From assembly GCA_025699075.1 (NCBI GenBank), contig JAILWG010000003.1, forward strand, positions 62,001 through 126,000: a DNA stretch of 64,000 nt. The letters are read 5' to 3'. The stretch comes from Candidatus Nitrosopumilus sp. GTDB taxonomy: Archaea; Thermoproteota; Nitrososphaeria; Nitrososphaerales; Nitrosopumilaceae. Each line of letters starts with the position of its first letter. The stretch's first letter is position 1. The position numbers were made by a program, and so were the translations under genes. Below are positions 1 to 64,000 of this stretch, one piece after another. The notes beneath the pieces were generated by a model. That model was not told where the DNA came from, ran no database searches, and was given only the letters and a program-made list of their open reading frames with translations.

Positions 1-55
1 TGGATTCTATATCATTACAGCTGTTTCTATAGTGGTACTATCATTGGTGTTATAG
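1..55 (+). CDS. 3' end of a small single-TM protein (truncated by window edge)
   Basis: The reading frame from base 2 to the TAG at 53-55 encodes a hydrophobic tail ending LSLVL. It is the same 18-codon tail as the complete 38-residue protein at 15162-15278; bases 1-67 align without gaps to 15224-15290 with three mismatches. The 5' end lies outside the window. It stands directly before the multicopper oxidase and is probably co-transcribed with it. Function unknown. Confidence 0.7.
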   Translation, partial: GFYIITAVSIVVLSLVL

Positions 56-67
56 GAGAAAAATAGG

Positions 68-1402
68 ATGAAACAAAACACAACAATGTTTGTAGTAGTG
101 GGAGTAATCATTGGATTCAGTATTGCATTTGCAGCATTTATTCAATCACCAGAAATTCAAACAACCATTGCCGACTCATCTGAGATTTATCCAAAATTTA
201 CAAATCCTAATCCTAAGACATTATCTTATACGTTAATTGCTCAAGACGCTGAAATTGAAGTGTCACCTGGCATACAAGCTAAAGTCTGGACGTACAACGG
301 AACAGTTCCTGCACCAACTTTGAGATTTTCAGAAGGTGATGATGTTACTGTAAAATTTGTAAACGAAACTCCTTATGCACACACAATCCATTTTCATGGA
401 ACACATGATTCTACAAATGACGGTGTTTTTCCACAGATAATGCCTGGTGAGGAGTACACGTATCGTTTTGTTGCACATGAAGCTGGCATGTTCATGTATC
501 ATTGTCATGCATTTCCAACATCAGAGCATGTAAGAATGGGAATGTTTGGTGCAATGATAATTGATCCTGCCATACGTCCAATGGAGCCAGCACGAGAATA
601 CTTTTTCACTCTAAGTGAGTTTGATCCTAATAATGCATTAGAATACTTTACAGAATTTTATCCAATTAACGGCTATGCAAATCAATACATGGACAATCCA
701 ATCAGAGTTGTTTCAGGAGAGTTAACTCGATTCTATGTGGTTGGAATTGGAGGAGTTTTGCAATCTCCCTTTCATGTTCACAGTACAATAATGAAAGTAT
801 ATCCTTCAGGAATTTTATGGAACGAGCCATACTTTGCACAGACACATCTGATTGGAAACGGTGATACGGCAATTATTGAGGCAACATGGGATACTCCAGG
901 AAAATATTTGTTCCATGTGCATGGAATTCAGGAAGAACGTGGCTCCATGGCAATAATTGAGGTGTTAGAAGATGCATCATCATTATCTAAGATTCAAACT
1001 CCTAGTAACAACAAAGGAAGCTATTCCATGATAGAGTGGCAAGAAGATTTGATAAAATCATTGGAACAACCACAACTAATCTCGTATGATAACCTGGGAG
1101 AAGTAAAAGTTAGTGATGTTCCTAAAGTAAAGACAGACAAAGTAGACATTGTAAAGGATTCATGGAATCCAGATATTGTGGAATCATATGATCCTCTTGC
1201 AATCGAAATTGAATCAGGAACAACTGTTACATGGACAAACCAGGACTTTGTTGTACACACTGTAACTGACAAGGAAAATTCATTTGATTCAGGATTCATT
1301 CAGGCAGGAAAAACTTGGTCATATCAATTTGAAAATAAAGGAGAATTGGATTATTTCTGCACTTTACACCCTTGGATGCAAGGAACTGTCACAATAACCT
1401 AA
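68..1402 (+). CDS. NirK-like multicopper oxidase fused to a C-terminal plastocyanin domain
   Basis: Secreted, membrane-anchored copper enzyme of 444 residues. Residues 8-25 form an N-terminal hydrophobic anchor. Cupredoxin domain 1 (about 50-165) carries a type 1 site at H105, C146, H154 and M159, plus type 2/3-type histidines H110, H145 and H147. Domain 2 (about 170-300) has HVH pairs at 236-238 and 283-285. A third cupredoxin domain (about 350-444) has its own type 1 site, H397, C431, H434, M437, with the signature YFCTLHPWMQGT. Ammonia-oxidizing archaea carry relatives usually annotated as copper nitrite reductase NirK. The position matching catalytic Asp98 of bacterial NirK is His108 (motif HFHG), and four HxH pairs are present, which also fits a two-domain laccase-type oxidase with a trinuclear site. 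Substrate is therefore undecided. The next gene follows after 13 bases, so they likely form an operon. ATG start follows a GGAGAA stretch. Confidence 0.9.
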   Translation: MKQNTTMFVVVGVIIGFSIAFAAFIQSPEIQTTIADSSEIYPKFTNPNPKTLSYTLIAQDAEIEVSPGIQAKVWTYNGTVPAPTLRFSEGDDVTVKFVNETPYAHTIHFHGTHDSTNDGVFPQIMPGEEYTYRFVAHEAGMFMYHCHAFPTSEHVRMGMFGAMIIDPAIRPMEPAREYFFTLSEFDPNNALEYFTEFYPINGYANQYMDNPIRVVSGELTRFYVVGIGGVLQSPFHVHSTIMKVYPSGILWNEPYFAQTHLIGNGDTAIIEATWDTPGKYLFHVHGIQEERGSMAIIEVLEDASSLSKIQTPSNNKGSYSMIEWQEDLIKSLEQPQLISYDNLGEVKVSDVPKVKTDKVDIVKDSWNPDIVESYDPLAIEIESGTTVTWTNQDFVVHTVTDKENSFDSGFIQAGKTWSYQFENKGELDYFCTLHPWMQGTVTIT

Positions 1403-1415
1403 ACATAAAACTGAA

Positions 1416-1799
1416 TTGAACATCTCAAAGTTCTTAAACATTGCAACAATGGCGGTTGTCTTGTTGTTTTTTATTGGAATAATTTCATTTGAATACAAAG
1501 TAATAGGTCTTGCAGAACCACTAATCAGTTTACCCACAGAATGGAAACCATTTTTTGACATTCTATTATGGCCATTAATTATACTGTTAGTGTCTGATTT
1601 AGTTATAAAATATAGAAAAGTCAATGATCCAAAAAAATTCGTAAAAAAATATTGGATTGATATTGTAATGTTGGTTTTGATTCCAATTTTTTCGGCATTC
1701 AAATTTTTGAAGATAGGAGTAAGTTTGGTTAAGAAACTAAAAACATTAAAAATGGGTACAAAAGTTATTCATAAAACAAGAAAATCATTAAAAAAATAA
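1416..1799 (+). CDS. conserved small membrane protein downstream of the oxidase
   Basis: A 127-residue protein of unknown function with two or three hydrophobic segments (about 10-30, 45-62 and 82-102) and a Lys/Arg-rich tail, so it is probably an integral inner-membrane protein with the basic end in the cytoplasm. The best start is TTG at 1416, since the only nearby ATG (1449) would cut into the first membrane segment. It follows the oxidase by 13 bases. A close paralogue sits at 15363-15746 in the same position behind a deleted oxidase, which shows that the two genes travel together. A role as membrane partner of the oxidase is inference from this linkage. Confidence 0.8.
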   Translation: MNISKFLNIATMAVVLLFFIGIISFEYKVIGLAEPLISLPTEWKPFFDILLWPLIILLVSDLVIKYRKVNDPKKFVKKYWIDIVMLVLIPIFSAFKFLKIGVSLVKKLKTLKMGTKVIHKTRKSLKK

Positions 1800-1810
1800 T
1801 TCTCTTGCTT

Positions 1811-1871
1811 TGTTCAATAAAGTACAAAAAATCAGATAAGAATTGGACAATATTTTCTGACTAATCTTTGG
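1811..1871. repeat. dispersed 61-bp repeat, copy 1
   Basis: Sixty-one bases just after the 127-residue membrane protein. They match 27728-27788 with two mismatches over full length, and 13039-13080 over the last 42 bases. The core can pair with itself: TCAG near the left and CTGA near the right flank an imperfect stem around AATTGGACAATATT. No target-site duplication or ORF is visible. It could be a short mobile remnant, a terminator or a small RNA. Confidence 0.8.
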
Positions 1872-1993
1872 AATGTATTTTTGATGGACTAAATTATCTC
1901 CAATAATGGTTCAAGCCTTATAGGATTCAATTTTGAATCTCATTTTCTTCTCCAAAAAAGTTTAAGTCTCTAAGGATTTGATAATTTCAAAAA

Positions 1994-2806
1994 CTATCTT
2001 CTTTTACGTTTTAGATAATCTATAATGATTTTTCCAGCAAGCTCATCTGGAGTAAGATCTTTCTTGTTTGATTGGCTTGCAATCTTTCTTGCATTAGTCT
2101 TTGATAGCTTGATTGATATGTTCTGTTTTATTCGCATATTTTTTGCACGCTTTAGGAGTTTTTGATGAGATGATTTTGGGGATTGCGATAATACCTGAAG
2201 GTATCTTTTTCGCAAACCTGATTCTAGTTTTGAAATTCTTTCAACAATTTTTTCAGCATTTTTAATATTTGGAACTGTAAGGTAAAGTTTTGTCATCTCA
2301 TCTCTTGAAATTTGATGAGGAACTAATGTTCTTAGTCTATCTGGAACTCCTGCAAATCCAAGGTATTTGTTAAGAGTTACAACTGACATTCCCATTGATT
2401 TTGCAGCAGCTGATTTTCCCATCTGCTCTGTCAAAAACTTGCATGAATCAGCAATCTCTTTGTGATTCATGTCATTTCTATGAATATTTTCAACAACTGA
2501 TGCTGCCTTTGCATTTTCTAGATCATAAGATGTTTGCTTTGTTAGAACATGAACTGGAATTTTCTTTGCACCTAATCTTTTCATTGCTGCAAGTCTTCTC
2601 TGTCCAGACATTAACAAGAACGTGTTTTTCTTCTCTTTTTGAACAAGAGGAGGATTCAACAATCCTTCATTTTTAATTGATTTTGCAAGTTCTGAAATAT
2701 TTTCTCTGTCAAGCTTTCTTGCTTGAGCCTCTTTCCATACCTTGATCTGTTTAATTGGAATTTCTCTTAACTTGTATGATATTGTCGGTTTGTATTTTTT
2801 CACCAT
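1994..2806 (-). CDS. ParB/Spo0J-like nucleoid partition protein
   Basis: A 270-residue protein of the ParB/RepB family. Residues 10-90 form the ParB N-terminal nuclease-like fold, with the conserved LLMSGQRRLAAMKRLGA segment that binds CTP in characterised ParB proteins. Residues 108-170 hold the helix-turn-helix central domain (KSAAAKSMGMSVVTLNKYLG). The C-terminal part is basic and ends KRKRR. No ParA ATPase lies next to it in this window, so partner and target sites are unknown. It may act in chromosome segregation or as a regulator. Its promoter side faces the microprotein genes at 3.0-3.5 kb. Confidence 0.8.
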   Translation of the reverse strand: MVKKYKPTISYKLREIPIKQIKVWKEAQARKLDRENISELAKSIKNEGLLNPPLVQKEKKNTFLLMSGQRRLAAMKRLGAKKIPVHVLTKQTSYDLENAKAASVVENIHRNDMNHKEIADSCKFLTEQMGKSAAAKSMGMSVVTLNKYLGFAGVPDRLRTLVPHQISRDEMTKLYLTVPNIKNAEKIVERISKLESGLRKRYLQVLSQSPKSSHQKLLKRAKNMRIKQNISIKLSKTNARKIASQSNKKDLTPDELAGKIIIDYLKRKRR

Positions 2807-3055
2807 TATTTAAAAAACATCATCTTTAATGTAATCATTGGTCTATTGAAAATAATTATAACTCTAATTATCTCAACAAGATTTTTCAAAAAAAAAAATT
2901 AATTTAAAAAAGTTGAGTTTACCTAAAAATTCTTGATGTTGGGATTATTTAGTTGACGAACTGTAGAAAAATCTGCACGCAAAAAGAAAGCTATATACAA
3001 AAAAGAGTAACTACAACAAAGTAAAAAAACCTCTTTTACTTTCTTATTACTATTT

Positions 3056-3247
3056 TTAGGATAATTTTGAGGCTAAATCTTGGATCTTTTTTTGTATTTC
3101 AGTCATCTCTTTGACTTTTTCTGTTATATTTGCACTGCTAGAATCTTTTGATTTAATATCTTCATATTCTTCTAACAATTCTTTGTATTTTGCCTGTAGA
3201 TTTTCATAATCTTGGATCTTTTCTTCGTCATATTCTACAGTCGTCAT
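3056..3247 (-). CDS. short coiled-coil protein
   Basis: A 63-residue acidic protein, almost entirely predicted helix with heptad-like spacing of Leu/Ile (residues 12-35 and 42-62), consistent with a coiled coil. No known domain. It has an isolated promoter region; TTAAGCTAA at 3300-3308 lies about 55 bases upstream of the ATG, a motif shared with many neighbours. Function unknown. Confidence 0.6.
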   Translation of the reverse strand: MTTVEYDEEKIQDYENLQAKYKELLEEYEDIKSKDSSSANITEKVKEMTEIQKKIQDLASKLS

Positions 3248-3321
3248 GTCAATCTGTACTTGTATTCATTGAAATGTATTTTTGACAAAAAAACTTGTTT
3301 TAAGCTAAAGATTTTTTAAAA

Positions 3322-3477
3322 TTATTCAATTCCTGCACCGCCTGTAGGATTTTTTTTAAATTCTTGCAATTTTCTAGAACATGAAAGCATTTCTTCATTA
3401 GTATGTTTACTTTTCATACGTTTGCACATTGGACATATTTCATCCCCTGATGACGATTTTGGAGATTCGGACATCAT
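3322..3477 (-). CDS. CCHC zinc-knuckle microprotein, copy 1
   Basis: A 51-residue protein starting MMSESPKSSSGDEICPMC and ending TGGAGIE. It carries C-x2-C-x6-H-x7-C, which should bind one zinc ion. A near-identical paralogue lies at 5644-5799, and the same Cys/His spacing recurs in the protein at 23591. The start is one of two consecutive ATGs. Function unknown; small zinc knuckles of this kind commonly bind nucleic acid or protein, which here is inference. Confidence 0.75.
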   Translation of the reverse strand: MMSESPKSSSGDEICPMCKRMKSKHTNEEMLSCSRKLQEFKKNPTGGAGIE

Positions 3478-3551
3478 GACTAATAGTTATGCATTAATTG
3501 TTTATAATTTTTTTTGGCAAAGATAATTTTATTTTATAATGGGGTTTAATA

Positions 3552-4442
3552 TTACATAATTTTTTTTAGACTTTTACATCTATTTCTTATGGTAACTTCT
3601 GTCACTCCTCCTGCATCTGCAATTTCTTTCTGAGTAGTATTTCCACCTAAATTTATACTTGCAAGATACAAAGCCGATGCTGCTACTCCCATTGGATGTT
3701 TTCCTGCAAGTGCATTTTGTTTTTCTGCTTTCTTTAGAATTTTCATAGCATATCGCTTAATTTTCTCAGATAAATCTGCATTGCTTGCTATTTTTGAAAT
3801 ACATGAAATAGAATCTGTTACGGGCATCTTTAATTCCAATTCTTTGAAAATTAATCTATAGCTAGCAGTGATTTCCTTATTTTTTATTCCTAATGCTGAT
3901 GCAATTTCTCTTGTTGTTCTTGGGGTTTCTGATTCACGACAAGCTGCATAGAGTGATGCTGCAACTAGAGCTCCGATAGAGCGTCCTCTGATGAGTTTTT
4001 TTTCTAATGCTTTTCTGTAAATGTAGGCTCCTTTTTCAATTACTGCATCAGGAAGCGATAGCTTCTCTTTTAATTTTAATAATTCGGCAAGTGCAATCTG
4101 CAGATTTTTTTCATTACTTGTTCTGGTCTTACTTCTACTATCCCATTTTCGGAGTCTTTTTAATGTGGATTTCATAGAGTCCGACAATGAATTTCCTGAG
4201 GAGTCTCTATCTGAAGGATTAATCATTGTACTGAGACCTTGATCATGCCTTGTTAGAGAGATTTTACCACCTGTTTGTGATTTGTTTGAAGGCTGATTAG
4301 AAAACGTTGGTTCTGGACGTGTATCGCTTATTCGCTCATCAGAGACCATTCCGCATTTTGAGCAAAAAATCTCTTGAGATTCTTGATCCATAACTAATGG
4401 TTTATTCCCACATCTAATACATTGAATCTGGTTATCTATCAA
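3552..4442 (-). CDS. tfb: transcription initiation factor IIB (TFB)
   Basis: Archaeal TFB of 296 residues. It bridges TBP bound at the TATA box and RNA polymerase. The N-terminal zinc ribbon has CIRCG at 9-13 and CSKCG at 27-31. The B-reader/linker region follows, then two cyclin folds (about 105-195 and 200-295), the second ending in a helix-turn-helix that reads the BRE (TQKEIADAGGVTEVTIRNRC). Length is normal for the family. Members of this lineage carry several TFB paralogues; this one stands among regulators and microproteins rather than in a core operon, so it may be a specialised copy. Confidence 0.95.
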   Translation of the reverse strand: MIDNQIQCIRCGNKPLVMDQESQEIFCSKCGMVSDERISDTRPEPTFSNQPSNKSQTGGKISLTRHDQGLSTMINPSDRDSSGNSLSDSMKSTLKRLRKWDSRSKTRTSNEKNLQIALAELLKLKEKLSLPDAVIEKGAYIYRKALEKKLIRGRSIGALVAASLYAACRESETPRTTREIASALGIKNKEITASYRLIFKELELKMPVTDSISCISKIASNADLSEKIKRYAMKILKKAEKQNALAGKHPMGVAASALYLASINLGGNTTQKEIADAGGVTEVTIRNRCKSLKKIM

Positions 4443-4462
4443 TCAAAAAGTCTCCTATGACA

Positions 4463-4696
4463 TTAATTTTTCACATTATGTCTGATAGTGACCTTTTCAC
4501 CTTCTTTTACTTTTAATGCAAGATTATTGGCAGAATGATTTGTCACTATCATTAGTGTCTCACATCCTGGACAGAGTAAAGTATCCATTCCTGATTTTTC
4601 AATAACTATGTTTTTTTCTACATCTTTTTTTCCACAATTAACACATGTTTCCGATTTGTGATCAATTGTATTGATCTTTGATACATAATATGTCAT
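4463..4696 (-). CDS. zinc-ribbon protein upstream of TFB
   Basis: A 77-residue protein with CVNC at about 18-21 and CPGC at about 42-45, forming one zinc ribbon, followed by a short beta-rich tail. It ends 20 bases before the TFB start on the same strand, so the two are probably co-transcribed. No family recognised. Confidence 0.65.
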   Translation of the reverse strand: MTYYVSKINTIDHKSETCVNCGKKDVEKNIVIEKSGMDTLLCPGCETLMIVTNHSANNLALKVKEGEKVTIRHNVKN

Positions 4697-4972
4697 ACAA
4701 GTACCTCTATTTTCAAATCATATGTAATACACTCAAAATTATTTTTCATAAGTACAACCTTCATTCATATGTTATTATTGTTTGTAAAATAATAAGCTGA
4801 AAATCTTATTCTAAGCTTATGTTCTTTATTTGAAATAATTTTTAAATTTATGATTTGAATAGTATGATTTCTCAGTACGCTTTTTGATTAATTTTTCAAA
4901 TTAAGCTAATCTCTTTATTTTCAACATTTTCGTTTATGAATTATAATATCTCATGACCTGCATTTTCTAAAT

Positions 4973-5065
4973 ATGACCTGTTTTTTACCTGAATGCTGGC
5001 CGGACAGACCTTGTAAGCAATGCAGAGGCGTTAAAAAACGTAAAATTAATGATATTGATGACTAG
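4973..5065 (+). CDS. possible Cys-rich microprotein (30 residues)
   Basis: An ATG-started frame of 30 codons contains C3, C8, C14 and C17 (CKQC at 14-17) followed by a Lys/Arg-rich stretch. Zinc binding is plausible. Its local GC content is higher than its surroundings. TTAAGCTAAT at 4901-4910 lies upstream. Support rests only on cysteine spacing and the company of similar microproteins, so it may be spurious. Confidence 0.4.
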   Translation: MTCFLPECWPDRPCKQCRGVKKRKINDIDD

Positions 5066-5083
5066 TTCTTTTTTGATTGTGTT

Positions 5084-5161
5084 ATGAGTTTGCAGAAAAT
5101 AAAATGCTCTAGGTGTGGAAAAAACTTCAATAGTCATAAAGTACCTTATGTAGCATGGTAA
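5084..5161 (+). CDS. CxxC microprotein (25 residues), coupled to the next gene
   Basis: A 25-residue frame, MSLQKIKCSRCGKNF and a short tail, with one CxxC. Its stop overlaps the start of the next small zinc protein (ATGGTAA at 5155-5161), which is the pattern of translational coupling. The two could supply the two halves of a zinc site, or the pair could derive from one gene by a frameshift. Confidence 0.45.
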   Translation: MSLQKIKCSRCGKNFNSHKVPYVAW

Positions 5162-5280
5162 AAGCAGATCTTAGAGTCTGTATAGATTGTGGGTGTATTT
5201 TTAACAGAGAAGTGGGACTGAAACCAATATCTAATTGTCCTGCATGTGGTTCTGCAAACCGTGAACCATTAGAATTGTAA
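5155..5280 (+). CDS. zinc-ribbon microprotein (41 residues)
   Basis: Residues 9-14 are CIDCGC and residues 28-31 are CPAC, a typical rubredoxin-like or zinc-ribbon knuckle pair (the second followed by GSAN). The ATG overlaps the end of the 25-residue gene before it. A hairpin at 5344-5361 follows and may end its transcript. Function unknown. Confidence 0.65.
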   Translation: MVKADLRVCIDCGCIFNREVGLKPISNCPACGSANREPLEL

Positions 5281-5343
5281 TTTATGTAATGTTTGATTTT
5301 ATTGAATTGTATTTGCATTTGATTTGTACTTTTGGAATCTCTT

Positions 5344-5361
5344 AAAGGGAAATCTCCCTTT
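5344..5361. terminator. hairpin between convergent small genes
   Basis: AAAGGGA-AATC-TCCCTTT is a perfect 7-bp stem with a 4-base loop. It lies between the plus-strand zinc-ribbon gene ending at 5280 and the minus-strand membrane protein whose stop codon (5360-5362) overlaps it. It could act as a bidirectional terminator or mRNA 3' stabiliser. Archaeal termination normally relies on T runs, so this is tentative. Confidence 0.4.
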
Positions 5362-5536
5362 AACTTCTCATTTTTAATATTATAGTAATTGATATAATTG
5401 CCATACTTATTCCAATTAAGATTAATCCAACAAACCATGTTTCTGAAAAAATATCTGTAAAATTTATGATTAGTATTCCAGCTGTAAATAAAATTCCAAT
5501 AATTATGTAAATTATTGCTCTTGGTTTTATGTACAT
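5360..5536 (-). CDS. small membrane protein with two TM segments (58 residues)
   Basis: Reading the minus strand from ATG at 5536 gives 58 residues: a short basic start (MYIKPR), a hydrophobic segment (7-25), a short polar turn with Asp, Ser and Glu, a second hydrophobic segment (35-54) and a basic end KMRS. The positive-charge distribution suggests both ends are cytoplasmic. GCTAAGCTAG at 5571-5580 lies about 40 bases upstream. Function unknown. Confidence 0.6.
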   Translation of the reverse strand: MYIKPRAIIYIIIGILFTAGILIINFTDIFSETWFVGLILIGISMAIISITIILKMRS

Positions 5537-5643
5537 CGTGTATTATTTACTCCTATGTCATATTTAACATGCTAAGCTAGTTTTTGGAAAATAAGATTCT
5601 TTTTCTTTTTTTGTATTATGCAAATAGAACTATTGTCATTATG

Positions 5644-5799
5644 CTATTCTATTCCTGCACTACCAGTAGGTTCTTTTTTGAACTCTTGTAATTTTTTTGA
5701 ACATGCAAACATTTCTTCATTAGTATGTTTACTTTTCATACGTTTGCACATTGGACAAATTTCATCCCCTGAAGATGATTTTGGAGGTTCAGACATCAT
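5644..5799 (-). CDS. CCHC zinc-knuckle microprotein, copy 2
   Basis: A 51-residue paralogue of 3322-3477 that differs at only a few residues and keeps C-x2-C-x6-H-x7-C and the C-terminal AGIE. The two genes are also close at DNA level in the middle part, indicating a recent duplication about 2.3 kb apart on the same strand. Start is one of two consecutive ATGs. Confidence 0.75.
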   Translation of the reverse strand: MMSEPPKSSSGDEICPMCKRMKSKHTNEEMFACSKKLQEFKKEPTGSAGIE

Positions 5800-5839
5800 A
5801 AGCATCAATTAGTTGTTTATCATTTATAATATTTTTGAA

Positions 5840-6019
5840 TTATATTGTAGTTTCAATCATTCTTTTGTTTAGAAAAGAGAATGATGATTCATTTTCTTTT
5901 TGTTTTTTATTTTGACATTTATTACATACCACATCTTTTACCTCAACTTCCATATCAATTTCTCCAACTGTTTTATCACATTCAGTACACTTGACCATCT
6001 TTTTATCATAGAGATTCAT
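5840..6019 (-). CDS. zinc-ribbon microprotein (59 residues)
   Basis: From ATG at 6019 the product begins MNLYDKKMVKCTEC, with a second knuckle CNKC at 32-35, so one four-cysteine zinc site is likely. The tail is Lys/Glu-rich. The promoter region holds the palindrome ATAAGCT-CTAT-AGCTTAT at 6054-6071. Function unknown. Confidence 0.65.
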   Translation of the reverse strand: MNLYDKKMVKCTECDKTVGEIDMEVEVKDVVCNKCQNKKQKENESSFSFLNKRMIETTI

Positions 6020-6053
6020 ATTACTATTGGGAAAAAATCACAGATATAATTTC

Positions 6054-6071
6054 ATAAGCTCTATAGCTTAT
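6054..6071. promoter_or_regulatory. AGCT-N4-AGCT palindrome between divergent genes
   Basis: ATAAGCT-CTAT-AGCTTAT is a perfect inverted repeat with 7-base arms. It lies 35 bases upstream of the minus-strand gene at 6019 and about 35-45 bases upstream of the plus-strand gene near 6104. The AGCT-N4-AGCT architecture matches the palindromes at 15024 and 20306. It is a candidate operator. Confidence 0.45.
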
Positions 6072-6099
6072 AGTAAAATAATTTTTTAATCTACCTAGG

Positions 6100-6282
6100 T
6101 ATTATGATGAATTACCATCAAATCCATCTGATCTAAATCTTGAAGAACTTGACTCAAAAATACAACAGAAATTGCATAAAGAATCCATCTCAAAATTAGA
6201 TGCTTATGATTATGCAATACGTTCTTTTTTTGATACCTGGAACGAAAATTGGCCTCAAAATAGCTTAAATTCAACAATTTAG
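6100..6282 (+). pseudogene. small gene with an unresolved or frameshifted start
   Basis: The frame ending at TAG 6280-6282 reads as a well-formed polar protein of about 60 residues (YYDELPSNPSDLNLEELDSK onward, with several Trp near the end). It has no ATG, GTG or TTG between the upstream stop at 6079 and a TTG deep inside. The only well-placed start, ATGATG at 6104-6109, is in another frame and stops after ten codons. Either one base has been lost or gained near 6100-6110, or initiation is non-canonical. The opposite strand is also open (6095-6277) but reads as an unlikely protein. Confidence 0.45.
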
Positions 6283-6321
6283 CTTATTTGGATTTATTGC
6301 ATCTTGAGCGGTAATACAACT

Positions 6322-6720
6322 ATGTCCTCACAAATATCTCTCACATCAGTTAGTCATGCCTGTGATGCATTGCTAGCTAATCAGAGTATCAGATCTATTT
6401 GTATTGTTGATCCTTTAGGAAATTTGATTTTTGAAAAAAATCAAAAAAACATGACCTTTCCCTTGACTGACAAAAACTCACAATCCTTGTTTATTCAATC
6501 TGTATTGGATGTTGCACTAAAGAAAGATTTTGATGAACAAATTGGTCTTTTAAAATATAATGTAAGCTATAGGGATAAGATCAATTTCATAACTATTCCT
6601 ATTTTTGGCTATGTCGTTTTGATAACTGTTGATTCACATGAAAATTGTGAACTAATTGCAAATACTGCAATAAAAATTTTTGAAATAATTTTCAAAAACT
6701 TTTCTCACTCTGATTCTTAA
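6322..6720 (+). CDS. roadblock-like (DUF6659-type) protein
   Basis: About 132 residues from ATG 6322 (a TTG at 6304 would add six). The pattern of alternating strands (IRSICIVDPLGNLIFEK; INFITIPIFGYVVLITV) with flanking helices resembles roadblock/LC7-like domains, and it aligns by eye with the protein at 15735-16085. Proteins of this fold often regulate small GTPases or gliding systems, but nothing here fixes a partner. TTAGCTTAT at 6279-6287 lies about 40 bases upstream. Confidence 0.6.
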   Translation: MSSQISLTSVSHACDALLANQSIRSICIVDPLGNLIFEKNQKNMTFPLTDKNSQSLFIQSVLDVALKKDFDEQIGLLKYNVSYRDKINFITIPIFGYVVLITVDSHENCELIANTAIKIFEIIFKNFSHSDS

Positions 6721-6818
6721 TCTTGGAAATATTTTATTAATGTTAAATTAAGCTAGTTCTATGAAATTACTCATTTTTGTTTACATGAGTTTATAGTTAT
6801 TTATTGTATAAACAATGT

Positions 6819-7040
6819 ATGATTCATGAAATTTTGGTGATTTGTAATGATGGGAAGAGAGATTATGCAATTGAAAGATTAAAAGAATTTCAAGATATAC
6901 AAACTATAGAGCAAAGAAAAAATCAGAATGAAATTCTAGCCAAAGTTGAATCTGATGATAAAAACTATGTAACAACCAATGTAGTTCAAAGAATTCAAGC
7001 TATAGATGGTATAGATCAAGCATCAATTCGACCTCTTTAA
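6819..7040 (+). CDS. small ferredoxin-fold protein, possibly a stand-alone ligand-binding domain
   Basis: The ATG at 6819 gives 73 residues (the frame extends to a TTG at 6804). The beta-alpha-beta pattern (HEILVICNDGKRDYAIERL, then NEILAKVES, then IQAIDGIDQASIRPL) resembles stand-alone Lrp/AsnC RAM or NapD-like domains. It lacks a DNA-binding domain. Family assignment is tentative. Confidence 0.55.
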   Translation: MIHEILVICNDGKRDYAIERLKEFQDIQTIEQRKNQNEILAKVESDDKNYVTTNVVQRIQAIDGIDQASIRPL

Positions 7041-7164
7041 TTTAGCATATTTTTTAAAATGATTTTAAAATTCAAAACCAAAATATCTATGTAAAATTTA
7101 TTGAGTTTGTATAAAAAATTCCTGATGTCTACATTATTTAATTGAAAAAATTTTGTAATTTACA

Positions 7165-7506
7165 ATGGCAGCAAAAAAACGTACTGCAAAAAGAAAACCT
7201 GTAAGAAAAGCAAAACGAACAGTTAGAAAAACAGCTACAAAAGCAAAACGAACAGTTAGAAAGCCTGTCAAAAAGGCCAAACGTACTGTTAGAAAAGTAA
7301 AACGAACAGTTAGAAAAGCAAAACAAACAGTAAGTAAAGCAAAAAAACGTGCTGAACAAGTAGCAAACAAAAGAAAGAGGGAACTTCTACAGGCAAATAA
7401 CAAAATCAAGAGTATGAAAAAGGCTCTAAAATCTGCAGAAAAATCTGCAAGAAAAAAGAACTCTACATACCAAAAAGCGTTAAAGAGAGCCAAACAAACT
7501 CTATAA
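7165..7506 (+). CDS. histone-H1-like Lys/Arg-rich DNA-binding protein
   Basis: A 113-residue, extremely basic protein. The first half is built of imperfect repeats of KRTVRK(A/P/V) and KAKRTVRK; the second half is helical and also Lys/Arg-rich (about 65-113). The composition matches bacterial and eukaryotic H1-type C-terminal tails, which neutralise and compact DNA. Nucleoid binding is inference from composition. It is monocistronic with an AT-rich promoter. Confidence 0.75.
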   Translation: MAAKKRTAKRKPVRKAKRTVRKTATKAKRTVRKPVKKAKRTVRKVKRTVRKAKQTVSKAKKRAEQVANKRKRELLQANNKIKSMKKALKSAEKSARKKNSTYQKALKRAKQTL

Positions 7507-7605
7507 CCCCATTTTTTATCCTATTTGGATAATTTAGAAATAATGAGCTTAATTTATGATCAGTAGCTGATGATCAAATATATCTAAACAACGAGAAATT
7601 ATTTC

Positions 7606-7797
7606 ATGAAAAACCTTTTAGATCCTCATGATAATTATCTTAAAACAGAGGAAAATGTGCGTAAATACCTCAAATCATTATCTGATTCTCAAATAAAATT
7701 ATTTTATGAGACCCTTGAATATTCTCCTTTTCCAATCTTGTTGACACATGAATATTCAATAAGATTTAAGAAAAAAAAATCAAAACATAAAAAATAA
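7606..7797 (+). CDS. hypothetical protein with basic tail
   Basis: A 63-residue protein with an N-terminal helical part and a C-terminal KKKKSKHKK tail. No domain recognised. It lies in its own transcription unit; GAGCTTAAT at 7545-7553 is about 60 bases upstream. Function unknown. Confidence 0.5.
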   Translation: MKNLLDPHDNYLKTEENVRKYLKSLSDSQIKLFYETLEYSPFPILLTHEYSIRFKKKKSKHKK

Positions 7798-7844
7798 CTT
7801 ATTGTTATAACACTTTAAATCATATTACATATAATTTCATTATT

Positions 7845-8639
7845 ATGGATAAATTTGAAATTGTCTCATCTAATTTTTTGGAATTAGCAAGTGAACAAAG
7901 ACTGAGAATTTTATCTGCATTAAACTCCAAACCTTATAGGGTATCAAAACTTGCAAAAAAGTTAGATGTTACTTCTCAAGAAATTCATAGAAATTTAGAA
8001 CGATTATCAAATGCTGGTTTTGTAATTAAAAAATCTGATGAGCATTATCACATTACTACTATAGGACAATTGATGTTAAGCCAAATGCCTATAATGTTTT
8101 TCATAACAAAAAACCAAAAATATTTTTCAACACATGACATTGGTATATTGCCGACAAAATTTAGTCGTAGGTTGGGTGTTCTTGAAAACTGTGAACATAT
8201 CCAAGGTGTGACTAATGTTTTGGATAAATGGAAAAAAATCTATCAAAATTCCACTGAATTTATTCATGATATAATAAGCGAATCTCCTGGAATGGATGAA
8301 ATTTTGGTGAAGAGGATCAATAAAGGTGTCAAGTATCGTCATATAGTGACCAGTGATCTTGATGAACCTGAAGACCGAACATCCAAATTAAAAAAATTAG
8401 GTTATTATGATTTGATCAAGAGCCAAAAAATTGAGAGAAAAGAAATAATGACTACCAAAACTATATTGATTTTAAACGAGAAAGAAGCTGGAATAATTTT
8501 TCCAACATTTGATGGTACTCCAGATCTTAGACATATGTTTTATGGAAATAGCAGTATGTTCTTAGATTGGGCAGTTGATTATTTTGAACATTATTGGAAG
8601 AAAGCAAAAAAAATCTCTAGAGTTAGTCATAATGCATAA
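7845..8639 (+). CDS. winged-helix regulator with a FilR1-like (DUF1724) domain
   Basis: A 264-residue regulator. Residues 10-80 form an ArsR-type winged helix (LASEQRLRILSALNSKPYRV, then a recognition helix in TSQEIHRNLERLSNAGFV). The remaining part has the alpha/beta features of the archaeal FilR1/DUF1724 sensor domain (stretches GVKYRHIVTSD and LILNEKEAGIIFPTFDGTPD). Such proteins bind DNA through the first domain and an unknown small signal through the second. No clear operon partner; it may regulate the nearby plastocyanin. Confidence 0.75.
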   Translation: MDKFEIVSSNFLELASEQRLRILSALNSKPYRVSKLAKKLDVTSQEIHRNLERLSNAGFVIKKSDEHYHITTIGQLMLSQMPIMFFITKNQKYFSTHDIGILPTKFSRRLGVLENCEHIQGVTNVLDKWKKIYQNSTEFIHDIISESPGMDEILVKRINKGVKYRHIVTSDLDEPEDRTSKLKKLGYYDLIKSQKIERKEIMTTKTILILNEKEAGIIFPTFDGTPDLRHMFYGNSSMFLDWAVDYFEHYWKKAKKISRVSHNA

Positions 8640-8733
8640 TTATTTTGTTTCGTGACTATGTTTTAGAAATCAAGCTTATTTTCATAATCATTGTTTATCC
8701 TAAATGATATATCATGAAAACTACATGTAATTA

Positions 8734-9384
8734 ATGAACAACCAAAATGACAAATTTGGAATAGTGGTATCAGTTGCTGTAACTGCTGCAATTCTTGGAA
8801 TTGTAGGTGGTATTGGAGCCAATAATGATGGTTCAATTCAACCACAAGGTCAAGATATTCTAGAAAGAACCACATCTGAACTACAAAATATTCCAGATTC
8901 TATGCAAGATATTGCATCAAATCAGATAGAAAGAACAGAAAATATTGTTTCTGAGGCACCAGAGGTGATTGAAAAAATTATTGAAGAATCTGATTCTATA
9001 CCTGAATTAGTAGATAACACTTCAGATGTTGTTGAAGATGTAATACCTGACGTTCCTTTAGTTGTTGAACAGTCTGAAGGAAAATTGTTGGAAATGGTTA
9101 GTATACCTGAAGATACAGGTTTTCCAGGATGTGAGGAATCAAATTCATGTTACATCCCTGCGCATGCAATAATGTCTGCTGGCGGTGAAGTAATTTGGAT
9201 AAATCATGATTCAGTTCCACATACAGTCACATCAGGAAATCCTGCTGATGGTCCTGATGGATTATTTGATAGTGGGTTACTAATGCCAGAAAAAACATAT
9301 TCTATACAATTGGATCTTGCATTTGAATATGATTACTTTTGTATGGTACATCCATGGATGCAAGGTACAATAGATATCCAATAA
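8734..9384 (+). CDS. membrane-anchored plastocyanin-like blue copper protein
   Basis: A 216-residue exported protein with an N-terminal membrane anchor (about 8-28), a long acidic Ser/Glu-rich linker (30-120) and a C-terminal cupredoxin domain. The type 1 copper ligands are H163, C203, H206 and M209 (YFCMVHPWMQGT), almost the same site as in the C-terminal domain of the oxidase at 68-1402. In ammonia-oxidizing archaea such proteins are thought to carry electrons on the outer face of the membrane. CAAGCTTATT at 8671-8680 lies upstream. Confidence 0.9.
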   Translation: MNNQNDKFGIVVSVAVTAAILGIVGGIGANNDGSIQPQGQDILERTTSELQNIPDSMQDIASNQIERTENIVSEAPEVIEKIIEESDSIPELVDNTSDVVEDVIPDVPLVVEQSEGKLLEMVSIPEDTGFPGCEESNSCYIPAHAIMSAGGEVIWINHDSVPHTVTSGNPADGPDGLFDSGLLMPEKTYSIQLDLAFEYDYFCMVHPWMQGTIDIQ

Positions 9385-9474
9385 CTATTTTTTTGATACA
9401 ACATATTTCAAAATAATTGTTTGATTTTAGAACTAATGAATTTCTAAACAAGTAATAACTAATGTGTATTTTAT

Positions 9475-9506
9475 TGTGAAAAATTTGGTGATAAATGTGA
9501 AAAATT
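9475..9506. repeat. short direct repeat in intergenic DNA
   Basis: TGTGAAAAATT occurs at 9475-9485 and again at 9496-9506, 21 bases apart, that is two helical turns. It lies about 130 bases upstream of the secreted protein at 9635, inside a 250-base stretch without genes. It could be a paired protein-binding site or chance in AT-rich DNA. Confidence 0.3.
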
Positions 9507-9634
9507 AGATTTTAAATTTTTGTGACATCTGTAAATATATTTTAGATTATATGATTACTATAAACTAGATCATTTGTATAATTTCAGCTTCAAAGCTTAT
9601 GATGTCTTATTTGTAATCAATACTATTCCTTAAT

Positions 9635-10198
9635 ATGAACAAAAAATTGAATTTGGTGCACATGGCAATAATTTCTATGGTTATTGCAACTTCGTTGCTA
9701 TGTGGGACTGTTTATGCAGAATCTGAAATAACTCTAGTTTCAGAAAAATCTATTTTTGAGCCTACTGCAAGAATATTCCTTACAGGTACTGTAGACCCAG
9801 GTGATCAATTTTATGAACCAGTTACTATTACGGTTTATGATATGAATGGTGATGAAATAATCCAAGTACAAAGTCCTGTAGAGGATAATGCCTATTCTGC
9901 ATTGATTACTGGTCCTTTAGGTTCATTTGAGAAAGGAGTTTATGGAATTGAATCTACTCATGTTTCTGCCACTAATGTGGCAAATATTGTGATTGGAATT
10001 GATGATTTGGTTCACGATGAATCATATTTGATGCATTTAACTCCTTTAAAACAACTCAAGATAGGTACTGATCCTGAACACGTTGTCTGCATGGATAGTC
10101 AAATACTTATTCAAAACAATCATCGAGATTCAGTTGCATGTGTAAACCCTTCAACTGCATTATCTCTTGAAAATAGAGGCTGGGGTACTCTGTACTAA
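9635..10198 (+). CDS. secreted protein with the C-x16-C-V-x12-W tail
   Basis: A 187-residue protein with a signal peptide (cleavage probably after VYA at 27-29), an Ig-like beta domain (about 35-120) and a C-terminal cysteine pair followed by RGWGTLY. The tail follows C-x16-C-V-x12-W exactly, as do the proteins at 16187 and 18268. Location is outside the cell membrane. Function unknown; the tail may be an attachment or folding module. Confidence 0.75.
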   Translation: MNKKLNLVHMAIISMVIATSLLCGTVYAESEITLVSEKSIFEPTARIFLTGTVDPGDQFYEPVTITVYDMNGDEIIQVQSPVEDNAYSALITGPLGSFEKGVYGIESTHVSATNVANIVIGIDDLVHDESYLMHLTPLKQLKIGTDPEHVVCMDSQILIQNNHRDSVACVNPSTALSLENRGWGTLY

Positions 10199-10226
10199 TT
10201 TTTATTAATTTTAGGTAAAAGAAATT

Positions 10227-10433
10227 ATGGGATTGGGATTTTGTAAAAATCAATGTGTTGTATTTGAAAAAACAACTAAACAAATAGCATATGCTACCGG
10301 TGGATGTTTTTGCAAAAATTGTAATTATTATTATCAGAAAAAATTTTCTCGATGCCCTTGCTGTAATAGTAAAGTAAGACATTCTACTCGTTCAAATAAA
10401 CATAGGCTGGAAACTAAAGTAAAACGTATTTGA
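10227..10433 (+). CDS. Cys-rich zinc microprotein, family with 25641
   Basis: A 68-residue protein with C-x3-C near the start, then C-x2-C-x10-CPCC and a basic tail. The second block has exactly the same spacing in the protein at 25641-25832, so the two are paralogues. It lies 28 bases after the preceding gene and may be co-transcribed. Metal binding is very likely; function unknown. Confidence 0.65.
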   Translation: MGLGFCKNQCVVFEKTTKQIAYATGGCFCKNCNYYYQKKFSRCPCCNSKVRHSTRSNKHRLETKVKRI

Positions 10434-10440
10434 AAATTAT

Positions 10441-10617
10441 CTACTCTATAACACTGATTTCTGCAGAATCTGCTTGAAATCCTATTTTAGCATGAGTTCC
10501 ATCACAGCTAGGTTGAGTACTGGATTTACCACATCTGCATAACGTAACAGTTGTTTTTTTATCTACTTCTACTAACAGTGGACCGTTTTCTATTGCTTTG
10601 ATTTTTACATTTGCCAT
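10441..10617 (-). CDS. CDGSH-type iron-sulfur microprotein
   Basis: Reading the minus strand from ATG at 10617 gives 58 residues. Residues 27-42 hold C27, C29, C38 and H42 in CRCGKSSTQPSCDGTH, the CxCx8CDGxH motif of mitoNEET/CDGSH proteins that coordinates a 2Fe-2S cluster with three Cys and one His. At this length it has a single motif and no membrane anchor. Probably an electron-transfer or cluster-transfer protein. It converges with the zinc protein ending at 10433. Confidence 0.85.
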   Translation of the reverse strand: MANVKIKAIENGPLLVEVDKKTTVTLCRCGKSSTQPSCDGTHAKIGFQADSAEISVIE

Positions 10618-10723
10618 TGATAAAATATATCGTTTATACTCTAAAAACCCCGTTAAGCTTTCATTTTTAATTTAAGCTAATCCTTGAAAAAGTGTTAATG
10701 TAATTTTCTATACAAATTAAACT

Positions 10724-10939
10724 ATGACAAAACTACAACAACTACAAAAAATGGTTGATGAAAAAGGTGAGCTGATGGTCATGTCAGACACTGGTGAAAA
10801 GTTTGAACTTCACAAACACAATGTGAAGTTTGATGAGTCATCAGATCTGGTAGAAATTGATGGAGGCACAAAGAAATTTTGGCTTATTCCATCAAAAATA
10901 GCATACTATTGGACTCATGATAAGGCCAGAGAGGAATAA
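10724..10939 (+). CDS. conserved hypothetical protein (71 residues)
   Basis: A 71-residue soluble protein with a helical start and a beta-rich middle (FELHKHNVKF; LVEIDGGTKKFWLI). No motif recognised. TTTAAGCTAA at 10671-10680 lies about 45 bases upstream. Function unknown. Confidence 0.6.
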   Translation: MTKLQQLQKMVDEKGELMVMSDTGEKFELHKHNVKFDESSDLVEIDGGTKKFWLIPSKIAYYWTHDKAREE

Positions 10940-11041
10940 TTCCTTTTTTTATTTTTATATTGATTATGATAACTATTACAAAATGTTTGATTGAGTAAGA
11001 ATTTATCATTTAACAATTTTTAAAAAATTCTTAGATTAATT

Positions 11042-11512
11042 TTATGGGATGTGCATTTTTCTTTTTCCATTCTCATCAATAATTAATGCTCTTTTGTTTT
11101 TAGGTGATTGAACAAAATGCCAATTAACAAAAATACTTCTCTCTTTTTGTAAACCCATCAATTTCCATAATTTATCAGAAATCTGTATTCCACTTTTATC
11201 TGTGGTTTTATTCTGAAAGTCTTTTCCAGTTTCAGCCTGTGGTCTCTTTTTAGTTCTCCAATATGGATCATCATATTTGTCGTTCCAACCGCCACCATTC
11301 CATGGACCTATGTGTCCAATAGGAACCACTGCTCTTGGAGGTAGTGGTGGGATAGTTAACTGAACCCATTTTCCTTTCATTTTTGATGCAGGAAGTCCTG
11401 CAAATATGCCCTCAGCCATACTGTATCCATATGCCGATTTTGATAGTTTTTTTGGAATTTTTGAAGCCTTAATGTGTGTCTGTATGTGATATTTCACATT
11501 TTTACTTTTCAT
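11042..11512 (-). CDS. conserved hypothetical protein
   Basis: A 156-residue soluble protein. The centre is rich in Pro, Gly and Trp (LTIPPLPPRAV; GHIGPWNGGGWNDKY), and several Trp and Tyr residues suggest a binding surface. No known family recognised. It stands upstream of, and on the same strand as, nothing obviously related; the next minus-strand gene starts at 11799. Function unknown. Confidence 0.6.
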   Translation of the reverse strand: MKSKNVKYHIQTHIKASKIPKKLSKSAYGYSMAEGIFAGLPASKMKGKWVQLTIPPLPPRAVVPIGHIGPWNGGGWNDKYDDPYWRTKKRPQAETGKDFQNKTTDKSGIQISDKLWKLMGLQKERSIFVNWHFVQSPKNKRALIIDENGKRKMHIP

Positions 11513-11541
11513 TATTTACACTAGCTCAGAAAACTTGTCTG

Positions 11542-11799
11542 TTATTTTGATTTGCTAATAACATCATTGTCATAATATTCTATGATGCTATTTTTAATGG
11601 TGACTTTTGAATCTTTTTTAAAAGAAAAAATTTCATTCCATTCTGATTTTATTCCATACAAAATTATTGATGCTCCCTCATTTGAGGCTACATATTCATG
11701 AAAAGAATTTTTTTTAAGATTCCATCTGCCTTTTAATTTACAACTTTTGAAAGCCTTGTATAATTTTACATTTAGATTTAATTGTTGATTAACACTCAT
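11542..11799 (-). CDS. small protein, paralogue of 12325
   Basis: An 85-residue protein whose core (SCKLKGRW, then EGASIILY, then FSFKKDSKVTIKNSIIEYYD) aligns with the protein at 12325-12576 (TCKLIGKW, EDGATIEF, FRFKKSSRIIIKDSIVEFYD). The two are encoded in opposite directions on either side of the RAM-domain gene at 12030. A mostly beta fold is likely. Function unknown. Confidence 0.65.
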   Translation of the reverse strand: MSVNQQLNLNVKLYKAFKSCKLKGRWNLKKNSFHEYVASNEGASIILYGIKSEWNEIFSFKKDSKVTIKNSIIEYYDNDVISKSK

Positions 11800-12029
11800 G
11801 ATTTACACCCTCCTTCCTTTTTGATTTAGATGAAATTTTATTTTCATGAAAAATTCCTTCTCCCTATTTTCCATTTCTCTAACCTTTTTCTTTCATAATC
11901 TTCAAGATCCCTATTTTTTGTCATACCTTTAATGATTCTTTTTTACATATAGTATATTATCATCAAATTAATTGAAATTCAATTAATTAGCTTATGAATT
12001 AATAATAATTATTTTGATCAGTGTAAATT

Positions 12030-12281
12030 ATGAGCGTTTCTTATTTGCTTCTTACATGTGCGATTCACAAAAACATTGAAGTTGCAAACACCGTTCAAAA
12101 ACTGTCAGGCGTAAAGGAAGCTGTGCCTGTACATGGTGCATATGATTGCATTGTAAAAGTCGACAAATCAGTTCATAGCGATGTTGATCAATTTGTTTTG
12201 TCTAGTATACGTCCGCTAGATAATATCAGAAGTATAATTACTTTGCATGAAGCACCTCCCATGATTGTGAGATCAAAATGA
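12030..12281 (+). CDS. stand-alone Lrp/AsnC ligand-binding (RAM) domain
   Basis: An 83-residue alpha/beta ferredoxin-like domain (YLLLTCAIHKNIEVANTV; GVKEAVPVHGAYDCIVKV; IRPLDNIRSIITLHEA) matching the C-terminal effector domain of Lrp/AsnC regulators without the DNA-binding part. Such domains bind amino acids and assemble with full-length regulators. TTAGCTTAT at 11987-11995 lies about 40 bases upstream. Confidence 0.8.
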   Translation: MSVSYLLLTCAIHKNIEVANTVQKLSGVKEAVPVHGAYDCIVKVDKSVHSDVDQFVLSSIRPLDNIRSIITLHEAPPMIVRSK

Positions 12282-12324
12282 TTATTCTCTCCAAATTATA
12301 TAAAACATGTAGAGGTGTTCATTT

Positions 12325-12576
12325 TTGAATTCTGCTAGTCAGATTCACAATAAAATAAAAACACAAAAGCTATTTGACACTTGCAAGCTTATCGGTAAAT
12401 GGAAATACGCTGATAATTCTCAACATTCTCATTATGAAGCACTTGAGGATGGAGCAACCATTGAGTTTAGTCTGATTCGAGCAAATTTCATTGAATCCTT
12501 CAGATTTAAGAAATCCTCTAGAATTATCATTAAAGACAGTATTGTTGAATTTTATGACGAGGATTTATTTCGATAA
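12325..12576 (+). CDS. small protein, paralogue of 11542
   Basis: An 83-residue protein with TTG start preceded by AGAGGTG. It shares its core pattern with the 85-residue protein at 11542-11799. It lies 43 bases after the RAM-domain gene and directly before the MscS-like gene, so a three-gene transcript is likely. Function unknown. Confidence 0.65.
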   Translation: MNSASQIHNKIKTQKLFDTCKLIGKWKYADNSQHSHYEALEDGATIEFSLIRANFIESFRFKKSSRIIIKDSIVEFYDEDLFR

Positions 12577-12579
12577 AAA

Positions 12580-13050
12580 TTGTCTGAAATTTATTTTGCG
12601 GCATTATCCTTAGTTCTAACTATTTTTCTATATTTTCTTACAAGGCATATTATAAACACAAAATTAAATGAACTGCAAGGATCTGATAAACTGCTTGGCA
12701 TGTTGTTAATATTCATAATTTTAGGCGAATTTGTTTATCTTGGAACAATGTTTGGTCTCTTTGATCTCGCACTAGAAGTAATAACTTCTATTGGTGCTGT
12801 TGCTGTTGTGTTTGGTATTGCATTACAAAACCAATTAAAAAATGCCATATCTGGAATTAGTATCTTTTTGAGCCCTCAGATCAACGTAGGTGATTCTATT
12901 GAATTTGACTATGTTAGATGTACCATCACTGGATTACATCTTACTAAAGTTACAGCAACTACTGAAGATGGAACAAAAATAATAATTCCTAATCATAAAC
13001 TAAGTGAAGAAATGGTACAAATCTTTTCTAAAAATTCTAAAATCAGGTAA
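12580..13050 (+). CDS. short MscS-like mechanosensitive channel protein
   Basis: A 156-residue protein with a TTG start. Three hydrophobic segments (about 3-22, 40-60, 64-90) are followed by the MscS pore-helix pattern (GIALQNQLKNAISGISIFL) and the beta domain (VGDSIEFDYVRCTITGLHL). It stops just after IIIPNHKLSEEMVQIF, so the C-terminal alpha/beta cage of about 100 residues found in standard MscS is absent. The stop codon lies inside copy 2 of the dispersed repeat, which suggests truncation by the repeat, though naturally short versions exist. Confidence 0.8.
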   Translation: MSEIYFAALSLVLTIFLYFLTRHIINTKLNELQGSDKLLGMLLIFIILGEFVYLGTMFGLFDLALEVITSIGAVAVVFGIALQNQLKNAISGISIFLSPQINVGDSIEFDYVRCTITGLHLTKVTATTEDGTKIIIPNHKLSEEMVQIFSKNSKIR

Positions 13051-13080
13051 GAATTGGACAATATTTTCTGACTAATCTTT
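13039..13080. repeat. dispersed repeat, copy 2 (partial)
   Basis: Forty-two bases that match the 3' two thirds of the 61-bp repeat (1811-1871; 27728-27788). The left third is missing. It overlaps the last codons and stop of the MscS-like gene: the TAA at 13048-13050 belongs to the repeat. Confidence 0.75.
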
Positions 13081-13214
13081 AAAATTAATCAAAAAAGACC
13101 TTTAGGGATTCATATTTTTCATATTGTGAAACAAGTTGTTTAAATTCTTAATGTCTTTGCTGTGATGTGAAAATTGAATATGATAAATTTATTATTAGAT
13201 TCTTTGTCTTTACA

Positions 13215-13234
13215 AATTCCCATTATTGGGAATT
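13215..13234. promoter_or_regulatory. perfect palindrome upstream of response regulator
   Basis: AATTCCCA-TTAT-TGGGAATT is a perfect 8-bp inverted repeat with a 4-base spacer, about 80 bases before the response-regulator ATG at 13315. The position suits an operator; the gene pair downstream encodes a receiver protein and a DNA-binding-type protein, so autoregulation is possible. GGGTGAT just before the ATG is a good ribosome binding site. Confidence 0.45.
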
Positions 13235-13314
13235 AATATGATCATATAATAGTATAAAGTATGAATATCATATGTTGATATTGTATATCATGATCAACTT
13301 GAGGGTGATTGTAA

Positions 13315-13920
13315 ATGGTTAACTGCATTGTGATTGATGATTCCCAAGACATTCTTGATGTGTTTTCTGAATTGTTAGATATAATCAAAGTAAAAGTACT
13401 TGCCACTGGAAACAATGGCCAAGATGCAGTAATGTTATATGAAAAACATTTGCCAGACATAGTTTTTACAGACTTGCAGATGCCCGAGTATGATGGGATA
13501 TATGCAGTTGAAAACATCAAAGACCTAAAAATTGACGCCAAGATAATAGTGGTCACTGGAGATCTTGATACTGCAAACTCTATTGTTCTTAATTCCTTGA
13601 ATGTGCCTGTAATCCAAAAACCATTTGATATTCACATGCTAAAGCAGGCAATCACAGATATTTTGTTAGTTGAGAGTACAGCTCCTGCACCATTTGAAAT
13701 TAAATACAAATTCAAGGACGATATCAATTACTATTCATGCACAATAGGGTACGAGCAGTATAGAAATTTAAAAAAATTACCTATCATAGAAGAGTGCACT
13801 ATTGTAAATTGTTCTAAGAACAATGATAAATCGTCTCACCAGAAAATGCAGAAAGCATTGGATTTGGCATGTGAAAACAATACTGAATACATTCGAAAAT
13901 TGTCTGAGGTTGTAGGGTGA
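13315..13920 (+). CDS. CheY-like response regulator
   Basis: A 201-residue protein. Residues 1-118 form a receiver domain with the acidic pair D8-D9, phosphoacceptor D53 in FTDLQMP, switch residue T81 and K102 in QKPF. Residues 125-201 are a short extra domain without a recognised DNA-binding motif, with two Cys (YYSCTIGYEQY; EECTIVNCSKN). No histidine kinase is nearby. The next gene starts within 25 bases and is probably the functional partner. Confidence 0.85.
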   Translation: MVNCIVIDDSQDILDVFSELLDIIKVKVLATGNNGQDAVMLYEKHLPDIVFTDLQMPEYDGIYAVENIKDLKIDAKIIVVTGDLDTANSIVLNSLNVPVIQKPFDIHMLKQAITDILLVESTAPAPFEIKYKFKDDINYYSCTIGYEQYRNLKKLPIIEECTIVNCSKNNDKSSHQKMQKALDLACENNTEYIRKLSEVVG

Positions 13921-13942
13921 TTTTTAATTGGAAAGTGTTAAT

Positions 13943-14578
13943 ATGAAAGTATTATTACATGAAAATATGTCTGGAGTAGACTTGCTGTTTGCAGAGTCTT
14001 TTGAGAGGGTTATTTTGGAGAATTTGGGTGATGAAACAGTCTCCAAAATACAGAGCAGGCTATTTGAAAAATTTGGAATGTCTTTGACTGAGGCCATGGG
14101 TGAATTTGAAAATATTGATTATGTTCTGAGAGAGTTTTTTGGGGCAGGTGCAGAAGGATTGGAAAAAAAATTCTTCGACAAAATATGTACTATCAAATCC
14201 AAACAGGACAAGGCTGAAAAAAGGTTTACAATAACTGATAAATCCATCAGCCAATCTATTCTAAAGGCATTTGCTGATGATGAAATGTCCAAGATTCTTA
14301 ATGCATCAATTGGCGAACCATGGACCATTGCAGAAATTTTGGAGAAACTACACATCCCAAGGACATCAGGATATCGAAAAATCAATTTTTTAATCGAGCA
14401 AGGACTGTTGATGAAAACAGGATATGATCTTACTGAAAACAGGAGACGAATAGAGAAATACAAGTCGTTGTTTGACAATGTGAACATTGACTTTGGCAAC
14501 CAGATTACAGTCAATGTACAGTTTACACAAGAAGTTGCCAAGAACAGTTCAGTTCTTAAAACTGTTTATGACAAATAA
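13943..14578 (+). CDS. winged-helix protein paired with the response regulator
   Basis: About 211 residues from ATG 13943, which has GGAAAG upstream; a TTG at 13928 is an alternative. The N-terminal half is helical and acidic (LLFAESFERVILENLGDETV). A winged helix lies at about 115-180 (WTIAEILEKLHIPRTSGYRKI, then a wing). It follows the receiver protein by 22 bases and may be its transcriptional output. The N-terminal half resembles no family I know. Confidence 0.7.
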   Translation: MKVLLHENMSGVDLLFAESFERVILENLGDETVSKIQSRLFEKFGMSLTEAMGEFENIDYVLREFFGAGAEGLEKKFFDKICTIKSKQDKAEKRFTITDKSISQSILKAFADDEMSKILNASIGEPWTIAEILEKLHIPRTSGYRKINFLIEQGLLMKTGYDLTENRRRIEKYKSLFDNVNIDFGNQITVNVQFTQEVAKNSSVLKTVYDK

Positions 14579-14790
14579 AAAACATTGATTAAAAATACTG
14601 CCAAGTAATAATTCTGTTTTCTTTGGAACCTGTTATGAAATGTTGTATCAGATTCATTAGCACTCGTCAATGTTTTTTCTTTTTAATTTTCCTGTTGACT
14701 TTGTGACTAAAGGAGTTGCATGTGATTGACAATTGGTACATTGATCAAACTATGGTTTTAGTTTTTATACACATAACAAAGCAAGAAAGT

Positions 14791-14934
14791 ATGGGTAAGA
14801 GAATAACATTAGTGTTAGATGATGTTTTGATTACAAAGTTAAGAAAGATTCAAGCTGAAATGATCCAAAAAGAAAATCGTAGTGTATCTTTTTCTGAAAT
14901 AGTAAATTTGGTTCTAAGAAAAGTACTCAAGTAA
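14791..14934 (+). CDS. ribbon-helix-helix DNA-binding protein (47 residues)
   Basis: From ATG 14791, MGKRITLVLDDVLITKLRKI starts a typical ribbon-helix-helix (CopG/MetJ-like) domain: one beta strand, helix, turn with Ser, and second helix SFSEIVNLVLRKVLK. It would bind DNA as a dimer. The longer frame from 14716 is unlikely because a TATA-like TTTTTATA lies about 25 bases before 14791, as expected for a leaderless transcript. It is the nearest regulator to the operator-like palindrome at 15024. Confidence 0.8.
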   Translation: MGKRITLVLDDVLITKLRKIQAEMIQKENRSVSFSEIVNLVLRKVLK

Positions 14935-15023
14935 TTGTTCCTTGAGTAAAATCTAAGAAATAATACATTTAAGATGCTTTCAGGTAATTTGCATAGTTAT
15001 GTTGTTTCTGAGCATGAACTCTA

Positions 15024-15041
15024 GTCAGCTATTTAGCTGAC
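15024..15041. promoter_or_regulatory. operator-like palindrome GTCAGCT-N4-AGCTGAC
   Basis: A perfect inverted repeat with 7-base arms and spacer ATTT. A version with the same spacer length and one mismatch in 8-base arms lies at 20306-20325 before another small membrane protein. Both sit upstream of an identical-length promoter block. It is 52 bases before the ATG at 15076. Confidence 0.6.
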
Positions 15042-15075
15042 CATGCCTTATCATCTTATCATAATATCTATAATC
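15040..15075 (+). promoter_or_regulatory. promoter block shared with the gene at 20379
   Basis: Thirty-six bases running from ACCATGCC to CTATAATC directly before the ATG at 15076. The region 20343-20378 begins with the same octamer, ends with the same octamer and has the same length before its ATG. This fits a promoter for a leaderless mRNA with a conserved start region. Confidence 0.55.
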
Positions 15076-15165
15076 ATGCGAGAACAATATTTCCCTAGAC
15101 ACGAAAGATATTGTGAGTTTTTTTCACAATGTTCTCGCTTTACACTAATGGAGATAATATTATGA
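15076..15165 (+). CDS. 29-residue microprotein, overlapping the next start
   Basis: ATG 15076 opens a 29-codon frame (MREQYFPRHERYCEFFSQC and ten more residues) with two cysteines six apart and many aromatic and charged residues. Its TGA overlaps the next ATG (ATGA at 15162-15165), a sign of translational coupling. The promoter block directly before it supports this start. Several inverted repeats lie inside it. Function unknown. Confidence 0.5.
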   Translation: MREQYFPRHERYCEFFSQCSRFTLMEIIL

Positions 15166-15278
15166 ATTTAGCACTAAAACAAAAAGTAAAACTTACCATG
15201 CCTCGCCACAAAAAGGCATTTTATGGATTCTATATCATTACAGCTGTTTCTATAGTGGTATTATCTTTGGTGTTATAG
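15162..15278 (+). CDS. 38-residue single-TM protein of the oxidase locus
   Basis: Starts MNLALKQKVKLTMPRHKKAF (basic, cytoplasmic) and continues into one membrane segment of about 17 residues ending LSLVL. The 3' part of an almost identical gene opens this window at 1-55. In both places it is directly upstream of the oxidase start. It could be a small subunit or assembly factor for the oxidase complex; this is inference from synteny. Confidence 0.7.
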   Translation: MNLALKQKVKLTMPRHKKAFYGFYIITAVSIVVLSLVL

Positions 15279-15290
15279 GGGAAAAATAGG

Positions 15291-15349
15291 ATGAAACAAA
15301 ACACAACAATGTTTGTAGTGGGATGCAAGGAACTGTTACGATAACCTGA
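15291..15349 (+). pseudogene. deletion scar of the multicopper oxidase gene
   Basis: The first 29 bases of the oxidase reading frame (as at 68-96) are followed directly by the last roughly 30 bases (as at 1372-1402), so about 1.28 kb is missing. The join falls at a short shared GGA/TGG microhomology and shifts the frame, leaving 17 codons to a TAA at 15342-15344; the original stop position is TGA 15347-15349. The flanking genes on both sides are intact paralogues. Confidence 0.85.
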
Positions 15350-15362
15350 ACATGAAACTGAA

Positions 15363-15746
15363 TTGAATATTTCAAAGATCTTAGACATTGCAACAATGAT
15401 AGTTGTATTGTGCTTTTTTATCGGCATAATTTCATTTGAATACAAAGTAATAGGTCTTGCAGAGCCGCTAATCAATTTACCAAAAGAATGGAAACCATTT
15501 TTTGACATTTTGATATGGCCATTAGTTGTATTATTGGTATCTGATTTAGTAATAAAATATAGAAAAGTCAATGATCCAAAAAAATTTGTAAAAAAATATT
15601 GGATTGACATTGTAATGTTGGCTTTGATTCCAATATTTTCTGCATTCAAATTTTTAAAAGTAGCAGTAAGTCTAGTTAAAAAATTAAAGGTGTTCAAAAT
15701 GGGAACAAAGGCTGCATACAAAACAAAAAAATCATTAAAAAAGTAA
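15363..15746 (+). CDS. conserved small membrane protein, paralogue of 1416
   Basis: A 127-residue protein with TTG start, the same length as and highly similar to the product of 1416-1799 across all membrane segments and the Lys-rich end. The reading frame is intact although the oxidase before it has been deleted, so it is either still useful or recently freed. Homology to copy 1 ends about 12 bases after the stop. Confidence 0.8.
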   Translation: MNISKILDIATMIVVLCFFIGIISFEYKVIGLAEPLINLPKEWKPFFDILIWPLVVLLVSDLVIKYRKVNDPKKFVKKYWIDIVMLALIPIFSAFKFLKVAVSLVKKLKVFKMGTKAAYKTKKSLKK

Positions 15747-16085
15747 TTCTCTTGCATTGACAATAATTTTGTAATAATCAGCTTCAGGCTCTGTACTGAT
15801 TAACAACAATTCCTTATTTTCAAGTGGAATAGTAATCATTGTAACTTTGTCATACTCAATCACTGCTGATTTTTCGTTACCTATCTTGTATGATAGGTTT
15901 GCATGCTTTTCAGATCTGTCCAATGTATAATGAATTGACATCATCATCTCCTCTTTGCTTAGGAATTTTTCTTCGGGATTCTTGGAAATGCTTGCAATTA
16001 GTTCACTTTTTGCATTCGTAACTCCGCAAAATCGAATTTTATTATCAAAACTTAGGATTTTTTTACAGATGCCTTCATAATCCAT
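15735..16085 (-). CDS. roadblock-like (DUF6659-type) protein
   Basis: A 116-residue protein with the same order of strands and helices as the protein at 6322 (IRFCGVTNAKSELIASI; KVTMITIPLENKELLLIS). Its 3' end overlaps the membrane protein on the other strand by 12 bases. Probably cytoplasmic; no partner is visible. Confidence 0.65.
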   Translation of the reverse strand: MDYEGICKKILSFDNKIRFCGVTNAKSELIASISKNPEEKFLSKEEMMMSIHYTLDRSEKHANLSYKIGNEKSAVIEYDKVTMITIPLENKELLLISTEPEADYYKIIVNARELLF

Positions 16086-16186
16086 TTTTTACCCTAATCT
16101 AAAATTCTATTAAAACATAGATCATAAGAGTTTGGTAAAAATCAATTTTCATCAAACCATTTAAAGAGTATTCTCCAATCATCACT

Positions 16187-18061
16187 ATGAAAATAATCTG
16201 GATGATAATTCCAATGCTTGCTTTGACATGTTTTGGAATACATGATTCTTTTGCCCAAGGAGATGCAAATTCCTCAATCACTCAACAAGATCTAAAGGCT
16301 ATGGTTGAGAATTGGATGAACAATCCAGATGGAGATGATACAAATCAACGTCTAGAGATTATGAAATCATATTATGCATTTGAGGAAACAGGAGGAAAAC
16401 TATCTCATGATCAAGAAGGATTGGTCTTGATGAACCAAATTAGAAAGATGGTTAGTATTCAGATGCCTGTAGAAGAACTAGATGAATTACGAAAACAAGT
16501 TAGAATGGAACTCGGATTGGAAATGCCCTCTGAAAATAAAATTCTCTATGTTGATTCAATGTTAGTTGACTGTGTTGGAGTAGGGCCTATGAAATGCATG
16601 CAAGTTCGTGAAGATCCCAATTCTAACTGGCAGAATTTTTATGATAAAATAGAAGGATTTGATTATGCTGAAGGAAAATCATACAAAATTTCAGTAAAAA
16701 TTACTGATGTTGAAAACCCTCCAGCAGATGCATCAAGTAAAAAATATGAACTAATAGAAATTATTGATACAAAATCATACAAAAAACATATTCCATACAA
16801 AGGAGTATGTGCTCCAGGATTTGTTTCTCTTGGAGAAATTTGTGTATTAAATGACAGATGTGGCCCAGGTGCATATCCTGGTAAAGTTTGTGTGATGGAT
16901 GGAATAGAACAGCCATATCTTAGACCATCACAACAAGGCAATGCAGGTATTGCAGTAAGTGATGTGATATGTGCGGAAAACCTGAATTTAGTTTTCAAAT
17001 CACATGATGGTTCTCCTGCTTGTGTAAGTGATGAGTCAATTTCAAAATTACAAGAACGTGGATGGCAAACTGTGATGCCAATTTTTGCATGCACACTAGA
17101 GTATAATCCCATGTGCGGAATGGATGGAATAACCTATGGGAATCCTTGTATGTTAAAATCATCTCATGTTGCACTCAAACATTCAGGTGAATGCTCAATT
17201 CCAATGGAGGAAACATCGGGGATATTTGAGAACACCTTGGAATATACAACTCAACCAGTAGAGATTGATTCTGAAAAAGGATACTTTGTAACTGAAATTG
17301 CAGATGGTATATTTTGGCTAGTAGGAAGTGGATATCAGACAATGTTTGTAACTACAGGCGAAGGCGTTGTTGCATTTGATGCTCCAAGACCCATTGGTGA
17401 AAAATATCTTCAAGCTATAACTGATGTTACGTCTGAACCCATTACTCACATGATTTACTCTCATCACCATCAGGATCATACTGGTGCTGCAGGAGAAATA
17501 TTTTCTAAAGACATTACATTCGTTTCTCACAAGGATGCAGCAGATGCACTGGTAGCTGAAAATAACCCTGTCATTCCAATCCCAACTGAGATACTTGAGG
17601 GAGATACCAATACACTGAAGATTGGCAGCAAAACCTTTGAGTTTTATGATCTTGGTGCATTCCACTCAAAAGGAAATTGGCTAATACTTCTTCCAGAATC
17701 AAATGTTGCAATGCTTGTTGATTTGTTTCGTCCTGCAGAATCTCCATACCGTGCGTTTGGTGTAACACCTGACATTGAATTGTATTTGGAGACACATGAT
17801 GTCGTACAAACTTTTGATTTTGATGTGATGATAACTGGCCACACTAACCTATTGGCAACTAAAGATCACATTGCCACAAACAAACAATTCACTCAAAGTG
17901 TAATGGATAACGCTCAAACAGCATTAGATTCAGGAGAATCAAACCCCTTTGAGAGTTGTACCACTATGACTATACAACAATGGACTGGAAAACTAGGAAA
18001 TTTGGATGCATTCATGACTGACCATTGTAATGCCATGATTGACTATCTTCAAACAAAATAA
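16187..18061 (+). CDS. secreted fusion: Kazal-like domain plus metallo-beta-lactamase fold
   Basis: A 624-residue exported protein. A signal peptide (1-23, ending SFA) is followed by an uncharacterised N-terminal region (25-235), a C-x16-C-V-x12-W module (about 262-295), a Kazal-type four-cysteine domain with spacing C-x7-C-x10-C-x14-C and CGMDGITYGNPC (about 304-338), and a metallo-beta-lactamase domain (about 360-624). The last has the zinc motif HHHQDH in IYSHHHQDHTGAAGEI, then FHSKGNW and GHTN as further ligands. Kazal domains inhibit serine proteases in animals and some bacteria. The hydrolase substrate is unknown. It is divergent from the roadblock-like gene and starts an apparent cluster of secreted proteins. 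Confidence 0.85.
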   Translation: MKIIWMIIPMLALTCFGIHDSFAQGDANSSITQQDLKAMVENWMNNPDGDDTNQRLEIMKSYYAFEETGGKLSHDQEGLVLMNQIRKMVSIQMPVEELDELRKQVRMELGLEMPSENKILYVDSMLVDCVGVGPMKCMQVREDPNSNWQNFYDKIEGFDYAEGKSYKISVKITDVENPPADASSKKYELIEIIDTKSYKKHIPYKGVCAPGFVSLGEICVLNDRCGPGAYPGKVCVMDGIEQPYLRPSQQGNAGIAVSDVICAENLNLVFKSHDGSPACVSDESISKLQERGWQTVMPIFACTLEYNPMCGMDGITYGNPCMLKSSHVALKHSGECSIPMEETSGIFENTLEYTTQPVEIDSEKGYFVTEIADGIFWLVGSGYQTMFVTTGEGVVAFDAPRPIGEKYLQAITDVTSEPITHMIYSHHHQDHTGAAGEIFSKDITFVSHKDAADALVAENNPVIPIPTEILEGDTNTLKIGSKTFEFYDLGAFHSKGNWLILLPESNVAMLVDLFRPAESPYRAFGVTPDIELYLETHDVVQTFDFDVMITGHTNLLATKDHIATNKQFTQSVMDNAQTALDSGESNPFESCTTMTIQQWTGKLGNLDAFMTDHCNAMIDYLQTK

Positions 18062-18267
18062 TTATCACATCTGAACATAATTAAAATAGTCAGTACAAAT
18101 CAGATGGAGTTGGTCTTCTGATGGTTCTTTTTTGAGTTCCATTATGACTGGGATTTAATTTGATTTAGATTTTTGTGCCTGAAATGACGTCGAATTTTTA
18201 TTTTTAGACCAGTACAAATTTCGAATGTACCAATTTTCTTTTTATTATAATTATCATCTTACACTTA

Positions 18268-19116
18268 ATGACAACAAAAACTATCTTGATGGCATTGCCA
18301 ATATTCTTTGCAATTGTGATGTTATTCACACCATCATCTGTCTATGCTCATGGTGGTCATAGTCATGGTTCAAATGGAGGGGGATGTTCAGATTGCAGTC
18401 CACCTACATTAGGAGTTGATTCCAGTGGACAAAGAAAAGTTTCAGGAGGTTTGAGTATTAACGACAGCATTTATGATGTTGAAAATTTCAAACAGGATCT
18501 GATTCCACATATGTTCAAATTAAACCAGCCAATCGAAATCACTCTAAAGATATATGAGAATAAAGGGCATGGTGAATTAAAACATGTTGAATTAAACTTA
18601 GGTCAATATGAAAAAATGATCTCAGGTGTAATGGTAGAAAACCATCATGCCACAATTGAGTGGAGCAAAACTTTTGATGGTAAAACCAATGTTAAGACAT
18701 TTGATAATCAAGGATTGCTCAAAGATGTTAGTGTTCATGTTCTTGACAACAATTCTATTACAGGTGTAAAATTCATGTTTACTCCAGTAAAAGAGTTTGA
18801 TGCAAGTACCATAGTCACAAAGATTTGGGATATGAAAAGAAATTCCAATGTGAACTATTTTTACAATGCATTAGATATTAGTTCAAATGAACCGGTTTCA
18901 ACGTTGATTCCTGTTGAAAGTGTTCCTGAAAAAATATCAGAAAAACCTAAAGAACCAACTAGAATGGAAACCATGATCAATGAAGTAAATCAAAGCGTTC
19001 AATGTATGACTGGTGAAGTGCATCTTCAACGTTCTTCTGATAACAGTCCTCTGTGTGTAGATGTATATCAAGCCTCAGTACTAGTTCAAAACAATTGGGC
19101 TACATATGCCCAATAA
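18268..19116 (+). CDS. secreted His-rich protein with C-x16-C-V-x12-W tail
   Basis: A 282-residue protein. A signal peptide (1-27, ending VYA) precedes a His/Gly/Cys-rich start (HGGHSHGSNGGGCSDC) that could bind copper or other metals, a beta-rich domain (about 55-205) and a C-terminal C-x16-C-V-x12-W module. The metal-rich start makes a role in copper handling plausible for this copper-dependent lineage, but this is inference. The next secreted protein starts 11 bases downstream. Confidence 0.75.
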   Translation: MTTKTILMALPIFFAIVMLFTPSSVYAHGGHSHGSNGGGCSDCSPPTLGVDSSGQRKVSGGLSINDSIYDVENFKQDLIPHMFKLNQPIEITLKIYENKGHGELKHVELNLGQYEKMISGVMVENHHATIEWSKTFDGKTNVKTFDNQGLLKDVSVHVLDNNSITGVKFMFTPVKEFDASTIVTKIWDMKRNSNVNYFYNALDISSNEPVSTLIPVESVPEKISEKPKEPTRMETMINEVNQSVQCMTGEVHLQRSSDNSPLCVDVYQASVLVQNNWATYAQ

Positions 19117-19127
19117 TTTTTTTTAAA

Positions 19128-19880
19128 ATGATTCCAAAAATCATCATAATTTTTTCAATGATATTTGTAGCAGTTGGAATGACGACACCAGTTTTTGCAC
19201 ATTCTACAAAAATTGTAGGGGATTTTAAAATTGAAACAGGTTGGAGAGATGAACCTCCAATTGAAGGAATTCCAAATGCCGTAGAAATCACGATTTCACT
19301 TGCAGAAGAAAATGACAAGATGGTATATGATATGGTGTTTTTTAATAGATTAAATGATTCAGACGAAAAACCAACAGAAAAAGATCTTTCAGGATTAGAA
19401 AACAAAATTGAGACTTATGTATCGTTAAAAGGAAAAAAGACATCTTTGGTTCTTAATGAGAATGAAAACAATCAAGGCGTATATTATGCCGAACTTACTC
19501 CAGAAGAAGGAAACTATACATTACATCTTTATGGCATTCTCAAAAATTTAGAATTTGAAACTACTGGACAAATAGAGACTGTGACCTCAAATGAGGACGA
19601 AAATAAAAAACAAATTCCGGACTGGATTAGAAATAATGCAAAGTGGTATGCAGAAGGTTCTATTGAAGAATCTGATTTTACATCAGGAATAGAATTCATG
19701 ATTAAGAATGGAATAATGAAGATTCCAAACATGCCAGAGTATGAATCCTCTCAAGATTCCCCTACTGTTCCTGACTGGATTAAAAATAATGCAAAGTGGT
19801 GGTCTGAAGGAAGTATTTTGGATGAAGAGTTCATAAAAGGAATTCAGTTTCTAGTGACTAAAGGGATAATCAAGATTTAA
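19128..19880 (+). CDS. secreted protein with two DWIxNNAKWW repeats
   Basis: About 250 residues from ATG 19128, whose product starts with a clear signal peptide ending VFAHS. The longer frame from 19053 would overlap the gene before it and mask the signal. A beta domain (25-140) is followed by two tandem modules of about 40 residues: PDWIRNNAKWYAEG...FTSGIEFMIKNGIMKIP and PDWIKNNAKWWSEG...FIKGIQFLVTKGIIKI. This repeat is common in exported proteins of ammonia-oxidizing archaea. Likely one transcript with 18268. Confidence 0.85.
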   Translation: MIPKIIIIFSMIFVAVGMTTPVFAHSTKIVGDFKIETGWRDEPPIEGIPNAVEITISLAEENDKMVYDMVFFNRLNDSDEKPTEKDLSGLENKIETYVSLKGKKTSLVLNENENNQGVYYAELTPEEGNYTLHLYGILKNLEFETTGQIETVTSNEDENKKQIPDWIRNNAKWYAEGSIEESDFTSGIEFMIKNGIMKIPNMPEYESSQDSPTVPDWIKNNAKWWSEGSILDEEFIKGIQFLVTKGIIKI

Positions 19881-19982
19881 AAATTCAGCCACTACGTAGG
19901 TTTTTCTTGATCAAAATTCTTGTAGATCTGGATGATCAAATCTTTAATTCTATCATTTAGCCTATTCAAACCCTAATTGTTA

Positions 19983-20015
19983 CGTAACTCTACAGTTCCG
20001 TAACTCTGACAGTTT
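19983..20015. repeat. tandem imperfect repeat CGTAACTCT(G)ACAGTT
   Basis: Two adjacent copies of a 15-17-base unit, CGTAACTCTACAGTTC and CGTAACTCTGACAGTT, lie between the secreted-protein gene ending at 19880 and the convergent zinc protein ending at 20060. No gene is visible in this 180-base stretch. Confidence 0.45.
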
Positions 20016-20059
20016 TAATCTCTTAAGGGGATAGTACCGTTTGTTATCTTGTGTGCAGT

Positions 20060-20272
20060 CTATGGTATGGATGATATTTTATTTTTAGACATATTTGTCT
20101 CTGAAATTACCTGACTCTGATTCATGTCTGTCAGTCTGCATAACAAATGAATCTGTTCTTCTGATTCAAAATGACATTTTTTACAATCTAACTTGATAGG
20201 TTTATCACAAATGGAGCATGCTTCTATGATTGTTAATTCTATTCCGCATTTCCTACAACTGTCTATTCTCAT
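20060..20272 (-). CDS. seven-Cys/one-His zinc protein, family with 27499
   Basis: A 70-residue protein with C-x2-C-x9-C-x2-C-x7-C-x2-C-x8-H-x2-C, enough for two zinc sites. The protein at 27499-27681 has exactly the same spacing. The C-terminal tail is polar. Probably a protein- or nucleic-acid-binding treble-clef type domain; function unknown. Confidence 0.7.
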   Translation of the reverse strand: MRIDSCRKCGIELTIIEACSICDKPIKLDCKKCHFESEEQIHLLCRLTDMNQSQVISETNMSKNKISSIP

Positions 20273-20305
20273 AGTTTAGATGTGTCAAAAATAGCCATAT
20301 ACATT

Positions 20306-20325
20306 GGTCAGCTGCATAGCTTACC
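20306..20325. promoter_or_regulatory. operator-like palindrome GGTCAGCT-N4-AGCTTACC
   Basis: An inverted repeat with one mismatch and spacer GCAT. It is the counterpart of 15024-15041. Its centre lies about 63 bases before the ATG at 20379, against about 43 at the other locus, a difference of 20 bases or two helical turns. Confidence 0.5.
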
Positions 20326-20342
20326 AGTAATCTATCATTTTT

Positions 20343-20378
20343 ACCATGCCCTATCTATGACTGATGATAACTATAATC
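20343..20378 (+). promoter_or_regulatory. promoter block shared with the gene at 15076
   Basis: Thirty-six bases from ACCATGCC to CTATAATC immediately before ATG 20379. Length and both ends match 15040-15075. The arrangement indicates common control of the two small genes. Confidence 0.55.
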
Positions 20379-20528
20379 ATGAAATCACAACAAATCTCAA
20401 ACTGGGATAAAATGGTTCATGCCCCTTTCAAAAAGGTCGTAAAGTTTGACCTTATCTGCATGGGAATCGGTGTAGTGATTGGAGTGGGCATTGGAGCATA
20501 CTCTGTTGCTAGCGGATTGTTCAGCTAG
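20379..20528 (+). CDS. 49-residue single-TM protein under the shared promoter
   Basis: The product starts MKSQQISNWDKMVHAPFKK (polar and basic) and has one Gly-rich membrane segment (about 24-43, with GIGVVIGVGIGAY). It has the general shape of small accessory subunits of respiratory complexes. The promoter and operator shared with the oxidase-locus microproteins suggest a link to copper or electron-transfer control. Confidence 0.65.
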   Translation: MKSQQISNWDKMVHAPFKKVVKFDLICMGIGVVIGVGIGAYSVASGLFS

Positions 20529-20555
20529 CAACGATTTCTTTTTTTATAATTAACT

Positions 20556-21536
20556 ATGACTGGTATTGTGGAATTCAAAACAATCGAAGCATCATATACA
20601 TCAAAAGATGGATGCAGACTAGTTTGGGGCGGTGTTGATGAAGATGATACCGACGTTGTCATTTTAAACAAAAATGAATTGGAACGTTTAGTTGAAATTT
20701 TTAAAAAAAACTCTACTGGGGAAGTTGAATTAGAAGATCAGTCCAGCTTTATCAGGGTCAATTCCGATGTTACGCAATTTACACTGACAAATCACAGGCT
20801 ACTTGAGGCAAAGACCACTGAAATACAAGAGCAAGTTTTAGAGTTTGCCAAAGTTCCACATGAACCACAATACGTGTACATTGGTTCAAAAGAGTTCTAC
20901 CCATCTGTCTGGATTCGAGATGATGAGAAAACAACCAAAGAAATTATGCAAAAAAATCCAAAACAATCCCTCATTGAGGCCATACTGTCTTCAGAACCTA
21001 ACAAAATCAGACAAGACCTTTCTCCAACAGATTTGTTCAGGATATTTGCAACCAGACGTTCAACTAGAAAATTCCTTAAAACCAAAGTTGAGGATTGGAA
21101 GATAGACAAAATTCTCTCAGCAGCAGACGTTGCCCCTACTGCAGGAAACTTTCAAGGATTTCAGGTATTTTTAATTAAAAACAACAAAACAAAAGAAGCA
21201 CTTGTAGAGGCTGCAAACAAACAACCATATGTCAACGCCCCGGTTGTTTTGGTTTTTTGTATGGAGCCATCAAGAGTCAAACTAAAGTTTTCTCCAGACA
21301 TCTTGGAAAAATTCTCATTGCAGGATGCCACAATCGCTGCAGCATTTTCGTTACTTGCAGCCTCAGGTGTGGGGCTAAGTACAATATGGATTGGAATGTT
21401 TGATGAGGAAAAAGTGAAAAATATTTTGGGAACTGACTTGAGACCTTCATCTATCCTTTGCATTGGCTATCCTGACAAGAAAAAACCTCCAAAATCTAGA
21501 AGGAAACTCAAGGAACTCATCAAGGTAATCGAATAA
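20556..21536 (+). CDS. nitroreductase-family flavoprotein with an extra N-terminal domain
   Basis: A 326-residue protein. Residues 1-145 form an unrecognised N-terminal part. Residues 165-326 are a nitroreductase fold: FATRRSTRKFL (FMN phosphate and ring contacts), APTAGNFQGFQVFLI, then an AAFSLLAASGVGLSTIWIG helix and ILCIGYPD near the end. Such enzymes use FMN and NAD(P)H to reduce various substrates, and also include F420 and vitamin-related enzymes. The substrate here is unknown. It starts 27 bases after the small membrane protein. Confidence 0.85.
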   Translation: MTGIVEFKTIEASYTSKDGCRLVWGGVDEDDTDVVILNKNELERLVEIFKKNSTGEVELEDQSSFIRVNSDVTQFTLTNHRLLEAKTTEIQEQVLEFAKVPHEPQYVYIGSKEFYPSVWIRDDEKTTKEIMQKNPKQSLIEAILSSEPNKIRQDLSPTDLFRIFATRRSTRKFLKTKVEDWKIDKILSAADVAPTAGNFQGFQVFLIKNNKTKEALVEAANKQPYVNAPVVLVFCMEPSRVKLKFSPDILEKFSLQDATIAAAFSLLAASGVGLSTIWIGMFDEEKVKNILGTDLRPSSILCIGYPDKKKPPKSRRKLKELIKVIE

Positions 21537-21589
21537 AATCTGAATCCTAATTGAATCAAACAGTGAGTCTTGTTAAGACATTAAATTAT

Positions 21590-22369
21590 TCAAATGTCTA
21601 TTGGGATTTTATTGAAATCATCTATGGGTGAATCCTCTGTTTGAAAAGATTGTATGACCTTGTTGAAAATCACAAATGATATTGCAGCACCAATTCCTGC
21701 AAGAATAAGCATCGTAACGGTAAAGTCACTTCCTGTGAAATTCAATACGCTAGAATATGGATCAAAGTAAGGCGTTCCAGAACCTGCACCAGGATTTGAA
21801 ACTACCATGTCTACTTTTGTTTTTGCCATGTATAGTGATTCATCTATGGAGTTTGTCAGACCTGTTCCAGATAATTTTATTGGCAAGCTAAAGTCTGTAT
21901 ACCAGCTTTTCAATGGCTCAAACAATCTACTTTCAGCAGATGCTATTGCTAGTGACAATGCAGCAATTGTAGATGCTATTCCCATTCCAAAGAATTTGGA
22001 AATAGAATGAAATGAACGCACCAGTGCTTTGCTTTGCTTTGTTTTTTCAGTGATTTTTGATGGGGTGATAACTATTGCCATCTTTGATGTTTTGTAATAG
22101 TTCATGTCTCGAGCCTTGGAGTTTTTTCCAACCTTTGACACATGTATCAATTCAATCTGTTGCATTTTATCCAAGTAATGTTTTACAAGCTGCAGCGACA
22201 TGTCTGTTTTTTGCGCAATCTCATTTGCAGTCATCTCGTTGTAAAATAACAAATTCAAAATCTCTATGCTTGACTTGTTAGAAATAACTTTAGCCAAAAT
22301 TTTCATCTTGTCATCATCTAAAGAAAAAATATTTACCGCATTACCTATTTCACATTTTTCATCATTCAT
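21590..22369 (-). CDS. membrane-anchored helix-turn-helix regulator
   Basis: About 259 residues from ATG 22369 (TTG at 22390 would add seven). An ArsR-type winged helix (about 20-90: SSIEILNLLFYNEMTANEIA and recognition helix) is followed by a membrane segment (about 130-150), an external loop containing NPGAGSGTPYFDPY, a second membrane segment (about 217-240) and a short cytoplasmic tail. A DNA-binding domain tethered to a sensor in the membrane is implied. It is divergent from the 104-residue protein at 22462, which carries NPGTGSGTPMF in the same position before a membrane segment. Confidence 0.8.
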   Translation of the reverse strand: MNDEKCEIGNAVNIFSLDDDKMKILAKVISNKSSIEILNLLFYNEMTANEIAQKTDMSLQLVKHYLDKMQQIELIHVSKVGKNSKARDMNYYKTSKMAIVITPSKITEKTKQSKALVRSFHSISKFFGMGIASTIAALSLAIASAESRLFEPLKSWYTDFSLPIKLSGTGLTNSIDESLYMAKTKVDMVVSNPGAGSGTPYFDPYSSVLNFTGSDFTVTMLILAGIGAAISFVIFNKVIQSFQTEDSPIDDFNKIPIDI

Positions 22370-22461
22370 AGATGATATACTATATGGCAATATGATATGT
22401 AAGTATTAGTGAAACAATAATTTCATCAAACGCTTTATGCAAAATTCACGTAATTAATTCA

Positions 22462-22776
22462 ATGACTGGAAAAAAAACAATCATCATGACAGGAGTAATG
22501 TTAAGCCTTTTGATATTGCCTTCTGTCAGCAGCCTTGCATTTGCACAATATCTGCCAACTTCAGGTACAACTGGACTTGATGACATTTTAGACCTCCAAC
22601 AAGAGAGAGTTAGAATTGCACAAGAAAATCCAGGTACAGGCTCTGGAACTCCTATGTTTGCATTAGAGGGGGTTTTTGGAGCACTTGTTTTATCTACCGG
22701 GATATTTGGTGGAATCGCTTCAGCCTTTTTTGTAATGGGACGCAAGGGAAAATATGCTCCAATGGGAAGAGGATGA
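22462..22776 (+). CDS. small exported TM protein with NPGTGSGTP motif
   Basis: A 104-residue protein: signal peptide (1-29), an external region with a helical stretch (DDILDLQQERVRIAQ), then NPGTGSGTPMF, one membrane segment (about 70-92) and a basic tail RKGKYAPMGRG. The external motif is shared with the divergent membrane regulator at 21590, separated by only 92 bases. A signalling pair or a common oligomerisation module is likely; this is inference. Confidence 0.75.
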   Translation: MTGKKTIIMTGVMLSLLILPSVSSLAFAQYLPTSGTTGLDDILDLQQERVRIAQENPGTGSGTPMFALEGVFGALVLSTGIFGGIASAFFVMGRKGKYAPMGRG

Positions 22777-22866
22777 AACCTTCTTTTCCTTTTTTATCTA
22801 ATTTTCTAATTTTTACAAGTAAAAGATTCGAAGTACTTATGAACATCATAATTTTAGATTGATAAA

Positions 22867-23547
22867 ATGAAAACTAGCAATATTTTACTTGCAATTTCTG
22901 TTTTTGTAGTTGGTTTTATTCTAATATCAATAAACTATTCTGCAATATCTGACTTTTACACCTATTCTGTTCCATTAAACAAAGCCAAAATAGTTCCAAA
23001 CTTTCCTATGCAACCAAATGAGTTCCAAGAGATACATGATAAAAAAAATTCCACATGTTATACCACTCCGTCAATGAACCAGTATTGCTACAAAAAACCA
23101 AAGATACATGACCCACAAAACAGAGACCATCTGAGTTCATTTATCACTGGAAATAACGGAATTAACGGCGAGATTCACTTTGATAGAGTAGGTCTTGAAG
23201 GAGGAATATTTACAATAAAGAACATGAAACTGATTGATGAAAATACCGCACTATTTACGTTTGCAGACAAGGACTATCGCATAGGAAACAAGGACAGAAC
23301 AACATATGAGATTACACAGAACTTTGAATTTGATGTAATTGTTGAAAAATACGATTCGTTTATCACGCATTGCGGAAACTTTGATGGCACTGGTGCAACC
23401 ATAGTGCAATATCTTGGAACTACGACAATTGATGATGTGGATTACTTTTTGACATGGCATGCTGTGATAGAGCCAGAAGACATATTCCAGTGTGAGTATC
23501 CAGAAATAATCCAGCACAGCTTGAATCATGATTTTGGAGAGTTATAG
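22867..23547 (+). CDS. exported hypothetical protein
   Basis: A 226-residue protein with an N-terminal membrane anchor or signal (about 5-27) and a soluble mixed domain outside, with four or five Cys (CYTTPSMNQYCYKK; HCGNFDG; QCEYPE). No family recognised. Probably attached to the outer face of the membrane. Confidence 0.65.
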   Translation: MKTSNILLAISVFVVGFILISINYSAISDFYTYSVPLNKAKIVPNFPMQPNEFQEIHDKKNSTCYTTPSMNQYCYKKPKIHDPQNRDHLSSFITGNNGINGEIHFDRVGLEGGIFTIKNMKLIDENTALFTFADKDYRIGNKDRTTYEITQNFEFDVIVEKYDSFITHCGNFDGTGATIVQYLGTTTIDDVDYFLTWHAVIEPEDIFQCEYPEIIQHSLNHDFGEL

Positions 23548-23590
23548 AAAATGAAAACTAGTTATGATAGAGTAATCAATTTTTCATAAA

Positions 23591-23791
23591 ATGTCTTTTG
23601 ATGAAATTTGTCCCATATGCAATAAACCCTCTGATCAACATAATTCTGAAGAAAGAAGCCGATGCAATATTGAATTGGTAAAAAATGGATTAATGAGATA
23701 TTGTGGTCTTTGTGGATTGACAAAGCCTGCTAAAGGTCTTATTGATAGATGTGGAAAATGTGGTGAAAAATATTCTTTTTCAAATTCTTAA
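23591..23791 (+). CDS. zinc protein with CCHC knuckle and zinc ribbon
   Basis: A 66-residue protein. Its first half has EICPIC with C-x2-C-x6-H-x7-C, the same spacing as the microproteins at 3322 and 5644. Its second half has CGLC and CGKC, a four-cysteine zinc ribbon. It looks like the microprotein knuckle joined to an extra ribbon. Function unknown. Confidence 0.7.
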   Translation: MSFDEICPICNKPSDQHNSEERSRCNIELVKNGLMRYCGLCGLTKPAKGLIDRCGKCGEKYSFSNS

Positions 23792-23864
23792 CAATGTATA
23801 ATTCCATTATCCTCAAAGCCCGTCTTTAAAAGAGAAAGTCAGTATTTCCTACTCAGATGTTTAG

Positions 23865-24746
23865 TCACTCTTCTCTAGGAAGTTTTCCATTTTCATCAAA
23901 TTGGTCTTGAATATCAGATGTAGAGTTTCCATAATTCACACTCAAATTTTTGTTAAATTCAATAACTTCTTGTTGTGTCACTGCTGCTTCTTTTTGAAAG
24001 ATTTTCATGGCCTCAAATGATGATTTGCCCTCATCCAGTGCATTTTCTTTGGCTTCTTTTGCTTGGTTTGTTATTTTTTCTGTAAACAAGAACTGTTGCC
24101 AAAATATTCCTCTGACTGAATTGTCTACTTCCTGTAGGAATCTATAGAATGCATTCCTTGGGCTGTTAGATTCGTTTCTCTTCTCAGACTCTTTCAAATC
24201 ACTTTCCAAGTCAATTTGAGCAAGTCGTCTTTGTTCATCAACTTGGTGTTGTGTCTGTACGTTAGATTTTCTCTTTACATCATCCATTCTTTGTTTTTCT
24301 ATGTCTTTGAGCATTTTTGAAAAGGGGTCTAATTCTATTTTTTCATTAGTTTTGGGTATTTTTTCTATTTGTAATTCCAATTTTGGTTTGCTTGCTACAC
24401 CTTTGTATGTGATTAGAGTATCTGCATGCTTGTTATCTTTTTTAGCATAAACTGTAATGGTGTATTCCCCAATATTTGCAGGTACTGGAGATGATGCTGA
24501 AAATTGACCTGTAGAGTTTGTTGTTGTTTTAACAATTCCAGAGGGAAAATGTACTTGAATCTGAACGTTTGGGACAGGATTATTGTCCAAAGTTCTGGCT
24601 ATGCCATTAACAAATGGAAACTGACCTACCTCAAATTCAGACAAACTGTTAATTGAAAATGTAAAATCTTCTGTAGCAAATACGGGACTGGAATAAAGCA
24701 GGCTAAATACACAGGATAGTATCACTATGGATGTAATTTTGAACAT
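23865..24746 (-). CDS. secreted protein with carboxypeptidase-regulatory-like Ig domain
   Basis: A 293-residue protein with a signal peptide (1-24, ending VFA), an Ig-like domain with a central turn (about 35-115: VNGIARTLDNNPVPNVQIQV; STGQFSASSPVPANIGEYTI) and a long charged, helical C-terminal part (120-293), probably coiled coil. Its surface role is unknown. It is divergent from the gene at 24872. Confidence 0.65.
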   Translation of the reverse strand: MFKITSIVILSCVFSLLYSSPVFATEDFTFSINSLSEFEVGQFPFVNGIARTLDNNPVPNVQIQVHFPSGIVKTTTNSTGQFSASSPVPANIGEYTITVYAKKDNKHADTLITYKGVASKPKLELQIEKIPKTNEKIELDPFSKMLKDIEKQRMDDVKRKSNVQTQHQVDEQRRLAQIDLESDLKESEKRNESNSPRNAFYRFLQEVDNSVRGIFWQQFLFTEKITNQAKEAKENALDEGKSSFEAMKIFQKEAAVTQQEVIEFNKNLSVNYGNSTSDIQDQFDENGKLPREE

Positions 24747-24871
24747 GAATTAGTTCTAAAAAAACAAAGTTAATTCAACATATGTAAAAAAATGATCAAC
24801 ACATCATAATTTTGTAGAGTCGGATCGAAGATTGTATCATAAAATACTAAATGTAATGTACGACATGAATA

Positions 24872-25624
24872 TTGTTGAGTAATACTAGAACGGATAATTT
24901 TGGTATTCTAGCTGTTGTGGTTGGCATTGTATCTAGCATGTGGTTGTTTGGACTTGCTGATGATGTTTATAGTGCATTTCAGATAGAATTTGATAGATTA
25001 GATGATGATCTATTTCAAAAAAATGCAGAGAATACAAAAAAAATTCAAATTATTGATGATGTAATACAAAAAAATACTGAATCCCCTCGGCCTGTTCTGA
25101 ACAAACCTGCTTTATCCGAGGCAAAAGAGAATATCATTTCATCTGAACCAGTTACAACCGCACCCAAAAAAGCGATGGTAAAAACAGAACAAAATGCTAA
25201 AGAATCTTTGAGTGATAAAATAAAGCGATTAGAACAGCAATCATTCACTCTTTCTGGAGATGGTAGCGGTTATGAAGGAGCGGCACATCTATCTGAATTT
25301 GCTAGTATGCATCTGTATCTCAATCCCGTTTTAGGAACTGAACTTGGTGAATTTGACATAAGACGTGGCACATTAAATGTTGGAGGTTATACTTTTGTGA
25401 TTGGAGGAGGGCAAGTAATCTTGGAATCAAATAATATCTCAGTCAATATTGAGCGTGATGATCACAGGGATCCTTATCTAAACATGGTTGGGACAATTAG
25501 TGGTTCCATTTTGGATGAAAAAACACTTGTGGCAATTTTTGAAAATCAATCACTGGGATTAACAAATGCTGACCAAACTCCAATAAATCTGTCCCTTGAG
25601 TTAAAAATGGAAATCCAAAACTAA
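24872..25624 (+). CDS. membrane-anchored hypothetical protein
   Basis: A 250-residue protein with TTG start. An N-terminal membrane segment (about 8-27) is followed by a charged helical linker (40-125) and a beta-rich domain (128-250; YEGAAHLSEFASMHLYL, NVGGYTFVIGGGQVIL). No family recognised. Confidence 0.6.
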   Translation: MLSNTRTDNFGILAVVVGIVSSMWLFGLADDVYSAFQIEFDRLDDDLFQKNAENTKKIQIIDDVIQKNTESPRPVLNKPALSEAKENIISSEPVTTAPKKAMVKTEQNAKESLSDKIKRLEQQSFTLSGDGSGYEGAAHLSEFASMHLYLNPVLGTELGEFDIRRGTLNVGGYTFVIGGGQVILESNNISVNIERDDHRDPYLNMVGTISGSILDEKTLVAIFENQSLGLTNADQTPINLSLELKMEIQN

Positions 25625-25640
25625 TTGAATATTTTACTAT

Positions 25641-25832
25641 GTGATAATATTGGCATTTATCTGTAAAAACAAATGTGGTAATTTCAAACTTGGCGAGTAT
25701 TCCAACAAACTTAGTTATGAGAATGGTTTCAAGTGGTGTTCATGCTGCTGTATGTATCTGAGGATTGATGGTTTTAGATGTCCATGTTGCAATATTGCTA
25801 TCCGATCTAGCCCGAAAATCAAAATTAAATGA
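25641..25832 (+). CDS. Cys-rich zinc microprotein, family with 10227
   Basis: A 63-residue frame starting at GTG 25641 (TTG 25650 is an alternative). It has C-x3-C near the start and C-x2-C-x10-CPCC, identical in spacing to the protein at 10227. It is rich in Cys (nine) and ends with a basic tail. It follows the membrane-anchored protein by 16 bases. Confidence 0.65.
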   Translation: MIILAFICKNKCGNFKLGEYSNKLSYENGFKWCSCCCMYLRIDGFRCPCCNIAIRSSPKIKIK

Positions 25833-25834
25833 TG

Positions 25835-26215
25835 TTATTTTTCTTCTATGTGGTTTTTTCTCTTTTTCATAATTCCTAAAAAGAAACTAACAAGAATAAA
25901 CATCATGATTACTGATAAAAATAAATCAAAAGAGTCGTCATTTAATGTCAATAATTCCTGTGTTGCTTCAGTTACAAGATATACTGAGAATAATGAAAAT
26001 GCAAGAGCAATAAATTTTAGTTGAGAAACCCCTGTTTTTCTGTAAGCACTAATTGCCATTATTGTCAATAGTATGGATAGTCCTGCAATGGCAATAGTAA
26101 CTGAACCTGCAATGATGTCGTCTTGTGTTACAACATCTACTGGGTCATCAAATGGGTTGATGTAGTCAAGTTGTAATGAAATCTTTGATAGAATAGATGA
26201 CTGTGAATTAAACAT
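25835..26215 (-). CDS. integral membrane protein, partner of the HTH gene
   Basis: A 126-residue protein with three likely membrane segments (about 33-55, 65-85 and 96-114) and a basic tail KKRKNHIEEK. It starts 21 bases after the winged-helix gene at 26236 ends, on the same strand, so they form a two-gene unit. The regulator may sense through this protein; that is inference. Confidence 0.65.
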   Translation of the reverse strand: MFNSQSSILSKISLQLDYINPFDDPVDVVTQDDIIAGSVTIAIAGLSILLTIMAISAYRKTGVSQLKFIALAFSLFSVYLVTEATQELLTLNDDSFDLFLSVIMMFILVSFFLGIMKKRKNHIEEK

Positions 26216-26235
26216 ATTCTATATTGTTCCTATTT

Positions 26236-26748
26236 TTATTTTTCAAATGCTGAAAATACATCTGCCATATTGTTTACCATGGAGTTCCAGACAGTTGATT
26301 TGCATTTTTTAAGATTACTCAGAACATTCTGTTTATCTCTGAGATTGTATATGGTGTATTTCCCAGAAAATTCTGTTTTAACAATTTTTAATTCTATCAG
26401 TCTTTTCATGTGCCAGCTTATTGTGGATGATGACAACCCGACCCCTTTGGCTATTTCTTGATGAGTGGAGGGTTCATGTTGAATCAAATATATGACAATA
26501 TTTCGTGGCGAATCCAAATTTAGTACTGATAGTATTTGATCATCAGACTCGTTGATATAGTAATAATTTTTGTAAAATTTTGTTTTAGTTGATTTGATTT
26601 TCCCTTCATTTTCCAGCATGGCAAGATAATACTGTATAGTCCCCATGGAAAATCCAAGGTTTTTTTTGATCTTTCTGAGATGAGAGCTTGGATTGGCAAT
26701 AATGAACTCCAAAATTTTCACCTTTGGAGACTCTAAAATTCCATCCAT
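26236..26748 (-). CDS. double winged-helix transcriptional regulator
   Basis: A 170-residue protein with two successive winged helices: residues 8-70 (PSSHLRKIKKNLGFSMGTIQ) and 80-150 (STHQEIAKGVGLSSSTISWH). This tandem arrangement, usually coupled to a membrane protein, is widespread in archaea. Likely binds DNA near its own promoter. Co-transcribed with the membrane protein at 25835. Confidence 0.8.
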   Translation of the reverse strand: MDGILESPKVKILEFIIANPSSHLRKIKKNLGFSMGTIQYYLAMLENEGKIKSTKTKFYKNYYYINESDDQILSVLNLDSPRNIVIYLIQHEPSTHQEIAKGVGLSSSTISWHMKRLIELKIVKTEFSGKYTIYNLRDKQNVLSNLKKCKSTVWNSMVNNMADVFSAFEK

Positions 26749-27037
26749 GCATATGATTCACAAAACCACAGATTTAACCTGTTCTACAAATTATTATGGT
26801 TCTTTGATAAAATTTCTTCTCTTAGATCTAGACTTGTACCATAGAATGTTTTAATCTGTATGAAACAATAAAGTGAGGCAGGAAGTCCATGCGTTATTCA
26901 AATTCTTGGATGTGTTCATCCATTCCTGCTTCAAATTCAACCTTCATTTCTAACCCCTATAATAGTAGTTGAATCCACGTGGGCCCTAAACCAAAATAAT
27001 AATTTTCTTTGACGGACTAGTTTTGGATTTTTAATCC
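26749..27037. other. intergenic stretch without a supported gene
   Basis: About 290 bases between two minus-strand genes. It contains an inverted repeat GCAGGAA...TTCCTGC spanning about 26.88-26.93 kb and a 17-codon acidic frame on the minus strand beginning MKVEFEAGM. I see no firm gene. Confidence 0.4.
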
Positions 27038-27337
27038 TTAATTTGTTGGATTCATCAACGCAGCACGTTCTTTTGTTTTTTGATCAACTAATGCATTAAC
27101 ATATTTGCCTGGCTCTACATTACAATCCCCGATATTTACTGCATAACCATCCATAGTTTCAGCAATACATCCTTCATTTGTAACTGCAATTACCTTAACC
27201 ATCTCTATTGTTTCTACTGGTGATGTATAGAACATTAAATATGCAAAAAGAAGTCCAGCTCCCAATGCAATGACTCCTGCAATGATAAATGTGGTATTTT
27301 TACCCGATTTTTTATTAGGATAGTTCCCTAATGACAT
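27038..27337 (-). CDS. small membrane-anchored protein
   Basis: A 99-residue protein with a basic N-terminus (NKKSGKN), one membrane segment (about 15-35) and an external domain with two cysteines (NEGCIAETMDGYAVNIGDC). No family recognised. Its position in this cluster of small membrane proteins is unremarkable. Confidence 0.6.
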   Translation of the reverse strand: MSLGNYPNKKSGKNTTFIIAGVIALGAGLLFAYLMFYTSPVETIEMVKVIAVTNEGCIAETMDGYAVNIGDCNVEPGKYVNALVDQKTKERAALMNPTN

Positions 27338-27498
27338 GAATTAACTCCTAAAATTTTACTTAAAAATGATTTCATATTTTTCAATAATGGTTTAAACCTC
27401 CGTGTAGTCTTCCTAACTTCTATCGGAATGTTAGTGGGAACTAATTAGCTCATTCTAATTTTAGAATAATTTTTAAATTATTTTTGTGTAATGGCATT

Positions 27499-27681
27499 AT
27501 GAATAACAAATCTTGTAGAATATGTTCTTCTAAATTAGAAGTTGAACGTACGTGTAAATTCTGTAATGAGCCAACACGACTATTTTGTCATACATGTGGA
27601 GTTATGGCAGAAAAAACAGCCCATCCTGCTTGTATGATAATTGATGTAAATAGAATGCTGGCAACAGCTCATTCAGAATAA
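27499..27681 (+). CDS. seven-Cys/one-His zinc protein, family with 20060
   Basis: Sixty residues from ATG 27499 (a TTG at 27484 would add five). It has C-x2-C-x9-C-x2-C-x7-C-x2-C-x8-H-x2-C, the same spacing as 20060-20272. TTAGCTCAT at 27445-27453 lies about 50 bases upstream. Two zinc sites are expected. Function unknown. Confidence 0.7.
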   Translation: MNNKSCRICSSKLEVERTCKFCNEPTRLFCHTCGVMAEKTAHPACMIIDVNRMLATAHSE

Positions 27682-27727
27682 TTTTTTTTATTTTCAAATC
27701 CTAACTCAAGTTCAAATTATTTTGTTT

Positions 27728-27788
27728 TGTCCAATAAAGTACAAAAAATCAGGTAAGAATTGGACAATATTTTCTGACTAATCTTTGG
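27728..27788. repeat. dispersed 61-bp repeat, copy 3
   Basis: Full-length match to 1811-1871 with two mismatches. Here it lies upstream of the small membrane protein at 27819, ending 30 bases before its TTG. In the other two places it lies at the 3' end of a membrane-protein gene. Confidence 0.8.
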
Positions 27789-27818
27789 TTTTTATTACCA
27801 TTTTTGAAATTTTAACTA

Positions 27819-28037
27819 TTGTCAGATGATAAACAAACTAAACTTTCAATGGCCCAAATAACGCTAAGAGGAACCATTATTGCTGCTATTATCACAATTC
27901 CCTCTATCGTAGCATTTGTTCTGACTTGGATTATTTTGGATAATTTGATTTATGCTGCAATTTTGGGTGCAGTCATTCATTTTATTGCTATGGGATTTGC
28001 TTTGAAAATTTCTAAAAAGATACTTGTCAAAAAATAA
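27819..28037 (+). CDS. small membrane protein with two TM segments
   Basis: A 72-residue protein with TTG start; two hydrophobic segments (about 16-38 and 42-62) and a Lys-rich end KISKKILVKK. No family recognised. Copy 3 of the dispersed repeat forms its upstream region. Confidence 0.55.
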   Translation: MSDDKQTKLSMAQITLRGTIIAAIITIPSIVAFVLTWIILDNLIYAAILGAVIHFIAMGFALKISKKILVKK

Positions 28038-28081
28038 TCTCATGGAACATGTTTTATGGTCCATAATTCATTTTAAAAATA

Positions 28082-28435
28082 ATGTCTGAATCTAAAATTG
28101 AAAATGAACTTGTGTCTGAAATACACTTGAATTCAATTCAGGCAAGAGTCTATTTGTTAGTCACATGTTATGGAAAAATGTCCTCAGAAAAAATTGCTGA
28201 GAAATTACACATTTCAGTAAGCGAGGCCCAAAAAGCAGCAAAGGATCTGATGTCTCTTGGTGCATTTATTGACATTAGTGCAACAGAATTTGAGGCCATG
28301 CATCCTAGGTTCACTGCAGTCAATATGTATAGAAAGATGTGTGAGCGAGAAAATATTGAATTTAAACGAAATAAGATTGTTGATAATATTGGTGTGATCC
28401 TGGAAAAACCATATGATGATGCAAGAACTAAATAA
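28082..28435 (+). CDS. TrmB-like winged-helix protein
   Basis: A 117-residue protein. Residues 12-80 form a winged helix (NSIQARVYLLVTCYGKMSSE; KLHISVSEAQKAAKDLMSLG) similar to the N-terminal domain of TrmB-type regulators, without their sugar-binding part. The rest is helical. It heads a run of three same-strand genes (28082, 28458, 28865) with short gaps. Confidence 0.65.
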   Translation: MSESKIENELVSEIHLNSIQARVYLLVTCYGKMSSEKIAEKLHISVSEAQKAAKDLMSLGAFIDISATEFEAMHPRFTAVNMYRKMCERENIEFKRNKIVDNIGVILEKPYDDARTK

Positions 28436-28457
28436 TACTAATACTGGGTGAACAACG

Positions 28458-28856
28458 TTGGTAATAGATACTGAAACCTGTAAACATCAGCCGGTGTATT
28501 TTGGTGTTGTAAACATCAACATTGATGAAAGAACCATAGGCTCTGTCGATGTTTGGAGATGTGGGGTTTGTAAGAAAAAATTCTGTGAAGAAAAGCAACT
28601 TGGAATTGAAGAACTTGCTGACTTGGTAGGAATGCCCAAGATTGATCCTGATGCAAAATGGGGTGTAACTGTTTGTAAATTGCAACAAGGAAAATACAAA
28701 TGGAAATTAGTTAGATTGAAGGAAAATGGAGAAATTAAGCATGAATGTTTGGACGAACAAGTGATTCCTCTAAAAGTAAGTGATTTCAAAGTTGAAGATG
28801 ATAAACATTGGAGCTTTCTAATTGATGATAATGTTAACAAAGCTGTAGAAATTTAA
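28458..28856 (+). CDS. hypothetical protein with CxxC and His
   Basis: A 132-residue protein starting at TTG 28458. Residues 8-40 contain C, H, CGVC and a further C (ETCKHQP; WRCGVCKKKFC), a possible zinc site. The remaining part is beta-rich (WGVTVCKLQQGKYKWKLVRL). No family recognised. Spacing to its neighbours (22 and 8 bases) suggests an operon. Confidence 0.55.
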   Translation: MVIDTETCKHQPVYFGVVNINIDERTIGSVDVWRCGVCKKKFCEEKQLGIEELADLVGMPKIDPDAKWGVTVCKLQQGKYKWKLVRLKENGEIKHECLDEQVIPLKVSDFKVEDDKHWSFLIDDNVNKAVEI

Positions 28857-28864
28857 TCTATACG

Positions 28865-29149
28865 ATGGATCTTAAAGTTCACATTAATAATATTCATGGA
28901 AGTCAAATGGCTGCCAAGATTACTGGTAATTTTAGAATTGATCAAAATGAATTTCGTTTTACTGCTATTGCATTTGGCAGAATTGGGGGTCAAAACATTG
29001 GCGCTAAACTCTCACAAACTACTGAGAAAGAATTGAGAGAATTAGGATATGATGTAGATGAAGTTATAGATTCACTCCAAAGAAATCTTTTACAAGGTGA
29101 TTTGACTTTGCCTGAAGGACTCAAAAAAGAGTCATTTGTTGACGACTAG
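28865..29149 (+). CDS. hypothetical protein (94 residues)
   Basis: A soluble alpha/beta protein ([37 protein letters not shown]). No motif recognised. It overlaps the 3' end of mtnP on the opposite strand by four bases. Probably last gene of the 28082-29149 unit. Confidence 0.55.
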
Positions 29150-29937
29150 AATTCTGCTTCTTCTAATGCTTTTGCACATGAACAGCTTCTAGTCGTAGGA
29201 ATTTTATCAATTAATTCAGTTAATACTTTTTTTGTTTTCTCAACATTTTTCGATAATGTTTCTATGACTTCTTTTGCTGTTACTGGCTTTTCTGCCCATA
29301 CATCATAATCTGTAACTGTTGAAATTGAAGCATAGCACATTTGTGCTTCTCTTGCTAGCTGACATTCTGGAACAAGTGTCATTCCAATAATGTCTGCACC
29401 TGTGGTTCTATAGAATTTTGATTCTGCCTTAGTTGAAAATCGAGGTCCTTCAATGCAGACATATGTACAATCTTTGTGCATATGTAGATCTTGTTTATCA
29501 GTTACTTGTAAAATTGATGAGTGTAATTCTGGGCAAAAAGGATCAGCGACTGAAATATGAATTACTCTTCCATCATCAGAAAATGAACCATCTCTTGATT
29601 TTGTAAAATCTATGAATTGTGTTGGTAATGCAAAGTGTCCTGGTTCTAATTCTTCTTTGAGACTTCCTACTGCTGATGGCGCTATTATCCTCGTAATTCC
29701 TAATTCTTTGAATGCCCAAATGTTTGCTTTGAAATTAATTTTATGTGGTGGAATAGTGTGTTTTTTTCCATGTCTTGGAAGAAAAGCAATTTTTCGCCCT
29801 TTGAATATTCCAACTGTAATTGTATCTGAAGGCTTTCCATATGGAGTATCAATATCTATTTCTTGAGCATTTTCAAGTAAACCTGAATCATAAATCCCTG
29901 TCCCTCCAAAAATTCCTATTTCTACATCTTTTTCCAT
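29146..29937 (-). CDS. mtnP: S-methyl-5'-thioadenosine phosphorylase
   Basis: A 263-residue purine-nucleoside-phosphorylase-family enzyme that splits methylthioadenosine with phosphate into adenine and methylthioribose-1-phosphate. Seen: [14 protein letters not shown] at the start (phosphate loop), [36 protein letters not shown] and [20 protein letters not shown], all family hallmarks. The C-terminal CSCAK is also known in archaeal members, which form stabilising disulfides. The start overlaps the stop of apt, so adenine released here is reused by the next enzyme. Confidence 0.93.
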
Positions 29938-30449
29938 TAATACTTCACCAATGACTTACAATTGTATTTGCTAATTCCTTTCATTCCATTAAGGTCTACT
30001 AATTCAATAATGAATGCAAAACCAACAATTTCTCCTCCTACTTTCTCAATTAATTTGGCAGAAGCTTTTGCAGTTCCTCCTGTTGCAAGCAAATCATCGC
30101 AAATTAGAACTCTTTCTCCTTCTTTGATGATATCTTTTTGTATCTCAATTGTGTCTTTTCCGTATTCAATCGTATATGCTAATTTTGTAGTTTTTCCAGG
30201 TAATTTTCCAGCTTTTCTAATCATTATCATGCCTTTATTGTATCTGGAGGCAAGAATTGAGGCTAGGATAAATCCTCTTGATTCAATTCCTGCAAACACA
30301 TCAATATCTTTTGGATGGAAATGTTTTGAAAATTCATCTGCAACATATGATAAAGCTGATGGATCTTTCAAAATTGGACTAAAGTCTCTAAATAAAATAC
30401 CTTTTTTAGGAAAATTTGGATAATCTGCAATATTGTCTTTTAGATTCAT
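29937..30449 (-). CDS. apt: adenine phosphoribosyltransferase
   Basis: A 170-residue type I phosphoribosyltransferase that converts adenine and PRPP to AMP. It has [16 protein letters not shown] and the PRPP loop [16 protein letters not shown] (about 113-128). It is upstream of mtnP with a one-base overlap, forming an adenine-salvage operon. The length is normal. Confidence 0.94.
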
Positions 30450-30488
30450 AGACTACAAGCAAATAAGGTGAAATAAAATTGTTTGATA

Positions 30489-32645
30489 TTATTGAATTTC
30501 AAACGTCGTTTCTGCATTATTGTATGCATCTGAAACTTTGATTGTATATGTGCCAGGCTCGGTATCTTTTGGTATGACCCATGGTTGATTGATTTCACCC
30601 TCTTTTGATGCTGGGAATGAAAGTTCTTCAATAATATTTCCGTCTTCTCCTATGATTTCAATCTCTACAGTTTGCTGTGCTCCGAAAACATGTATGTTCA
30701 ATGTTTTACCGTATCCTGGAATCTCTTGTCCTTGCCCTACCTCTACTGTCATTCCTTCTAGAATCGTTGCAAGTACGTTGATTTCTACATTATCAAAATT
30801 CGATCCACTTTTTGCATTTATTGTCCATGTTCCTGGCATTGCATCTGATGGAATTCTAAATGACCCTTCAGAAATTTTTCCGTTTTTATCTGAAAATGTC
30901 TCTTTAACCTTAATCTTATTTCCTTCTGGATCACTCATGGTAACAGTAAGAAGAACATTGGGTCCCGTGTCACCCAAAATCAATACTGAATCCCCTGGAT
31001 GATAATCTATCTTTGTAGTGTTAATCTCAATGTCTCCAGAGCCTGTCTGCAGACCTACAGTGAAAACTTCTGAATTTTGAGCACTTCCTTTGCTGATAAC
31101 TGCTGTGTATACTCCTGAGGCATATCCGTCTAGCTTTATTGAATATGTTCCACGACCGTCTGGTTGTAAAGTGATGGATATTGCGTCTCCTTTTGGTTTA
31201 TCTGAAGGATCTACTATTAACAAATTGATAATTTCTGATGCCTTTCCTGAAAGTGTTATTGTTGCTGTTTCTCCTGCCTTGTAGCTTAATTTATCAAATT
31301 CTAAATTAACTGGAGTGGTTGGGAGCTGGCCTAAACCTGCATAAGTAAATTCTTTCTCTTTTCCTTGTGTTGCAATTAATGTGTATGTTCCTTCTGGAGT
31401 ATTTTGTGTAGTTCCAAATTCAAACTCTACAAAACCTGTTTCATCTGTTTGCATGATGTCTGAAATGATTTCTTTCCCTAGAGGATCCTCTAACACAATT
31501 TCAATTGGTTGGTTAGGTGATGCAGTACCACTAAATTTCATTACCTCTCCTGGTTCAAATTTCAAATTGACTGGTGTTATAATGATTATTTTATCTGATT
31601 CTATTTCCCAATTCCCAGTTAGACTACTTCTTCCATCTGAAATAATTCCTGTGTATTTTCCAAATGGTCTATCCAATGGGACTAATAGTGGTTCCAATTT
31701 CCAATTTCCTTTGCTGTCTGTTTCTGCTGATCTAGTTCTGATAACCTTGTCATCTGGTCCATGAATCTCTATTGTAATTCCACTTCCTGGTTCTGCAGTT
31801 CCGAAAATCTCTAAAAAGTCGCCACGATGAATAACTTCTGGTATTCCTTTAACTGTAAGTGGAGTAATTGCTTCAATTGGGATTCTGTTGATATTTTCTC
31901 CAATTCTAAGACTCAGTGTTTTTTCTTGACCTTTTTTATCGACTACTTTGAAATCTACTCTATCTGCTTTTTGATCATCTGGAATTTTCATTGTAGTCAT
32001 AAAATGACCTTTTTCATTGGTTGTGAAACTACCGAGTTTTTTTGTATCAACATAAAAATCAAATTCTTGAGATGATCCAAAATTATCTCCTGTTACTCTA
32101 ATTGATGAACCTACATTTGGTTTTTCAGGAACTATTCTGAATGCTGAATCTGCAGTAATACTTTCACCTGTATTTTGTGAATTTTGAGTTGGTTTTGGAT
32201 TTTTCACAACTGTTGGCAACTCTTTTGCAATTGATATTCCCGTATCAACTTGGGTATTTTTTTTATCTAGTGCTTTCCAATTAATCCCTGGACTTGGTTT
32301 ATCTGTCTTGACTCCGAATTTTACTGATTCTCCAGGTTTGATTGATTCTGATGATGTAAAAATAATTACTCCTTGAGCATTTTTCTCCCCTACCCATCCT
32401 TTTTCAGTTTTGAAAGATTTGAAATTAAAATCACTGCCCAACCAAATTCTTAAAGTATTGACATCCTCGTCTGAATTGTTTGTTAATTCTAATACTGATG
32501 TCTCATCTAATGCAACACTTGTCACTGAAATTTCTTCACCATGAACATCTGATGGCAATGTAACTAGTATGATGGAAAACAAGAATGCAAAGGAAAGGAA
32601 AATTCCTCTAGTAGAGGATCTATTCATGTAATTCAAATTCATCAT
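30489..32645 (-). CDS. large secreted protein with repeated Ig-like domains
   Basis: A 718-residue exported protein with a signal peptide (about 12-37, ending VHG). After an N-terminal beta domain it contains about six successive Ig-like/filamin-like modules of 85-95 residues, each with a pattern such as FEPGEVMKFSGTASPNQPIE or YKAGETATITLSGKASEIIN and ending GTYTIKV-type strands. No C-terminal membrane anchor is visible. It may be a cell-surface or S-layer-associated protein. Confidence 0.8.
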   Translation of the reverse strand: MMNLNYMNRSSTRGIFLSFAFLFSIILVTLPSDVHGEEISVTSVALDETSVLELTNNSDEDVNTLRIWLGSDFNFKSFKTEKGWVGEKNAQGVIIFTSSESIKPGESVKFGVKTDKPSPGINWKALDKKNTQVDTGISIAKELPTVVKNPKPTQNSQNTGESITADSAFRIVPEKPNVGSSIRVTGDNFGSSQEFDFYVDTKKLGSFTTNEKGHFMTTMKIPDDQKADRVDFKVVDKKGQEKTLSLRIGENINRIPIEAITPLTVKGIPEVIHRGDFLEIFGTAEPGSGITIEIHGPDDKVIRTRSAETDSKGNWKLEPLLVPLDRPFGKYTGIISDGRSSLTGNWEIESDKIIIITPVNLKFEPGEVMKFSGTASPNQPIEIVLEDPLGKEIISDIMQTDETGFVEFEFGTTQNTPEGTYTLIATQGKEKEFTYAGLGQLPTTPVNLEFDKLSYKAGETATITLSGKASEIINLLIVDPSDKPKGDAISITLQPDGRGTYSIKLDGYASGVYTAVISKGSAQNSEVFTVGLQTGSGDIEINTTKIDYHPGDSVLILGDTGPNVLLTVTMSDPEGNKIKVKETFSDKNGKISEGSFRIPSDAMPGTWTINAKSGSNFDNVEINVLATILEGMTVEVGQGQEIPGYGKTLNIHVFGAQQTVEIEIIGEDGNIIEELSFPASKEGEINQPWVIPKDTEPGTYTIKVSDAYNNAETTFEIQ

Positions 32646-32725
32646 CTCTCACTTAAACCTTAAAGGATTTTTACCATTTTTCTATTTCTTAGTATAGTGT
32701 TTTTCATGAGCAAACTTCTTAAATC

Positions 32726-34819
32726 TTAAGCCTTTGCCTTTTGGAATTTGTTCAAGTCTGTTTTTGTAGCAACATTTTGATATTGTCTGATTCGCTCAGC
32801 AATTAGTCTGTATAATGATCTGAATTGATCTTTAGTTTTATCTGATAGAAAACTTGTTTCTTCGAGACTAATTTTCTCACAAATATACCTGGTAATTTCC
32901 TCATTGTCAAATTCTCCCCAATCTTCATCTCTGTGTTCTTGCCAGATTTTTTTCAATTTTTGTAATACTCCGTTACCCTCCTTAGATGTCACCTCTTGTG
33001 GTGTAAGATTTGAAAAGCCTTCTTGTCTTAGCTTAATTTCATAAGTTTGGTTAACTGGATGCAAATAATCCTCAAGAGCTATATAGTCTTCAATTGATTC
33101 AAGCTTTTTCCCTTCTCGTTCAAAGAAAATTGTCTGAATTGGTGAAAATTCATTTGAAACTAACTGTGCTGATATTTGCTTGGATTCTTCAGAATTGTCT
33201 AACAAAATAAATGTCCTATATCCATGATTTCTATAAAAAATTGCTAGAGGCAAAACTGAATTTTTACTATATGCTGCAATCACATTTAATGGATTCATAG
33301 AAATATTTGGGTCCTGTAAGAATTTGTCAAATGCATTAAGATACATTGCATCAGACATTGTCTCAACAATGATTATTGGTCTAGAGTTTGTTCCTATTTC
33401 TCTATCTACAATTGATTCAACCTGACCTCTACAAAGTCCATACAAAATTGGTGTCAATGTTTTATCATCAGCATTCCAGTAATCGTAAAATATTCTGCTG
33501 AGATGCTTTCTCTTATCTAATTCAACAACAAGCAAGTTTCCTGGGGTATAGTCAAATATCATAAATGGAGAGTGTGTTGCATACAAAACTTGATTTGAAC
33601 CTGCTAAATTTTTCAACAAATCTGAAATTCCCATTTGTTGTGTTGGATGAAGATTTCTTGCAGGTTCATCTAAAAGTAATATTGCCTCTTTCAATTCTGC
33701 TCTTTGTGTTTCAGCTGCAAAGTTGACGATAAATGAAAATGTCCACTTGAAACCTTCTGCTCTTCGGTTTAACAATCCAGTGTTTGTAATTGTTCCATCT
33801 TTATGAACATCTGAAATAACAACACTCATTATATTTCCTGGATTGTACCTCAAATCAACATGAATGGGATCTCCTTTCCATGCTGGGTTTAGTTTCTTAG
33901 TTAATCTATTACTTGCAGCATTTAGCAACTTGATACATTTAGATGGGCTTTCTTTTACCTGGTCTAGTTCTCTCATGTCCAATTCTGCTAGATAGAATAG
34001 ATTTCTAACCGTCTCTGCTTTGTCAAACTCTTCGATAAATTCAATGGAGTCTCGACGTTCACCCTTCTCTTCTCTGAGGTATTCATTGAGATTGATATTG
34101 CCATAGATTTTCTTATAATCTGAAAAATACACAAATCTTGGATGTAATTCTGATGCAATAAAATTCATCAGTGCCGTTTTTTCACTTTGACCACTTAACA
34201 AATTTGAAAATTGATTATCAGGGCTTTCATAGATTTTTTCCCATTCTTCAATAACTTTAGGCTCCTGTATTGCTATAACATGAAACTGATTGCTAAATTC
34301 TGCCATCCCTCTATCAAAGGCTTCTTGATTCTTTGGAACATCTTCCTCAAAGAATTTTGTGTCGATTTGTATCCTTAAGTGATTTGGGATTGTATCTAAA
34401 AATCCGAAAATCTGTCTTGAAAAATTCTCCCATGAATTAATTCCCTTATTTTCATCTTCACTAAGTTTAATGTCTTCAAATTCATACTGAACATTTGGAT
34501 TTTCATTAGTTCTAAATAATCTGATTTTCTTAATCTCTGGCAATCCTGGAAATTTTTCCTTAATCATGCTAATTTCATGTTGATTTAGTTCAAATTCTCC
34601 TTCTGCCAATCTCATTTCATCCTTTAATTCGTCATTCATTTCGTCACAAAGATCTAATTCAGAAAGTTCTTCGTCTTTATTCAACAATGTCAATGCTTGA
34701 AGAATTGTTGTTTTTCCACTTTCGTTCCTTCCTACAAAAGCTGCCAAATCACCAACTGTAATTTCTCCAGAGTCATGTATGCAACGATATGCTCTAACTC
34801 TAAATTTTCTAAGTCGCAT
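32726..34819 (-). CDS. OLD-family ATP-dependent nuclease (class 1-like)
   Basis: A 697-residue protein. The N-terminal ABC-type ATPase has Walker A GRNESGKTT at 30-38 and Walker B LLLDEPARNLHP near residue 385. The C-terminal Toprim nuclease domain starts near residue 480 (IIIVETMSDAMYLNAF; FILLDNS). OLD enzymes nick or degrade DNA and include phage-exclusion factors. No UvrD-like helicase, retron or other defence gene is adjacent, so it resembles the stand-alone class. Its role may be repair or defence. Confidence 0.88.
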   Translation of the reverse strand: MRLRKFRVRAYRCIHDSGEITVGDLAAFVGRNESGKTTILQALTLLNKDEELSELDLCDEMNDELKDEMRLAEGEFELNQHEISMIKEKFPGLPEIKKIRLFRTNENPNVQYEFEDIKLSEDENKGINSWENFSRQIFGFLDTIPNHLRIQIDTKFFEEDVPKNQEAFDRGMAEFSNQFHVIAIQEPKVIEEWEKIYESPDNQFSNLLSGQSEKTALMNFIASELHPRFVYFSDYKKIYGNINLNEYLREEKGERRDSIEFIEEFDKAETVRNLFYLAELDMRELDQVKESPSKCIKLLNAASNRLTKKLNPAWKGDPIHVDLRYNPGNIMSVVISDVHKDGTITNTGLLNRRAEGFKWTFSFIVNFAAETQRAELKEAILLLDEPARNLHPTQQMGISDLLKNLAGSNQVLYATHSPFMIFDYTPGNLLVVELDKRKHLSRIFYDYWNADDKTLTPILYGLCRGQVESIVDREIGTNSRPIIIVETMSDAMYLNAFDKFLQDPNISMNPLNVIAAYSKNSVLPLAIFYRNHGYRTFILLDNSEESKQISAQLVSNEFSPIQTIFFEREGKKLESIEDYIALEDYLHPVNQTYEIKLRQEGFSNLTPQEVTSKEGNGVLQKLKKIWQEHRDEDWGEFDNEEITRYICEKISLEETSFLSDKTKDQFRSLYRLIAERIRQYQNVATKTDLNKFQKAKA

Positions 34820-34923
34820 CTAGCGATATTTAGTTGGCTACGATTTAACTCATTCGTCAAATTGATCTTAACTTTAGAAATTTTGCTAAATAGATATAAG
34901 GGAATTATAGATTTTAAATCAAA

Positions 34924-35388
34924 ATGGCTACTAAACGAGTTATTGTTGTATTTGTTTTACCTGTGATTTTCTCAATAATAGTTGGCTCTGCAGTATTAAC
35001 TGACGTTCTTCAAAAGCCTGATCGAGAATTAAACATGTGGCCAATGTCTTTTTCTGAAGGCGGCCCATCTCATAATTCACCAATCGAAATTCTAGGACTG
35101 TCTAAACAATATTCTACTACAGAGCCTGTTGAAATCCAAGTAAAAATCGCTGACTCTTCATTTGACTGTGGGGATCTATACATTACAATTTACTCCTCTG
35201 GAAAAAGTGATGTAATTACACAAGGTGGTTTCTTTGAACAGTGCTTTAAATCTGGTAGCAAAATCCTTCCTGTAGGAGACACCTTTTCTGAGGTGATTAG
35301 TACTCCAGGTTCCTATGAATTAGTCATAGAAATGGTCTCAAAACAATTAAAGAATATCTCTACAAAAGGGACTTTTACTGTTAAATAG
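34924..35388 (+). CDS. exported hypothetical protein
   Basis: A 154-residue protein with an N-terminal membrane segment (about 6-27) and one beta-rich domain with two cysteines (FDCGDLYITIYSSG; FFEQCFKSG). The fold resembles an Ig-like or cupredoxin-like sandwich without copper ligands. It stands 55 bases before the RPC34-like gene but is not obviously related to it. Confidence 0.6.
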   Translation: MATKRVIVVFVLPVIFSIIVGSAVLTDVLQKPDRELNMWPMSFSEGGPSHNSPIEILGLSKQYSTTEPVEIQVKIADSSFDCGDLYITIYSSGKSDVITQGGFFEQCFKSGSKILPVGDTFSEVISTPGSYELVIEMVSKQLKNISTKGTFTVK

Positions 35389-35443
35389 GAATTAAATACT
35401 GATTGATAGGTAAGAAATTGAAATTAAAACTTAAGGTGATTTG

Positions 35444-36223
35444 ATGGCAAAGAAAAAAGATACTCTAATTGAAGAAGCAGAAAAAATCAAAGCTGATCTT
35501 GATGAATTAAAAAAGAAAACAGCAAAGAAAGAAGCTAAATCTGCAAAGAAAACAGCAAAGAAAGAAGCTAAACCTGCAAAGAAAACAGCAAAGAAAGAAG
35601 CTAAACCTGCAAAGAAAACAGCAAAGAAAGAAGCTAAACCTGCAAAGAAAACAGCAAAGAAAGAAGCTAAACCTGCAAAGAAAACAGCAAAGAAAGAAGC
35701 TAAACCTGCAAAGAAAGTAGAAGAAAAACCAGTCAAAGTAAAAAAATTAACTAAAAAAGAATTAGAAGAAGCTAAAAGAGAAGCAGAAAAAACTCTTGAA
35801 GAAGAACTAGAAGAGCAACTCTCTGATGAAGAAATTGAAAATTTCCAAATTGAAAAAGTTGACATGGAAAGGTTGACAAACAAAGTTTGTGATATTTTAG
35901 CCGAGAAAGAATCTGATGGGATGTTTCAAGGAGAATTGTGGAAAAAACTCAAACTTACAAATCAAGTTGGTTCTCGTTTAGCACTTAAACTTGAAAGAAT
36001 GGGTACGATCACCAGAGAAAAACTTCTTGAGAATAATCGCTGGACTTACAAATTAATTTTAAAGAAGACTCCTATCAGTACTCAATCAATAGAAGGTGCA
36101 CCATGTTTAGTTTGTCCCGTTGAACAGAAATGTTCACTTGAGGGTGAGATTAGTCCTACAAACTGTCAATTCATTGAAGACTGGGTAATCGCTGAACTAA
36201 AAAAACCTGTGAAGGCTAAATGA
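35444..36223 (+). CDS. RPC34-like RNA polymerase III-type factor with Lys-rich repeat tail
   Basis: About 259 residues from ATG 35444, with GGTGAT eight bases before it. Residues 25-90 consist of six 11-residue repeats KKTAKKEAKPA. A winged helix follows (about 145-205: MFQGELWKKLKLTNQVGSRL), then a four-cysteine segment PCLVCPVEQKC...EGEISPTNC, the iron-sulfur motif of eukaryotic RPC34/hRPC39. An archaeal RPC34 ortholog has been reported in Crenarchaeota and Thaumarchaeota. It probably takes part in promoter opening. Its stop overlaps rlmE by four bases (ATGA). Confidence 0.82.
   Translation: MAKKKDTLIEEAEKIKADLDELKKKTAKKEAKSAKKTAKKEAKPAKKTAKKEAKPAKKTAKKEAKPAKKTAKKEAKPAKKTAKKEAKPAKKVEEKPVKVKKLTKKELEEAKREAEKTLEEELEEQLSDEEIENFQIEKVDMERLTNKVCDILAEKESDGMFQGELWKKLKLTNQVGSRLALKLERMGTITREKLLENNRWTYKLILKKTPISTQSIEGAPCLVCPVEQKCSLEGEISPTNCQFIEDWVIAELKKPVKAK
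35513..35710 (+). repeat. six tandem 33-bp coding repeats
   Basis: Six copies of a 33-base unit encoding KKTAKKEAKPA (Ser for Pro in the first). The copies are nearly identical at DNA level, so the array is young and probably varies in copy number between strains. It lies inside the RPC34-like gene. Confidence 0.9.
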
Positions 36224-36813
36224 AACTAGCAGATGCACGTAAAGATCATTACCGTCGATTAGCTCATGAACAAGGATTTCGAAGCAGAGCTGCATTCAAA
36301 CTACAAGAATTAAATCGCTCGTACCGTCTAATAGGACCTGGATTTAATGTACTGGATCTTGGATGTGCTCCTGGAGGTTGGACTCAGATGGCTATGAAAT
36401 TAGTTGGTAATCAAGGAAAAGTTATGGGTATCGACTTGTCTTATGTTGAAGAAATTCCTGGAGCTCATATTATCCGTGAAAATATTGAAGATGAACATGT
36501 CGTTGATGAGGTATTATCTTATTTTGGTCGTAAAGTTAATGCAGTGATTTGTGATCTTTCTCCTCAGGTAAGTGGAAATTGGTCAGTTGATCATGCTAAA
36601 CAAATTTCACTAAATTATGATTGTACAAAAATCATGGACAAAGTTTTAGCACATAAAGGAAATGCGGTCTTCAAAGTTTTTGATGGTGAATTCTCAATGG
36701 AGTTTAGAGATTATGTCAAGAAAAAATTCTCTAGAATCAATCTCACAAAACCTGATGCAAGTAGAAAACAAAGTAGTGAACTATATCTTGTATGTCTAGG
36801 TTTTATTGGATAG
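36220..36813 (+). CDS. rlmE: RlmE/FtsJ 23S rRNA 2'-O-methyltransferase
   Basis: A 197-residue SAM-dependent methyltransferase. The catalytic tetrad K-D-K-E is visible: K (RAAFKLQEL), D (VICDLSPQVSG), K (AVFKVFDGEF) and E (RKQSSELYLVC). The SAM site is LDLGCAPGGWTQ. It modifies the A-loop uridine of the large rRNA in known members. It is coupled to the RPC34-like gene and overlaps trm1 convergently by 11 bases. Confidence 0.93.
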   Translation: MKLADARKDHYRRLAHEQGFRSRAAFKLQELNRSYRLIGPGFNVLDLGCAPGGWTQMAMKLVGNQGKVMGIDLSYVEEIPGAHIIRENIEDEHVVDEVLSYFGRKVNAVICDLSPQVSGNWSVDHAKQISLNYDCTKIMDKVLAHKGNAVFKVFDGEFSMEFRDYVKKKFSRINLTKPDASRKQSSELYLVCLGFIG

Positions 36814-37951
36814 TTTCAAAAATTTTAATTATTTCATTTATGTTGGCATTGGTTCTAAAACCTGTTGGACTGAATGCTGTAACACTAGATAAAAATCCCT
36901 TTTCTTTTAAACTTGAAACTACTTTTTCCAATTTTGGTGGTGATGATTTCATCAAAGACGCAATCTCATCTATTGTAAAATAAGTTCCAGGCATATCTGC
37001 CTCTTCAAGACACTTTAGAAGTGTTTTCTCACAAATTTTGTCTGTTTCTAATTTGGTGTTTTCATCTAGCATGTTTTGAACAAATTCTTTGTCAAAAATT
37101 TTATCTATCCATAAAGGTCCGGCTACACTGATTTTTGATTCACATAATTCACACACTTGTTCTTGCTCTAACACTGTTTTTCTGTTCCCACAATTTTTAC
37201 AGTGTAAAATGTATCCTAGATTCTCTTCTTGATCTGGTCTGTTGAGCACTTTGACATATGTTCTATAGTAATGCATTTCACTCTCAACAAACATGGGGAT
37301 TATGGTCACACCTAGCCTTGCCGCTACTGCTCTGAGAGATCCTAAAATCAGTCTAATTGCTATTTCATTTCCATATTCTGTCCTAACTGGTACTCCTCCA
37401 TACTTTCTCTTACATGCAGACTGGAAGAGACCGTTTAAGACCTGGAGGTCTGTTGCTGCAGTTGAGAGTATGCCCCCATGCATAGTTGCCCTAATTCCAC
37501 AGTCAAAAAATGCCGCAGGTGAACCAAAAGGATCAATATCTACAATTGAACCTCTTTCTCCCTTTTTTGAATAATTACTAAAAAATCTACATACTTCTTT
37601 TTCAGTAAATTCTATATTTTTTATCTCATTTAGATTTGCAGAATATTCTGCCATTTTAAGTGCCGTGGGATTTAGATCATTGATGACAATCTTTTCAACC
37701 TCTAATTCATTTGCAACTCGTAACCCTCTAGCGCCAATCCCTGATAGCCCTTCTAAGAAAATTTTTGGACCTTCAAATTTGTTTAGAAAAGCTGAATATG
37801 CAATAATGGAAAAATCTCTATTCAGTTTTGCTTTTGGATTAAAAAATGCCGGCTTCATTGGAGGAACTTTATCCGTGATTGATTTTCTTGGGACTAGTAG
37901 TTTCGTTTTCCCTTCTGTTATCTCTTGAAATATTTCATCCGGAAATTCCAA
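36803..37951 (-). CDS. trm1: tRNA (guanine26-N2)-dimethyltransferase Trm1
   Basis: A 382-residue enzyme that methylates G26 of tRNA. Seen: ITEGKTKLLVP at the start, FLEGLSGIGARGLRVANE (SAM site), VDIDPFGSPAAFFD (catalytic DPFG), and a C-terminal zinc region CKNCGNRK and CELCESK. Length is normal for the archaeal enzyme. Confidence 0.94.
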   Translation of the reverse strand: MEFPDEIFQEITEGKTKLLVPRKSITDKVPPMKPAFFNPKAKLNRDFSIIAYSAFLNKFEGPKIFLEGLSGIGARGLRVANELEVEKIVINDLNPTALKMAEYSANLNEIKNIEFTEKEVCRFFSNYSKKGERGSIVDIDPFGSPAAFFDCGIRATMHGGILSTAATDLQVLNGLFQSACKRKYGGVPVRTEYGNEIAIRLILGSLRAVAARLGVTIIPMFVESEMHYYRTYVKVLNRPDQEENLGYILHCKNCGNRKTVLEQEQVCELCESKISVAGPLWIDKIFDKEFVQNMLDENTKLETDKICEKTLLKCLEEADMPGTYFTIDEIASLMKSSPPKLEKVVSSLKEKGFLSSVTAFSPTGFRTNANINEIIKIFETIQ

Positions 37952-38107
37952 TTGTTTTTCATTTTTTCTAAACGTCTAATGGTTTAATCCTTGTGATTGA
38001 CTTGGGAAATTTAAATATCAAGTATTTGCAGAATTGTTTTAAAATTTAATCTTAGTTTTATATTGAAATGATTCAGACCCATGTAAAAGATGGGATAGTG
38101 TGTTATT

Positions 38108-38203
38108 CTATTTATCTGATTTAGTAGAGTCTTCTTTCTTTGGCTCTTCTTTTTTGTCGTCGTTGCCGACTACGATTGTTGGGTTTGTTTCTTTATTTTC
38201 CAT
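38108..38203 (-). CDS. 31-residue charged microprotein
   Basis: From ATG 38203 the product starts MENKETNPTIVVGNDDKK and ends in alternating Lys/Glu/Asp. A longer frame from 38293 is possible but its extra part reads as non-coding. Support is weak; composition matches other short Lys/Glu-rich proteins of this genome. Confidence 0.35.
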   Translation of the reverse strand: MENKETNPTIVVGNDDKKEEPKKEDSTKSDK

Positions 38204-38334
38204 ACTATATAGAATAGATTGATCAATATATACCCGCGTATTATAGTTTATAGTCAAAGAAAAAATATATAGAAATTTAGGCATGGAATTCAAAAATTAC
38301 GTCAGTATATATCCATTACAACTGTATCAAAACT

Positions 38335-38445
38335 ATGTTCGAAAAAATAATTAAAAAATTGAAATTTGGTTCTTGTAAAACCAAACCCTCTGTTGATGTA
38401 AATGCATTCAAGGAAACCGAAAAAAATGAGGACAAATCAAAATAA
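38335..38445 (+). CDS. 36-residue basic microprotein
   Basis: MFEKIIKKLKFGSCKTKP and an acidic end (KETEKNEDKSK). It is one base before the zinc-finger gene at 38447, suggesting one transcript. Function unknown. Confidence 0.45.
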   Translation: MFEKIIKKLKFGSCKTKPSVDVNAFKETEKNEDKSK

Positions 38446-38446
38446 A

Positions 38447-38551
38447 ATGAAGTACAGATGCAACCAATGTGATTTTAAATGGGAGGGAACATCCTACACT
38501 TTTGATCAAGTTCGTGAACATGAAAAAACTCATTTAGTGAACACCAACTAA
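38447..38551 (+). CDS. 34-residue C2H2 zinc-finger microprotein
   Basis: The product has CNQC at 5-8 and HEKTH at 25-29, giving the classical C-x2-C-x16-H-x3-H finger. An in-frame ATG at 38426 inside the previous gene would add seven residues. Single C2H2 fingers are found in archaea and may bind DNA. The next small zinc gene begins 21 bases later. Confidence 0.6.
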   Translation: MKYRCNQCDFKWEGTSYTFDQVREHEKTHLVNTN

Positions 38552-38572
38552 AAATATTGAGGATGTAACTAA

Positions 38573-38722
38573 TTGGTAGAAAAACAAAAAGGTCACGATG
38601 TCATCAATGGAGTAATTTTACTTAACACATGTGTGATATGCAAGAATGAATTCAAACCAGTAAAAAGCATGAATGATGAATCTTCATGTATCTCATGTTC
38701 AAAGAAAAAAGAAATTATCTAG
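38573..38722 (+). CDS. 49-residue two-CxxC microprotein
   Basis: TTG start (MVEKQKGHDVINGVILLNTC). C20-x2-C23 and C39-x2-C42 form a probable zinc site. The tail is Lys-rich. Probably the third gene of the 38335-38722 unit. Confidence 0.55.
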   Translation: MVEKQKGHDVINGVILLNTCVICKNEFKPVKSMNDESSCISCSKKKEII

Positions 38723-38745
38723 AAAAATATCTGAGCTAAATATTT

Positions 38746-38937
38746 TTAGATTGTTGCAGGAGTCTTTTTTTGTGTCCATGCTTGTTCGTTGATTTGATGA
38801 CATTTGCAATCTGATGCCTTTGTTTTACACTTAGTTTGATGTAATGATTTTTTACATTTGTTACATGTAGGATCTCTCCAACTTGCTTGATTCCCACAAT
38901 TTGCACAGTACAAATTTAGTTTCTCCAATACAAACAA
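38746..38937 (-). CDS. Cys-rich zinc protein (63 residues)
   Basis: The product has CANC and CNKC (one zinc ribbon) followed by a second cluster CKTKASDCKCHQ. TTG start at 38937. It converges with the plus-strand microproteins. Function unknown. Confidence 0.6.
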   Translation of the reverse strand: MFVLEKLNLYCANCGNQASWRDPTCNKCKKSLHQTKCKTKASDCKCHQINEQAWTQKKTPATI

Positions 38938-39127
38938 TCATGTCCTGTTTGAGAGTTGCATCTGCATTTTTGTTTTGAAAATGAATTTTTTAACATACAT
39001 TATACCATCATACTGACATATAAGATACAAAATTTAGTTTAACAGGCAATAATGCCTAGATGAGTAGGTAAATTTGGATAATTTTCATTAGTTGTATCTT
39101 AATTAACTAGAAGATGCTACATGATAT

Positions 39128-39412
39128 ATGACACTCATATCAAATTCATTATCTAAAATTTTAAATGAAATTGGAGATGAATTAACTAGTCAGATTTCAT
39201 TGGTAAAAAACACCGACACTAAGATTGATACAAAAAAACTATTACAACAATCAAAAATATTGGATGACCTTACTTTCACACCTGAAGTTATTAAAGAAAA
39301 CAAGTCAATGTTACGCAAATTTGCACTGACCCTTCAAGATAGTTCAACTCCAAAGAATCTAAGATATGAAAAACAGGATCTAGAAAGGATTATGGAAGTT
39401 ATAGTTGGTTAA
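39128..39412 (+). CDS. helical hypothetical protein
   Basis: A 94-residue protein of mainly amphipathic helices (LSKILNEIGDELTSQIS; RYEKQDLERIMEVIVG). No motif recognised. It is flanked by microprotein genes and has its own promoter region. Confidence 0.55.
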   Translation: MTLISNSLSKILNEIGDELTSQISLVKNTDTKIDTKKLLQQSKILDDLTFTPEVIKENKSMLRKFALTLQDSSTPKNLRYEKQDLERIMEVIVG

Positions 39413-39550
39413 TTTACATCATATTGAATTTTTATCTAAAATTATTCCGTTGAAATACAAATTTTTGGATATTGAGGTAAAAACAGAAAAAGCAATGAAT
39501 ATTGTGATTGTCAATGGGATCATTGGAGCATAATTTTGGTATACAGTTTA

Positions 39551-39712
39551 ATGGCTCAGGATAAATGTCCTCATAATGCTAAAGTTAGGATGGCAGGACT
39601 CAAAAATATGTACGAATGTACACGATGTCACAAATTTATTCCCATTACAAAATCAAAAGAGATTGATAATAGTGCTCCACAATATTCGGAAAATGGTTGG
39701 GAAGATGATTGA
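39551..39712 (+). CDS. 53-residue zinc microprotein
   Basis: MAQDKCPHNAKVRMAG is followed by CTRCHKF, so C6, H8, C23 and C26 (C-x-H-x14-C-x2-C) could bind zinc. The tail is acidic (ENGWEDD). Its promoter lies in the gap after 39412. Function unknown. Confidence 0.6.
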   Translation: MAQDKCPHNAKVRMAGLKNMYECTRCHKFIPITKSKEIDNSAPQYSENGWEDD

Positions 39713-39767
39713 GTAATCCTCTAAGAAATTTGAATGAGAGAGAAATACGATAGGTGAAATAAACAAT

Positions 39768-39911
39768 ATGACTAAAGAAAAAAGCATGAAACATTTTATA
39801 AAATGTACATTTTGTGGCAAATCAGATCGTGTAGAATATTTGGGTGGTCTAGATTGGTTTTGTAATAAAAGATGTCATTACAATTTTAGACATATGAAAG
39901 ATAATTCCTAA
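39768..39911 (+). CDS. 47-residue zinc microprotein
   Basis: The product has C13-x2-C16 (CTFC) and C32-x3-C36-H37 (CNKRCH), an MYND- or TRASH-like arrangement of metal ligands. TRASH domains in archaea sense copper and other metals, but one short copy cannot settle this. It follows the previous microprotein by 55 bases. Confidence 0.6.
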   Translation: MTKEKSMKHFIKCTFCGKSDRVEYLGGLDWFCNKRCHYNFRHMKDNS

Positions 39912-40030
39912 GTGCATTTATTTTTATAAATTCCTATTTCAGAATCCACAAAAATTACCCAAAATATGTGACGTTGTATCTTTTTGATAATGTAAAATAT
40001 GTTTAATACTTGTGCTTTAAGATACAATTC

Positions 40031-40651
40031 GTGCAAATTTGTGGTATTGATGATGCTGGACGTGGTCCTATGTTGGGACCACTGGTAATAGCAGGAATAT
40101 CATTAGAGAAAAAAAATCTTAAAAAATTGAGTGCACTAGGTGTAAAAGATTCAAAAAAACTTACTCCCAAATTACGTGAACATCTCTACAAAAAAATTAT
40201 TGAAATTGTAGATGACTATTATATCGCAAAAATTTCTCCCAAATCTATTGATGCTAGTGTTAAGAAACACTGTCTAAACGGTTTAGAGGCAAAATACATG
40301 GCCAAGGTTGTCTCAAAACTAAATCCTGATATTTCATATGTTGATTCATGTGATGTTAATCCTGCTAGATTTGGAAAAGAAATTTCTAAACTATCTGATA
40401 ATCATAAAATCAAATCATTTCATCGTGCAGACAGTAGGTTTGTAGTAGTTTCTGCAGCATCAATTCTAGCCAAAGTCACTAGAGATAGGGAAATCATGAA
40501 ATTAAGAAAAGAACATGATTTAGGTAGCGGTTATCCATCTGACTCTGTCACTGTCAAATTTGTAAAAAAATATTATAAAAAACATCATGAAATGCCTAAA
40601 TTTGTGCGTAAAAGCTGGAAACCTGTTCAGAAAATAATTGAAAGTAACTAA
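40031..40651 (+). CDS. rnhB: ribonuclease HII
   Basis: A 206-residue enzyme that removes ribonucleotides from DNA and RNA primers. GTG 40031 is the best start, because GIDDAGRGPMLGPLVIAG then lies at the N-terminus as in the family. Catalytic residues are visible: D and E/D equivalents (IDDAGRG), the D of YVDSCD and the D of HRADSRF. The extension to a TTG at 40010 is unlikely. It converges with flpA with a four-base overlap. Confidence 0.93.
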   Translation: MQICGIDDAGRGPMLGPLVIAGISLEKKNLKKLSALGVKDSKKLTPKLREHLYKKIIEIVDDYYIAKISPKSIDASVKKHCLNGLEAKYMAKVVSKLNPDISYVDSCDVNPARFGKEISKLSDNHKIKSFHRADSRFVVVSAASILAKVTRDREIMKLRKEHDLGSGYPSDSVTVKFVKKYYKKHHEMPKFVRKSWKPVQKIIESN

Positions 40652-41322
40652 TCTTTGAACTGTGAAATCACCATTGCATGATCCTTATCATATGGATGCA
40701 GATCAATAGTCTGTAAAACATCAAATCTTGGTTTTAATTTCTCTATTTCTTCCTCAACAATTCTTTTTGGTGCTTTTGTAACATCAATACTTCTGGTTTT
40801 GATGACCAAAAAGAAATAACCTCCTTTTTTGAGATACATTTCACAATTGTCTATTGCTATTTGTGTTTGATCCGGTTGCGCTATGTCTACATACACGACA
40901 TCTACTTTTCCAAATACTGAAAAGTATTCTTTTGGTTTTCTTGCATCCTGTAAAATTGGTACAATGTTTTTTCTATATGCTGCAACTCTATCTAGAAAAT
41001 CTCTTGCTACTCTACTTGCATGTTCTACTCCAAAAACTATTCCGTTAGGTCCTACAATATCTGAAATGTGGCTAACTGTAGTTCCAGTAGATGCTCCTAA
41101 ATACAGAACTGTACTTTTATTTTCAAAAGGAAAATAATCAAGATCATTCATTATTGCAGCGGCTAATTTGCTTCTAAAAGGATCCCATAACCTGTACTCA
41201 ATCCCTCTTTTGATAATTAACTTCTCTTTGTAAACTTGGTTTCCTGGAACCATATTTTCTGTGGCAAGTTTTTCTTGTCCTTCTGATTTTATCCAAAAAA
41301 ATGATTGATTATCTTCTTCCAA
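40648..41322 (-). CDS. flpA: fibrillarin-like rRNA/tRNA 2'-O-methyltransferase
   Basis: A 224-residue catalytic subunit of the archaeal C/D-box sRNP. The SAM site is VLYLGASTGTTVSHISDI, followed by VFGVEHASR, VDVVYVDIAQPDQ and FFLVIKTRSID. The TTG start lies inside the end of nop5 (14-base overlap), so the two partners are made together. It methylates ribose at positions set by guide RNAs. Confidence 0.95.
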   Translation of the reverse strand: MEEDNQSFFWIKSEGQEKLATENMVPGNQVYKEKLIIKRGIEYRLWDPFRSKLAAAIMNDLDYFPFENKSTVLYLGASTGTTVSHISDIVGPNGIVFGVEHASRVARDFLDRVAAYRKNIVPILQDARKPKEYFSVFGKVDVVYVDIAQPDQTQIAIDNCEMYLKKGGYFFLVIKTRSIDVTKAPKRIVEEEIEKLKPRFDVLQTIDLHPYDKDHAMVISQFKD

Positions 41323-42850
41323 ACTTCTTTCTCTTATTACTTGAATCCTTTCTTCTGTTATTCATTCCGCTATCATTCCTATCGTTATCTCTAAAACTTC
41401 CTTCCCTTCTATCACTGTCTCTTCTTGGACTATCTCTAAAACTTCCTTCTCTTCTATCACTGTCTCTTCTTGGACTATCTCTAAAACTTCCTTCTCTTCT
41501 ATCACTGTCTCTTCTTGGACTATCTCTAAAACTTCCTTCTCTTCTATCTCCACCTTCTCTACGGTCACCTCTTCTTCTATCTCCACCTTCTCTACGGTCA
41601 CCTCTTCTTCTATCTCCACCTTCTCTACGGTCACCTCTTCTTCTATCTCCACCTTCTCTACGGTCACCTCTTCTTGGACTATCTCTAAAACTTCCTTCTC
41701 TTCTAAATGATGGAGGTGGTCTAGTGTCTTTTTCAGTAGGATTTTCATATTTTTTACCTATTTCATCAACTCTGATGTTGAGTTTTTCAAGTAAGGTTTG
41801 GTTTAGTCCTTCACCGTATACATCCACTCTTGCAGCTATGACTGCTTTTGCAGCAACTGCACGTGCAATTTTTCCTCTTTGCCATCTAGGAGCTGCATGA
41901 ACCATTGCGTGTTGGAATAATAATCCGTGTTTTGGAGGTTGAGAACCTGTTTTCAATGATCTGAATAATGCTTTTTCTGCTCCTAGAACTTGTATTGTAC
42001 TAGCAGGAAGTGATGCCATTTTTTTAAGACTACCTGCTCTTCCTAAAATTCTTGCACCTACTGCGGTTCCAAGAATTGCTGAAAGATTTGGGGCAATCAC
42101 TTGCATTTCTGTTTCAACATGCTCTTCAAGTTTTTTACGTAATTCATGAAAGTCTAAAACTTGTTTAGCAATTGATTGAACTATTGATAAATTAACATCT
42201 GAAATATCTCCACCTCTACTTTTTGATGAAATTAGTGATAACATTTCTACTTTTGATTCTGGAAAACCAGCATCTTCAAAAACTTGTTTAGTTAATGATT
42301 CTCGTTTGCCTGCCATAACAATTTGTGCATATCCATTAATGCTATCAATTATGTTGTCTAATTCTGGGAAATGTAATCCATACCATTCTCGAAGTCTTGA
42401 ACTTAATCCATTTGCAATCTTGTCAATTTCATCTAGAGAATTAATTGCTTGAATGATGTGAAGATCTGGACTTTCTGAAACTTCTGTAACTTTTGAAGAT
42501 GATAATCCTAAAGCAAACTCTCTTAATTTTCCTAATGTGTCTTGTAAGTTAGAAGCAAAACCTGAATCAACAATAATTTGTGGCTTTGTGGCTTGAACTG
42601 TATCTAATTCTGATGATTCCATTAAATGACAATCAATGGAATATTTTTTTAGAATTGCAAGTAGCGATTCATCACTTACGGAAAATCCCCTTTGAGTAGA
42701 TGCTAAATAATTTACTAGTTCATTTAATTTAGATTCTTTATTTTTCACTTGAAGGTATTCTTTTACTGGATTTGAGAAAGAAAATGCTTTGTCTAGCTTC
42801 CCGTCATTGAAAACTGAGATTCCTAACTCTGTTAATATTACAGAATACAT
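41309..42850 (-). CDS. nop5: Nop5 (Nop56/58-like) C/D sRNP scaffold protein with Arg-rich repeat tail
   Basis: A 513-residue protein. An N-terminal domain that binds fibrillarin (1-120), a coiled coil (about 130-240) and the NOP domain (about 245-380, with IAPNLSAILGTAVGARILGR and GLLFQHAMVHAAPRWQRGKIA) are of normal type. The last 130 residues are unusual: three to four copies of GDRREGGDRRR and four copies of RREGSFRDSPRRDSD, then a basic end KRKKFGRR. Arg/Gly-rich tails in eukaryotic fibrillarin bind RNA. Here the tail sits on Nop5 instead. Confidence 0.93.
   Translation of the reverse strand: MYSVILTELGISVFNDGKLDKAFSFSNPVKEYLQVKNKESKLNELVNYLASTQRGFSVSDESLLAILKKYSIDCHLMESSELDTVQATKPQIIVDSGFASNLQDTLGKLREFALGLSSSKVTEVSESPDLHIIQAINSLDEIDKIANGLSSRLREWYGLHFPELDNIIDSINGYAQIVMAGKRESLTKQVFEDAGFPESKVEMLSLISSKSRGGDISDVNLSIVQSIAKQVLDFHELRKKLEEHVETEMQVIAPNLSAILGTAVGARILGRAGSLKKMASLPASTIQVLGAEKALFRSLKTGSQPPKHGLLFQHAMVHAAPRWQRGKIARAVAAKAVIAARVDVYGEGLNQTLLEKLNIRVDEIGKKYENPTEKDTRPPPSFRREGSFRDSPRRGDRREGGDRRRGDRREGGDRRRGDRREGGDRRRGDRREGGDRREGSFRDSPRRDSDRREGSFRDSPRRDSDRREGSFRDSPRRDSDRREGSFRDNDRNDSGMNNRRKDSSNKRKKFGRR
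41395..41705 (-). repeat. tandem coding repeats in the nop5 tail
   Basis: Two kinds of units are arrayed head to tail: 33-base units encoding GDRREGGDRRR and 45-base units encoding about RREGSFRDSPRRDSD. Repeat copies are almost identical in DNA, which keeps the opposite strand open and creates false frames there. Boundaries are approximate. Confidence 0.85.
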
Positions 42851-42935
42851 GACTAGTTGATTCTAAATCACCTTTAAAAAAGGTACCAGAATCAAGAATC
42901 AACTGTTATATTCGAAACTAAGCTCATTAATCAAA

Positions 42936-43847
42936 GTGGAACCTAGTATTGCAACTTCCATAGGTCAAATCCAATTAGATAAACCTGTAATGCTTGCATC
43001 TGGAATTTTAGGCATATCTTTAGATGTGTTTAATCGACTTTATGCATCAGGTGCTGGCGCTGTCGTTACAAAATCATTGAGTACTGCTCCTTGGGAGGGC
43101 TATCCAAATCCAACTATCTTTAGTGTAAAAGGTGGAGGCTGGATAAACGCAGTTGGATTATCAAATCCAGGTGCCTCAAATTTTGCTAAAATGATTGAAC
43201 CCAATCAGGACGTGCCAATTATAGTAAGTTTAGTCGGATCTGTTCCTGAAGATTTTGAAATTATGATTAAGGAATTTAAAAATTGTAAAGTCAAAGCGTA
43301 TGAATTGAATTTATCTTGCCCTCATGTTGCCAAAGTTGGTTTAGAAGTTGGCGATGATCCTGGGCTGGTTAAAGCAATTGTTTCCACTGTGAAAAATTCT
43401 ACTAATGTTCCAGTAATTGCCAAAGTTGGTCTTGGGACCAGCAATTATCTCAATACTGTGAGCATGGCAATTGATTCTGGAATTGATGCAATTACTGCAA
43501 TTAACACAGTTCGTGCAATGGCAATTGATGTTGAAACTCAACGTCCTATTCTCAGTAACAAATTTGGTGGATTATCTGGAACTCCAATCAAACCAATTGC
43601 ATTAAGATGTGTTTATGAGATTTCTTCGAAATATGATATACCAATTATTGGATGTGGTGGAGTTTCAACCTGGGAAGATGCAGTTGAATTTTTCTTAGCA
43701 GGAGCTTCTGCGGTTCAACTTGGTAGTGCAATAGGTGATAATTGGATTGGGGTTTTTGATGACATCAACAAAGGCATTTTGGATTATATGAAAAGAAAAA
43801 ATTATTCTACAATAAAGGAGATGGTGGGCATTGCAAAGAAATCTTAA
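42936..43847 (+). CDS. pyrD: dihydroorotate dehydrogenase catalytic subunit (class 1B)
   Basis: A 303-residue FMN enzyme of pyrimidine synthesis. Start GTG 42936. Seen: MLASGILG, KAYELNLSCPHVAKVG (with the class 1 active-site Cys), VIAKVGLG, AITAINTVRAMAID, GGLSGTPIKPIAL and IIGCGGVSTWEDA. PyrK follows with a 17-base overlap, which marks the NAD-dependent class 1B heterotetramer. Confidence 0.94.
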   Translation: MEPSIATSIGQIQLDKPVMLASGILGISLDVFNRLYASGAGAVVTKSLSTAPWEGYPNPTIFSVKGGGWINAVGLSNPGASNFAKMIEPNQDVPIIVSLVGSVPEDFEIMIKEFKNCKVKAYELNLSCPHVAKVGLEVGDDPGLVKAIVSTVKNSTNVPVIAKVGLGTSNYLNTVSMAIDSGIDAITAINTVRAMAIDVETQRPILSNKFGGLSGTPIKPIALRCVYEISSKYDIPIIGCGGVSTWEDAVEFFLAGASAVQLGSAIGDNWIGVFDDINKGILDYMKRKNYSTIKEMVGIAKKS

Positions 43848-44643
43848 TCATCCCACAATTGTTACAATTGAGAAAGTAATTGATGAAACACCTACTGTTC
43901 GAACTTTGGTTTTTTCTGATGAGATAATGCCCACTGTTTTGCCTGGACAATTTGCTATGGTTTGGATACCTGGTGTAAATGAATTACCAATGAGTATAAT
44001 GATTTCAAAAGAATCTGGAAAAGCTGCATTTACTGTTAGAAAACATGGCCCGTCATCTACCGGTTTGTTTAATGTAAAGGTAGGTGAACAAATTGGAATT
44101 CGAGGACCCTATGGGAATTCTTTTGATGTTAAAGAAGGAAAACTTTTGTTGGTAGGTGGTGGAACTGGCCTTGTTCCGATGATGAGATTACTTACTTTTG
44201 TAAAACCAACTGACGATATTACTGTGCTCATGGGTGCTAAATCAAAAGATGAAGTATTCTTTGAAGATTTGGCAAATGATTTGTTAAAAAATAATCCTCA
44301 TCGTGTTATTGTTTCAACTGATGATGGGAGTTATGGTGAAAAAGGATTTGTAACTGACTATGTTGAAAAATTGGTCAGTGAAACTCATTTTGATGCAGTG
44401 TATGTTTGTGGACCTGAAATTATGATGTACAAAACAGTTTTAGCTGCTAATTCAAAACAAATCTTTGTTCAAGCTAGCCTTGAAAGGATGATGAAATGTG
44501 GTGTTGGTATTTGTGGTAGCTGCTGTATAGGTGAGGATCTTACTTGTAAAGATGGGACTGTATTTGATGGTGAACATTTGTCCAAAAACAAGGAATTTGG
44601 TCATTTACATAGGAATAAGGCTGGAATTTTAGAAAATTACTAA
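43831..44643 (+). CDS. pyrK: dihydroorotate dehydrogenase electron-transfer subunit
   Basis: A 270-residue FAD/2Fe-2S protein with start TTG 43831. Seen: FAD/NAD-binding folds (FTVRKHGPSSTGLFN; KLLLVGGGTGLVPMMRLLTF) and a C-terminal cluster motif CGVGICGSCCIGEDLTC supplying four Cys. It passes electrons from PyrD to NAD. The overlap with pyrD ensures equal synthesis. Confidence 0.92.
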   Translation: MQRNLNHPTIVTIEKVIDETPTVRTLVFSDEIMPTVLPGQFAMVWIPGVNELPMSIMISKESGKAAFTVRKHGPSSTGLFNVKVGEQIGIRGPYGNSFDVKEGKLLLVGGGTGLVPMMRLLTFVKPTDDITVLMGAKSKDEVFFEDLANDLLKNNPHRVIVSTDDGSYGEKGFVTDYVEKLVSETHFDAVYVCGPEIMMYKTVLAANSKQIFVQASLERMMKCGVGICGSCCIGEDLTCKDGTVFDGEHLSKNKEFGHLHRNKAGILENY

Positions 44644-44685
44644 TTTTACCTAGCAAGGTTTAAAATAAATCACAAAATTATTTCC

Positions 44686-46419
44686 GTGAAGGGTATGGGT
44701 ACACCAAAAATTGTCTTAACCGCTGATAGAACTTTAATGTCTCCTTATAGGGGATTGTCTCTTGCAACGTTTTTCGGATGTGCTCCAGCACTTGACCCTA
44801 ATAGAGATAAAAGCAGTTTTTGGTATAAGATTCTTGGAAATCAAGTAACTCCAAAAGTTCTATTTGATTTCATTTGTAATTGGTCTCCTGACATTGATGG
44901 TGTGGCAAAATATGCTCCATACGGATTAAGAAAATTAGAAGCTGGTCTGTTACGTGATGGATTTGCACGAAAAGATGTAGTTGTTGCTCATCCAAATCAC
45001 ATTGAAAAATTCATTGGACCTGAAACCGAAGTTATTGGAACTTATGAAATGGATCCTCTTGGAATGGGTCCTGTAACTATGACATTTACTTATGGTAGAA
45101 AACAAACATCATATGATGAATTTTACAATGCTGAATTACATCATAGAATAAAAGCTGCAAAAGCAAGAACTGGAAGTAAAGCCAAAGTAATTTCTGGTGC
45201 ATCTGGAACTTGGCAATACAACTACGATCCAGCTAAAATTGAAGAATTTGGAATCTATGCAATCCTTGAAGGAGAGCTTGGCGGTATTGCCCCTGAAATT
45301 GATGGACATGCAGGACGATTCTTTAATTATTTAATTAATGGTGATTTTGAAAACATGGATCCTTTCAGAAAGAGAAGTGACTTTAAAGTTAACATTAAAG
45401 AATTTGAAAGAGAAGGCAAAAAAATTCATGGACGATTTGTAAATTTCTGGGATAGACCTGAATTAGAAGAAATTCCTGACATCGTTGAACCAAGTATGCA
45501 TGGAATGGTTGAAGTAATGCGTGGTTGTGGTAGAGGTTGTAAATTCTGTGATGTCACATTAAGATCTTTAAGATACTATTCCCCTGAAAAAGTCAAAAAA
45601 GAAATTGAAGTTAACATTAAGAAAGGTGGTTCAAAATCTGCATGGATTCACAGTGATGATATTTTTGTTTATGGAATGGATCCTAGAACTGCAAAAGGAA
45701 TGGAGCCCAATAGAGAAGCCTTAGAAGAATTGTTTACTGCAATTATGTCTACTGGAGTTGAACATACAAATCCAACTCATGGTACATTGGCAGGCGCAAT
45801 TGCAGATGAAAAACTTATTCCTAATCTGTCTAAAATCATGAGAGCCAGTCCTGATAATATGATTGGAATTCAAGCTGGATTTGAAACTGGTAGTCTTAGA
45901 TTAATTGGTAAATATGCTGATAGAAAACTTGCACCTTATGATCCATCTGAATGGCACTGGGTTGTAAAAGAAGGTGTTAAAACTTTGAACCAGGATTATT
46001 GGATTCCTGCATTTACTTTAATCATGGGTCTTGATAATGACGAAACTCCTGAGGATTCTTGGGAGACTATTAGATTGCTCAGTGAATTAGAACGAGAACA
46101 ACCTGATTCTATGTTTACTGCTACTGCACTGACATTTGTTCCAATTGGATTACTTGAAAAATCTGATTTCTTCCATATTGGAAATGAAATGACTCCTGCA
46201 CAATTAGGAGTTCTTTACAAGACATGGCAACACAATTTCAAATATGGCATTCAAAAATTCATGACTAAGACTGGTTCAAAAGGTCCTCAAAGATACTTCT
46301 TTAATGCAATCGCACGATCTCTTGGTGGTGTACCTCTTGGTGCAATGGAAAAATATGCCCGTAGAAAGAGTAAGGAACACGAAAAAGTCATAGAGACTGT
46401 CAAAGCAAAATATTGGTAG
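44686..46419 (+). CDS. radical SAM protein with B12-binding-like N-terminal domain
   Basis: A 577-residue protein with start GTG 44686 (ATG 44695 also possible). The N-terminal 230 residues resemble cobalamin-binding radical SAM proteins (LTADRTLMSPYRGLSLATFF). The cluster motif is C-x3-C-x2-C in MRGCGRGCKFCDVTLRSLRY. The rest is a TIM barrel (WIHSDDIFVYG; IGIQAGFETGSLRLIGKY). The family is widespread in archaea with no fixed substrate known to me. It is probably co-transcribed with or read into eS30. Confidence 0.85.
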   Translation: MKGMGTPKIVLTADRTLMSPYRGLSLATFFGCAPALDPNRDKSSFWYKILGNQVTPKVLFDFICNWSPDIDGVAKYAPYGLRKLEAGLLRDGFARKDVVVAHPNHIEKFIGPETEVIGTYEMDPLGMGPVTMTFTYGRKQTSYDEFYNAELHHRIKAAKARTGSKAKVISGASGTWQYNYDPAKIEEFGIYAILEGELGGIAPEIDGHAGRFFNYLINGDFENMDPFRKRSDFKVNIKEFEREGKKIHGRFVNFWDRPELEEIPDIVEPSMHGMVEVMRGCGRGCKFCDVTLRSLRYYSPEKVKKEIEVNIKKGGSKSAWIHSDDIFVYGMDPRTAKGMEPNREALEELFTAIMSTGVEHTNPTHGTLAGAIADEKLIPNLSKIMRASPDNMIGIQAGFETGSLRLIGKYADRKLAPYDPSEWHWVVKEGVKTLNQDYWIPAFTLIMGLDNDETPEDSWETIRLLSELEREQPDSMFTATALTFVPIGLLEKSDFFHIGNEMTPAQLGVLYKTWQHNFKYGIQKFMTKTGSKGPQRYFFNAIARSLGGVPLGAMEKYARRKSKEHEKVIETVKAKYW

Positions 46420-46459
46420 TCATCCAAATACATAAATTCACTAATTCTTATTTTATAGC

Positions 46460-46642
46460 ATGGCAACACACGGTTCACTTACCAAAGCAGGTAAAGTAAG
46501 AGGGCAAACACCAAAAGTTGAAGGTAGAAAAATTGTAGGTACTAGCTCTAGTGTTGGGAACAAAAGTAACTTCAAGAAACGATTTGTTCTAGGTAGATTT
46601 CCTGGTCAAAACAAGCCTGGACAAAGAAGAAAGAGACGATAG
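46460..46642 (+). CDS. small ribosomal subunit protein eS30
   Basis: A 60-residue basic protein beginning MATHGSLTKAGKVRGQTPKV, the hallmark of archaeal/eukaryotic S30e, with a Lys/Arg-rich C-terminus (GQRRKRR). Fused to ubiquitin-like protein in animals, it is free in archaea. Confidence 0.92.
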   Translation: MATHGSLTKAGKVRGQTPKVEGRKIVGTSSSVGNKSNFKKRFVLGRFPGQNKPGQRRKRR

Positions 46643-46721
46643 TCCTTTTCATTAATTTGCTATTTTACGATCATTTTCTCAAACAATAACCTTATAAAGT
46701 ACTGGTACCGTACTATACGGT

Positions 46722-47882
46722 ATGGTAGAAGATTTAAGATTAGATAGTTTAGAGGGCGTAGGTCCTGTAACTACAAGAAAATTATCCGATGCAGGTGTAC
46801 ACAACGTCATGGACCTCATCGTCAGAGGTCCTGTTGAAATTGCAGAAATTACTGGAATGGAAAAGGATACTGCAGAGAAAATTGTCAATAAAGCACGACA
46901 ACATCTTGTTGAAGGTGGATTAATTGCCAAACATTTTACAAGTGCAACTGAAATTTACAAACATCGACAAAGTATTGGTAGAATTACAACTGGTACTAAT
47001 TGTCTTGATACATTATTTGATGGAGGTATAGAGACTCAGGCCTTGACAGAAGTTTATGGTGAATTTGGTTGTGGTAAAACACAGTTTGCACATACCATGT
47101 CTGTTATGGTTCAAAAAAGTAAAGAAGAGGGAGGTCTTGAAGGCTCTGTCTTATACATTGACACTGAAAATACTTTCAGACCTGAAAGAATTGTATCAAT
47201 TGCAAAAGCTCATGACATGGATCCAGAAAAAGTTCTAGACAACATCATTGTAGCTCGTGCATATAACAGCGCACACCAAGTACTAATTTTAGAAGAAGCT
47301 GGCCCTGTAATTGAAGAAAACAATGTTAAACTAATTGTTGCTGACTCTGCAGTTGGATTGTTCCGTGCTGAATATCTTGGAAGAGGAACTCTGTCTGTCA
47401 GACAACAAAAATTAAATCACTTTGTTCATTTGTTGTCAAGAATTGCAGAAACATACAACTGTGCTGCAATTGCAACAAACCAAGTTATGGCATCCCCTGA
47501 TGTTTTCTTTGGAGATCCAACTCGTCCAATTGGTGGAAATGTAGTTGCACATACTAGTACATACAGAATCTACTTTAAGAAATCAGGTAAGAAGAGAATC
47601 GCCAGAATGGTGGATAGTCCTCATCATCCTGAAGAGGAAGTAATCTTTGCTCTCGGTGAAGCAGGTGTGATAGATCCTGAAGAAGCTGAGAAAAAGACAA
47701 AAAAGACTACTAAAAAAGCAACTACCAAAAAGGCCAAAGAACCTGAGGTAGAGGCTACAGTAGAAACACCTGAGGTAGAGGCTACAGTAGAAACACCTGA
47801 GGTAGAGGCTACAGTAGAAACACCTGAGGTAGAGGCTACAGTAGAAATTGAATCTGATGATTTAGATCCTGTAGAAGAGTAA
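46722..47882 (+). CDS. radA: DNA repair and recombination protein RadA
   Basis: A 386-residue RecA/Rad51-family recombinase. HhH domain at 1-65 (LEGVGPVTTRKLSDAGVHNV), Walker A GEFGCGKTQ, Walker B LIVADSAVGL, and the L2-region sequence ATNQVMASPDVFFGDP. The core is normal to about residue 325. The tail of about 60 residues is extra: a Lys/Thr-rich part and four repeats of PEVEATVET, then an acidic end. A TATA-like TTATAAAG lies about 30 bases upstream. Confidence 0.95.
   Translation: MVEDLRLDSLEGVGPVTTRKLSDAGVHNVMDLIVRGPVEIAEITGMEKDTAEKIVNKARQHLVEGGLIAKHFTSATEIYKHRQSIGRITTGTNCLDTLFDGGIETQALTEVYGEFGCGKTQFAHTMSVMVQKSKEEGGLEGSVLYIDTENTFRPERIVSIAKAHDMDPEKVLDNIIVARAYNSAHQVLILEEAGPVIEENNVKLIVADSAVGLFRAEYLGRGTLSVRQQKLNHFVHLLSRIAETYNCAAIATNQVMASPDVFFGDPTRPIGGNVVAHTSTYRIYFKKSGKKRIARMVDSPHHPEEEVIFALGEAGVIDPEEAEKKTKKTTKKATTKKAKEPEVEATVETPEVEATVETPEVEATVETPEVEATVEIESDDLDPVEE
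47742..47849 (+). repeat. four tandem 27-bp coding repeats in radA
   Basis: Four near-identical 27-base units encoding PEVEATVET, the last one ending EI. They extend the RadA C-terminus by an acidic tail. The high DNA identity implies recent expansion. Confidence 0.9.
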
Positions 47883-47971
47883 CCTTCTCTTCTCTCATCT
47901 TTTCATTCTTTTTAATTTCACTCAAGTAGAATCATTAAATTATAAAATATCCTATGTGAATCTGTTAATAC

Positions 47972-49027
47972 ATGACAGATTTGTATAGATTACTTCCGGA
48001 GGAAATGGAGCAACTTGTAATTGATATGGGCTATCCTAGATACAGGGCAGACCAAATTCTACTTCCGCTCTATTACAAATTTCCAAAAAAACTTGATGAT
48101 ATACCACAACTCCCAAAAAAATTAAGAGAAGAATTAACTGCGGCAGGATATACTATAGGCTCTGCAAAAGAAATTCATCGTGTTGTAAGTGATGATGGCG
48201 ATACAACAAAACTCTTGCTTAATCTAACAAACAATAATTCTGTGGAAACTGTTCTGATGCAATATGATCCATCAAAGATTGGTGGTCATCCAAGATCTAC
48301 CATTTGTGTTTCTACTCAAATTGGATGTGCAATGGGATGTGTGTTCTGTGCAACTGGTCAGATGGGATTTGAAACAAATCTAAAGGCAGAACACATTGTA
48401 TCTCAAGTAATTCACTTTGCAGAAATATTGGAAAAAAGAGGAGAACATGTGACTAATTTAGTTTTCATGGGAATGGGTGAACCAATGGCAAATTATGATG
48501 AAATGATTCGTGCTGTAAAAATTTTAACACATGATAGAGGATTTGGATTAGGCCAAAGGCATATTACAATTTCAACAATTGGAATTAAATCTGGAATTGA
48601 AAGACTAGCTGAAGAAAATTTGCAGATAGGTTTGGCAATTTCTCTACATGCCCCCAACAATGAATTAAGAAAAAAACTGGTTCCTACTGCTGGCCCTAAT
48701 TCAGTAGAGGAAATTATAGAATCTGGAAGACATTATTTTAAAAAAACTGGACGTCGTGTGACTTTTGAATATGCTCTTATGGCTGGAATTAATGATTCAC
48801 CTGAAATTGCAAAAGAATTGGCTACTCTCTTGAAAGGTAACGGTTCACATGTGAATTTAATTCCAATCAATCCTACGGCTGGTGATTTTCAGCGTCCATC
48901 AGAAGAAAATGTATTGGAATTTGAACGAATCCTATCAAAGGCAGGGGTAAACTGCACAATTCGAATTGAAAAAGGCACTGAAATTTCAGCCGCATGTGGG
49001 CAACTTAGAACCGATCTTATAGCCTAA
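47972..49027 (+). CDS. rlmN: dual-type 23S rRNA/tRNA adenine-C2 methyltransferase RlmN
   Basis: A 351-residue radical SAM enzyme. Cluster motif CAMGCVFCATGQMGF (C-x3-C-x2-C), GMGEPMANYDE, SLHAPNNELRKKLVP and the C-terminal catalytic Cys in ISAACGQL, as in RlmN. It installs 2-methyladenosine. It lies between radA and the ribosomal gene eL21. Confidence 0.93.
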   Translation: MTDLYRLLPEEMEQLVIDMGYPRYRADQILLPLYYKFPKKLDDIPQLPKKLREELTAAGYTIGSAKEIHRVVSDDGDTTKLLLNLTNNNSVETVLMQYDPSKIGGHPRSTICVSTQIGCAMGCVFCATGQMGFETNLKAEHIVSQVIHFAEILEKRGEHVTNLVFMGMGEPMANYDEMIRAVKILTHDRGFGLGQRHITISTIGIKSGIERLAEENLQIGLAISLHAPNNELRKKLVPTAGPNSVEEIIESGRHYFKKTGRRVTFEYALMAGINDSPEIAKELATLLKGNGSHVNLIPINPTAGDFQRPSEENVLEFERILSKAGVNCTIRIEKGTEISAACGQLRTDLIA

Positions 49028-49082
49028 ATCTCGCATTTTATGTTCTAAGTCTTAAAATAGGGCTTTCGAAGATTTTACACTC

Positions 49083-49382
49083 ATGGCAACTAAGAAATCT
49101 CATGGTCGTTCACATGGATTTAAGCATAAATCAAGATCTGTAATGAAGAAAAAGGCCCCAAGAGGAGTCTCATTTTTGTTACGTGAATACCAAGAAGGTC
49201 AACAAGCACTTGTCATTATTGATTCAAGACAGCACAAAGGATTACCACACAGACGATACCATGGTAAAGTAGGTGTGATTACAAATGTAGGTAGACGTGC
49301 TGTCACACTAGATGTAAAACTAGGTGAAAAATCGAAAACCTTAATCACTAGATTGGATCACATTAAACCATTCGGTGTATGA
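49083..49382 (+). CDS. large ribosomal subunit protein eL21
   Basis: A 99-residue basic protein with SHGRSHGFKHKSRSVMKKK at the start and VIIDSRQHKGLPHRRYHGK in the middle, typical of L21e. It heads a tight string (rpoF, DUF655, ksgA, hemK-like) conserved in archaea; the rpoF ATG follows its stop by one base. Confidence 0.94.
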   Translation: MATKKSHGRSHGFKHKSRSVMKKKAPRGVSFLLREYQEGQQALVIIDSRQHKGLPHRRYHGKVGVITNVGRRAVTLDVKLGEKSKTLITRLDHIKPFGV

Positions 49383-49383
49383 T

Positions 49384-49710
49384 ATGGAAGAAGTAAAAAA
49401 GAAACAAGCAATTTCTCTTTCAGAAGTTAAAGAAATTTTAGGTAAAGTCGATGTTGAAGAAATGGATCAAATTCAACGTTGGACATATGATTATGTTTCA
49501 AAATTTGTATCAACTGAACCAAAAGATGCAAAAGAAATGAAAAAACAATTAATCAAAGAATGTGAATTAACAGAAGATGAAGCTGTTGAGATAGTTAACA
49601 TTAGACCTACAAGTTTGGCAGAGTTACGTTCTTTCACCTTTGGTTGGAAAAAATTAATTCTTGCTGAAACGCTAGAAAAAATGCTCAAGATAATCAAGGA
49701 GCATTCGTAA
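49384..49710 (+). CDS. rpoF: DNA-directed RNA polymerase subunit Rpo4 (RpoF)
   Basis: A 108-residue subunit of the polymerase stalk; partner of Rpo7. The ATG at 49384 follows the eL21 stop at once; an upstream GTG (49375) is possible but less usual. Family features are IQRWTYDYVSKF and VNIRPTSLAELRSFTFGWKK. Confidence 0.93.
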   Translation: MEEVKKKQAISLSEVKEILGKVDVEEMDQIQRWTYDYVSKFVSTEPKDAKEMKKQLIKECELTEDEAVEIVNIRPTSLAELRSFTFGWKKLILAETLEKMLKIIKEHS

Positions 49711-49730
49711 GTTCTTAGGAGCATTTTATT

Positions 49731-50297
49731 TTGCATCGGGCACAATCCCCACCTCGAAAGTATGAAGAGTATGCATATGTTTTAGACTTCAATGCTAGAG
49801 GAAAATCTTCAACAGTAAGAGGGAGAGACGGAATTATCATTACAGGCATTGGAGAAGATAGACTAACTCTATTAGAAATTCTTGGTACTCCAAACTCCAC
49901 ATTTGAGATTGGAGAGAAAATCTACATAGGAAAAGAAGGTCGAACTAAAGTTTTATCTGTTTTAGGAAAGATGGATTATGATCAAATATCTTCATCTGCC
50001 CAAAGTGAATTAGAAAATGTTATAGAAACTATTGTAACTAACAATGAAGAAAAATTTGTTACATATCTAAACAATGCACAACCTCTAACTCCTAGAATTC
50101 ATGCACTAGAATTAATCCCTGGAATTGGAAAAACCTACATGAAAACAATGCTGGAAGAAAGAGAAAAGAAAAAATTTGAAAGCTATGAGGATTTGCAAGA
50201 ACGTGTTGGATTTAAAGATCCAGTCAAACACATTTCAGAACGAATTATAGATGAAATTACTGGCGAAAGTAGAATGAATCTCTTTGTCAAGAGATGA
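49731..50297 (+). CDS. DUF655 nucleic-acid-binding protein
   Basis: A 188-residue protein with TTG start. An OB-like N-terminal domain (EYAYVLDFNARGKSSTVRGR; GEKIYIGKEG) is followed by a helix-hairpin-helix domain (HALELIPGIGKTYMKTMLEE). The DUF655 family sits between rpoF and ksgA in most archaea, so it is thought to serve translation or rRNA maturation. Overlaps ksgA by four bases. Confidence 0.85.
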   Translation: MHRAQSPPRKYEEYAYVLDFNARGKSSTVRGRDGIIITGIGEDRLTLLEILGTPNSTFEIGEKIYIGKEGRTKVLSVLGKMDYDQISSSAQSELENVIETIVTNNEEKFVTYLNNAQPLTPRIHALELIPGIGKTYMKTMLEEREKKKFESYEDLQERVGFKDPVKHISERIIDEITGESRMNLFVKR

Positions 50298-51001
50298 TAA
50301 AACGAAAACGACTCGGACAACATTTTCTAAACTCTCATTCCATAGCCAAATCCATAGTATCTGAGGCTAAAATAACAAAAAATGATGTTGTGTTTGAAGT
50401 TGGAACTGGGCAGGGCATTTTAACTCCTCTTTTATGTCAAAATGCTAAGAAGGTTATCTCTGTTGATTTAGATGAAACACTAGTAAAAAATGCAAAATCC
50501 AAATTTGCTAATATACATAACCTTGAATTAAAATCTGGTGATGGTTTTAAGAAAAAAGATCCTTTCACTGTTTTTGTATCCAATCTCCCTTATTCTAGAA
50601 GCAAAGAAGCAATAGAATGGCTGGCACAAACTTCTTTTTCCCATGGTGTAATAATGGTGCAAAAAGAATTTGCTGATAAATTACTTGCAAAATCATCAAA
50701 GAACAGAAAAGCTATAAGCATTATAGCAACTCAGGCATTTGATATTACAACTGTATCTAAGGTCGGAAAAAATAATTTTTCTCCTCCGCCAAAAATTGAT
50801 TCTGTAATTCTTAAAATTGTCAAAAAAAACAATCTGAGCAAAGATCTCATTGAAACAATAAACAAAATATTTTCATATCGAAGAAAAACTGTCAAAAATA
50901 TTCTAAAACAGTTTGATAAAGAATCTATAATAGATAAACGAGTGGATGATCTTTCAGGAGATGAAATAATTGAGCTTGCAAACAAAATCCTTGAAAAATG
51001 A
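50294..51001 (+). CDS. ksgA: 16S rRNA dimethyladenosine transferase KsgA/RsmA
   Basis: A 235-residue enzyme that dimethylates two adjacent adenines near the 3' end of 16S rRNA. Seen: LGQHFLNSHSIAKSIV, FEVGTGQGILTPLL (SAM site), VSVDLDETLV-type motif, and the catalytic FVSNLPYSRSKEAIEWL. It is slightly shorter than bacterial forms. ATGA overlap with DUF655. Confidence 0.92.
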   Translation: MIKRKRLGQHFLNSHSIAKSIVSEAKITKNDVVFEVGTGQGILTPLLCQNAKKVISVDLDETLVKNAKSKFANIHNLELKSGDGFKKKDPFTVFVSNLPYSRSKEAIEWLAQTSFSHGVIMVQKEFADKLLAKSSKNRKAISIIATQAFDITTVSKVGKNNFSPPPKIDSVILKIVKKNNLSKDLIETINKIFSYRRKTVKNILKQFDKESIIDKRVDDLSGDEIIELANKILEK

Positions 51002-51512
51002 TGAATATCCTCCTTCTGAGGATACTTTTTTCATCGCAAACAATATTGAAAATGAAAAAGGAAATTATGCTTTAGATGTTGGAAGTGGATCCGGATATCT
51101 TACAAAATTGCTTTCTGAAAATTTTTCCTTTGTAGTTGGAACTGATATCAATTGTGAAGTATTACAAAAACAATCTTCTTACAAAACAAAAAACTTGGTC
51201 TGCTGTAATGGGTCAGACGCACTAAAGATAAAATTTGATTTTATTGTTTGCAACCTCCCATATCTTGCTACTAATGAAATCATAGATATTGCAACAGATG
51301 GTGGGGCAGAAGGATTTGAGATCCCAAAAAAAATTTTTGATTCAGCATACCAGAATCTCAAAGAAAATGGGAAATTTGTCTTTGTGACCTCATCGCTATC
51401 CAACTATCAAAAACTCATAGATTACGCACAAAAACTAGGCTTGAAGACAAAAATTATTGCAAGAAAGAAGCTTTTCTTTGAGGAATTAATTCTTGTTGAA
51501 GCTCTAAACTAA
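50970..51512 (+). CDS. HemK/PrmC-like release-factor glutamine methyltransferase
   Basis: A 180-residue SAM methyltransferase. Seen: PPSEDTFFIANNI at the start, LDVGSGSGYLTKLLSE (SAM site) and the catalytic FIVCNLPYLATNEI. Archaeal members, with Trm112, methylate the GGQ motif of aRF1. No ATG is available in frame; TTG at 50970, 50976 or 50991 would start the protein inside ksgA. This end of the gene is the least certain part. Confidence 0.85.
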   Translation: MSLQTKSLKNDEYPPSEDTFFIANNIENEKGNYALDVGSGSGYLTKLLSENFSFVVGTDINCEVLQKQSSYKTKNLVCCNGSDALKIKFDFIVCNLPYLATNEIIDIATDGGAEGFEIPKKIFDSAYQNLKENGKFVFVTSSLSNYQKLIDYAQKLGLKTKIIARKKLFFEELILVEALN

Positions 51513-51808
51513 ATTTGTATTTTGTTATTTGGAAATTTTTGAAAATTAATTTGTAGCTTTTTTATTGTTACACTTTTTGAAATAAAATTTAAAATTTTGA
51601 AAAAATGAATTTGTAATATTTCAAATGTTACAAACTAGCTAAAATGATAAATACTTTTGAAAAATTTTTTGTTAGTTAAAGTAATAACATAACATGTTCT
51701 TAGCTAACCTTAAATTTGATTTGCAAAATTTTTTTGAAAATTTTATTAATTCCCAAAAATGAGAAAATCTAGTTTGTTTTTAATATTACACTTTTTTCTT
51801 CTTTGTCA
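51513..51808. other. AT-rich intergenic leader
   Basis: About 300 bases with no supported gene and extreme A+T content, full of AAATTTTTGAAAATTTT-like strings. It precedes a secreted protein gene, which may have a long upstream region or an AT-rich protein-binding tract. Confidence 0.5.
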
Positions 51809-52717
51809 ATGACTAAAACAATATGGACAATGACTATCTCTACTATTCTTTTAGCTGGACTAGTTGCACCTGCATTTACAAGCAATGCATTTGCAACAGA
51901 GCTTGTAGTTAACGGTAGTTTTGAAGAACCAAACATTGCTCCAAATACTTGGACAGTATTTCCTTCAATTCCAGGATGGGGACTATCATTTGGACATTCA
52001 ATTGAAGTTCGCGATAATGTTGTAGGAACTGCTTCTGATGGTGATCAATTTGTTGAGCTTGATAGCTACAGTAACAGTGGCATGTCTCAAACAATTACCA
52101 CAGTACCAGGATACATCTACTCATTCTCCTTTGATTACAGTCCAAGAATCAATCAACCAGCCTCCACCAATACCATTGAAGCATACTGGGATGGAAATCT
52201 CATTGCAACATTGACAGGTGAAGGATCAAACATCAATGTTTGGAGTACTGAAACATTCAATGTTGCTGCAACAGCAAGTTCAACTGTTATTGAATTCAGA
52301 GCAGCAGGAACAAGTGATAGATTAGGAGGGAACATAGACAATGTCAGTGTCACCCTATCAACTGCAGTAATAGAAATCGATATCAAACCAGGTAGTTATC
52401 CTAGCAGCGTTAGTTGCAAGAATGACAAAGGTGTTGTTCCAGTAGCAGTATTTGGTTCTGATGAATTTGACGCATCAACTATTGACGTCTACACATTAGA
52501 ATTGAATAGAGAGTTAGTAACTGAATCACATGGCACTGTGCACGTTGAAGATATCAATGATGATGGATTTGATGATGCAGTACTTCATCTAGAAAAAGCT
52601 GAAGTTTGTGATGCAACAGAAGGATATCCTCTAAAAGAAGAATCCACTGCAACATTATCTGGTGAATCTAGCACAGGTTCATTTGAAGGAACAGGCGATA
52701 TCAGAATCGTAAACTAG
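51809..52717 (+). CDS. secreted protein with carbohydrate-binding-like domain
   Basis: About 302 residues from ATG 51809. A signal peptide (1-28, ending AFA) precedes a galactose-binding-like sandwich (about 32-190) beginning ELVVNGSFEEP, the signature of DUF642/PEP-CTERM-type domains, and a C-terminal domain (195-300) with two Cys and an acidic, EF-hand-like loop (DINDDGFDD) that may bind calcium. It probably functions at the cell surface. Confidence 0.8.
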   Translation: MTKTIWTMTISTILLAGLVAPAFTSNAFATELVVNGSFEEPNIAPNTWTVFPSIPGWGLSFGHSIEVRDNVVGTASDGDQFVELDSYSNSGMSQTITTVPGYIYSFSFDYSPRINQPASTNTIEAYWDGNLIATLTGEGSNINVWSTETFNVAATASSTVIEFRAAGTSDRLGGNIDNVSVTLSTAVIEIDIKPGSYPSSVSCKNDKGVVPVAVFGSDEFDASTIDVYTLELNRELVTESHGTVHVEDINDDGFDDAVLHLEKAEVCDATEGYPLKEESTATLSGESSTGSFEGTGDIRIVN

Positions 52718-52798
52718 AAAAATTTATTTTTTCTTTTTTATTTTTTAATCTAGAATGCGTAATCTATTTTTTCGCTTAAACCAATAATTTATCAGGAT

Positions 52799-53830
52799 TT
52801 ACTTTCTTAGCTTTTCTTTTGCATAAGTAATGATGGCATCTGTCATTTGAGTTGTTCCAGCATTTCCGCCAATATCCCAAGTAACTGCCTTTCCTTCATT
52901 GATTACTTGCTCTGTTGCAGCAAATATTGCGTCTCTGACATCTTTTTCTCCCATGTAATCTGCCATCCACGCACCTGACAAAACCGTTGCAGTTGGATTT
53001 ACTTTATTTTGTCCTGCAAATTGTGGTGCACTTCCATGTGCTGCCTCAAACATTGCATAATTGTCTCCAATATTTGCTGAATAAATTAATCCAATAGAAC
53101 CAACAAGTGCTGATGCAAGCTCGGAAATAATATCCATAAATAAATTGGTACTAACTAAAACTGCGCCATTAAATTGTTCAGTAGCTATTACCATTTGTTG
53201 TGCCATGTTGTCAATGTAAATCTCAGATAATTCTATTCCAGTTCCTTCAACTGCCTTTTGGGTTTCCTCCCAGAAAATTCCGTCAGTTTGTTTTAGGATG
53301 TTTCTTTTTGTAATTGCAACCATTTTTTTCATATTGTTTCTGTTAGCCCAGTCTACAGCTGAATCAACTAATCGTCTACTACCATGTCTTGTAATTTTTC
53401 TAATTGCAATTGCGGCATCATCAGTAATTTTTGCCTCTACGCCAGTGTAGAGTCCTTCAGTTGCTTCTCTGAAACATACACAATCCAGTTTTCTATCTGG
53501 CGTTAATCTGTCATAAGTTTTAGTTGGTCTAATATTTGCATAAAGATCAAATTTTTGTCTTAATGTAACTGCAACACTTCTAGGTGCACCTGGAACTGGA
53601 ATTGTTGTAGTTGGACCCTTAAAACAGCAATCTGCTTCCTCCAATATTTTCATAGTTGCATCAGGAATGTACGATGCATCTTTTCTACCATTTTTGTCCC
53701 ATTGCTCTGAGCCTGCTTCACAAAGAATTAACTCTGATTGAAAGTTACACTCCTTTAGGACTCTGAGCATTGAATCAACGACTTCTGGTCCGATGCCATC
53801 TCCTTTCATTACTGCGGCTTTTTTACTCAA
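52799..53830 (-). CDS. isocitrate/isopropylmalate dehydrogenase family enzyme
   Basis: A 343-residue NAD(P)-dependent beta-decarboxylating dehydrogenase. Seen: MKGDGIGPEVVD, TLRQKFDLYANIRPTKTYD (substrate loop), GLYTGVE, and NIGDNYAMFEAAHGSAPQFAGQ. The substrate loop and the absence of a leucine cluster nearby favour isocitrate dehydrogenase (TCA cycle) over isopropylmalate, but homoisocitrate or isopropylmalate use cannot be excluded from sequence alone. Confidence 0.88.
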   Translation of the reverse strand: MSKKAAVMKGDGIGPEVVDSMLRVLKECNFQSELILCEAGSEQWDKNGRKDASYIPDATMKILEEADCCFKGPTTTIPVPGAPRSVAVTLRQKFDLYANIRPTKTYDRLTPDRKLDCVCFREATEGLYTGVEAKITDDAAIAIRKITRHGSRRLVDSAVDWANRNNMKKMVAITKRNILKQTDGIFWEETQKAVEGTGIELSEIYIDNMAQQMVIATEQFNGAVLVSTNLFMDIISELASALVGSIGLIYSANIGDNYAMFEAAHGSAPQFAGQNKVNPTATVLSGAWMADYMGEKDVRDAIFAATEQVINEGKAVTWDIGGNAGTTQMTDAIITYAKEKLRK

Positions 53831-53942
53831 AACTGCATGATTTCGAGGTGCTTATTATTTAATTCTACCTTGAATTTGAAACTCCTTTCTACATACTTTC
53901 TATAGAGATGATTTAATACCTAATTTGATAAATAATCTTCAA

Positions 53943-54689
53943 ATGCAGATAGTTCAAATCTCTGATCTACATGTTGGTTCTCAATTTCTACAAGAAAAAT
54001 TTGACATTTTAGTTGATGAAGTAAATCAACTAAATCCTGATGTCATTATAGTCACAGGTGATTTAACAAATGAAGGATTAATGAAAGAATACGAAGAATG
54101 TAAATCTCTATTAGCAAAATTTGATACAAAAAAAATTATTACAATAAGTGGGAATCATGATTATAGAAACACTGGTTATCTTTTATTCAAAAAATTCTTT
54201 CCGTTTGAATCTGTAAACGAATTAGATGATGATGTAGTTTTAGTTACTGTTGGAACAGCTAGACCTGATAGAAATGAGGGCGAGGTAGGATATAGACAGA
54301 ATTTGTGGTTAGAGAGAACCATGAAAAAATACAAAGACAAAGTCAAGATTGTTGCAATGCATCATCATCTAATTGCAATTCCTGATACTGGTTCTGATCA
54401 ACTAACTGTTGTTGATGCAGGTGATGTACTACGAACGATATTGGATTCTAAAGTTGATGTGGTTTTATGTGGACATAAGCATAGACCATGGGCTTGGAAT
54501 TTTAGATCTCTTACTGTTGTGAATGCCGGAACTGCTACGTCTGAACGTGTTCGAGGATTTTTTGATAATACTTACAATATTCTTACAATTAATAACAAAA
54601 AAGTTCAGGTTGATCTCAAAATTGTGGGTGGAAAAAGACTTCCAATTGATGAAATTGTGAACAATTACAGCCAATTTGCTGACGAATGA
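53943..54689 (+). CDS. calcineurin-like metallophosphoesterase
   Basis: About 248 residues from ATG 53943 (TTG 53925 would add six). All five motifs are present: ISDLHVG, VTGDLTNEG, SGNHDY, MHHH and CGHKHRPW, ligating two metal ions. It resembles cyclic-nucleotide phosphodiesterases and Mre11-type folds, with the substrate unknown. The gene stands alone before tRNA-Ser. Confidence 0.87.
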   Translation: MQIVQISDLHVGSQFLQEKFDILVDEVNQLNPDVIIVTGDLTNEGLMKEYEECKSLLAKFDTKKIITISGNHDYRNTGYLLFKKFFPFESVNELDDDVVLVTVGTARPDRNEGEVGYRQNLWLERTMKKYKDKVKIVAMHHHLIAIPDTGSDQLTVVDAGDVLRTILDSKVDVVLCGHKHRPWAWNFRSLTVVNAGTATSERVRGFFDNTYNILTINNKKVQVDLKIVGGKRLPIDEIVNNYSQFADE

Positions 54690-54722
54690 ATTTATTTACA
54701 GATAACTTCTAGCCCTCTTTAT

Positions 54723-54806
54723 GCGGGGGTCGCCTAGCCTGGTAGGGCGTAGGATTGCTAATCCTATGTCCGCAAGGACACGGGGGTTCAAATCCCCCTC
54801 CCCGCG
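54723..54806 (+). tRNA. tRNA-Ser (anticodon GCT)
   Basis: A class II tRNA with a 7-bp acceptor stem (GCGGGGG with TCCCCGC, one G-T pair), D-arm, anticodon stem TAGGA/TCCTA enclosing TTGCTAA with anticodon GCT, a long variable arm (GTCCGCAAGGAC), and T-arm GGGGG-TTCAAAT-CCCCC. Discriminator base is G. CCA is encoded at 54807-54809. No intron is seen. Confidence 0.97.
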
Positions 54807-54844
54807 CCATTAAAACTTAATAGACCGATTTGAGAAGTTTTTTC

Positions 54845-55006
54845 ATGGGACGAAGAAAAACACAAAAGATAATTCGTACTGGTCCAAAAAACGCCACTAC
54901 TGGAATGTGTCCTATTTGTAAAACAATTGGCAAAATTTTCATTCTTGGCTCCCCTGGAGAAGAGAGAGCAAAATGCGAAAAATGTCGTCAAGAATTTGAA
55001 TTATAG
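54845..55006 (+). CDS. Elf1-like transcription elongation zinc protein
   Basis: A 53-residue protein beginning MGRRKTQKIIRTGPK, then CPIC and CEKC as a four-cysteine zinc ribbon and a short end FEL. A basic MGRRK start with CPxC and Cx2C resembles eukaryotic Elf1 and its archaeal homologues, which bind RNA polymerase during elongation. Length is short but similar to archaeal forms. Confidence 0.65.
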   Translation: MGRRKTQKIIRTGPKNATTGMCPICKTIGKIFILGSPGEERAKCEKCRQEFEL

Positions 55007-55083
55007 TTCAAAACTCTCCCCAGCCTGTATATCTAGAAATTTACCAATAACTTTTTAAGACAATTTTTTGTTGATAGATAATC

Positions 55084-55254
55084 ATGAGTTCAGAAGCTGA
55101 AACCATTTATGAGAGAGTTGCAAAACTTGAAGACGAAATTGCATTGCTCAGAAGTGAAGTTGATATTCTAAAAAGAGCATTAAGAAACAAAATTGCTCGT
55201 CATGAAATATCAATGATCAAGAAAGGCGCAGACGTAGAATCTATTATTGATTAA
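55084..55254 (+). CDS. coiled-coil microprotein (56 residues)
   Basis: MSSEAETIYERVAKLEDEIA continues as a helix with regular Leu/Ile heptads to residue 35 (LLRSEVDILKRAL) and then a basic part. No known family. Its stop overlaps the SirB1-type gene on the other strand by four bases. Confidence 0.65.
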   Translation: MSSEAETIYERVAKLEDEIALLRSEVDILKRALRNKIARHEISMIKKGADVESIID

Positions 55255-56069
55255 TTTTTTGTCTTTATACTTCTAATCAATTCTAAAATAAAGTCTACAT
55301 CTTCTGCATTTGGATTTATTTCTAAATATTTATTCAAATATTCTAAAGCTAGTTCAGAATTTTGTAATCTCTCTTCCAAAATCCCTTTGTCTCTAATGTC
55401 TTCTGCAGATTCTGGTTCAATTGCTAAAACCATATTTACACATCGTAATGCTTTTTCATAAACAAAAGATTGAACATATGAATTTTTTAAATTTCTAGTA
55501 AGACGAACAAGAATTTGTTCTGGTTTCACTTCATCAAGAAATTCTGGCTGGAATTCTAATTGACCACCATAATTTGCATCAAGTATGTCTTGCAAATCAT
55601 CTACATCTAGTAAACGTCCATCATAAAATGGATCTAAAATCATTTCTTCATTATATTTTACCAGTATGTGGCTTGGAAATCCAACAATCTTTAGATCTAA
55701 TCCAATAAACTTTGCAATTTCTGCATATAGGATTGAAATGGTTATTGGAAGTCCAGTTTTCTTATCGATAACTTCGTTTAAAAAATTATTTTTTGGATTA
55801 TAGTAATCATCATCATCTCCACTGAATCCCAAGTTTTCAAAGAGATGCTCATTTAACATCGAAATCAAATATGTTGGATTTTTGACATCGCTAATTGATT
55901 CCTTGAGAGATTTTCCTATGTGGTTAATTTTTTTAATATATTCATCCACATCAAGATCTGGATATTCCAAAATTTGCGCAAATTTTAGACATTTCTCAAC
56001 CAAGTTAAAACTAGGATTGTTTACAAATGCAATCCACTCTGCAACTAATGGATCAAATTTTTCTTCCAA
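55251..56069 (-). CDS. SirB1-type transglutaminase-fold protein with TPR
   Basis: A 272-residue protein. Residues 90-180 match the SirB1/transglutaminase-core2 region (NEVIDKKTGLPITISILYAE; GFPSHILVKY; ILDPFYDGRLL). The usual catalytic Cys is not evident, so it may be non-catalytic. C-terminal residues 190-272 have two or three TPR helices. Starts four bases before the end of the upstream gene on the same strand. Confidence 0.78.
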   Translation of the reverse strand: MEEKFDPLVAEWIAFVNNPSFNLVEKCLKFAQILEYPDLDVDEYIKKINHIGKSLKESISDVKNPTYLISMLNEHLFENLGFSGDDDDYYNPKNNFLNEVIDKKTGLPITISILYAEIAKFIGLDLKIVGFPSHILVKYNEEMILDPFYDGRLLDVDDLQDILDANYGGQLEFQPEFLDEVKPEQILVRLTRNLKNSYVQSFVYEKALRCVNMVLAIEPESAEDIRDKGILEERLQNSELALEYLNKYLEINPNAEDVDFILELIRSIKTKN

Positions 56070-56072
56070 TTA

Positions 56073-57296
56073 TCACAAACTCAATTTCTTCAGATATAAT
56101 TGAGGATCCTTTAACTCCCTGGTATTTGGCGGAATTTCTATCATTTTTTTGAAGGTATCTTTGCCTAGTTTTTCGTATATTATTTTTGTAAAGTCCTTGC
56201 CCATACTCTTTCTTACCTGATATGAGGAAAAATCAGTTCCCATAAACGTCGTAAGATAATTCTGAAAGTCACGATCGTCTTTTAAGATATTTTCAATTGC
56301 AAAAGCTGCCATTCCTTCCATTGTAGTAAATGCTGCATGGTGTTGCTGTATTGGGACTAGCCATTTTTTGTAAATTTCTAAAAGTTCTGGAATAGACTCT
56401 CCTATTTTTGGGTCTATCTCTACATGGGTAAATGTCATCACATCTGGTCCAATCTGTTCAATTAAGAAATGATCTGGATTCAAAAAGAAAAACAAGTTAG
56501 CCTTTTTTGCAAATGGAAAATCGTCTGGAACTGCTTGTAATTGACAATATTCTGATAGATTGTTAACTGTTTCAGTGTCTAATGATAAAATAATTTTTGC
56601 CAGTTCTTCATTTATTTTGTTTACCTCCATTGCTGCATTTTTGTTAATTTGTTGAAGATTCTCTTGTGCTGAATGAATCAACTCTTCAAGGACTGTCATT
56701 TTGATTGCTCCCAAGTATCCTGAATTAACATTTTCAAATTTTGCTTCATATGGTTCTCCTTGTTTATGAAGAATGATTTGTGGATATCTTGACAAAATAA
56801 ATTTATTCAAATAAATTACTGAATCAAGATAATCTCCATACGTCGTTGTTATTTTAGAAATGTATTGAATTGCATAAGTTGAATATACTAAATATTTTGC
56901 AGTGTCCTGTTGCATTAACTCTGCAATTCTTTTTAGATCTTCTTTTGCGACAGCATTGAACAATTCTTTAACAAAGTCTTTAGATTCTTTATCTGCAAAC
57001 ACCTTGTCCCCTTTGACCCTCTTTAATTCTGCCAACTCTGGAAATTTCAGTACAATGTTGTCTGGAACTTTTACATTTAGAAACTCCTCGACTTTATTTT
57101 TGAAATCTGGTAGTAGTGAATTTGCTACCTCATCTAATCCCCTGAATTGTACTTTGCTACCAATATCGTCTTTGGCTTTGACTGCTAATTCTATAATCTC
57201 CTTTTCTTCGTTTAATTCGACTGATAATTGACCAAACAACGCCTCTGCAAATTCTTGAAATTCTCCCATTTCGCATAAAATCCAAAAATACTCCAT
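56073..57296 (-). CDS. hypothetical protein with degenerate metalloprotease signature
   Basis: A 407-residue (or 397 from ATG 57266) mostly helical protein. VLEELIHSAQENL occupies the place of an HExxH zinc helix with Glu for the first His, and MEGMAAFAIENIL downstream resembles the third-ligand helix of gluzincins. If this reading is right, the fold is kept but zinc binding is altered. It is co-directional with the SirB1-type gene, with three bases between them. Function unknown. Confidence 0.6.
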   Translation of the reverse strand: MEYFWILCEMGEFQEFAEALFGQLSVELNEEKEIIELAVKAKDDIGSKVQFRGLDEVANSLLPDFKNKVEEFLNVKVPDNIVLKFPELAELKRVKGDKVFADKESKDFVKELFNAVAKEDLKRIAELMQQDTAKYLVYSTYAIQYISKITTTYGDYLDSVIYLNKFILSRYPQIILHKQGEPYEAKFENVNSGYLGAIKMTVLEELIHSAQENLQQINKNAAMEVNKINEELAKIILSLDTETVNNLSEYCQLQAVPDDFPFAKKANLFFFLNPDHFLIEQIGPDVMTFTHVEIDPKIGESIPELLEIYKKWLVPIQQHHAAFTTMEGMAAFAIENILKDDRDFQNYLTTFMGTDFSSYQVRKSMGKDFTKIIYEKLGKDTFKKMIEIPPNTRELKDPQLYLKKLSL

Positions 57297-57363
57297 TTAA
57301 GATTAACTTGATTTCTTATCAAAGAAATTATTAATTCAAAAATTACTGATTTGTTATCTGAAA

Positions 57364-58236
57364 ATGTTAGAATCTAGTCTTGAATTCTTAAGATGTGTTT
57401 GCTGTGGTTCAAAATTAGAACAAACTGTTTTCAAATCTGACAAAGAGATTGTGGAAGGAATTTTAGAATGCAAAAAATGCAATGCCAAGTACCCGATCAT
57501 TGAGAAAATCCCTATATTGTGGAATGATTTTTCGAATTATCTTTCTTTTCGTAAAAAACTAGGCGGTAAGATCTATCATATAATTGAAAATTCCACACTT
57601 AAACAATTTTGCAAAACTGCATTGTTAAAAAATGATCAAATTGGTGATGACCGAACTGCCCTTGAAGAAAGATGGTCAAACATATATCAGAAAAGTAAAT
57701 CCTCGAAATTCTATTCATACATAAAAAAAAATCTTGATCCTGTGAAAAAATCTAATCTTGTTTTGGAATATGGATGTTCAATTGGAATAATGACTTCGTT
57801 TTTAGCCAAATCGCATAAAACGGTATTTGGAATTGATAGATCATTTACAGCTCTGAGATTTGCAAAAAAATCATACAAAGACAACCTTGATTATGTTGTA
57901 GCTGATTTTTTATCTCCTGTATTTGGAAAACAATTTTTTGATCTTGTATTGGCACTAAATGTACTAGAGTTAGTTGAACCAAAAGAATTATTGCAACATA
58001 TCTCAAAACAAATTTCCAACGGGCTTGTCATAATCAGTGATCCATATGACTTTGATAGAGGTATACATTCTGTAAAAAATCCTCTTGATGAAAAATCATT
58101 ACGAATGAATTTGGAGAAATTGGGATTTAAAATAACATCTAAAACAAAAACTCCTATGCATATCCCATGGAATCTAAAACTTGGTCCGCGTACTATGCTA
58201 AACTATGATGTAGACTTGGTAATTTGTAAAAAGTAG
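57364..58236 (+). CDS. class I methyltransferase with N-terminal Trm112-like zinc domain
   Basis: A 290-residue protein. Residues 8-55 hold CVCC and CKKC with PIIEKIPILW, a Trm112-like zinc fold. A SAM methyltransferase domain begins near residue 135 (LVLEYGCSIGIMTSFLAKS; VFGIDRS; DLVLALNVLELVEP). The joining of Trm112-like and catalytic parts suggests self-activation. Substrate unknown. Confidence 0.8.
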   Translation: MLESSLEFLRCVCCGSKLEQTVFKSDKEIVEGILECKKCNAKYPIIEKIPILWNDFSNYLSFRKKLGGKIYHIIENSTLKQFCKTALLKNDQIGDDRTALEERWSNIYQKSKSSKFYSYIKKNLDPVKKSNLVLEYGCSIGIMTSFLAKSHKTVFGIDRSFTALRFAKKSYKDNLDYVVADFLSPVFGKQFFDLVLALNVLELVEPKELLQHISKQISNGLVIISDPYDFDRGIHSVKNPLDEKSLRMNLEKLGFKITSKTKTPMHIPWNLKLGPRTMLNYDVDLVICKK

Positions 58237-58246
58237 AACCTGTATT

Positions 58247-58372
58247 TTACATCACAATTTGGGTATTCTTTGACTGCTCCTTTAGTTTTTTGAACCATGA
58301 TTGAGTTTTTGTATTTATTTCAGTCATTAATTGATTCATCTCACTATGGTATAGTTCGTGTGGATCAGTCAT
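58247..58372 (-). CDS. 41-residue helical microprotein
   Basis: From ATG 58372 the product is MTDPHELYHSEMNQLMTEIN and a basic second half (KTQSWFKKLKEQSKN). One amphipathic helix with little else. It lies close downstream of nothing and may share a promoter region with the gene at 58894 or be independent. Function unknown. Confidence 0.5.
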   Translation of the reverse strand: MTDPHELYHSEMNQLMTEINTKTQSWFKKLKEQSKNTQIVM

Positions 58373-58417
58373 TATGTATGAAATGATTCTTTTATTAATA
58401 AACAGGTGTATGAAATA

Positions 58418-58894
58418 TTAAATCAAGTCTTTCCATATGCCTTGAAAATCATCACTTGGAACTACTGAAACAATTTTGATTTTTCCTAATGGTGTAAGAT
58501 CTTGTCTTTTATCATAATATGTGAATTCGCCTTCTTTATCTGGATATATTGTAATCGTATCTTGTTGACCTGGTTCCAGTAATTTTGTTTGTACATTGAA
58601 TCCCTCAATGTATAGTCTGTGCTGTGTTGTTCCATTGTTAATTACTGTTAGAATGTATGCAAATGAAGTTCGTGACAATAATGTTGGATTTGCATCTCCT
58701 TTGACTCCTTTGATTCCTCTCACTTGAGTTTCTCCATTGATGTCCTCAAAAATTATTGTCTGCTCTACAGTTTCTGCCCAAAAAATTTGAACATGTCTTA
58801 CATTCCCTTGCCCTACAAATGCTATCGTGATGGATAATCCCGCAATTCCTGCTACCATAGCAAGAATAATCCATTTCTTATCATTTGATTTCAA
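58418..58894 (-). CDS. membrane-anchored cupredoxin-like protein without copper ligands
   Basis: A 158-residue protein with an N-terminal membrane segment (about 8-28) and an external beta-sandwich (LTVINNGTTQHRLYIEGFNV; LEPGQQDTITIYPDKEGEFT) like a cupredoxin or CoxII soluble domain. It has no Cys, so no type 1 copper site. Probably a structural member of the fold. Confidence 0.68.
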   Translation of the reverse strand: MKSNDKKWIILAMVAGIAGLSITIAFVGQGNVRHVQIFWAETVEQTIIFEDINGETQVRGIKGVKGDANPTLLSRTSFAYILTVINNGTTQHRLYIEGFNVQTKLLEPGQQDTITIYPDKEGEFTYYDKRQDLTPLGKIKIVSVVPSDDFQGIWKDLI

Positions 58895-59068
58895 TTCTAT
58901 GTAATAATTGACGTTTCTCCTTAAAGAAATTAGGGGTGATTCTCAATTTTTTATCTGGTTTTGCAACTTTACATGTTTGATTGTAACTATTTTTTCTAGC
59001 ATCAAACTAGATAAATGCTAAAGGCATAAAGAACAACAAAGAAATACAGAAAAGATGTTACATATACC

Positions 59069-59368
59069 ATGGCATCAATTATCATAATTCCAATAATTAT
59101 TGTCACTCTAGTTGGGTTGTCTGGATATCTTGTTTACAGGTTTTTGATTTATGACTTGTACTGTAAAAGAATTGTTAATCAATCCCTTCAAAAATACAAT
59201 ATCAAGAAAACTCCATCCCAAATCATCAAAGAGTATTATGAAAACAAGGGGGAAAAAATTTCACACAAAGAAATTCAAAACCTTGAAAAAAATTACAGAC
59301 AAAACGAACCTGAACAATTTCTTGTAATGTACGATGCAATTAGAGAGCATCTTAAAGATAAAGAATAA
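59069..59368 (+). CDS. small membrane-anchored protein
   Basis: A 99-residue protein with one N-terminal membrane segment (about 2-26) and a charged helical cytoplasmic part (YCKRIVNQSLQKYNIKKTPS; HKEIQNLEKNYRQ). No family recognised. It converges with the SPFH gene with a 15-base gap. Confidence 0.6.
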   Translation: MASIIIIPIIIVTLVGLSGYLVYRFLIYDLYCKRIVNQSLQKYNIKKTPSQIIKEYYENKGEKISHKEIQNLEKNYRQNEPEQFLVMYDAIREHLKDKE

Positions 59369-59383
59369 AGTTTTCTAAATTGC

Positions 59384-60247
59384 TTAAGGCTTTACTGGGA
59401 TTTGAATAAATGGTGTTCCACCTTCTCCTACCACCAATGGTAGCTTACCATCCCATGCTTGTGTTTTTAGCCAATCAAGATAATTTGGATTTTCGGCAAG
59501 TGCTCTGTTAATTATGGCAATTGCTTCTGCTTCACCTTTGGCTTCTGCAATGTTTGCATTTGCTAAACCTACTGCATTGGCTTCTGTTTGCCTTGCTTCA
59601 ACTTCAATTCTTCTCAAATCGTTTTCTGCTCTGAGAGCATTTTGTTCTGCTTCGACTTTAGATTCAATTGCTTGAGCAAATAATGGTGAAAATTCAAAAT
59701 CTGTGATTGAAATTACTTCAGTTACAACTTCGAATTGATTTAATCTTTCAGTAATTGCAACTTCAATGTCTTGTTTGACTAGAGGTCTTTTTGTGATTAA
59801 TTCTTCAGCATTATATTTTGCAGTTACTTGTTTTACTGTTTCCTCAATTGCTGGCTGAATTACTCTATTTTCATAATCAAGTCCTAAATTCTTGTATAGT
59901 CTGTGCACTGCTTCTTTTTCTGGATGATAATTGACAGTCACTGTAGTTTCAACTGTTTGCAAATCTCTAGATGCACTACGGGCATCACTTGCGTACTTTA
60001 GTGTACGAACTTCAATGTTGACTACTTCATCTTGAAATGGAACCACAAAATGTAATCCTTCTTCAAGTGGGGGCTGTGTAAGATCAACTGCACTCCAATG
60101 TAATAGAACTCCTCTGTGACCTGAATCAACAATCTTTACAGAAGCTGATGCTACCACTCCAATAATTATAAGAATGACAATTGCGACTGCAATACCTTTT
60201 GCTGCACTCATATTCACATTAACTGAAGGAGATTGATACTTTGACAA
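59384..60247 (-). CDS. SPFH/prohibitin-family membrane protein
   Basis: A 287-residue protein with one N-terminal membrane segment (about 15-37), a band-7 domain (DSGHRGVLLHWSAV; YNAEELITKRPLVKQDIEVA) and a long coiled coil (VEAEQNALRAENDLRRIEVE). Prohibitins form large ring assemblies and scaffold proteases or other complexes. No NfeD or FtsH is adjacent here. Confidence 0.9.
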   Translation of the reverse strand: MSKYQSPSVNVNMSAAKGIAVAIVILIIIGVVASASVKIVDSGHRGVLLHWSAVDLTQPPLEEGLHFVVPFQDEVVNIEVRTLKYASDARSASRDLQTVETTVTVNYHPEKEAVHRLYKNLGLDYENRVIQPAIEETVKQVTAKYNAEELITKRPLVKQDIEVAITERLNQFEVVTEVISITDFEFSPLFAQAIESKVEAEQNALRAENDLRRIEVEARQTEANAVGLANANIAEAKGEAEAIAIINRALAENPNYLDWLKTQAWDGKLPLVVGEGGTPFIQIPVKP

Positions 60248-60341
60248 TGTATACAGTGGTACATCTTCTACTATTATACCAATCTATAATGATCCTTCAG
60301 AAATTGGAGATTTCACTTCTCAACAAATTTATGCTATCACT

Positions 60342-60761
60342 ATGAAAAAAGAACTAATGGCTGATCCCAATTTTTCATGGATTTACATCATAATCTTCTT
60401 GGCAATACCTCTGGCGAGAATTATTCCTCGTCTTTTGGCAAAAAGAGGAATTGGAAAAAAATTCATTCAACCTCAACCACAAAATGAATTTCAATCTGGT
60501 TTTGCTGAAAATAGATTCAATGTACAAGAAAGACCAAAAATGGAATCTTCAAAGCCTCAAACAAAAAACGAACTTGTTTTAGGTGTATTGAATAGAGGCT
60601 CAAAAACTTTTGAGAGCATTCAAAAGAATACTGGATTAGATACACAAGAACTTGATTCTGTGTTAGAAGATTTAGAAAAAAATGGACTACTCAAAGTCGT
60701 TCACAAGCAAGGGTTGTTTGGACCAAAAACTGAACTATATCCTACTGGCAAACCTATGTGA
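60342..60761 (+). CDS. membrane-anchored winged-helix protein
   Basis: A 139-residue protein with a membrane segment (about 12-32), a polar linker (35-75) and a C-terminal winged-helix-like domain (about 77-135: NELVLGVLNRGSKTFESIQK; LEDLEKNGLLKVV). It is divergent from the SPFH gene. DNA binding from the membrane is possible but unproven. Confidence 0.65.
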   Translation: MKKELMADPNFSWIYIIIFLAIPLARIIPRLLAKRGIGKKFIQPQPQNEFQSGFAENRFNVQERPKMESSKPQTKNELVLGVLNRGSKTFESIQKNTGLDTQELDSVLEDLEKNGLLKVVHKQGLFGPKTELYPTGKPM

Positions 60762-60827
60762 ACCTAAGCTGCTCTAGTAAATTCAAAACAGATAATATTC
60801 TATGAACTAATTGAATCACGAGTTTCT

Positions 60828-61244
60828 ATGGAATATGTTTTAATGATTGGAGTTGCTCTGAGTGGAAAAACAAGCTATGTGAAATCAAACTTCAAACACC
60901 AACGAATTGCATTGTCTCATTTTGACAATGATAGAAAAAAAGAACTAGAATATATTGAAAAATGTCTCAAAAAAGGCATTGATGTAGTAATTGATGATAC
61001 AAATCTTACAGAAGAAATTCGTAAACTGCACATAACCTTGGGAAAAAAATACAATGCAAAAATAAGAGGACTATTCATGAATACCTCACAAGCAATTCTT
61101 GAAAAAAGACAAAGAAGCAGAAGAGATCCATTTCCATTATCTGCAATCTACAAACAACTTAAGATTTTAGAAACCCCTATGGTTGCAGAAGGATTTGACG
61201 AACTGATTGTGAAAAAAGATTACGAACAACCAAGAGGAACTTAG
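60828..61244 (+). CDS. P-loop kinase (polynucleotide-kinase-like)
   Basis: A 138-residue P-loop protein with Walker A GVALSGKTS at about 7-15, a VVIDDTNLT motif near residue 55 and basic lid KRQRSRRDPFP, as in the AAA_33/T4 polynucleotide-kinase-like family. It probably phosphorylates a nucleic acid end or a small substrate. Confidence 0.8.
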   Translation: MEYVLMIGVALSGKTSYVKSNFKHQRIALSHFDNDRKKELEYIEKCLKKGIDVVIDDTNLTEEIRKLHITLGKKYNAKIRGLFMNTSQAILEKRQRSRRDPFPLSAIYKQLKILETPMVAEGFDELIVKKDYEQPRGT

Positions 61245-61429
61245 TTTCTTGTTTGCATTTTCTATCTAACACCAATTTTTCATGTTATGTAATTTTGATA
61301 ATTCCCACATTTGAGATATTTCTACACGTGGTTGCTATCTTTTTTCAATTGAGAACATTTTTTCTGGTTTCAAACCTCGTATACTACTCATTTAGTTTAT
61401 CTAATGGGAAAATTACAGCATGATCAAGT

Positions 61430-63034
61430 TTGGCATTTGAATCTATTTTGTTCATAGCAGTTTTAGTTATTGCTTCAAAATTAGGAGGTGAATTGCTTCA
61501 CAGAATTGGCCAACCTACAATTCTTGGAAATGTTATTGCAGGCATAATTGTCGGCCCTGCATTTTTGGCGTTAGTGCATCCTATTGAAGCAATAGAGCTC
61601 TTTGTTTCTATTGGCGTGTTTTTCTTGTTTTTCTTAATTGGACTTGAAGAGATTGATGTTGCTGGTTTGTTCAAAGTAATGAAAGGTAGAATTTTTGCAG
61701 GGGCCGCGGTTGCATTTCTAATTCCTTTTTTGATTGCAGGTATTTTTGGATTGGCAATAGACATGGACTTCATCCAATCTTTCGCTATTGCAAGTGTAAT
61801 AGCTGCATCTAGTTTGGGTGTTACTGCCAAAGTACTAAGTGATCTTGGAAAATTAAAATCAACTATTGGTCTTGAAATTTTTACTGTTACTGCAATTGTA
61901 GAGTTTATTGCAATTATTTTTGTCAGTGTATTTATTCAAATAGATACAAGCTCAGAAACTCCTGAGATTTCAGAGATGTTGTGGTTGTTTGCCAAGATGA
62001 TAATTTTCTTTGGAGTTGCTGCACTTCTTTCAGTGTATGGATTGCCACAATTTTTCAGATTTGTTAAAAATCATCTTCATGTAAAGGCGGCATATTTTGG
62101 AATAGTGATTGGAATGATTTTACTTGTTGCATATTTTGCAGAAATCAGTGGAGTTCATGGTGCAATTGGTGCGCTCCTTTTAGGAATTGCAGTTTCTAGA
62201 ATGACTAGGGATGAATATCGCGAAATCTCAAAAAATATCAGTGTAATCGGGTATGGGCTTTTTATCCCAATATTTTTTGCTGGAATAGGCCTTCATTTCA
62301 GCCTTGTATTCTTGGACTTGGAATGGTGGATAATTGCAGTCTTTCTAATAATTATGACTGGTGTCAAGTTTTTGAGTTCGTATATTGCAGTCCGTATTGC
62401 AAAAATGAGACCTGCAACAACTGTTGCATATGGCGTAATGTCAAAAGGTGCAGTTGATCTAGCCTTGATGTTGTCTTTACTTCAAGCAGAAATCATGGAT
62501 AACAAACTATTTTCGCTTTTAGTTCTTGGCACTCTTATTACTATGATTATTTCAAGTGTTGAACTTCAACGTAAATTAAAGAAAATTACTCCCTTTAAGG
62601 TTGGGGCATCAGAACTTGGTTTATCTGCATTTTATTTCAGAAAAGTTGTATCTGACACTCCTGCAATGGAAGTAATTAATAGTGACTTTTCTAAAACAAC
62701 GCCAGATGTTACAATTAAAGAATTTACTAAAAATAATACAATAACAAAAAAACCATTCCTTGTTTTTGATGATGATAGACTTGTAGGGCTAGTATCAAAG
62801 CGAGAAATAAACAAATCTCATAAACAAACAAGAGACCTTACCACAATCGGCGATGTGATGTATAAGAAATTCCACACTACATTGCCTAATGAATATTTGT
62901 TTTCTGTAATTCAAAAGATGAACTCACATCCATTCGATATGATACCTGTTGTTGATCCTGTTGATGGAAAGGTTATTGGAATAATTACTGATGAGGCAAT
63001 AATGAATCTGTTAACTGAAACTAAAAAAGCTTAA
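61430..63034 (+). CDS. Kef/CPA2-type cation:proton antiporter with CBS domains
   Basis: A 534-residue membrane protein. About twelve membrane segments occupy residues 1-385, with LGGELLHRIGQPTILGNVIA near the start and the CPA2-type conserved parts (VHGAIGALLLGIAVSR; MSKGAVDLALML). Residues 410-530 form two CBS domains (LVFDDDRLVGLVSKREI; MIPVVDPVDGKVIGIITDEA), possible adenosine-nucleotide sensors. TTG start. No TrkA-N domain, unlike KefC. Confidence 0.9.
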   Translation: MAFESILFIAVLVIASKLGGELLHRIGQPTILGNVIAGIIVGPAFLALVHPIEAIELFVSIGVFFLFFLIGLEEIDVAGLFKVMKGRIFAGAAVAFLIPFLIAGIFGLAIDMDFIQSFAIASVIAASSLGVTAKVLSDLGKLKSTIGLEIFTVTAIVEFIAIIFVSVFIQIDTSSETPEISEMLWLFAKMIIFFGVAALLSVYGLPQFFRFVKNHLHVKAAYFGIVIGMILLVAYFAEISGVHGAIGALLLGIAVSRMTRDEYREISKNISVIGYGLFIPIFFAGIGLHFSLVFLDLEWWIIAVFLIIMTGVKFLSSYIAVRIAKMRPATTVAYGVMSKGAVDLALMLSLLQAEIMDNKLFSLLVLGTLITMIISSVELQRKLKKITPFKVGASELGLSAFYFRKVVSDTPAMEVINSDFSKTTPDVTIKEFTKNNTITKKPFLVFDDDRLVGLVSKREINKSHKQTRDLTTIGDVMYKKFHTTLPNEYLFSVIQKMNSHPFDMIPVVDPVDGKVIGIITDEAIMNLLTETKKA

Positions 63035-63244
63035 ATTTTTGACACTTTAAATTCATTTTTTAATAATGGTAAAAATTCTAAAACATCATATGATTTTAAA
63101 AAAATATTTTGCTGCATTTATTGAATTTGTGATTTAATTGTTTCATCAAACAATTTCTTCCTTTTTTTACCCATCTTTACATCTCCCAATGTTTTTGTAA
63201 AAACAAATTAATTTTCAAAAGTTTCTGTATTGATTGGGTTTTGA

Positions 63245-63331
63245 TCATTTGAATGCCTCCAATCTATTTTCTTCATATTCTGATTGCTCTCTTTTCTTTT
63301 TGAAAAGATTTTGAATATATGATTTAATCAA
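63245..63331 (-). CDS. possible 28-residue microprotein overlapping 63324
   Basis: A TTG-started frame (MIKSYIQNLFKKKREQSEYE and eight more residues) preceded by GAGGA inside the end of the upstream gene. The overlap of eight bases resembles coupled genes. Helical, charged. Weak support. Confidence 0.35.
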   Translation of the reverse strand: MIKSYIQNLFKKKREQSEYEENRLEAFK

Positions 63332-63509
63332 CCCAATCCTCCTCAAATCCAAGGGATAATCCTCTGAAATCTTCCCAAGAATATTTTTGAATTGATTCAA
63401 TTTTTTTGTTTGGAAGTTTTTCCCTTTCTCCTACTGGTATGCTTTTAACCAGAATTTCATATTGCTCAGGGTGCCCCTCTTCTATGTAGAGAGTTTGAAT
63501 GGTGCTCAT
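63324..63509 (-). CDS. 61-residue acidic protein
   Basis: MSTIQTLYIEEGHPEQYEIL continues through a mixed beta/helical sequence with a Trp-rich acidic end (YSWEDFRGL; EEDWVD). No family recognised. It may be the first gene of a two-gene unit with the microprotein at 63245. Confidence 0.55.
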   Translation of the reverse strand: MSTIQTLYIEEGHPEQYEILVKSIPVGEREKLPNKKIESIQKYSWEDFRGLSLGFEEDWVD

Positions 63510-63650
63510 GAAATGCGTAGACCGAATTTTGGTATTAAGGGAAAATATTTTTGATTAGAATCAAATCCAACCTAACTGGTTATTTTTATAGTAAATTTAG
63601 TCATGCAGTTGTCTTCATATGCATAAATAGTCAACTTGTTATGTAATTCT

Positions 63651-64000
63651 ATGGGGTTGGAACCTTCTAATCTGTCTGGACTAAGAGTTTTTCCGCCTAT
63701 TTCAATTAAAAATAGAACTCTAGAATTTTTTGAGTTTCTAAAATATGAAACCAAATCGTTTCGTAATGAAACAATTTTGCCAAAAGAAGACTTGATGAAT
63801 GCAATTACAAATAGTTCCAAAATCAAACAGGTATCAAAAATTAAAAAATCTGAATTAACAAAACAATTTGAAGATTTCTTAAAAGAATTAGACAGAGCAC
63901 TATTCGTTAAAAATTCAAAAACTGAACTATCTGATATTAAATGGATGAGAATTGACAGTTTTTGTAGCTTGTTGAGATTAATTGAGAGAAGTGATGAAAG
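63651..64000 (+). CDS. hypothetical protein, truncated by window end
   Basis: From ATG 63651 an open frame of 116 codons runs to the end of the window without a stop. The product starts MGLEPSNLSGLRVFPPISIK, then becomes helical and Lys/Glu-rich (KIKKSELTKQFEDFLKELDR). A minus-strand frame at 63572-63826 overlaps, but the plus frame is longer and reads as a typical soluble protein. Function unknown. Confidence 0.6.
   Translation, partial: MGLEPSNLSGLRVFPPISIKNRTLEFFEFLKYETKSFRNETILPKEDLMNAITNSSKIKQVSKIKKSELTKQFEDFLKELDRALFVKNSKTELSDIKWMRIDSFCSLLRLIERSDE

What the first reader, a model, noticed from the sequence alone, without database searches (positions are those of the whole stretch)
15024..15278. 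Overlapping microproteins under a promoter and operator shared with a small membrane protein at 20379
Palindrome GTCAGCT-N4-AGCTGAC (15024) and its near-copy (20306) stand before two promoter blocks of exactly 36 bases, each beginning ACCATGCC and ending CTATAATC directly at the ATG (15076 and 20379). The palindrome-to-start distances differ by 20 bases, two helical turns, which suggests face-of-helix constraint. The genes controlled are a 29-residue Cys-containing microprotein overlapping a 38-residue TM protein, and a 49-residue TM protein. A ribbon-helix-helix gene (14791) is next to the first site. This looks like a small undescribed regulon tied to the oxidase locus.
Basis: partly seen in the sequence, partly recalled or inferred. 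Interest (0 to 1): 0.7.

Follow-up and report, generated by a model that had tools for sequence, protein, structure and literature searches.

The report
Two-way operator plus translated RNA leader
In ammonia-oxidizing marine archaea, a short two-way DNA switch sits at fixed distances from the start codons of tiny membrane- and metal-protein genes, and one arm feeds a folded, apparently translated RNA leader in front of a copper oxidase gene of nitrogen metabolism; this control circuit appears to be undescribed.

Summary
The palindrome (15024-15041, 20307-20324) is a two-way operator, found in 25 of 95 genomes of the genus (50 sites; reversed-pattern control 0). At each of 47 sites inspected, a start codon lies exactly 34/35 or 54/55 nt from at least one edge. 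That third element is also a conserved three-helix RNA, supported by compensatory changes and absent from Rfam. Its AUG frame is open in 32 of 32 operator-linked copies although the other frames carry stops, and in most copies it ends in an ATGA overlap with the next gene: a translated, structured leader rather than a conserved peptide. The full operon continues into MCO4a, the copper oxidase reported to make HNO from hydroxylamine (window 68-1402); in the 15024 copy that gene is deleted. The RHH protein at 14791 is a poor regulator candidate; a 266-aa winged-helix protein encoded beside many sites occurs in all 25 site-bearing genomes and 1 of 70 others. Binding, transcription starts, the leader's mechanism and the signal are inferred, not shown.

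The parts
15024..15041 (.). Operator palindrome GTCAGCT-N4-AGCTGAC, site 1; right edge 34 nt before ATG 15076; left-hand gene lost in this copy
15042..15075 (+). Core promoter of the leader operon (TATA-like TTATCATC about 28 nt before ATG 15076); implies a leaderless transcript
   Evidence: position by homology with GTATATTG in relatives; inferred, no transcript data
15076..15165 (+). uORF, 29 codons (MREQYFPRHERYCEFFSQCSRFTLMEIIL), stop overlaps the next start (ATGA)
   Evidence: frame open in 32/32 homologous copies that lie at an operator-type site
15078..15138 (+). Structured RNA leader inside the uORF: P1 GCGAGAAC/GTTCTCGC, P2 with loop CCUAGACAC, P3 with U-rich loop
   Evidence: z about -4.2; 28 compensatory cells vs 8.4 in shuffles; MFE reproduces the same three helices
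15162..15278 (+). TM38, 38-aa single-TM protein (MNLALKQKVKLTMPRHKKAFYGFYIITAVSIVVLSLVL), with Shine-Dalgarno-like GGAG
15291..15344 (+). Remnant of MCO4a start (MKQNTTMFVVGCKELLR*), the rest deleted relative to the copy at window 68-1402
1..55 (+). End of TM38 of the intact duplicate operon (its operator at contig C3:61800 and its RNA lie just before the window)
68..1402 (+). MCO4a / NirK-like multicopper oxidase, 444 aa, next gene of the intact leader operon
   Evidence: 85% identical to the presumed N. maritimus copy
20307..20324 (.). Operator palindrome GTCAGCT-N4-AGCTTAC, site 2, between divergent genes
20379..20528 (+). TM49, 49-aa membrane protein (MKSQQISNWDKMVHAPFKKVVKFDLICMGIG...), ATG 54 nt from operator
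20060..20272 (-). ZnR, 70-aa zinc-ribbon-like protein (MRIDSCRKCG...), ATG 34 nt from operator on the other side
20556..21536 (+). Nitroreductase-family gene following TM49; in relatives often followed by the winged-helix regulator gene
14791..14934 (+). RHH protein; neighbour, judged not the regulator

Best explanation
A winged-helix regulator (266 aa, HVO_A0261-N-like; own copy at G000:C5:86841-87638) binds the palindrome as a dimer and activates two divergent, mostly leaderless promoters, one with the operator edge at -34 and the other at -34 or -54 (two helical turns apart). One arm makes TM49, and in many loci then a nitroreductase and the regulator itself (autoregulation). The other makes zinc-ribbon and/or TM38 small proteins and, in full-length operons, MCO4a. 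On the second arm the transcript usually begins with a three-helix RNA that is read from its 5' AUG as a short uORF ending in an ATGA overlap with, or fused in frame to, the next gene. Translation of the uORF must open the RNA and delivers ribosomes to the downstream start, so the fold tunes output of the operon. Whether it does so by translational coupling alone or also by termination at the U-run in P3 is open. Likely setting: hydroxylamine/nitrosative stress around MCO4a. Shown by sequence comparison: operator, spacing, RNA fold, open frame, gene order. Inferred: binding, activation, transcription start, translation, signal.
For: 50 operator sites in 25 of 95 genomes, control 0. Every one of 47 sites inspected has a start codon at 34, 35, 54 or 55 nt on at least one side (per-gene tallies); the two apparent exceptions for TM49 (69, 81) have an in-frame ATG at 54 and 55. 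Phase-locked spacing argues for contact with the basal machinery. Regulator orthologue at 71% identity or more in 25/25 site genomes and 1/70 others, p about 5e-22 counting genomes as independent, usually encoded beside TM49. RNA: 32 distinct sequences, 28 double-changed paired cells vs 8.4 shuffled, 0/500 shuffles as high; compensatory pairs in all three helices, including P1 G-C to A-U in two copies. uORF: frame 0 open 32/32, frame 1 17/32, frame 2 2/32; the loop UAG lies 19, 20 or 22 nt from the AUG, never in frame; ATGA overlap in most copies; in-frame fusion with TM38 in both N. maritimus copies and in one copy of G244. MCO4a follows TM38.
Against: No binding, transcript or protein data. 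Regulator and sites are physically linked, so co-occurrence is not proof of binding. Genomes and RNA copies are related, so counts are not independent events. The uORF peptide is not conserved (mostly non-synonymous differences between close copies), and some copies overlap the next ORF by 10-17 nt or leave a 10-nt gap. Frame openness is partly inherited. One related copy without an operator (L113) has stops in frame. The structure prediction for the regulator failed (pLDDT 40), so the DNA-binding mode is only a family inference. The N. maritimus identity of G106 rests on contig length and gene content.
Confidence: 0.63

Rival explanations
1. The leader is an attenuator: RNA polymerase stops at the U-run in P3 unless the uORF is translated (or a ligand or protein binds the conserved CCUAGAC loop), so operon expression follows the state of translation or a metabolite.
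For: A T-run of 6 or 7 in 28 of 34 copies against 7.6% of 40-nt stretches of the window; archaeal termination efficiency depends on U-tracts with aCPSF1 (PMC8716108, abstract); the P2 loop motif CCYAGAC is nearly invariant.
Against: Three copies, including one from the presumed N. maritimus, lack the U-run; the U-run is short and sits in a loop; no 3'-end data; no Rfam riboswitch match.
Confidence: 0.3
2. The RHH protein at 14791 binds the palindrome.
For: It is adjacent to site 1; RHH dimers bind short palindromes (family knowledge); an RHH gene lies at +34 of a site in G002.
Against: The family is found at scattered loci in 59 of 95 genomes, including many with no site; the closest relatives listed in other genomes are not at sites. 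The 266-aa protein tracks the sites almost perfectly.
Confidence: 0.05
3. The leader hairpin is a DNA element (inverted repeat of a mobile element or a further protein site), not a functional RNA or uORF.
For: P1 is nearly invariant in sequence; one operator has an RNA-like element on both sides (C3:61702 minus).
Against: It sits at the 34/35 position in the transcribed direction; it has asymmetric loops, G-U pairs, an open frame and coupling to the next ORF; few copies per genome; no evidence of transposition.
Confidence: 0.07
4. The 29-aa ORF makes a functional Cys-containing microprotein and the RNA fold is secondary.
For: The AUG and open frame are kept; some copies share CEFFSQCSR; in the presumed N. 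maritimus it is the N-terminus of a TM38 fusion.
Against: The loop is read in different frames in different species (FPRPE versus SLDQ), many copies lack Cys, differences between close copies are mostly non-synonymous, while base pairs are compensated.
Confidence: 0.1

Closest known systems
ilvB-II motif of Corynebacterium (PMC10272879)
   Same: A conserved structured-RNA candidate upstream of an operon that proved to hold a conserved uORF
   Different: That is a bacterial attenuator with a peptide rich in the operon's product amino acids; here an archaeal, apparently leaderless AUG, no residue bias seen, ATGA overlap or fusion with the next gene, three-helix fold with near-invariant P1 and loop
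Archaeal activators that bind just upstream of BRE/TATA (e.g. Ptr2, LrpA type; from memory)
   Same: Operator edge directly upstream of the core promoter, fixed helical phase
   Different: Different protein family; a single palindrome serves two divergent promoters at 34 and 34/54
HVO_A0261-N / ArsR-like winged-helix regulators of archaea
   Same: N-terminal domain matches PF25213 above the curated cut-off
   Different: C-terminal about 180 aa with four invariant Cys (79, 218, 245, 252) has no Pfam match above cut-off; target sites not previously assigned as far as found
AOA multicopper oxidase MCO4a (Nmar_1354) with hemerythrin Nmar_1353 (PMC12448741)
   Same: The downstream enzyme of the leader operon; 85% identical to the presumed N. 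maritimus copy
   Different: The paper describes the enzyme and its up-regulation in biofilms; the passages read mention no operator, leader RNA or small upstream proteins

Membership tests
uORF / leader-peptide regulated operon | conserved start codon and open frame upstream of the operon | tested here: met
   ATG in all copies listed, frame 0 open 32/32
uORF / leader-peptide regulated operon | mutually exclusive terminator/antiterminator or sequestered ribosome site | tested here: inconclusive
   One strong fold only; the SD is not clearly sequestered in the window's fold; U-run present in most copies
uORF / leader-peptide regulated operon | translation of the uORF alters downstream expression | not testable with these tools
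   needs reporters
riboswitch / known RNA family | match to a curated family | tested here: not met
   No Rfam 15 match at gathering score; only chance-level weak hits
conserved structured RNA | compensatory base changes in helices beyond controls | tested here: met
   28 cells vs 8.4, covariation 0.154 vs 0.076, slid versions at most 0.086
HVO_A0261-N winged-helix regulator | N-terminal domain above Pfam cut-off | tested here: met
   PF25213 51 bits vs 35
HVO_A0261-N winged-helix regulator | binds the palindrome | not testable with these tools
   only co-occurrence 25/25 vs 1/70
copper nitrite reductase / multicopper oxidase MCO4a | Cu-oxidase domains plus C-terminal cupredoxin | tested here: met
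   PF07732, PF07731, PF00127 above cut-off; nearest solved chain 9cck 'copper-containing nitrite reductase'; below the TIGR02376 cut-off
RHH protein as cognate regulator | co-occurs with sites | tested here: not met
   scattered paralogues, also in genomes without sites

The most novel reading that the evidence does not exclude
An archaeal attenuation system: a leaderless uORF written inside a conserved three-helix RNA with a U-run senses translation or a ligand and sets expression of a hydroxylamine-oxidizing copper enzyme, under a dedicated two-way operator whose spacing is fixed to helical turns.
Probability: 0.3. Interest if true: 0.82.

Novelty: new variant of a known kind. Interest (0 to 1): 0.68.

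Why it matters
Ammonia-oxidizing archaea are abundant and globally important, yet assigned sets of transcription factor, operator and targets are scarce for them. This gives a concrete, testable one (protein, site, spacing rule, targets), places a new conserved RNA in front of an enzyme reported to turn hydroxylamine into HNO, and offers a case of a structured translated leader in archaea. The genome taken to be N. maritimus, a cultured laboratory species, carries five sites.

Tried and rejected
RHH as regulator. Rfam search for a known RNA. Relatives of TM49 in viral contigs (none). A structural model of the regulator (pLDDT 40, not used; no fold search made). The first RNAalifold consensus found only P1; P2 and P3 were added by hand from the sequences, then tested on a larger set whose alignment was fitted to that structure, which leans the counts. 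Literature searches found no description of the operator, the RNA or the small proteins; only open-licence papers were searched. Supplementary expression tables were not open to me.

Full report
1. Observation. The two palindromes, the spacings and the ORFs are as stated, with the second palindrome at 20307. The window lies in a 1.44-Mb, 85%-complete genome whose relatives are Nitrosopumilus. The genome holds four exact sites: C3:61800 (just before the window), 15024, 20307 and C5:86321. Over 95 genomes of the genus the symmetric pattern GTMAGCTN4AGCTKAC gives 50 sites in 25 genomes, and the reversed control gives none. This is far beyond chance.

2. Spacing. I read 47 distinct sites with their flanks. 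Each has a start codon 34, 35, 54 or 55 nt from at least one edge. In a separate tally by gene the RNA leader lies at 34 (28) or 35 (3), the zinc-ribbon gene at 34 (8), 35 (1) or 54 (1), and TM49 at 34 (7), 54 (19) or 55 (6); the two TM49 outliers have an in-frame ATG at 54 and 55. Some sites have a gene on one side only, as at 15024. Other genes found at +34 are an RHH gene (G002), a multicopper oxidase (G017), a His/Cys-rich 71-aa protein (G106, G244) and a 45-aa Cys protein (G106). On the RNA and zinc-ribbon side a TATA-like GTATATTG sits about 28 nt before the ATG, which implies transcripts that start at or near the ATG. This is inference; no transcript data were available.

3. The leader. 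The 29-aa ORF at 15076 coincides with an RNA that folds far better than its shuffles (z about -4.2). A covariance model built from 16 copies found homologues in 22 of 200 family genomes. On 32 distinct copies the three helices show 28 double-changed paired cells against 8.4 in shuffles, with no shuffle as high in 500, and sliding the partners lowers the score. The alignment was fitted to the structure, which leans these counts; but compensatory changes are visible directly, such as GCGAGAAC/GTTCTCGC becoming GCAAGAAC/GTTCTTGC in L107 and a similar change in L111. The minimum-energy fold of the window copy gives the same three helices. No Rfam family matches.

4. The leader is also an open frame. 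In 32 copies at operator-type sites, the frame of the conserved AUG is open in all, frame 1 in 17 and frame 2 in 2. The conserved loop usually holds UAG, and P3 usually holds UGA; indels move them but never into the AUG frame. In most copies the frame ends in a 4-nt ATGA overlap with the next ORF; in a few the overlap is 1 to 17 nt, one leaves a 10-nt gap, and in both presumed N. maritimus copies and one copy of G244 it is fused in frame to TM38. A thirty-third related copy, L113, for which no operator was recognised, has stops. Differences between close copies are mostly non-synonymous, so the reading, not the peptide, seems to be kept. Relatedness of the copies means these are not independent counts.

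5. Downstream genes. TM38 (38 aa) and TM49 (49 aa) each have one hydrophobic stretch. Where the operon is complete TM38 is followed by a 444-aa multicopper oxidase with a C-terminal cupredoxin domain. In the window's genome that copy lies at window 68-1402, while the 15024 copy has lost it and keeps only its first codons. The gene is 85% identical to that of G106, whose single contig of 1,645,259 bases matches N. maritimus SCM1 from memory; there it is followed by a hemerythrin gene, as Nmar_1354/1353 are in PMC12448741. That paper calls it MCO4a, reports up-regulation in biofilms, and cites evidence that it makes HNO from hydroxylamine. The same paper lists a nitroreductase family among those up-regulated in all three species studied; whether it is the one beside TM49 was not checked. 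In other loci the RNA is followed instead by the zinc-ribbon gene, with or without TM38.

6. Regulator. A 266-aa protein with an HVO_A0261-type winged-helix domain is encoded beside many sites, often in the order TM49, nitroreductase, regulator. Orthologues of at least 71% identity occur in all 25 site-bearing genomes and one of 70 others. The window's genome has it at C5 beside TM49; the window itself holds only a 44% paralogue (7845-8639). The RHH family is widespread, multicopy and not tied to the sites. The regulator has four invariant cysteines, which would suit a redox or metal signal; that is speculation.

7. Mechanism. The 34/54 rule fits an activator that must face the basal machinery; a simple blocking repressor would not need it. 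I judge the operator and regulon near certain, the RNA fold likely (about 0.9), translation of the uORF likely (about 0.8), and the regulator assignment likely (about 0.75). How the leader acts is open: translational coupling is the minimum; termination at the U-run (28 of 34 copies have six or seven T) is a live rival, given the known role of U-tracts in archaeal termination (PMC8716108).

8. Known or new. No paper found describes the operator, the leader or the small proteins, but only open-licence papers were searched. The parts are of known kinds; the combination, and a conserved structured and translated leader in archaea, look new.

Noticed in passing
window 1-1799 and 14991-15766: Segmental duplicate (95% and 86% identical blocks) in which the second copy lost MCO4a by internal deletion.
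   Followed up: yes
L094 3702-3773 (contig C3:61702-61773, minus strand): A decayed second leader RNA facing away from the first at the C3:61800 operator; a shorter remnant lies left of 15024.
   Followed up: partly
window 7845-8639: A 44%-identical paralogue of the candidate regulator next to a plastocyanin-like gene.
   Followed up: no
L112 4197-4412: 71-aa protein with a His/Cys-rich stretch (CEGGSCEEKGDHRHEHKKK) at +34 of a site in the presumed N. maritimus genome; possible metal-binding target.
   Followed up: no
L127 4845-6230: A different multicopper oxidase gene starting at +34 of a site in G017, opposite TM49.
   Followed up: no
L097 2950-3168, L095 8915-9133: A 72-aa zinc-ribbon-like gene directly follows the zinc-ribbon gene in several relatives.
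   Followed up: no

Follow-up and report, generated by a model that had tools for sequence, protein, structure and literature searches.

Why would a genome that carries one complete multicopper oxidase operon keep a second copy from which the oxidase has been cut out? Among the candidate components of ammonia oxidation in archaea are copper oxidases, and to our knowledge little is known about their control in ammonia-oxidizing archaea. The locus that raises the question lies in a stretch of 64,000 nucleotides (the window; contig C3, positions 62001-126000) of a Nitrosopumilus-type genome, a metagenome assembly of 1.44 Mb in 7 contigs that is 85% complete. For the main comparison we use the closest relative found, Nitrosopumilus sp. 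8_1_Jan_SF_Bin66 (G036, NZ_JAOULD010000004.1; hereafter SF_Bin66). Our preferred answer, to which we give a probability of about 0.68, is that copy B, a divergent second version of the operon, lost its oxidase through a 1,273-bp deletion at a microhomology and persists as a live operon of two membrane-protein genes, under a regulatory head that it shares with the complete copy A.

A deletion scar in the second copy

Copy A opens the window on the forward strand with the 3′ end of sm38 (1-56; the gene begins at -61, beyond the window edge, with its operator and leader at -223 to -79), followed by the multicopper oxidase (68-1402, forward strand) and a 127-aa membrane protein (1416-1799, forward strand). 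The oxidase, of 444 aa, consists of Cu-oxidase_3, Cu-oxidase_2, and a plastocyanin-like C-terminal domain; its Cu-oxidase domains score well above the curated cut-offs (95 bits against 21 for PF07732, 63 against 20 for PF07731), and the protein falls below every NCBIfam equivalog cut-off, namely those for nitrite reductase, CueO, and laccase. Copy A is the only occurrence of this oxidase clade in the 85% complete genome. Elsewhere, the complete genome G053 has three oxidase copies (C1:15405, 1382125, and 1900338) of equal bit score and identity, which suggests a recent multiplication, and in G014 (contig C126, locus L125, 8433-9726 and 13571-14446) a leader and sm38 precede an oxidase split into three frames, with a second oxidase copy nearby at the contig end.

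Copy B matches both ends of this arrangement. In a first BLASTN comparison, positions -233 to 96 of A aligned with 14991-15319 at 95% identity (6e-149) and 1374-1835 with 15321-15781 at 85-86% identity (7e-139). The pairing proposed by the first-pass annotation, of 15224-15319 with 1-96 and of 15320-15746 with 1372-1799, is thus correct, and the homology begins about 230 bp further upstream, which for copy A is beyond the window edge. Reading the junction directly, GGA (101-103) is fused to GGA (1374-1376), and 1,273 bp of the oxidase are gone, in agreement with the earlier proposal that the enzyme was excised at a short microhomology; one GTA of the two-repeat GTAGTA at 92-97 is also absent from B. 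Because 1,273 cannot be divided by 3, the two ends meet out of frame: roughly the first 10 codons of the oxidase are joined to the last 9 or so in an ORF of 17 codons (MKQNTTMFVVGCKELLR; 15291-15344, forward strand), which stops 18 nt ahead of the next gene. The cupredoxin domains with their copper ligands are therefore absent from copy B, where about ten codons of each oxidase end are left. The genes on either side, described earlier as intact, do have unbroken frames: sm38 (15162-15278, forward strand) encodes a single-TM protein of 38 aa identical to that of copy A (dN 0, 3 synonymous changes), and the gene of the 127-aa membrane protein (15363-15746, forward strand; TTG start) shows a purifying pattern.

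Origin of the two copies

SF_Bin66 has one full locus, including the oxidase, and its 127-aa gene is 92.7% identical to that of B and 87.5% identical to that of A. The protein tree groups B with SF_Bin66 (99/97) and leaves A outside, and a nitroreductase module lies downstream of both the SF_Bin66 locus and, in this genome, copy B. Judged from this tree, the 127-aa genes of A and B are separated from before the split from SF_Bin66. The informative sites of leader and sm38 favor instead a grouping of A with B (8 vs 4 vs 1), so that the locus, on the evidence of its two parts, is a mosaic. Gene conversion between A and B would be the simplest reading of this mosaic, though the sites are few. Divergence from SF_Bin66 at synonymous sites is 0.75 across 29 backbone genes, 0.34 for the oxidase, and 0.35 for the 127-aa gene of B (dN 0.02), and the lower values at the locus suggest that it has passed from one lineage to another, or else that it is constrained.

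The same comparison bears on whether the short locus could be an artefact of assembly, a chimera or a collapse of copy A. This is a metagenome assembly, and A and B share a 330-bp stretch at 95% identity, from which such an error might arise; yet left and right of the junction B departs from A (by about 5% and 14%), and it has its own flanks. Nor could a collapse of A yield a 127-aa gene that is sister to the one in the full locus of a different species. We consider an artefact very improbable.

Since both ends of the oxidase survive as a scar in B, and the full locus of SF_Bin66 has the 127-aa gene that is sister to B's, copy B has lost its enzyme secondarily. The first-pass annotation had proposed a duplication of the locus followed by clean loss of the enzyme; secondary loss with retention of the neighbors stands, but a plain locus duplication does not fit the 127-aa tree, the mosaic, or the genomic setting. 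Local tandem duplication as the whole story is ruled out by the tree and by the structure of the island that holds both copies.

That island adds 40.7 kb (C3:49052-89781, window -12948 to 27781) to a backbone that is otherwise collinear with SF_Bin66. In SF_Bin66 the site is empty, C7:34250-34261 joining the two flanks, and the 12-bp repeat ATCTTTGGTTTT found at both ends of the island is single there. At the left edge lies a gene for a 463-aa integrase-like protein (C3:49099), which matches a Phage_integrase protein of G002 (9e-20) and itself has no direct Pfam or PHROGs hit. ParB and TFIIB genes are present within the island, and no conjugation genes were recognized in it. A repeat resembling an element end occurs three times on the forward strand: directly after copy A, which terminates exactly at it (1798-1879), as a partial copy (13039-13085), and at the right boundary of the island (27715-27796). 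The right-end sequence was also found at the same chromosomal site in three other genomes (G024, G010, and G003). The single locus of SF_Bin66 lies at another site, in a 4.35-kb insert (C7:46628-50982, against C3:36662-36674 here) flanked by a 13-bp direct repeat (TTTACATTCAAAA) that is single in this genome; no integrase or transposase was seen in that insert. Thaumarchaeal multicopper oxidases are often carried on integrated mobile elements (Krupovic et al. 2019, PMC6563490), and the empty site, the repeats, the integrase-like gene, and the reused right end together fit the accretion of mobile elements as described there. The island is thus probably an array of integrated elements.

Putative operator and promoter

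Beyond what had been annotated before, the region upstream of sm38 contains a putative operator, an RNA leader, and an upstream ORF that is probably coupled to sm38. The regulatory head begins with a first module made of a palindrome (GTMAGCTNNNNAGCTKAC) and a TATA-like box. In copy B, the palindromic operator is GTCAGCTATTTAGCTGAC (15024-15041, forward strand), and the putative TATA-like position (15046-15051, forward strand), placed by alignment and by a fixed 35-nt spacing, reads CCTTAT where most relatives have GGTATAT. Four operator sites occur in the 1.44-Mb genome, with a count of 0 for the reversed control pattern: one before A, one before B, one at 20307-20324 (forward strand) between a zinc-ribbon gene (20060-20272, reverse strand) and genes for a 54-aa protein and a nitroreductase (forward strand), and one at C5:86321. 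Across the genus the count is 0-4 per genome, and the sites that we inspected belong to the same modules.

The distance from operator to the ATG of the hairpin leader is exactly 35 nt (36 in two cases), and a spacing of exactly 35 nt also separates the operator from the start codons where the hairpin is missing, namely in genes for a zinc ribbon, a 49-aa protein, an RHH protein (G002), and an oxidase (G017). From this common spacing we infer a transcript start at the A of the ATG, which points to leaderless messages for the hairpin-less genes and, for the others, messages that would start with a hairpin beginning in AUG. No base pair of the operator hairpin varies, and we thus take the operator part to be read as DNA and not as RNA. 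As for what may bind it, an ArsR/HVO_A0261-like HTH protein is encoded beside the nitroreductase, next to the operator modules (L036, 7705-8514, and relatives), and is a first candidate for the regulator.

A hairpin leader and a probably coupled upstream ORF

The leader, of about 63 nt, starts with ATGCGAGAAC and contains a CCCTAGAC motif and a U-rich inner loop. In copy B it forms a predicted hairpin (15078-15138, forward strand) with an outer stem (GCGAGAAC/GUUCUCGC), an inner stem with the U-rich loop, and a CCCUAGAC motif in a bulge. Among relatives in which sm38 is clear (17 loci), all but two or three distant ones have the element of operator and leader upstream of this gene, and a covariance model finds it in 20 of 120 relatives, all in one genus. 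The folding z-score is -3.7 for copy B and between -3.3 and -4.5 for single leaders. Among 23 leaders, pairing is kept in 97.9% of cells, and 15 two-sided changes are seen against 4.1 in shuffled alignments (0/500); four pairs have changed on both sides, and the inner stem contributes most of the support. An alternative hairpin in B (ACAAUAU/AUAUUGU) is, judged by eye, not kept in relatives. The leader has no Rfam match at the gathering score (with no E value below 1.9 in the region) and no match in IMG/VR, so that carriage by viruses is unsupported, and with the search terms used we found no papers on a leader RNA of this kind in these archaea. The conserved structure with covariation argues that the leader, which is not in Rfam, is a structured cis-regulatory RNA, its regulatory action being predicted from this conservation.

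The leader also contains a reading frame. In copy B, an upstream ORF of 29 aa (MREQYFPRHERYCEFFSQCSRFTLMEIIL; 15076-15165, forward strand) begins at the predicted transcript start, and its TGA overlaps the start codon of sm38 (ATGA), with a Shine-Dalgarno-like GGAG ahead of sm38 (15150-15153, forward strand; read directly) that most relatives share. An overlap of this kind (ATGA or TTGA) is present in 19 of 21 leaders, the exceptions being G070a and G060, as against 0 of 42 control frames and about 13% of shuffled leaders. In the 19 coupled leaders the start-to-start distance varies from 80 to 170 nt and is always 2 mod 3, the upstream ORF usually having 27-31 codons, and the coupling precedes four gene families: sm38, zinc ribbon, the 127-aa protein, and a DUF4377-type protein. 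These counts come from related genomes, yet the varied lengths and downstream genes make a single inherited accident unlikely. In G057, the upstream ORF and sm38 share one open frame, and the resulting fusion overlaps the 127-aa gene. The second half of the encoded peptide is unconserved, as its frame varies by species group while the RNA motif is constant; a role of the leader as a gene for a conserved peptide is ruled out for that half. The product, which may be irrelevant, seems less important than the frame and the point where it ends.

It is conceivable that the upstream element acts only as DNA, as operator and promoter, and that neither hairpin nor frame has a role in RNA or translation. 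The occurrence of operator and TATA-like box before leaderless genes without a hairpin would agree with this. However, the hairpin is kept through compensatory changes and sits at the predicted 5′ end of the message, and the stop/start overlap recurs despite varying lengths and different downstream families, so that we regard a DNA-only element as improbable.

A model in which the element works at both levels could run as follows. A regulator would bind the palindrome that precedes the TATA box, and transcription would begin 35 nt downstream of the operator, at the A shared with the AUG. Ribosomes could then initiate on this leaderless AUG and translate the short ORF through the 5′ hairpin with its U-rich loop, stop at its UGA, and restart at the overlapping AUG of sm38. 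In copy B, the 17-codon remnant of the oxidase might hold ribosomes on the message between sm38 and the 127-aa gene, and the success rate of coupling or read-through would depend on the hairpin with its CCCUAGAC motif.

Small membrane proteins without the oxidase

Can this arrangement do without the enzyme? Leader and sm38 occur without the oxidase in at least nine relative species. They stand beside or before zinc-ribbon genes in six genomes (G030, G051, G059, G012, G070, and G060), before another gene in G069, and before the 127-aa gene, in a native and scarless order, in G057 and G049; in G070 a second leader lies directly 5′ of a 127-aa gene. Scars of a lost oxidase were looked for in G069, G057, and G049, and none were found. 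Across such varied partners, the constant part consists of the regulatory head with the small membrane proteins, and the oxidase is one of several passengers. In relatives the short arrangement is native too, and it does not come from loss alone.

The native operons of G057 and G049 would also favor the view that the short locus is ancestral and that the oxidase was inserted later into copy A. For copy B this is ruled out by the scar, as an oxidase-free ancestor could not hold some ten first and nine last oxidase codons in the right places, and a full oxidase is present in B's nearest relative; we think it hardly credible. Relatives do have a short order of their own, but B came to it by loss.

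A more serious alternative is that copy B is a decaying leftover, its oxidase lost recently as copy A supplies the enzyme, and sm38 and the 127-aa gene intact for lack of time. One oxidase copy may well be enough. A parallel case exists at C5:86321 (locus L173, 1233-1990, compared with L172), where a second module of zinc ribbon, operator, 54-aa gene, and nitroreductase has lost the body of the nitroreductase (about 745 bp, removed at a 5-bp ACAAT microhomology), while its neighbors are unbroken and 93-100% identical, as a general decay of redundant copies would produce. Together with copy B, this makes two modules under the same operator gutted of their enzyme, each in one of two copies. Against decay, the 127-aa gene of B has diverged from that of SF_Bin66 (dS 0.35) with few amino acid changes and an unbroken frame, and the oxidase-free arrangement is also in use in relatives. 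The B-specific changes in this gene comprise 12 synonymous and 5 non-synonymous ones, a ratio at odds with neutrality (P = 1e-5), although part of this purifying signal may predate the deletion. Moreover, copy B keeps operator, leader, coupled ORF, GGAG, sm38, and the 127-aa gene, which together make it probably a live, regulated operon. We therefore consider decay unlikely, albeit the strongest of the competing accounts, and prefer the reading of copy B as a working operon. The earlier suggestion that the two neighbors have a function of their own is strengthened by the oxidase-free relatives, the scarless operons, and the purifying pattern: both proteins very probably work without the enzyme.

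What that function might be is hinted at by the 127-aa family, which has three long helices and invariant lysines spaced 3-4 residues apart in the last one. PF00520 (Ion_trans) is hit, weakly to moderately, by 7 of 25 family members (best E 1.7e-4), copy B not among them. A sequence search against PDB returned no match for the 127-aa protein, and a Foldseek search against PDB no significant fold (best E 2.7), with voltage-sensor structures frequent among the non-significant matches. The family may be related to the voltage-sensor domains of ion channels, which we offer as a lead.

A broader picture would be a genus-wide Nitrosopumilus regulon, with 1-4 sites per genome where it is found, in which an operator, a leaderless upstream ORF, and a hairpin that is not in Rfam feed small membrane proteins or copper oxidases by stop-start coupling, with head and membrane proteins as the conserved unit and the enzyme as a passenger that can be exchanged. 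We see the chances of this as evenly balanced. In either case, the locus points to a concrete operator, a previously unlisted leader RNA, and a coupled upstream ORF ahead of copper oxidases, as well as to two families of small membrane proteins that are retained whether the enzyme is present or not. All of these could be tested in cultured Nitrosopumilus or with archaeal reporters.

Comparison with known systems

The oxidase of copy A shares its Cu-oxidase_3, Cu-oxidase_2, and plastocyanin-like domains with thaumarchaeal multicopper oxidases of the NirK-like two-domain type with a plastocyanin-like domain, and like many of them it lies in a mobile island (PMC6563490); copy B differs in having no oxidase, and copy A in staying under the NCBIfam equivalog cut-offs. 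With the cryptic integrated and ICE-like elements of Thaumarchaeota (PMC6563490), the island has in common the empty site, 12-bp repeats, integrase-like protein at the edge, ParB, and TFIIB, along with a repeated right end that occupies the same chromosomal site in other species. Unlike those elements, it has one integrase-like gene for three right ends, and in this it is array-like or composite-like.

The 127-aa protein resembles voltage-sensor and Ion_trans (PF00520) proteins in the matches of some of its homologs and in the regular lysines of its last helix, but it has no pore domain, and copy B itself has no PF00520 hit. Leader and riboswitch families in Rfam likewise combine a structured 5′ leader, a conserved internal motif, and covariation, whereas the present leader is unmatched among them, confined to one genus, and contains an ORF coupled to the downstream gene.

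Coupling of this kind has a counterpart in bacterial attenuators, in which translation of a leader peptide or upstream ORF is coupled to the gene that follows. Here too, a short ORF is laid over a hairpin and overlaps the next gene at an ATGA. In contrast to the bacterial cases, the present system is archaeal, its AUG would be leaderless at +1, and the second half of its peptide is unconserved while the RNA that encodes it is conserved.
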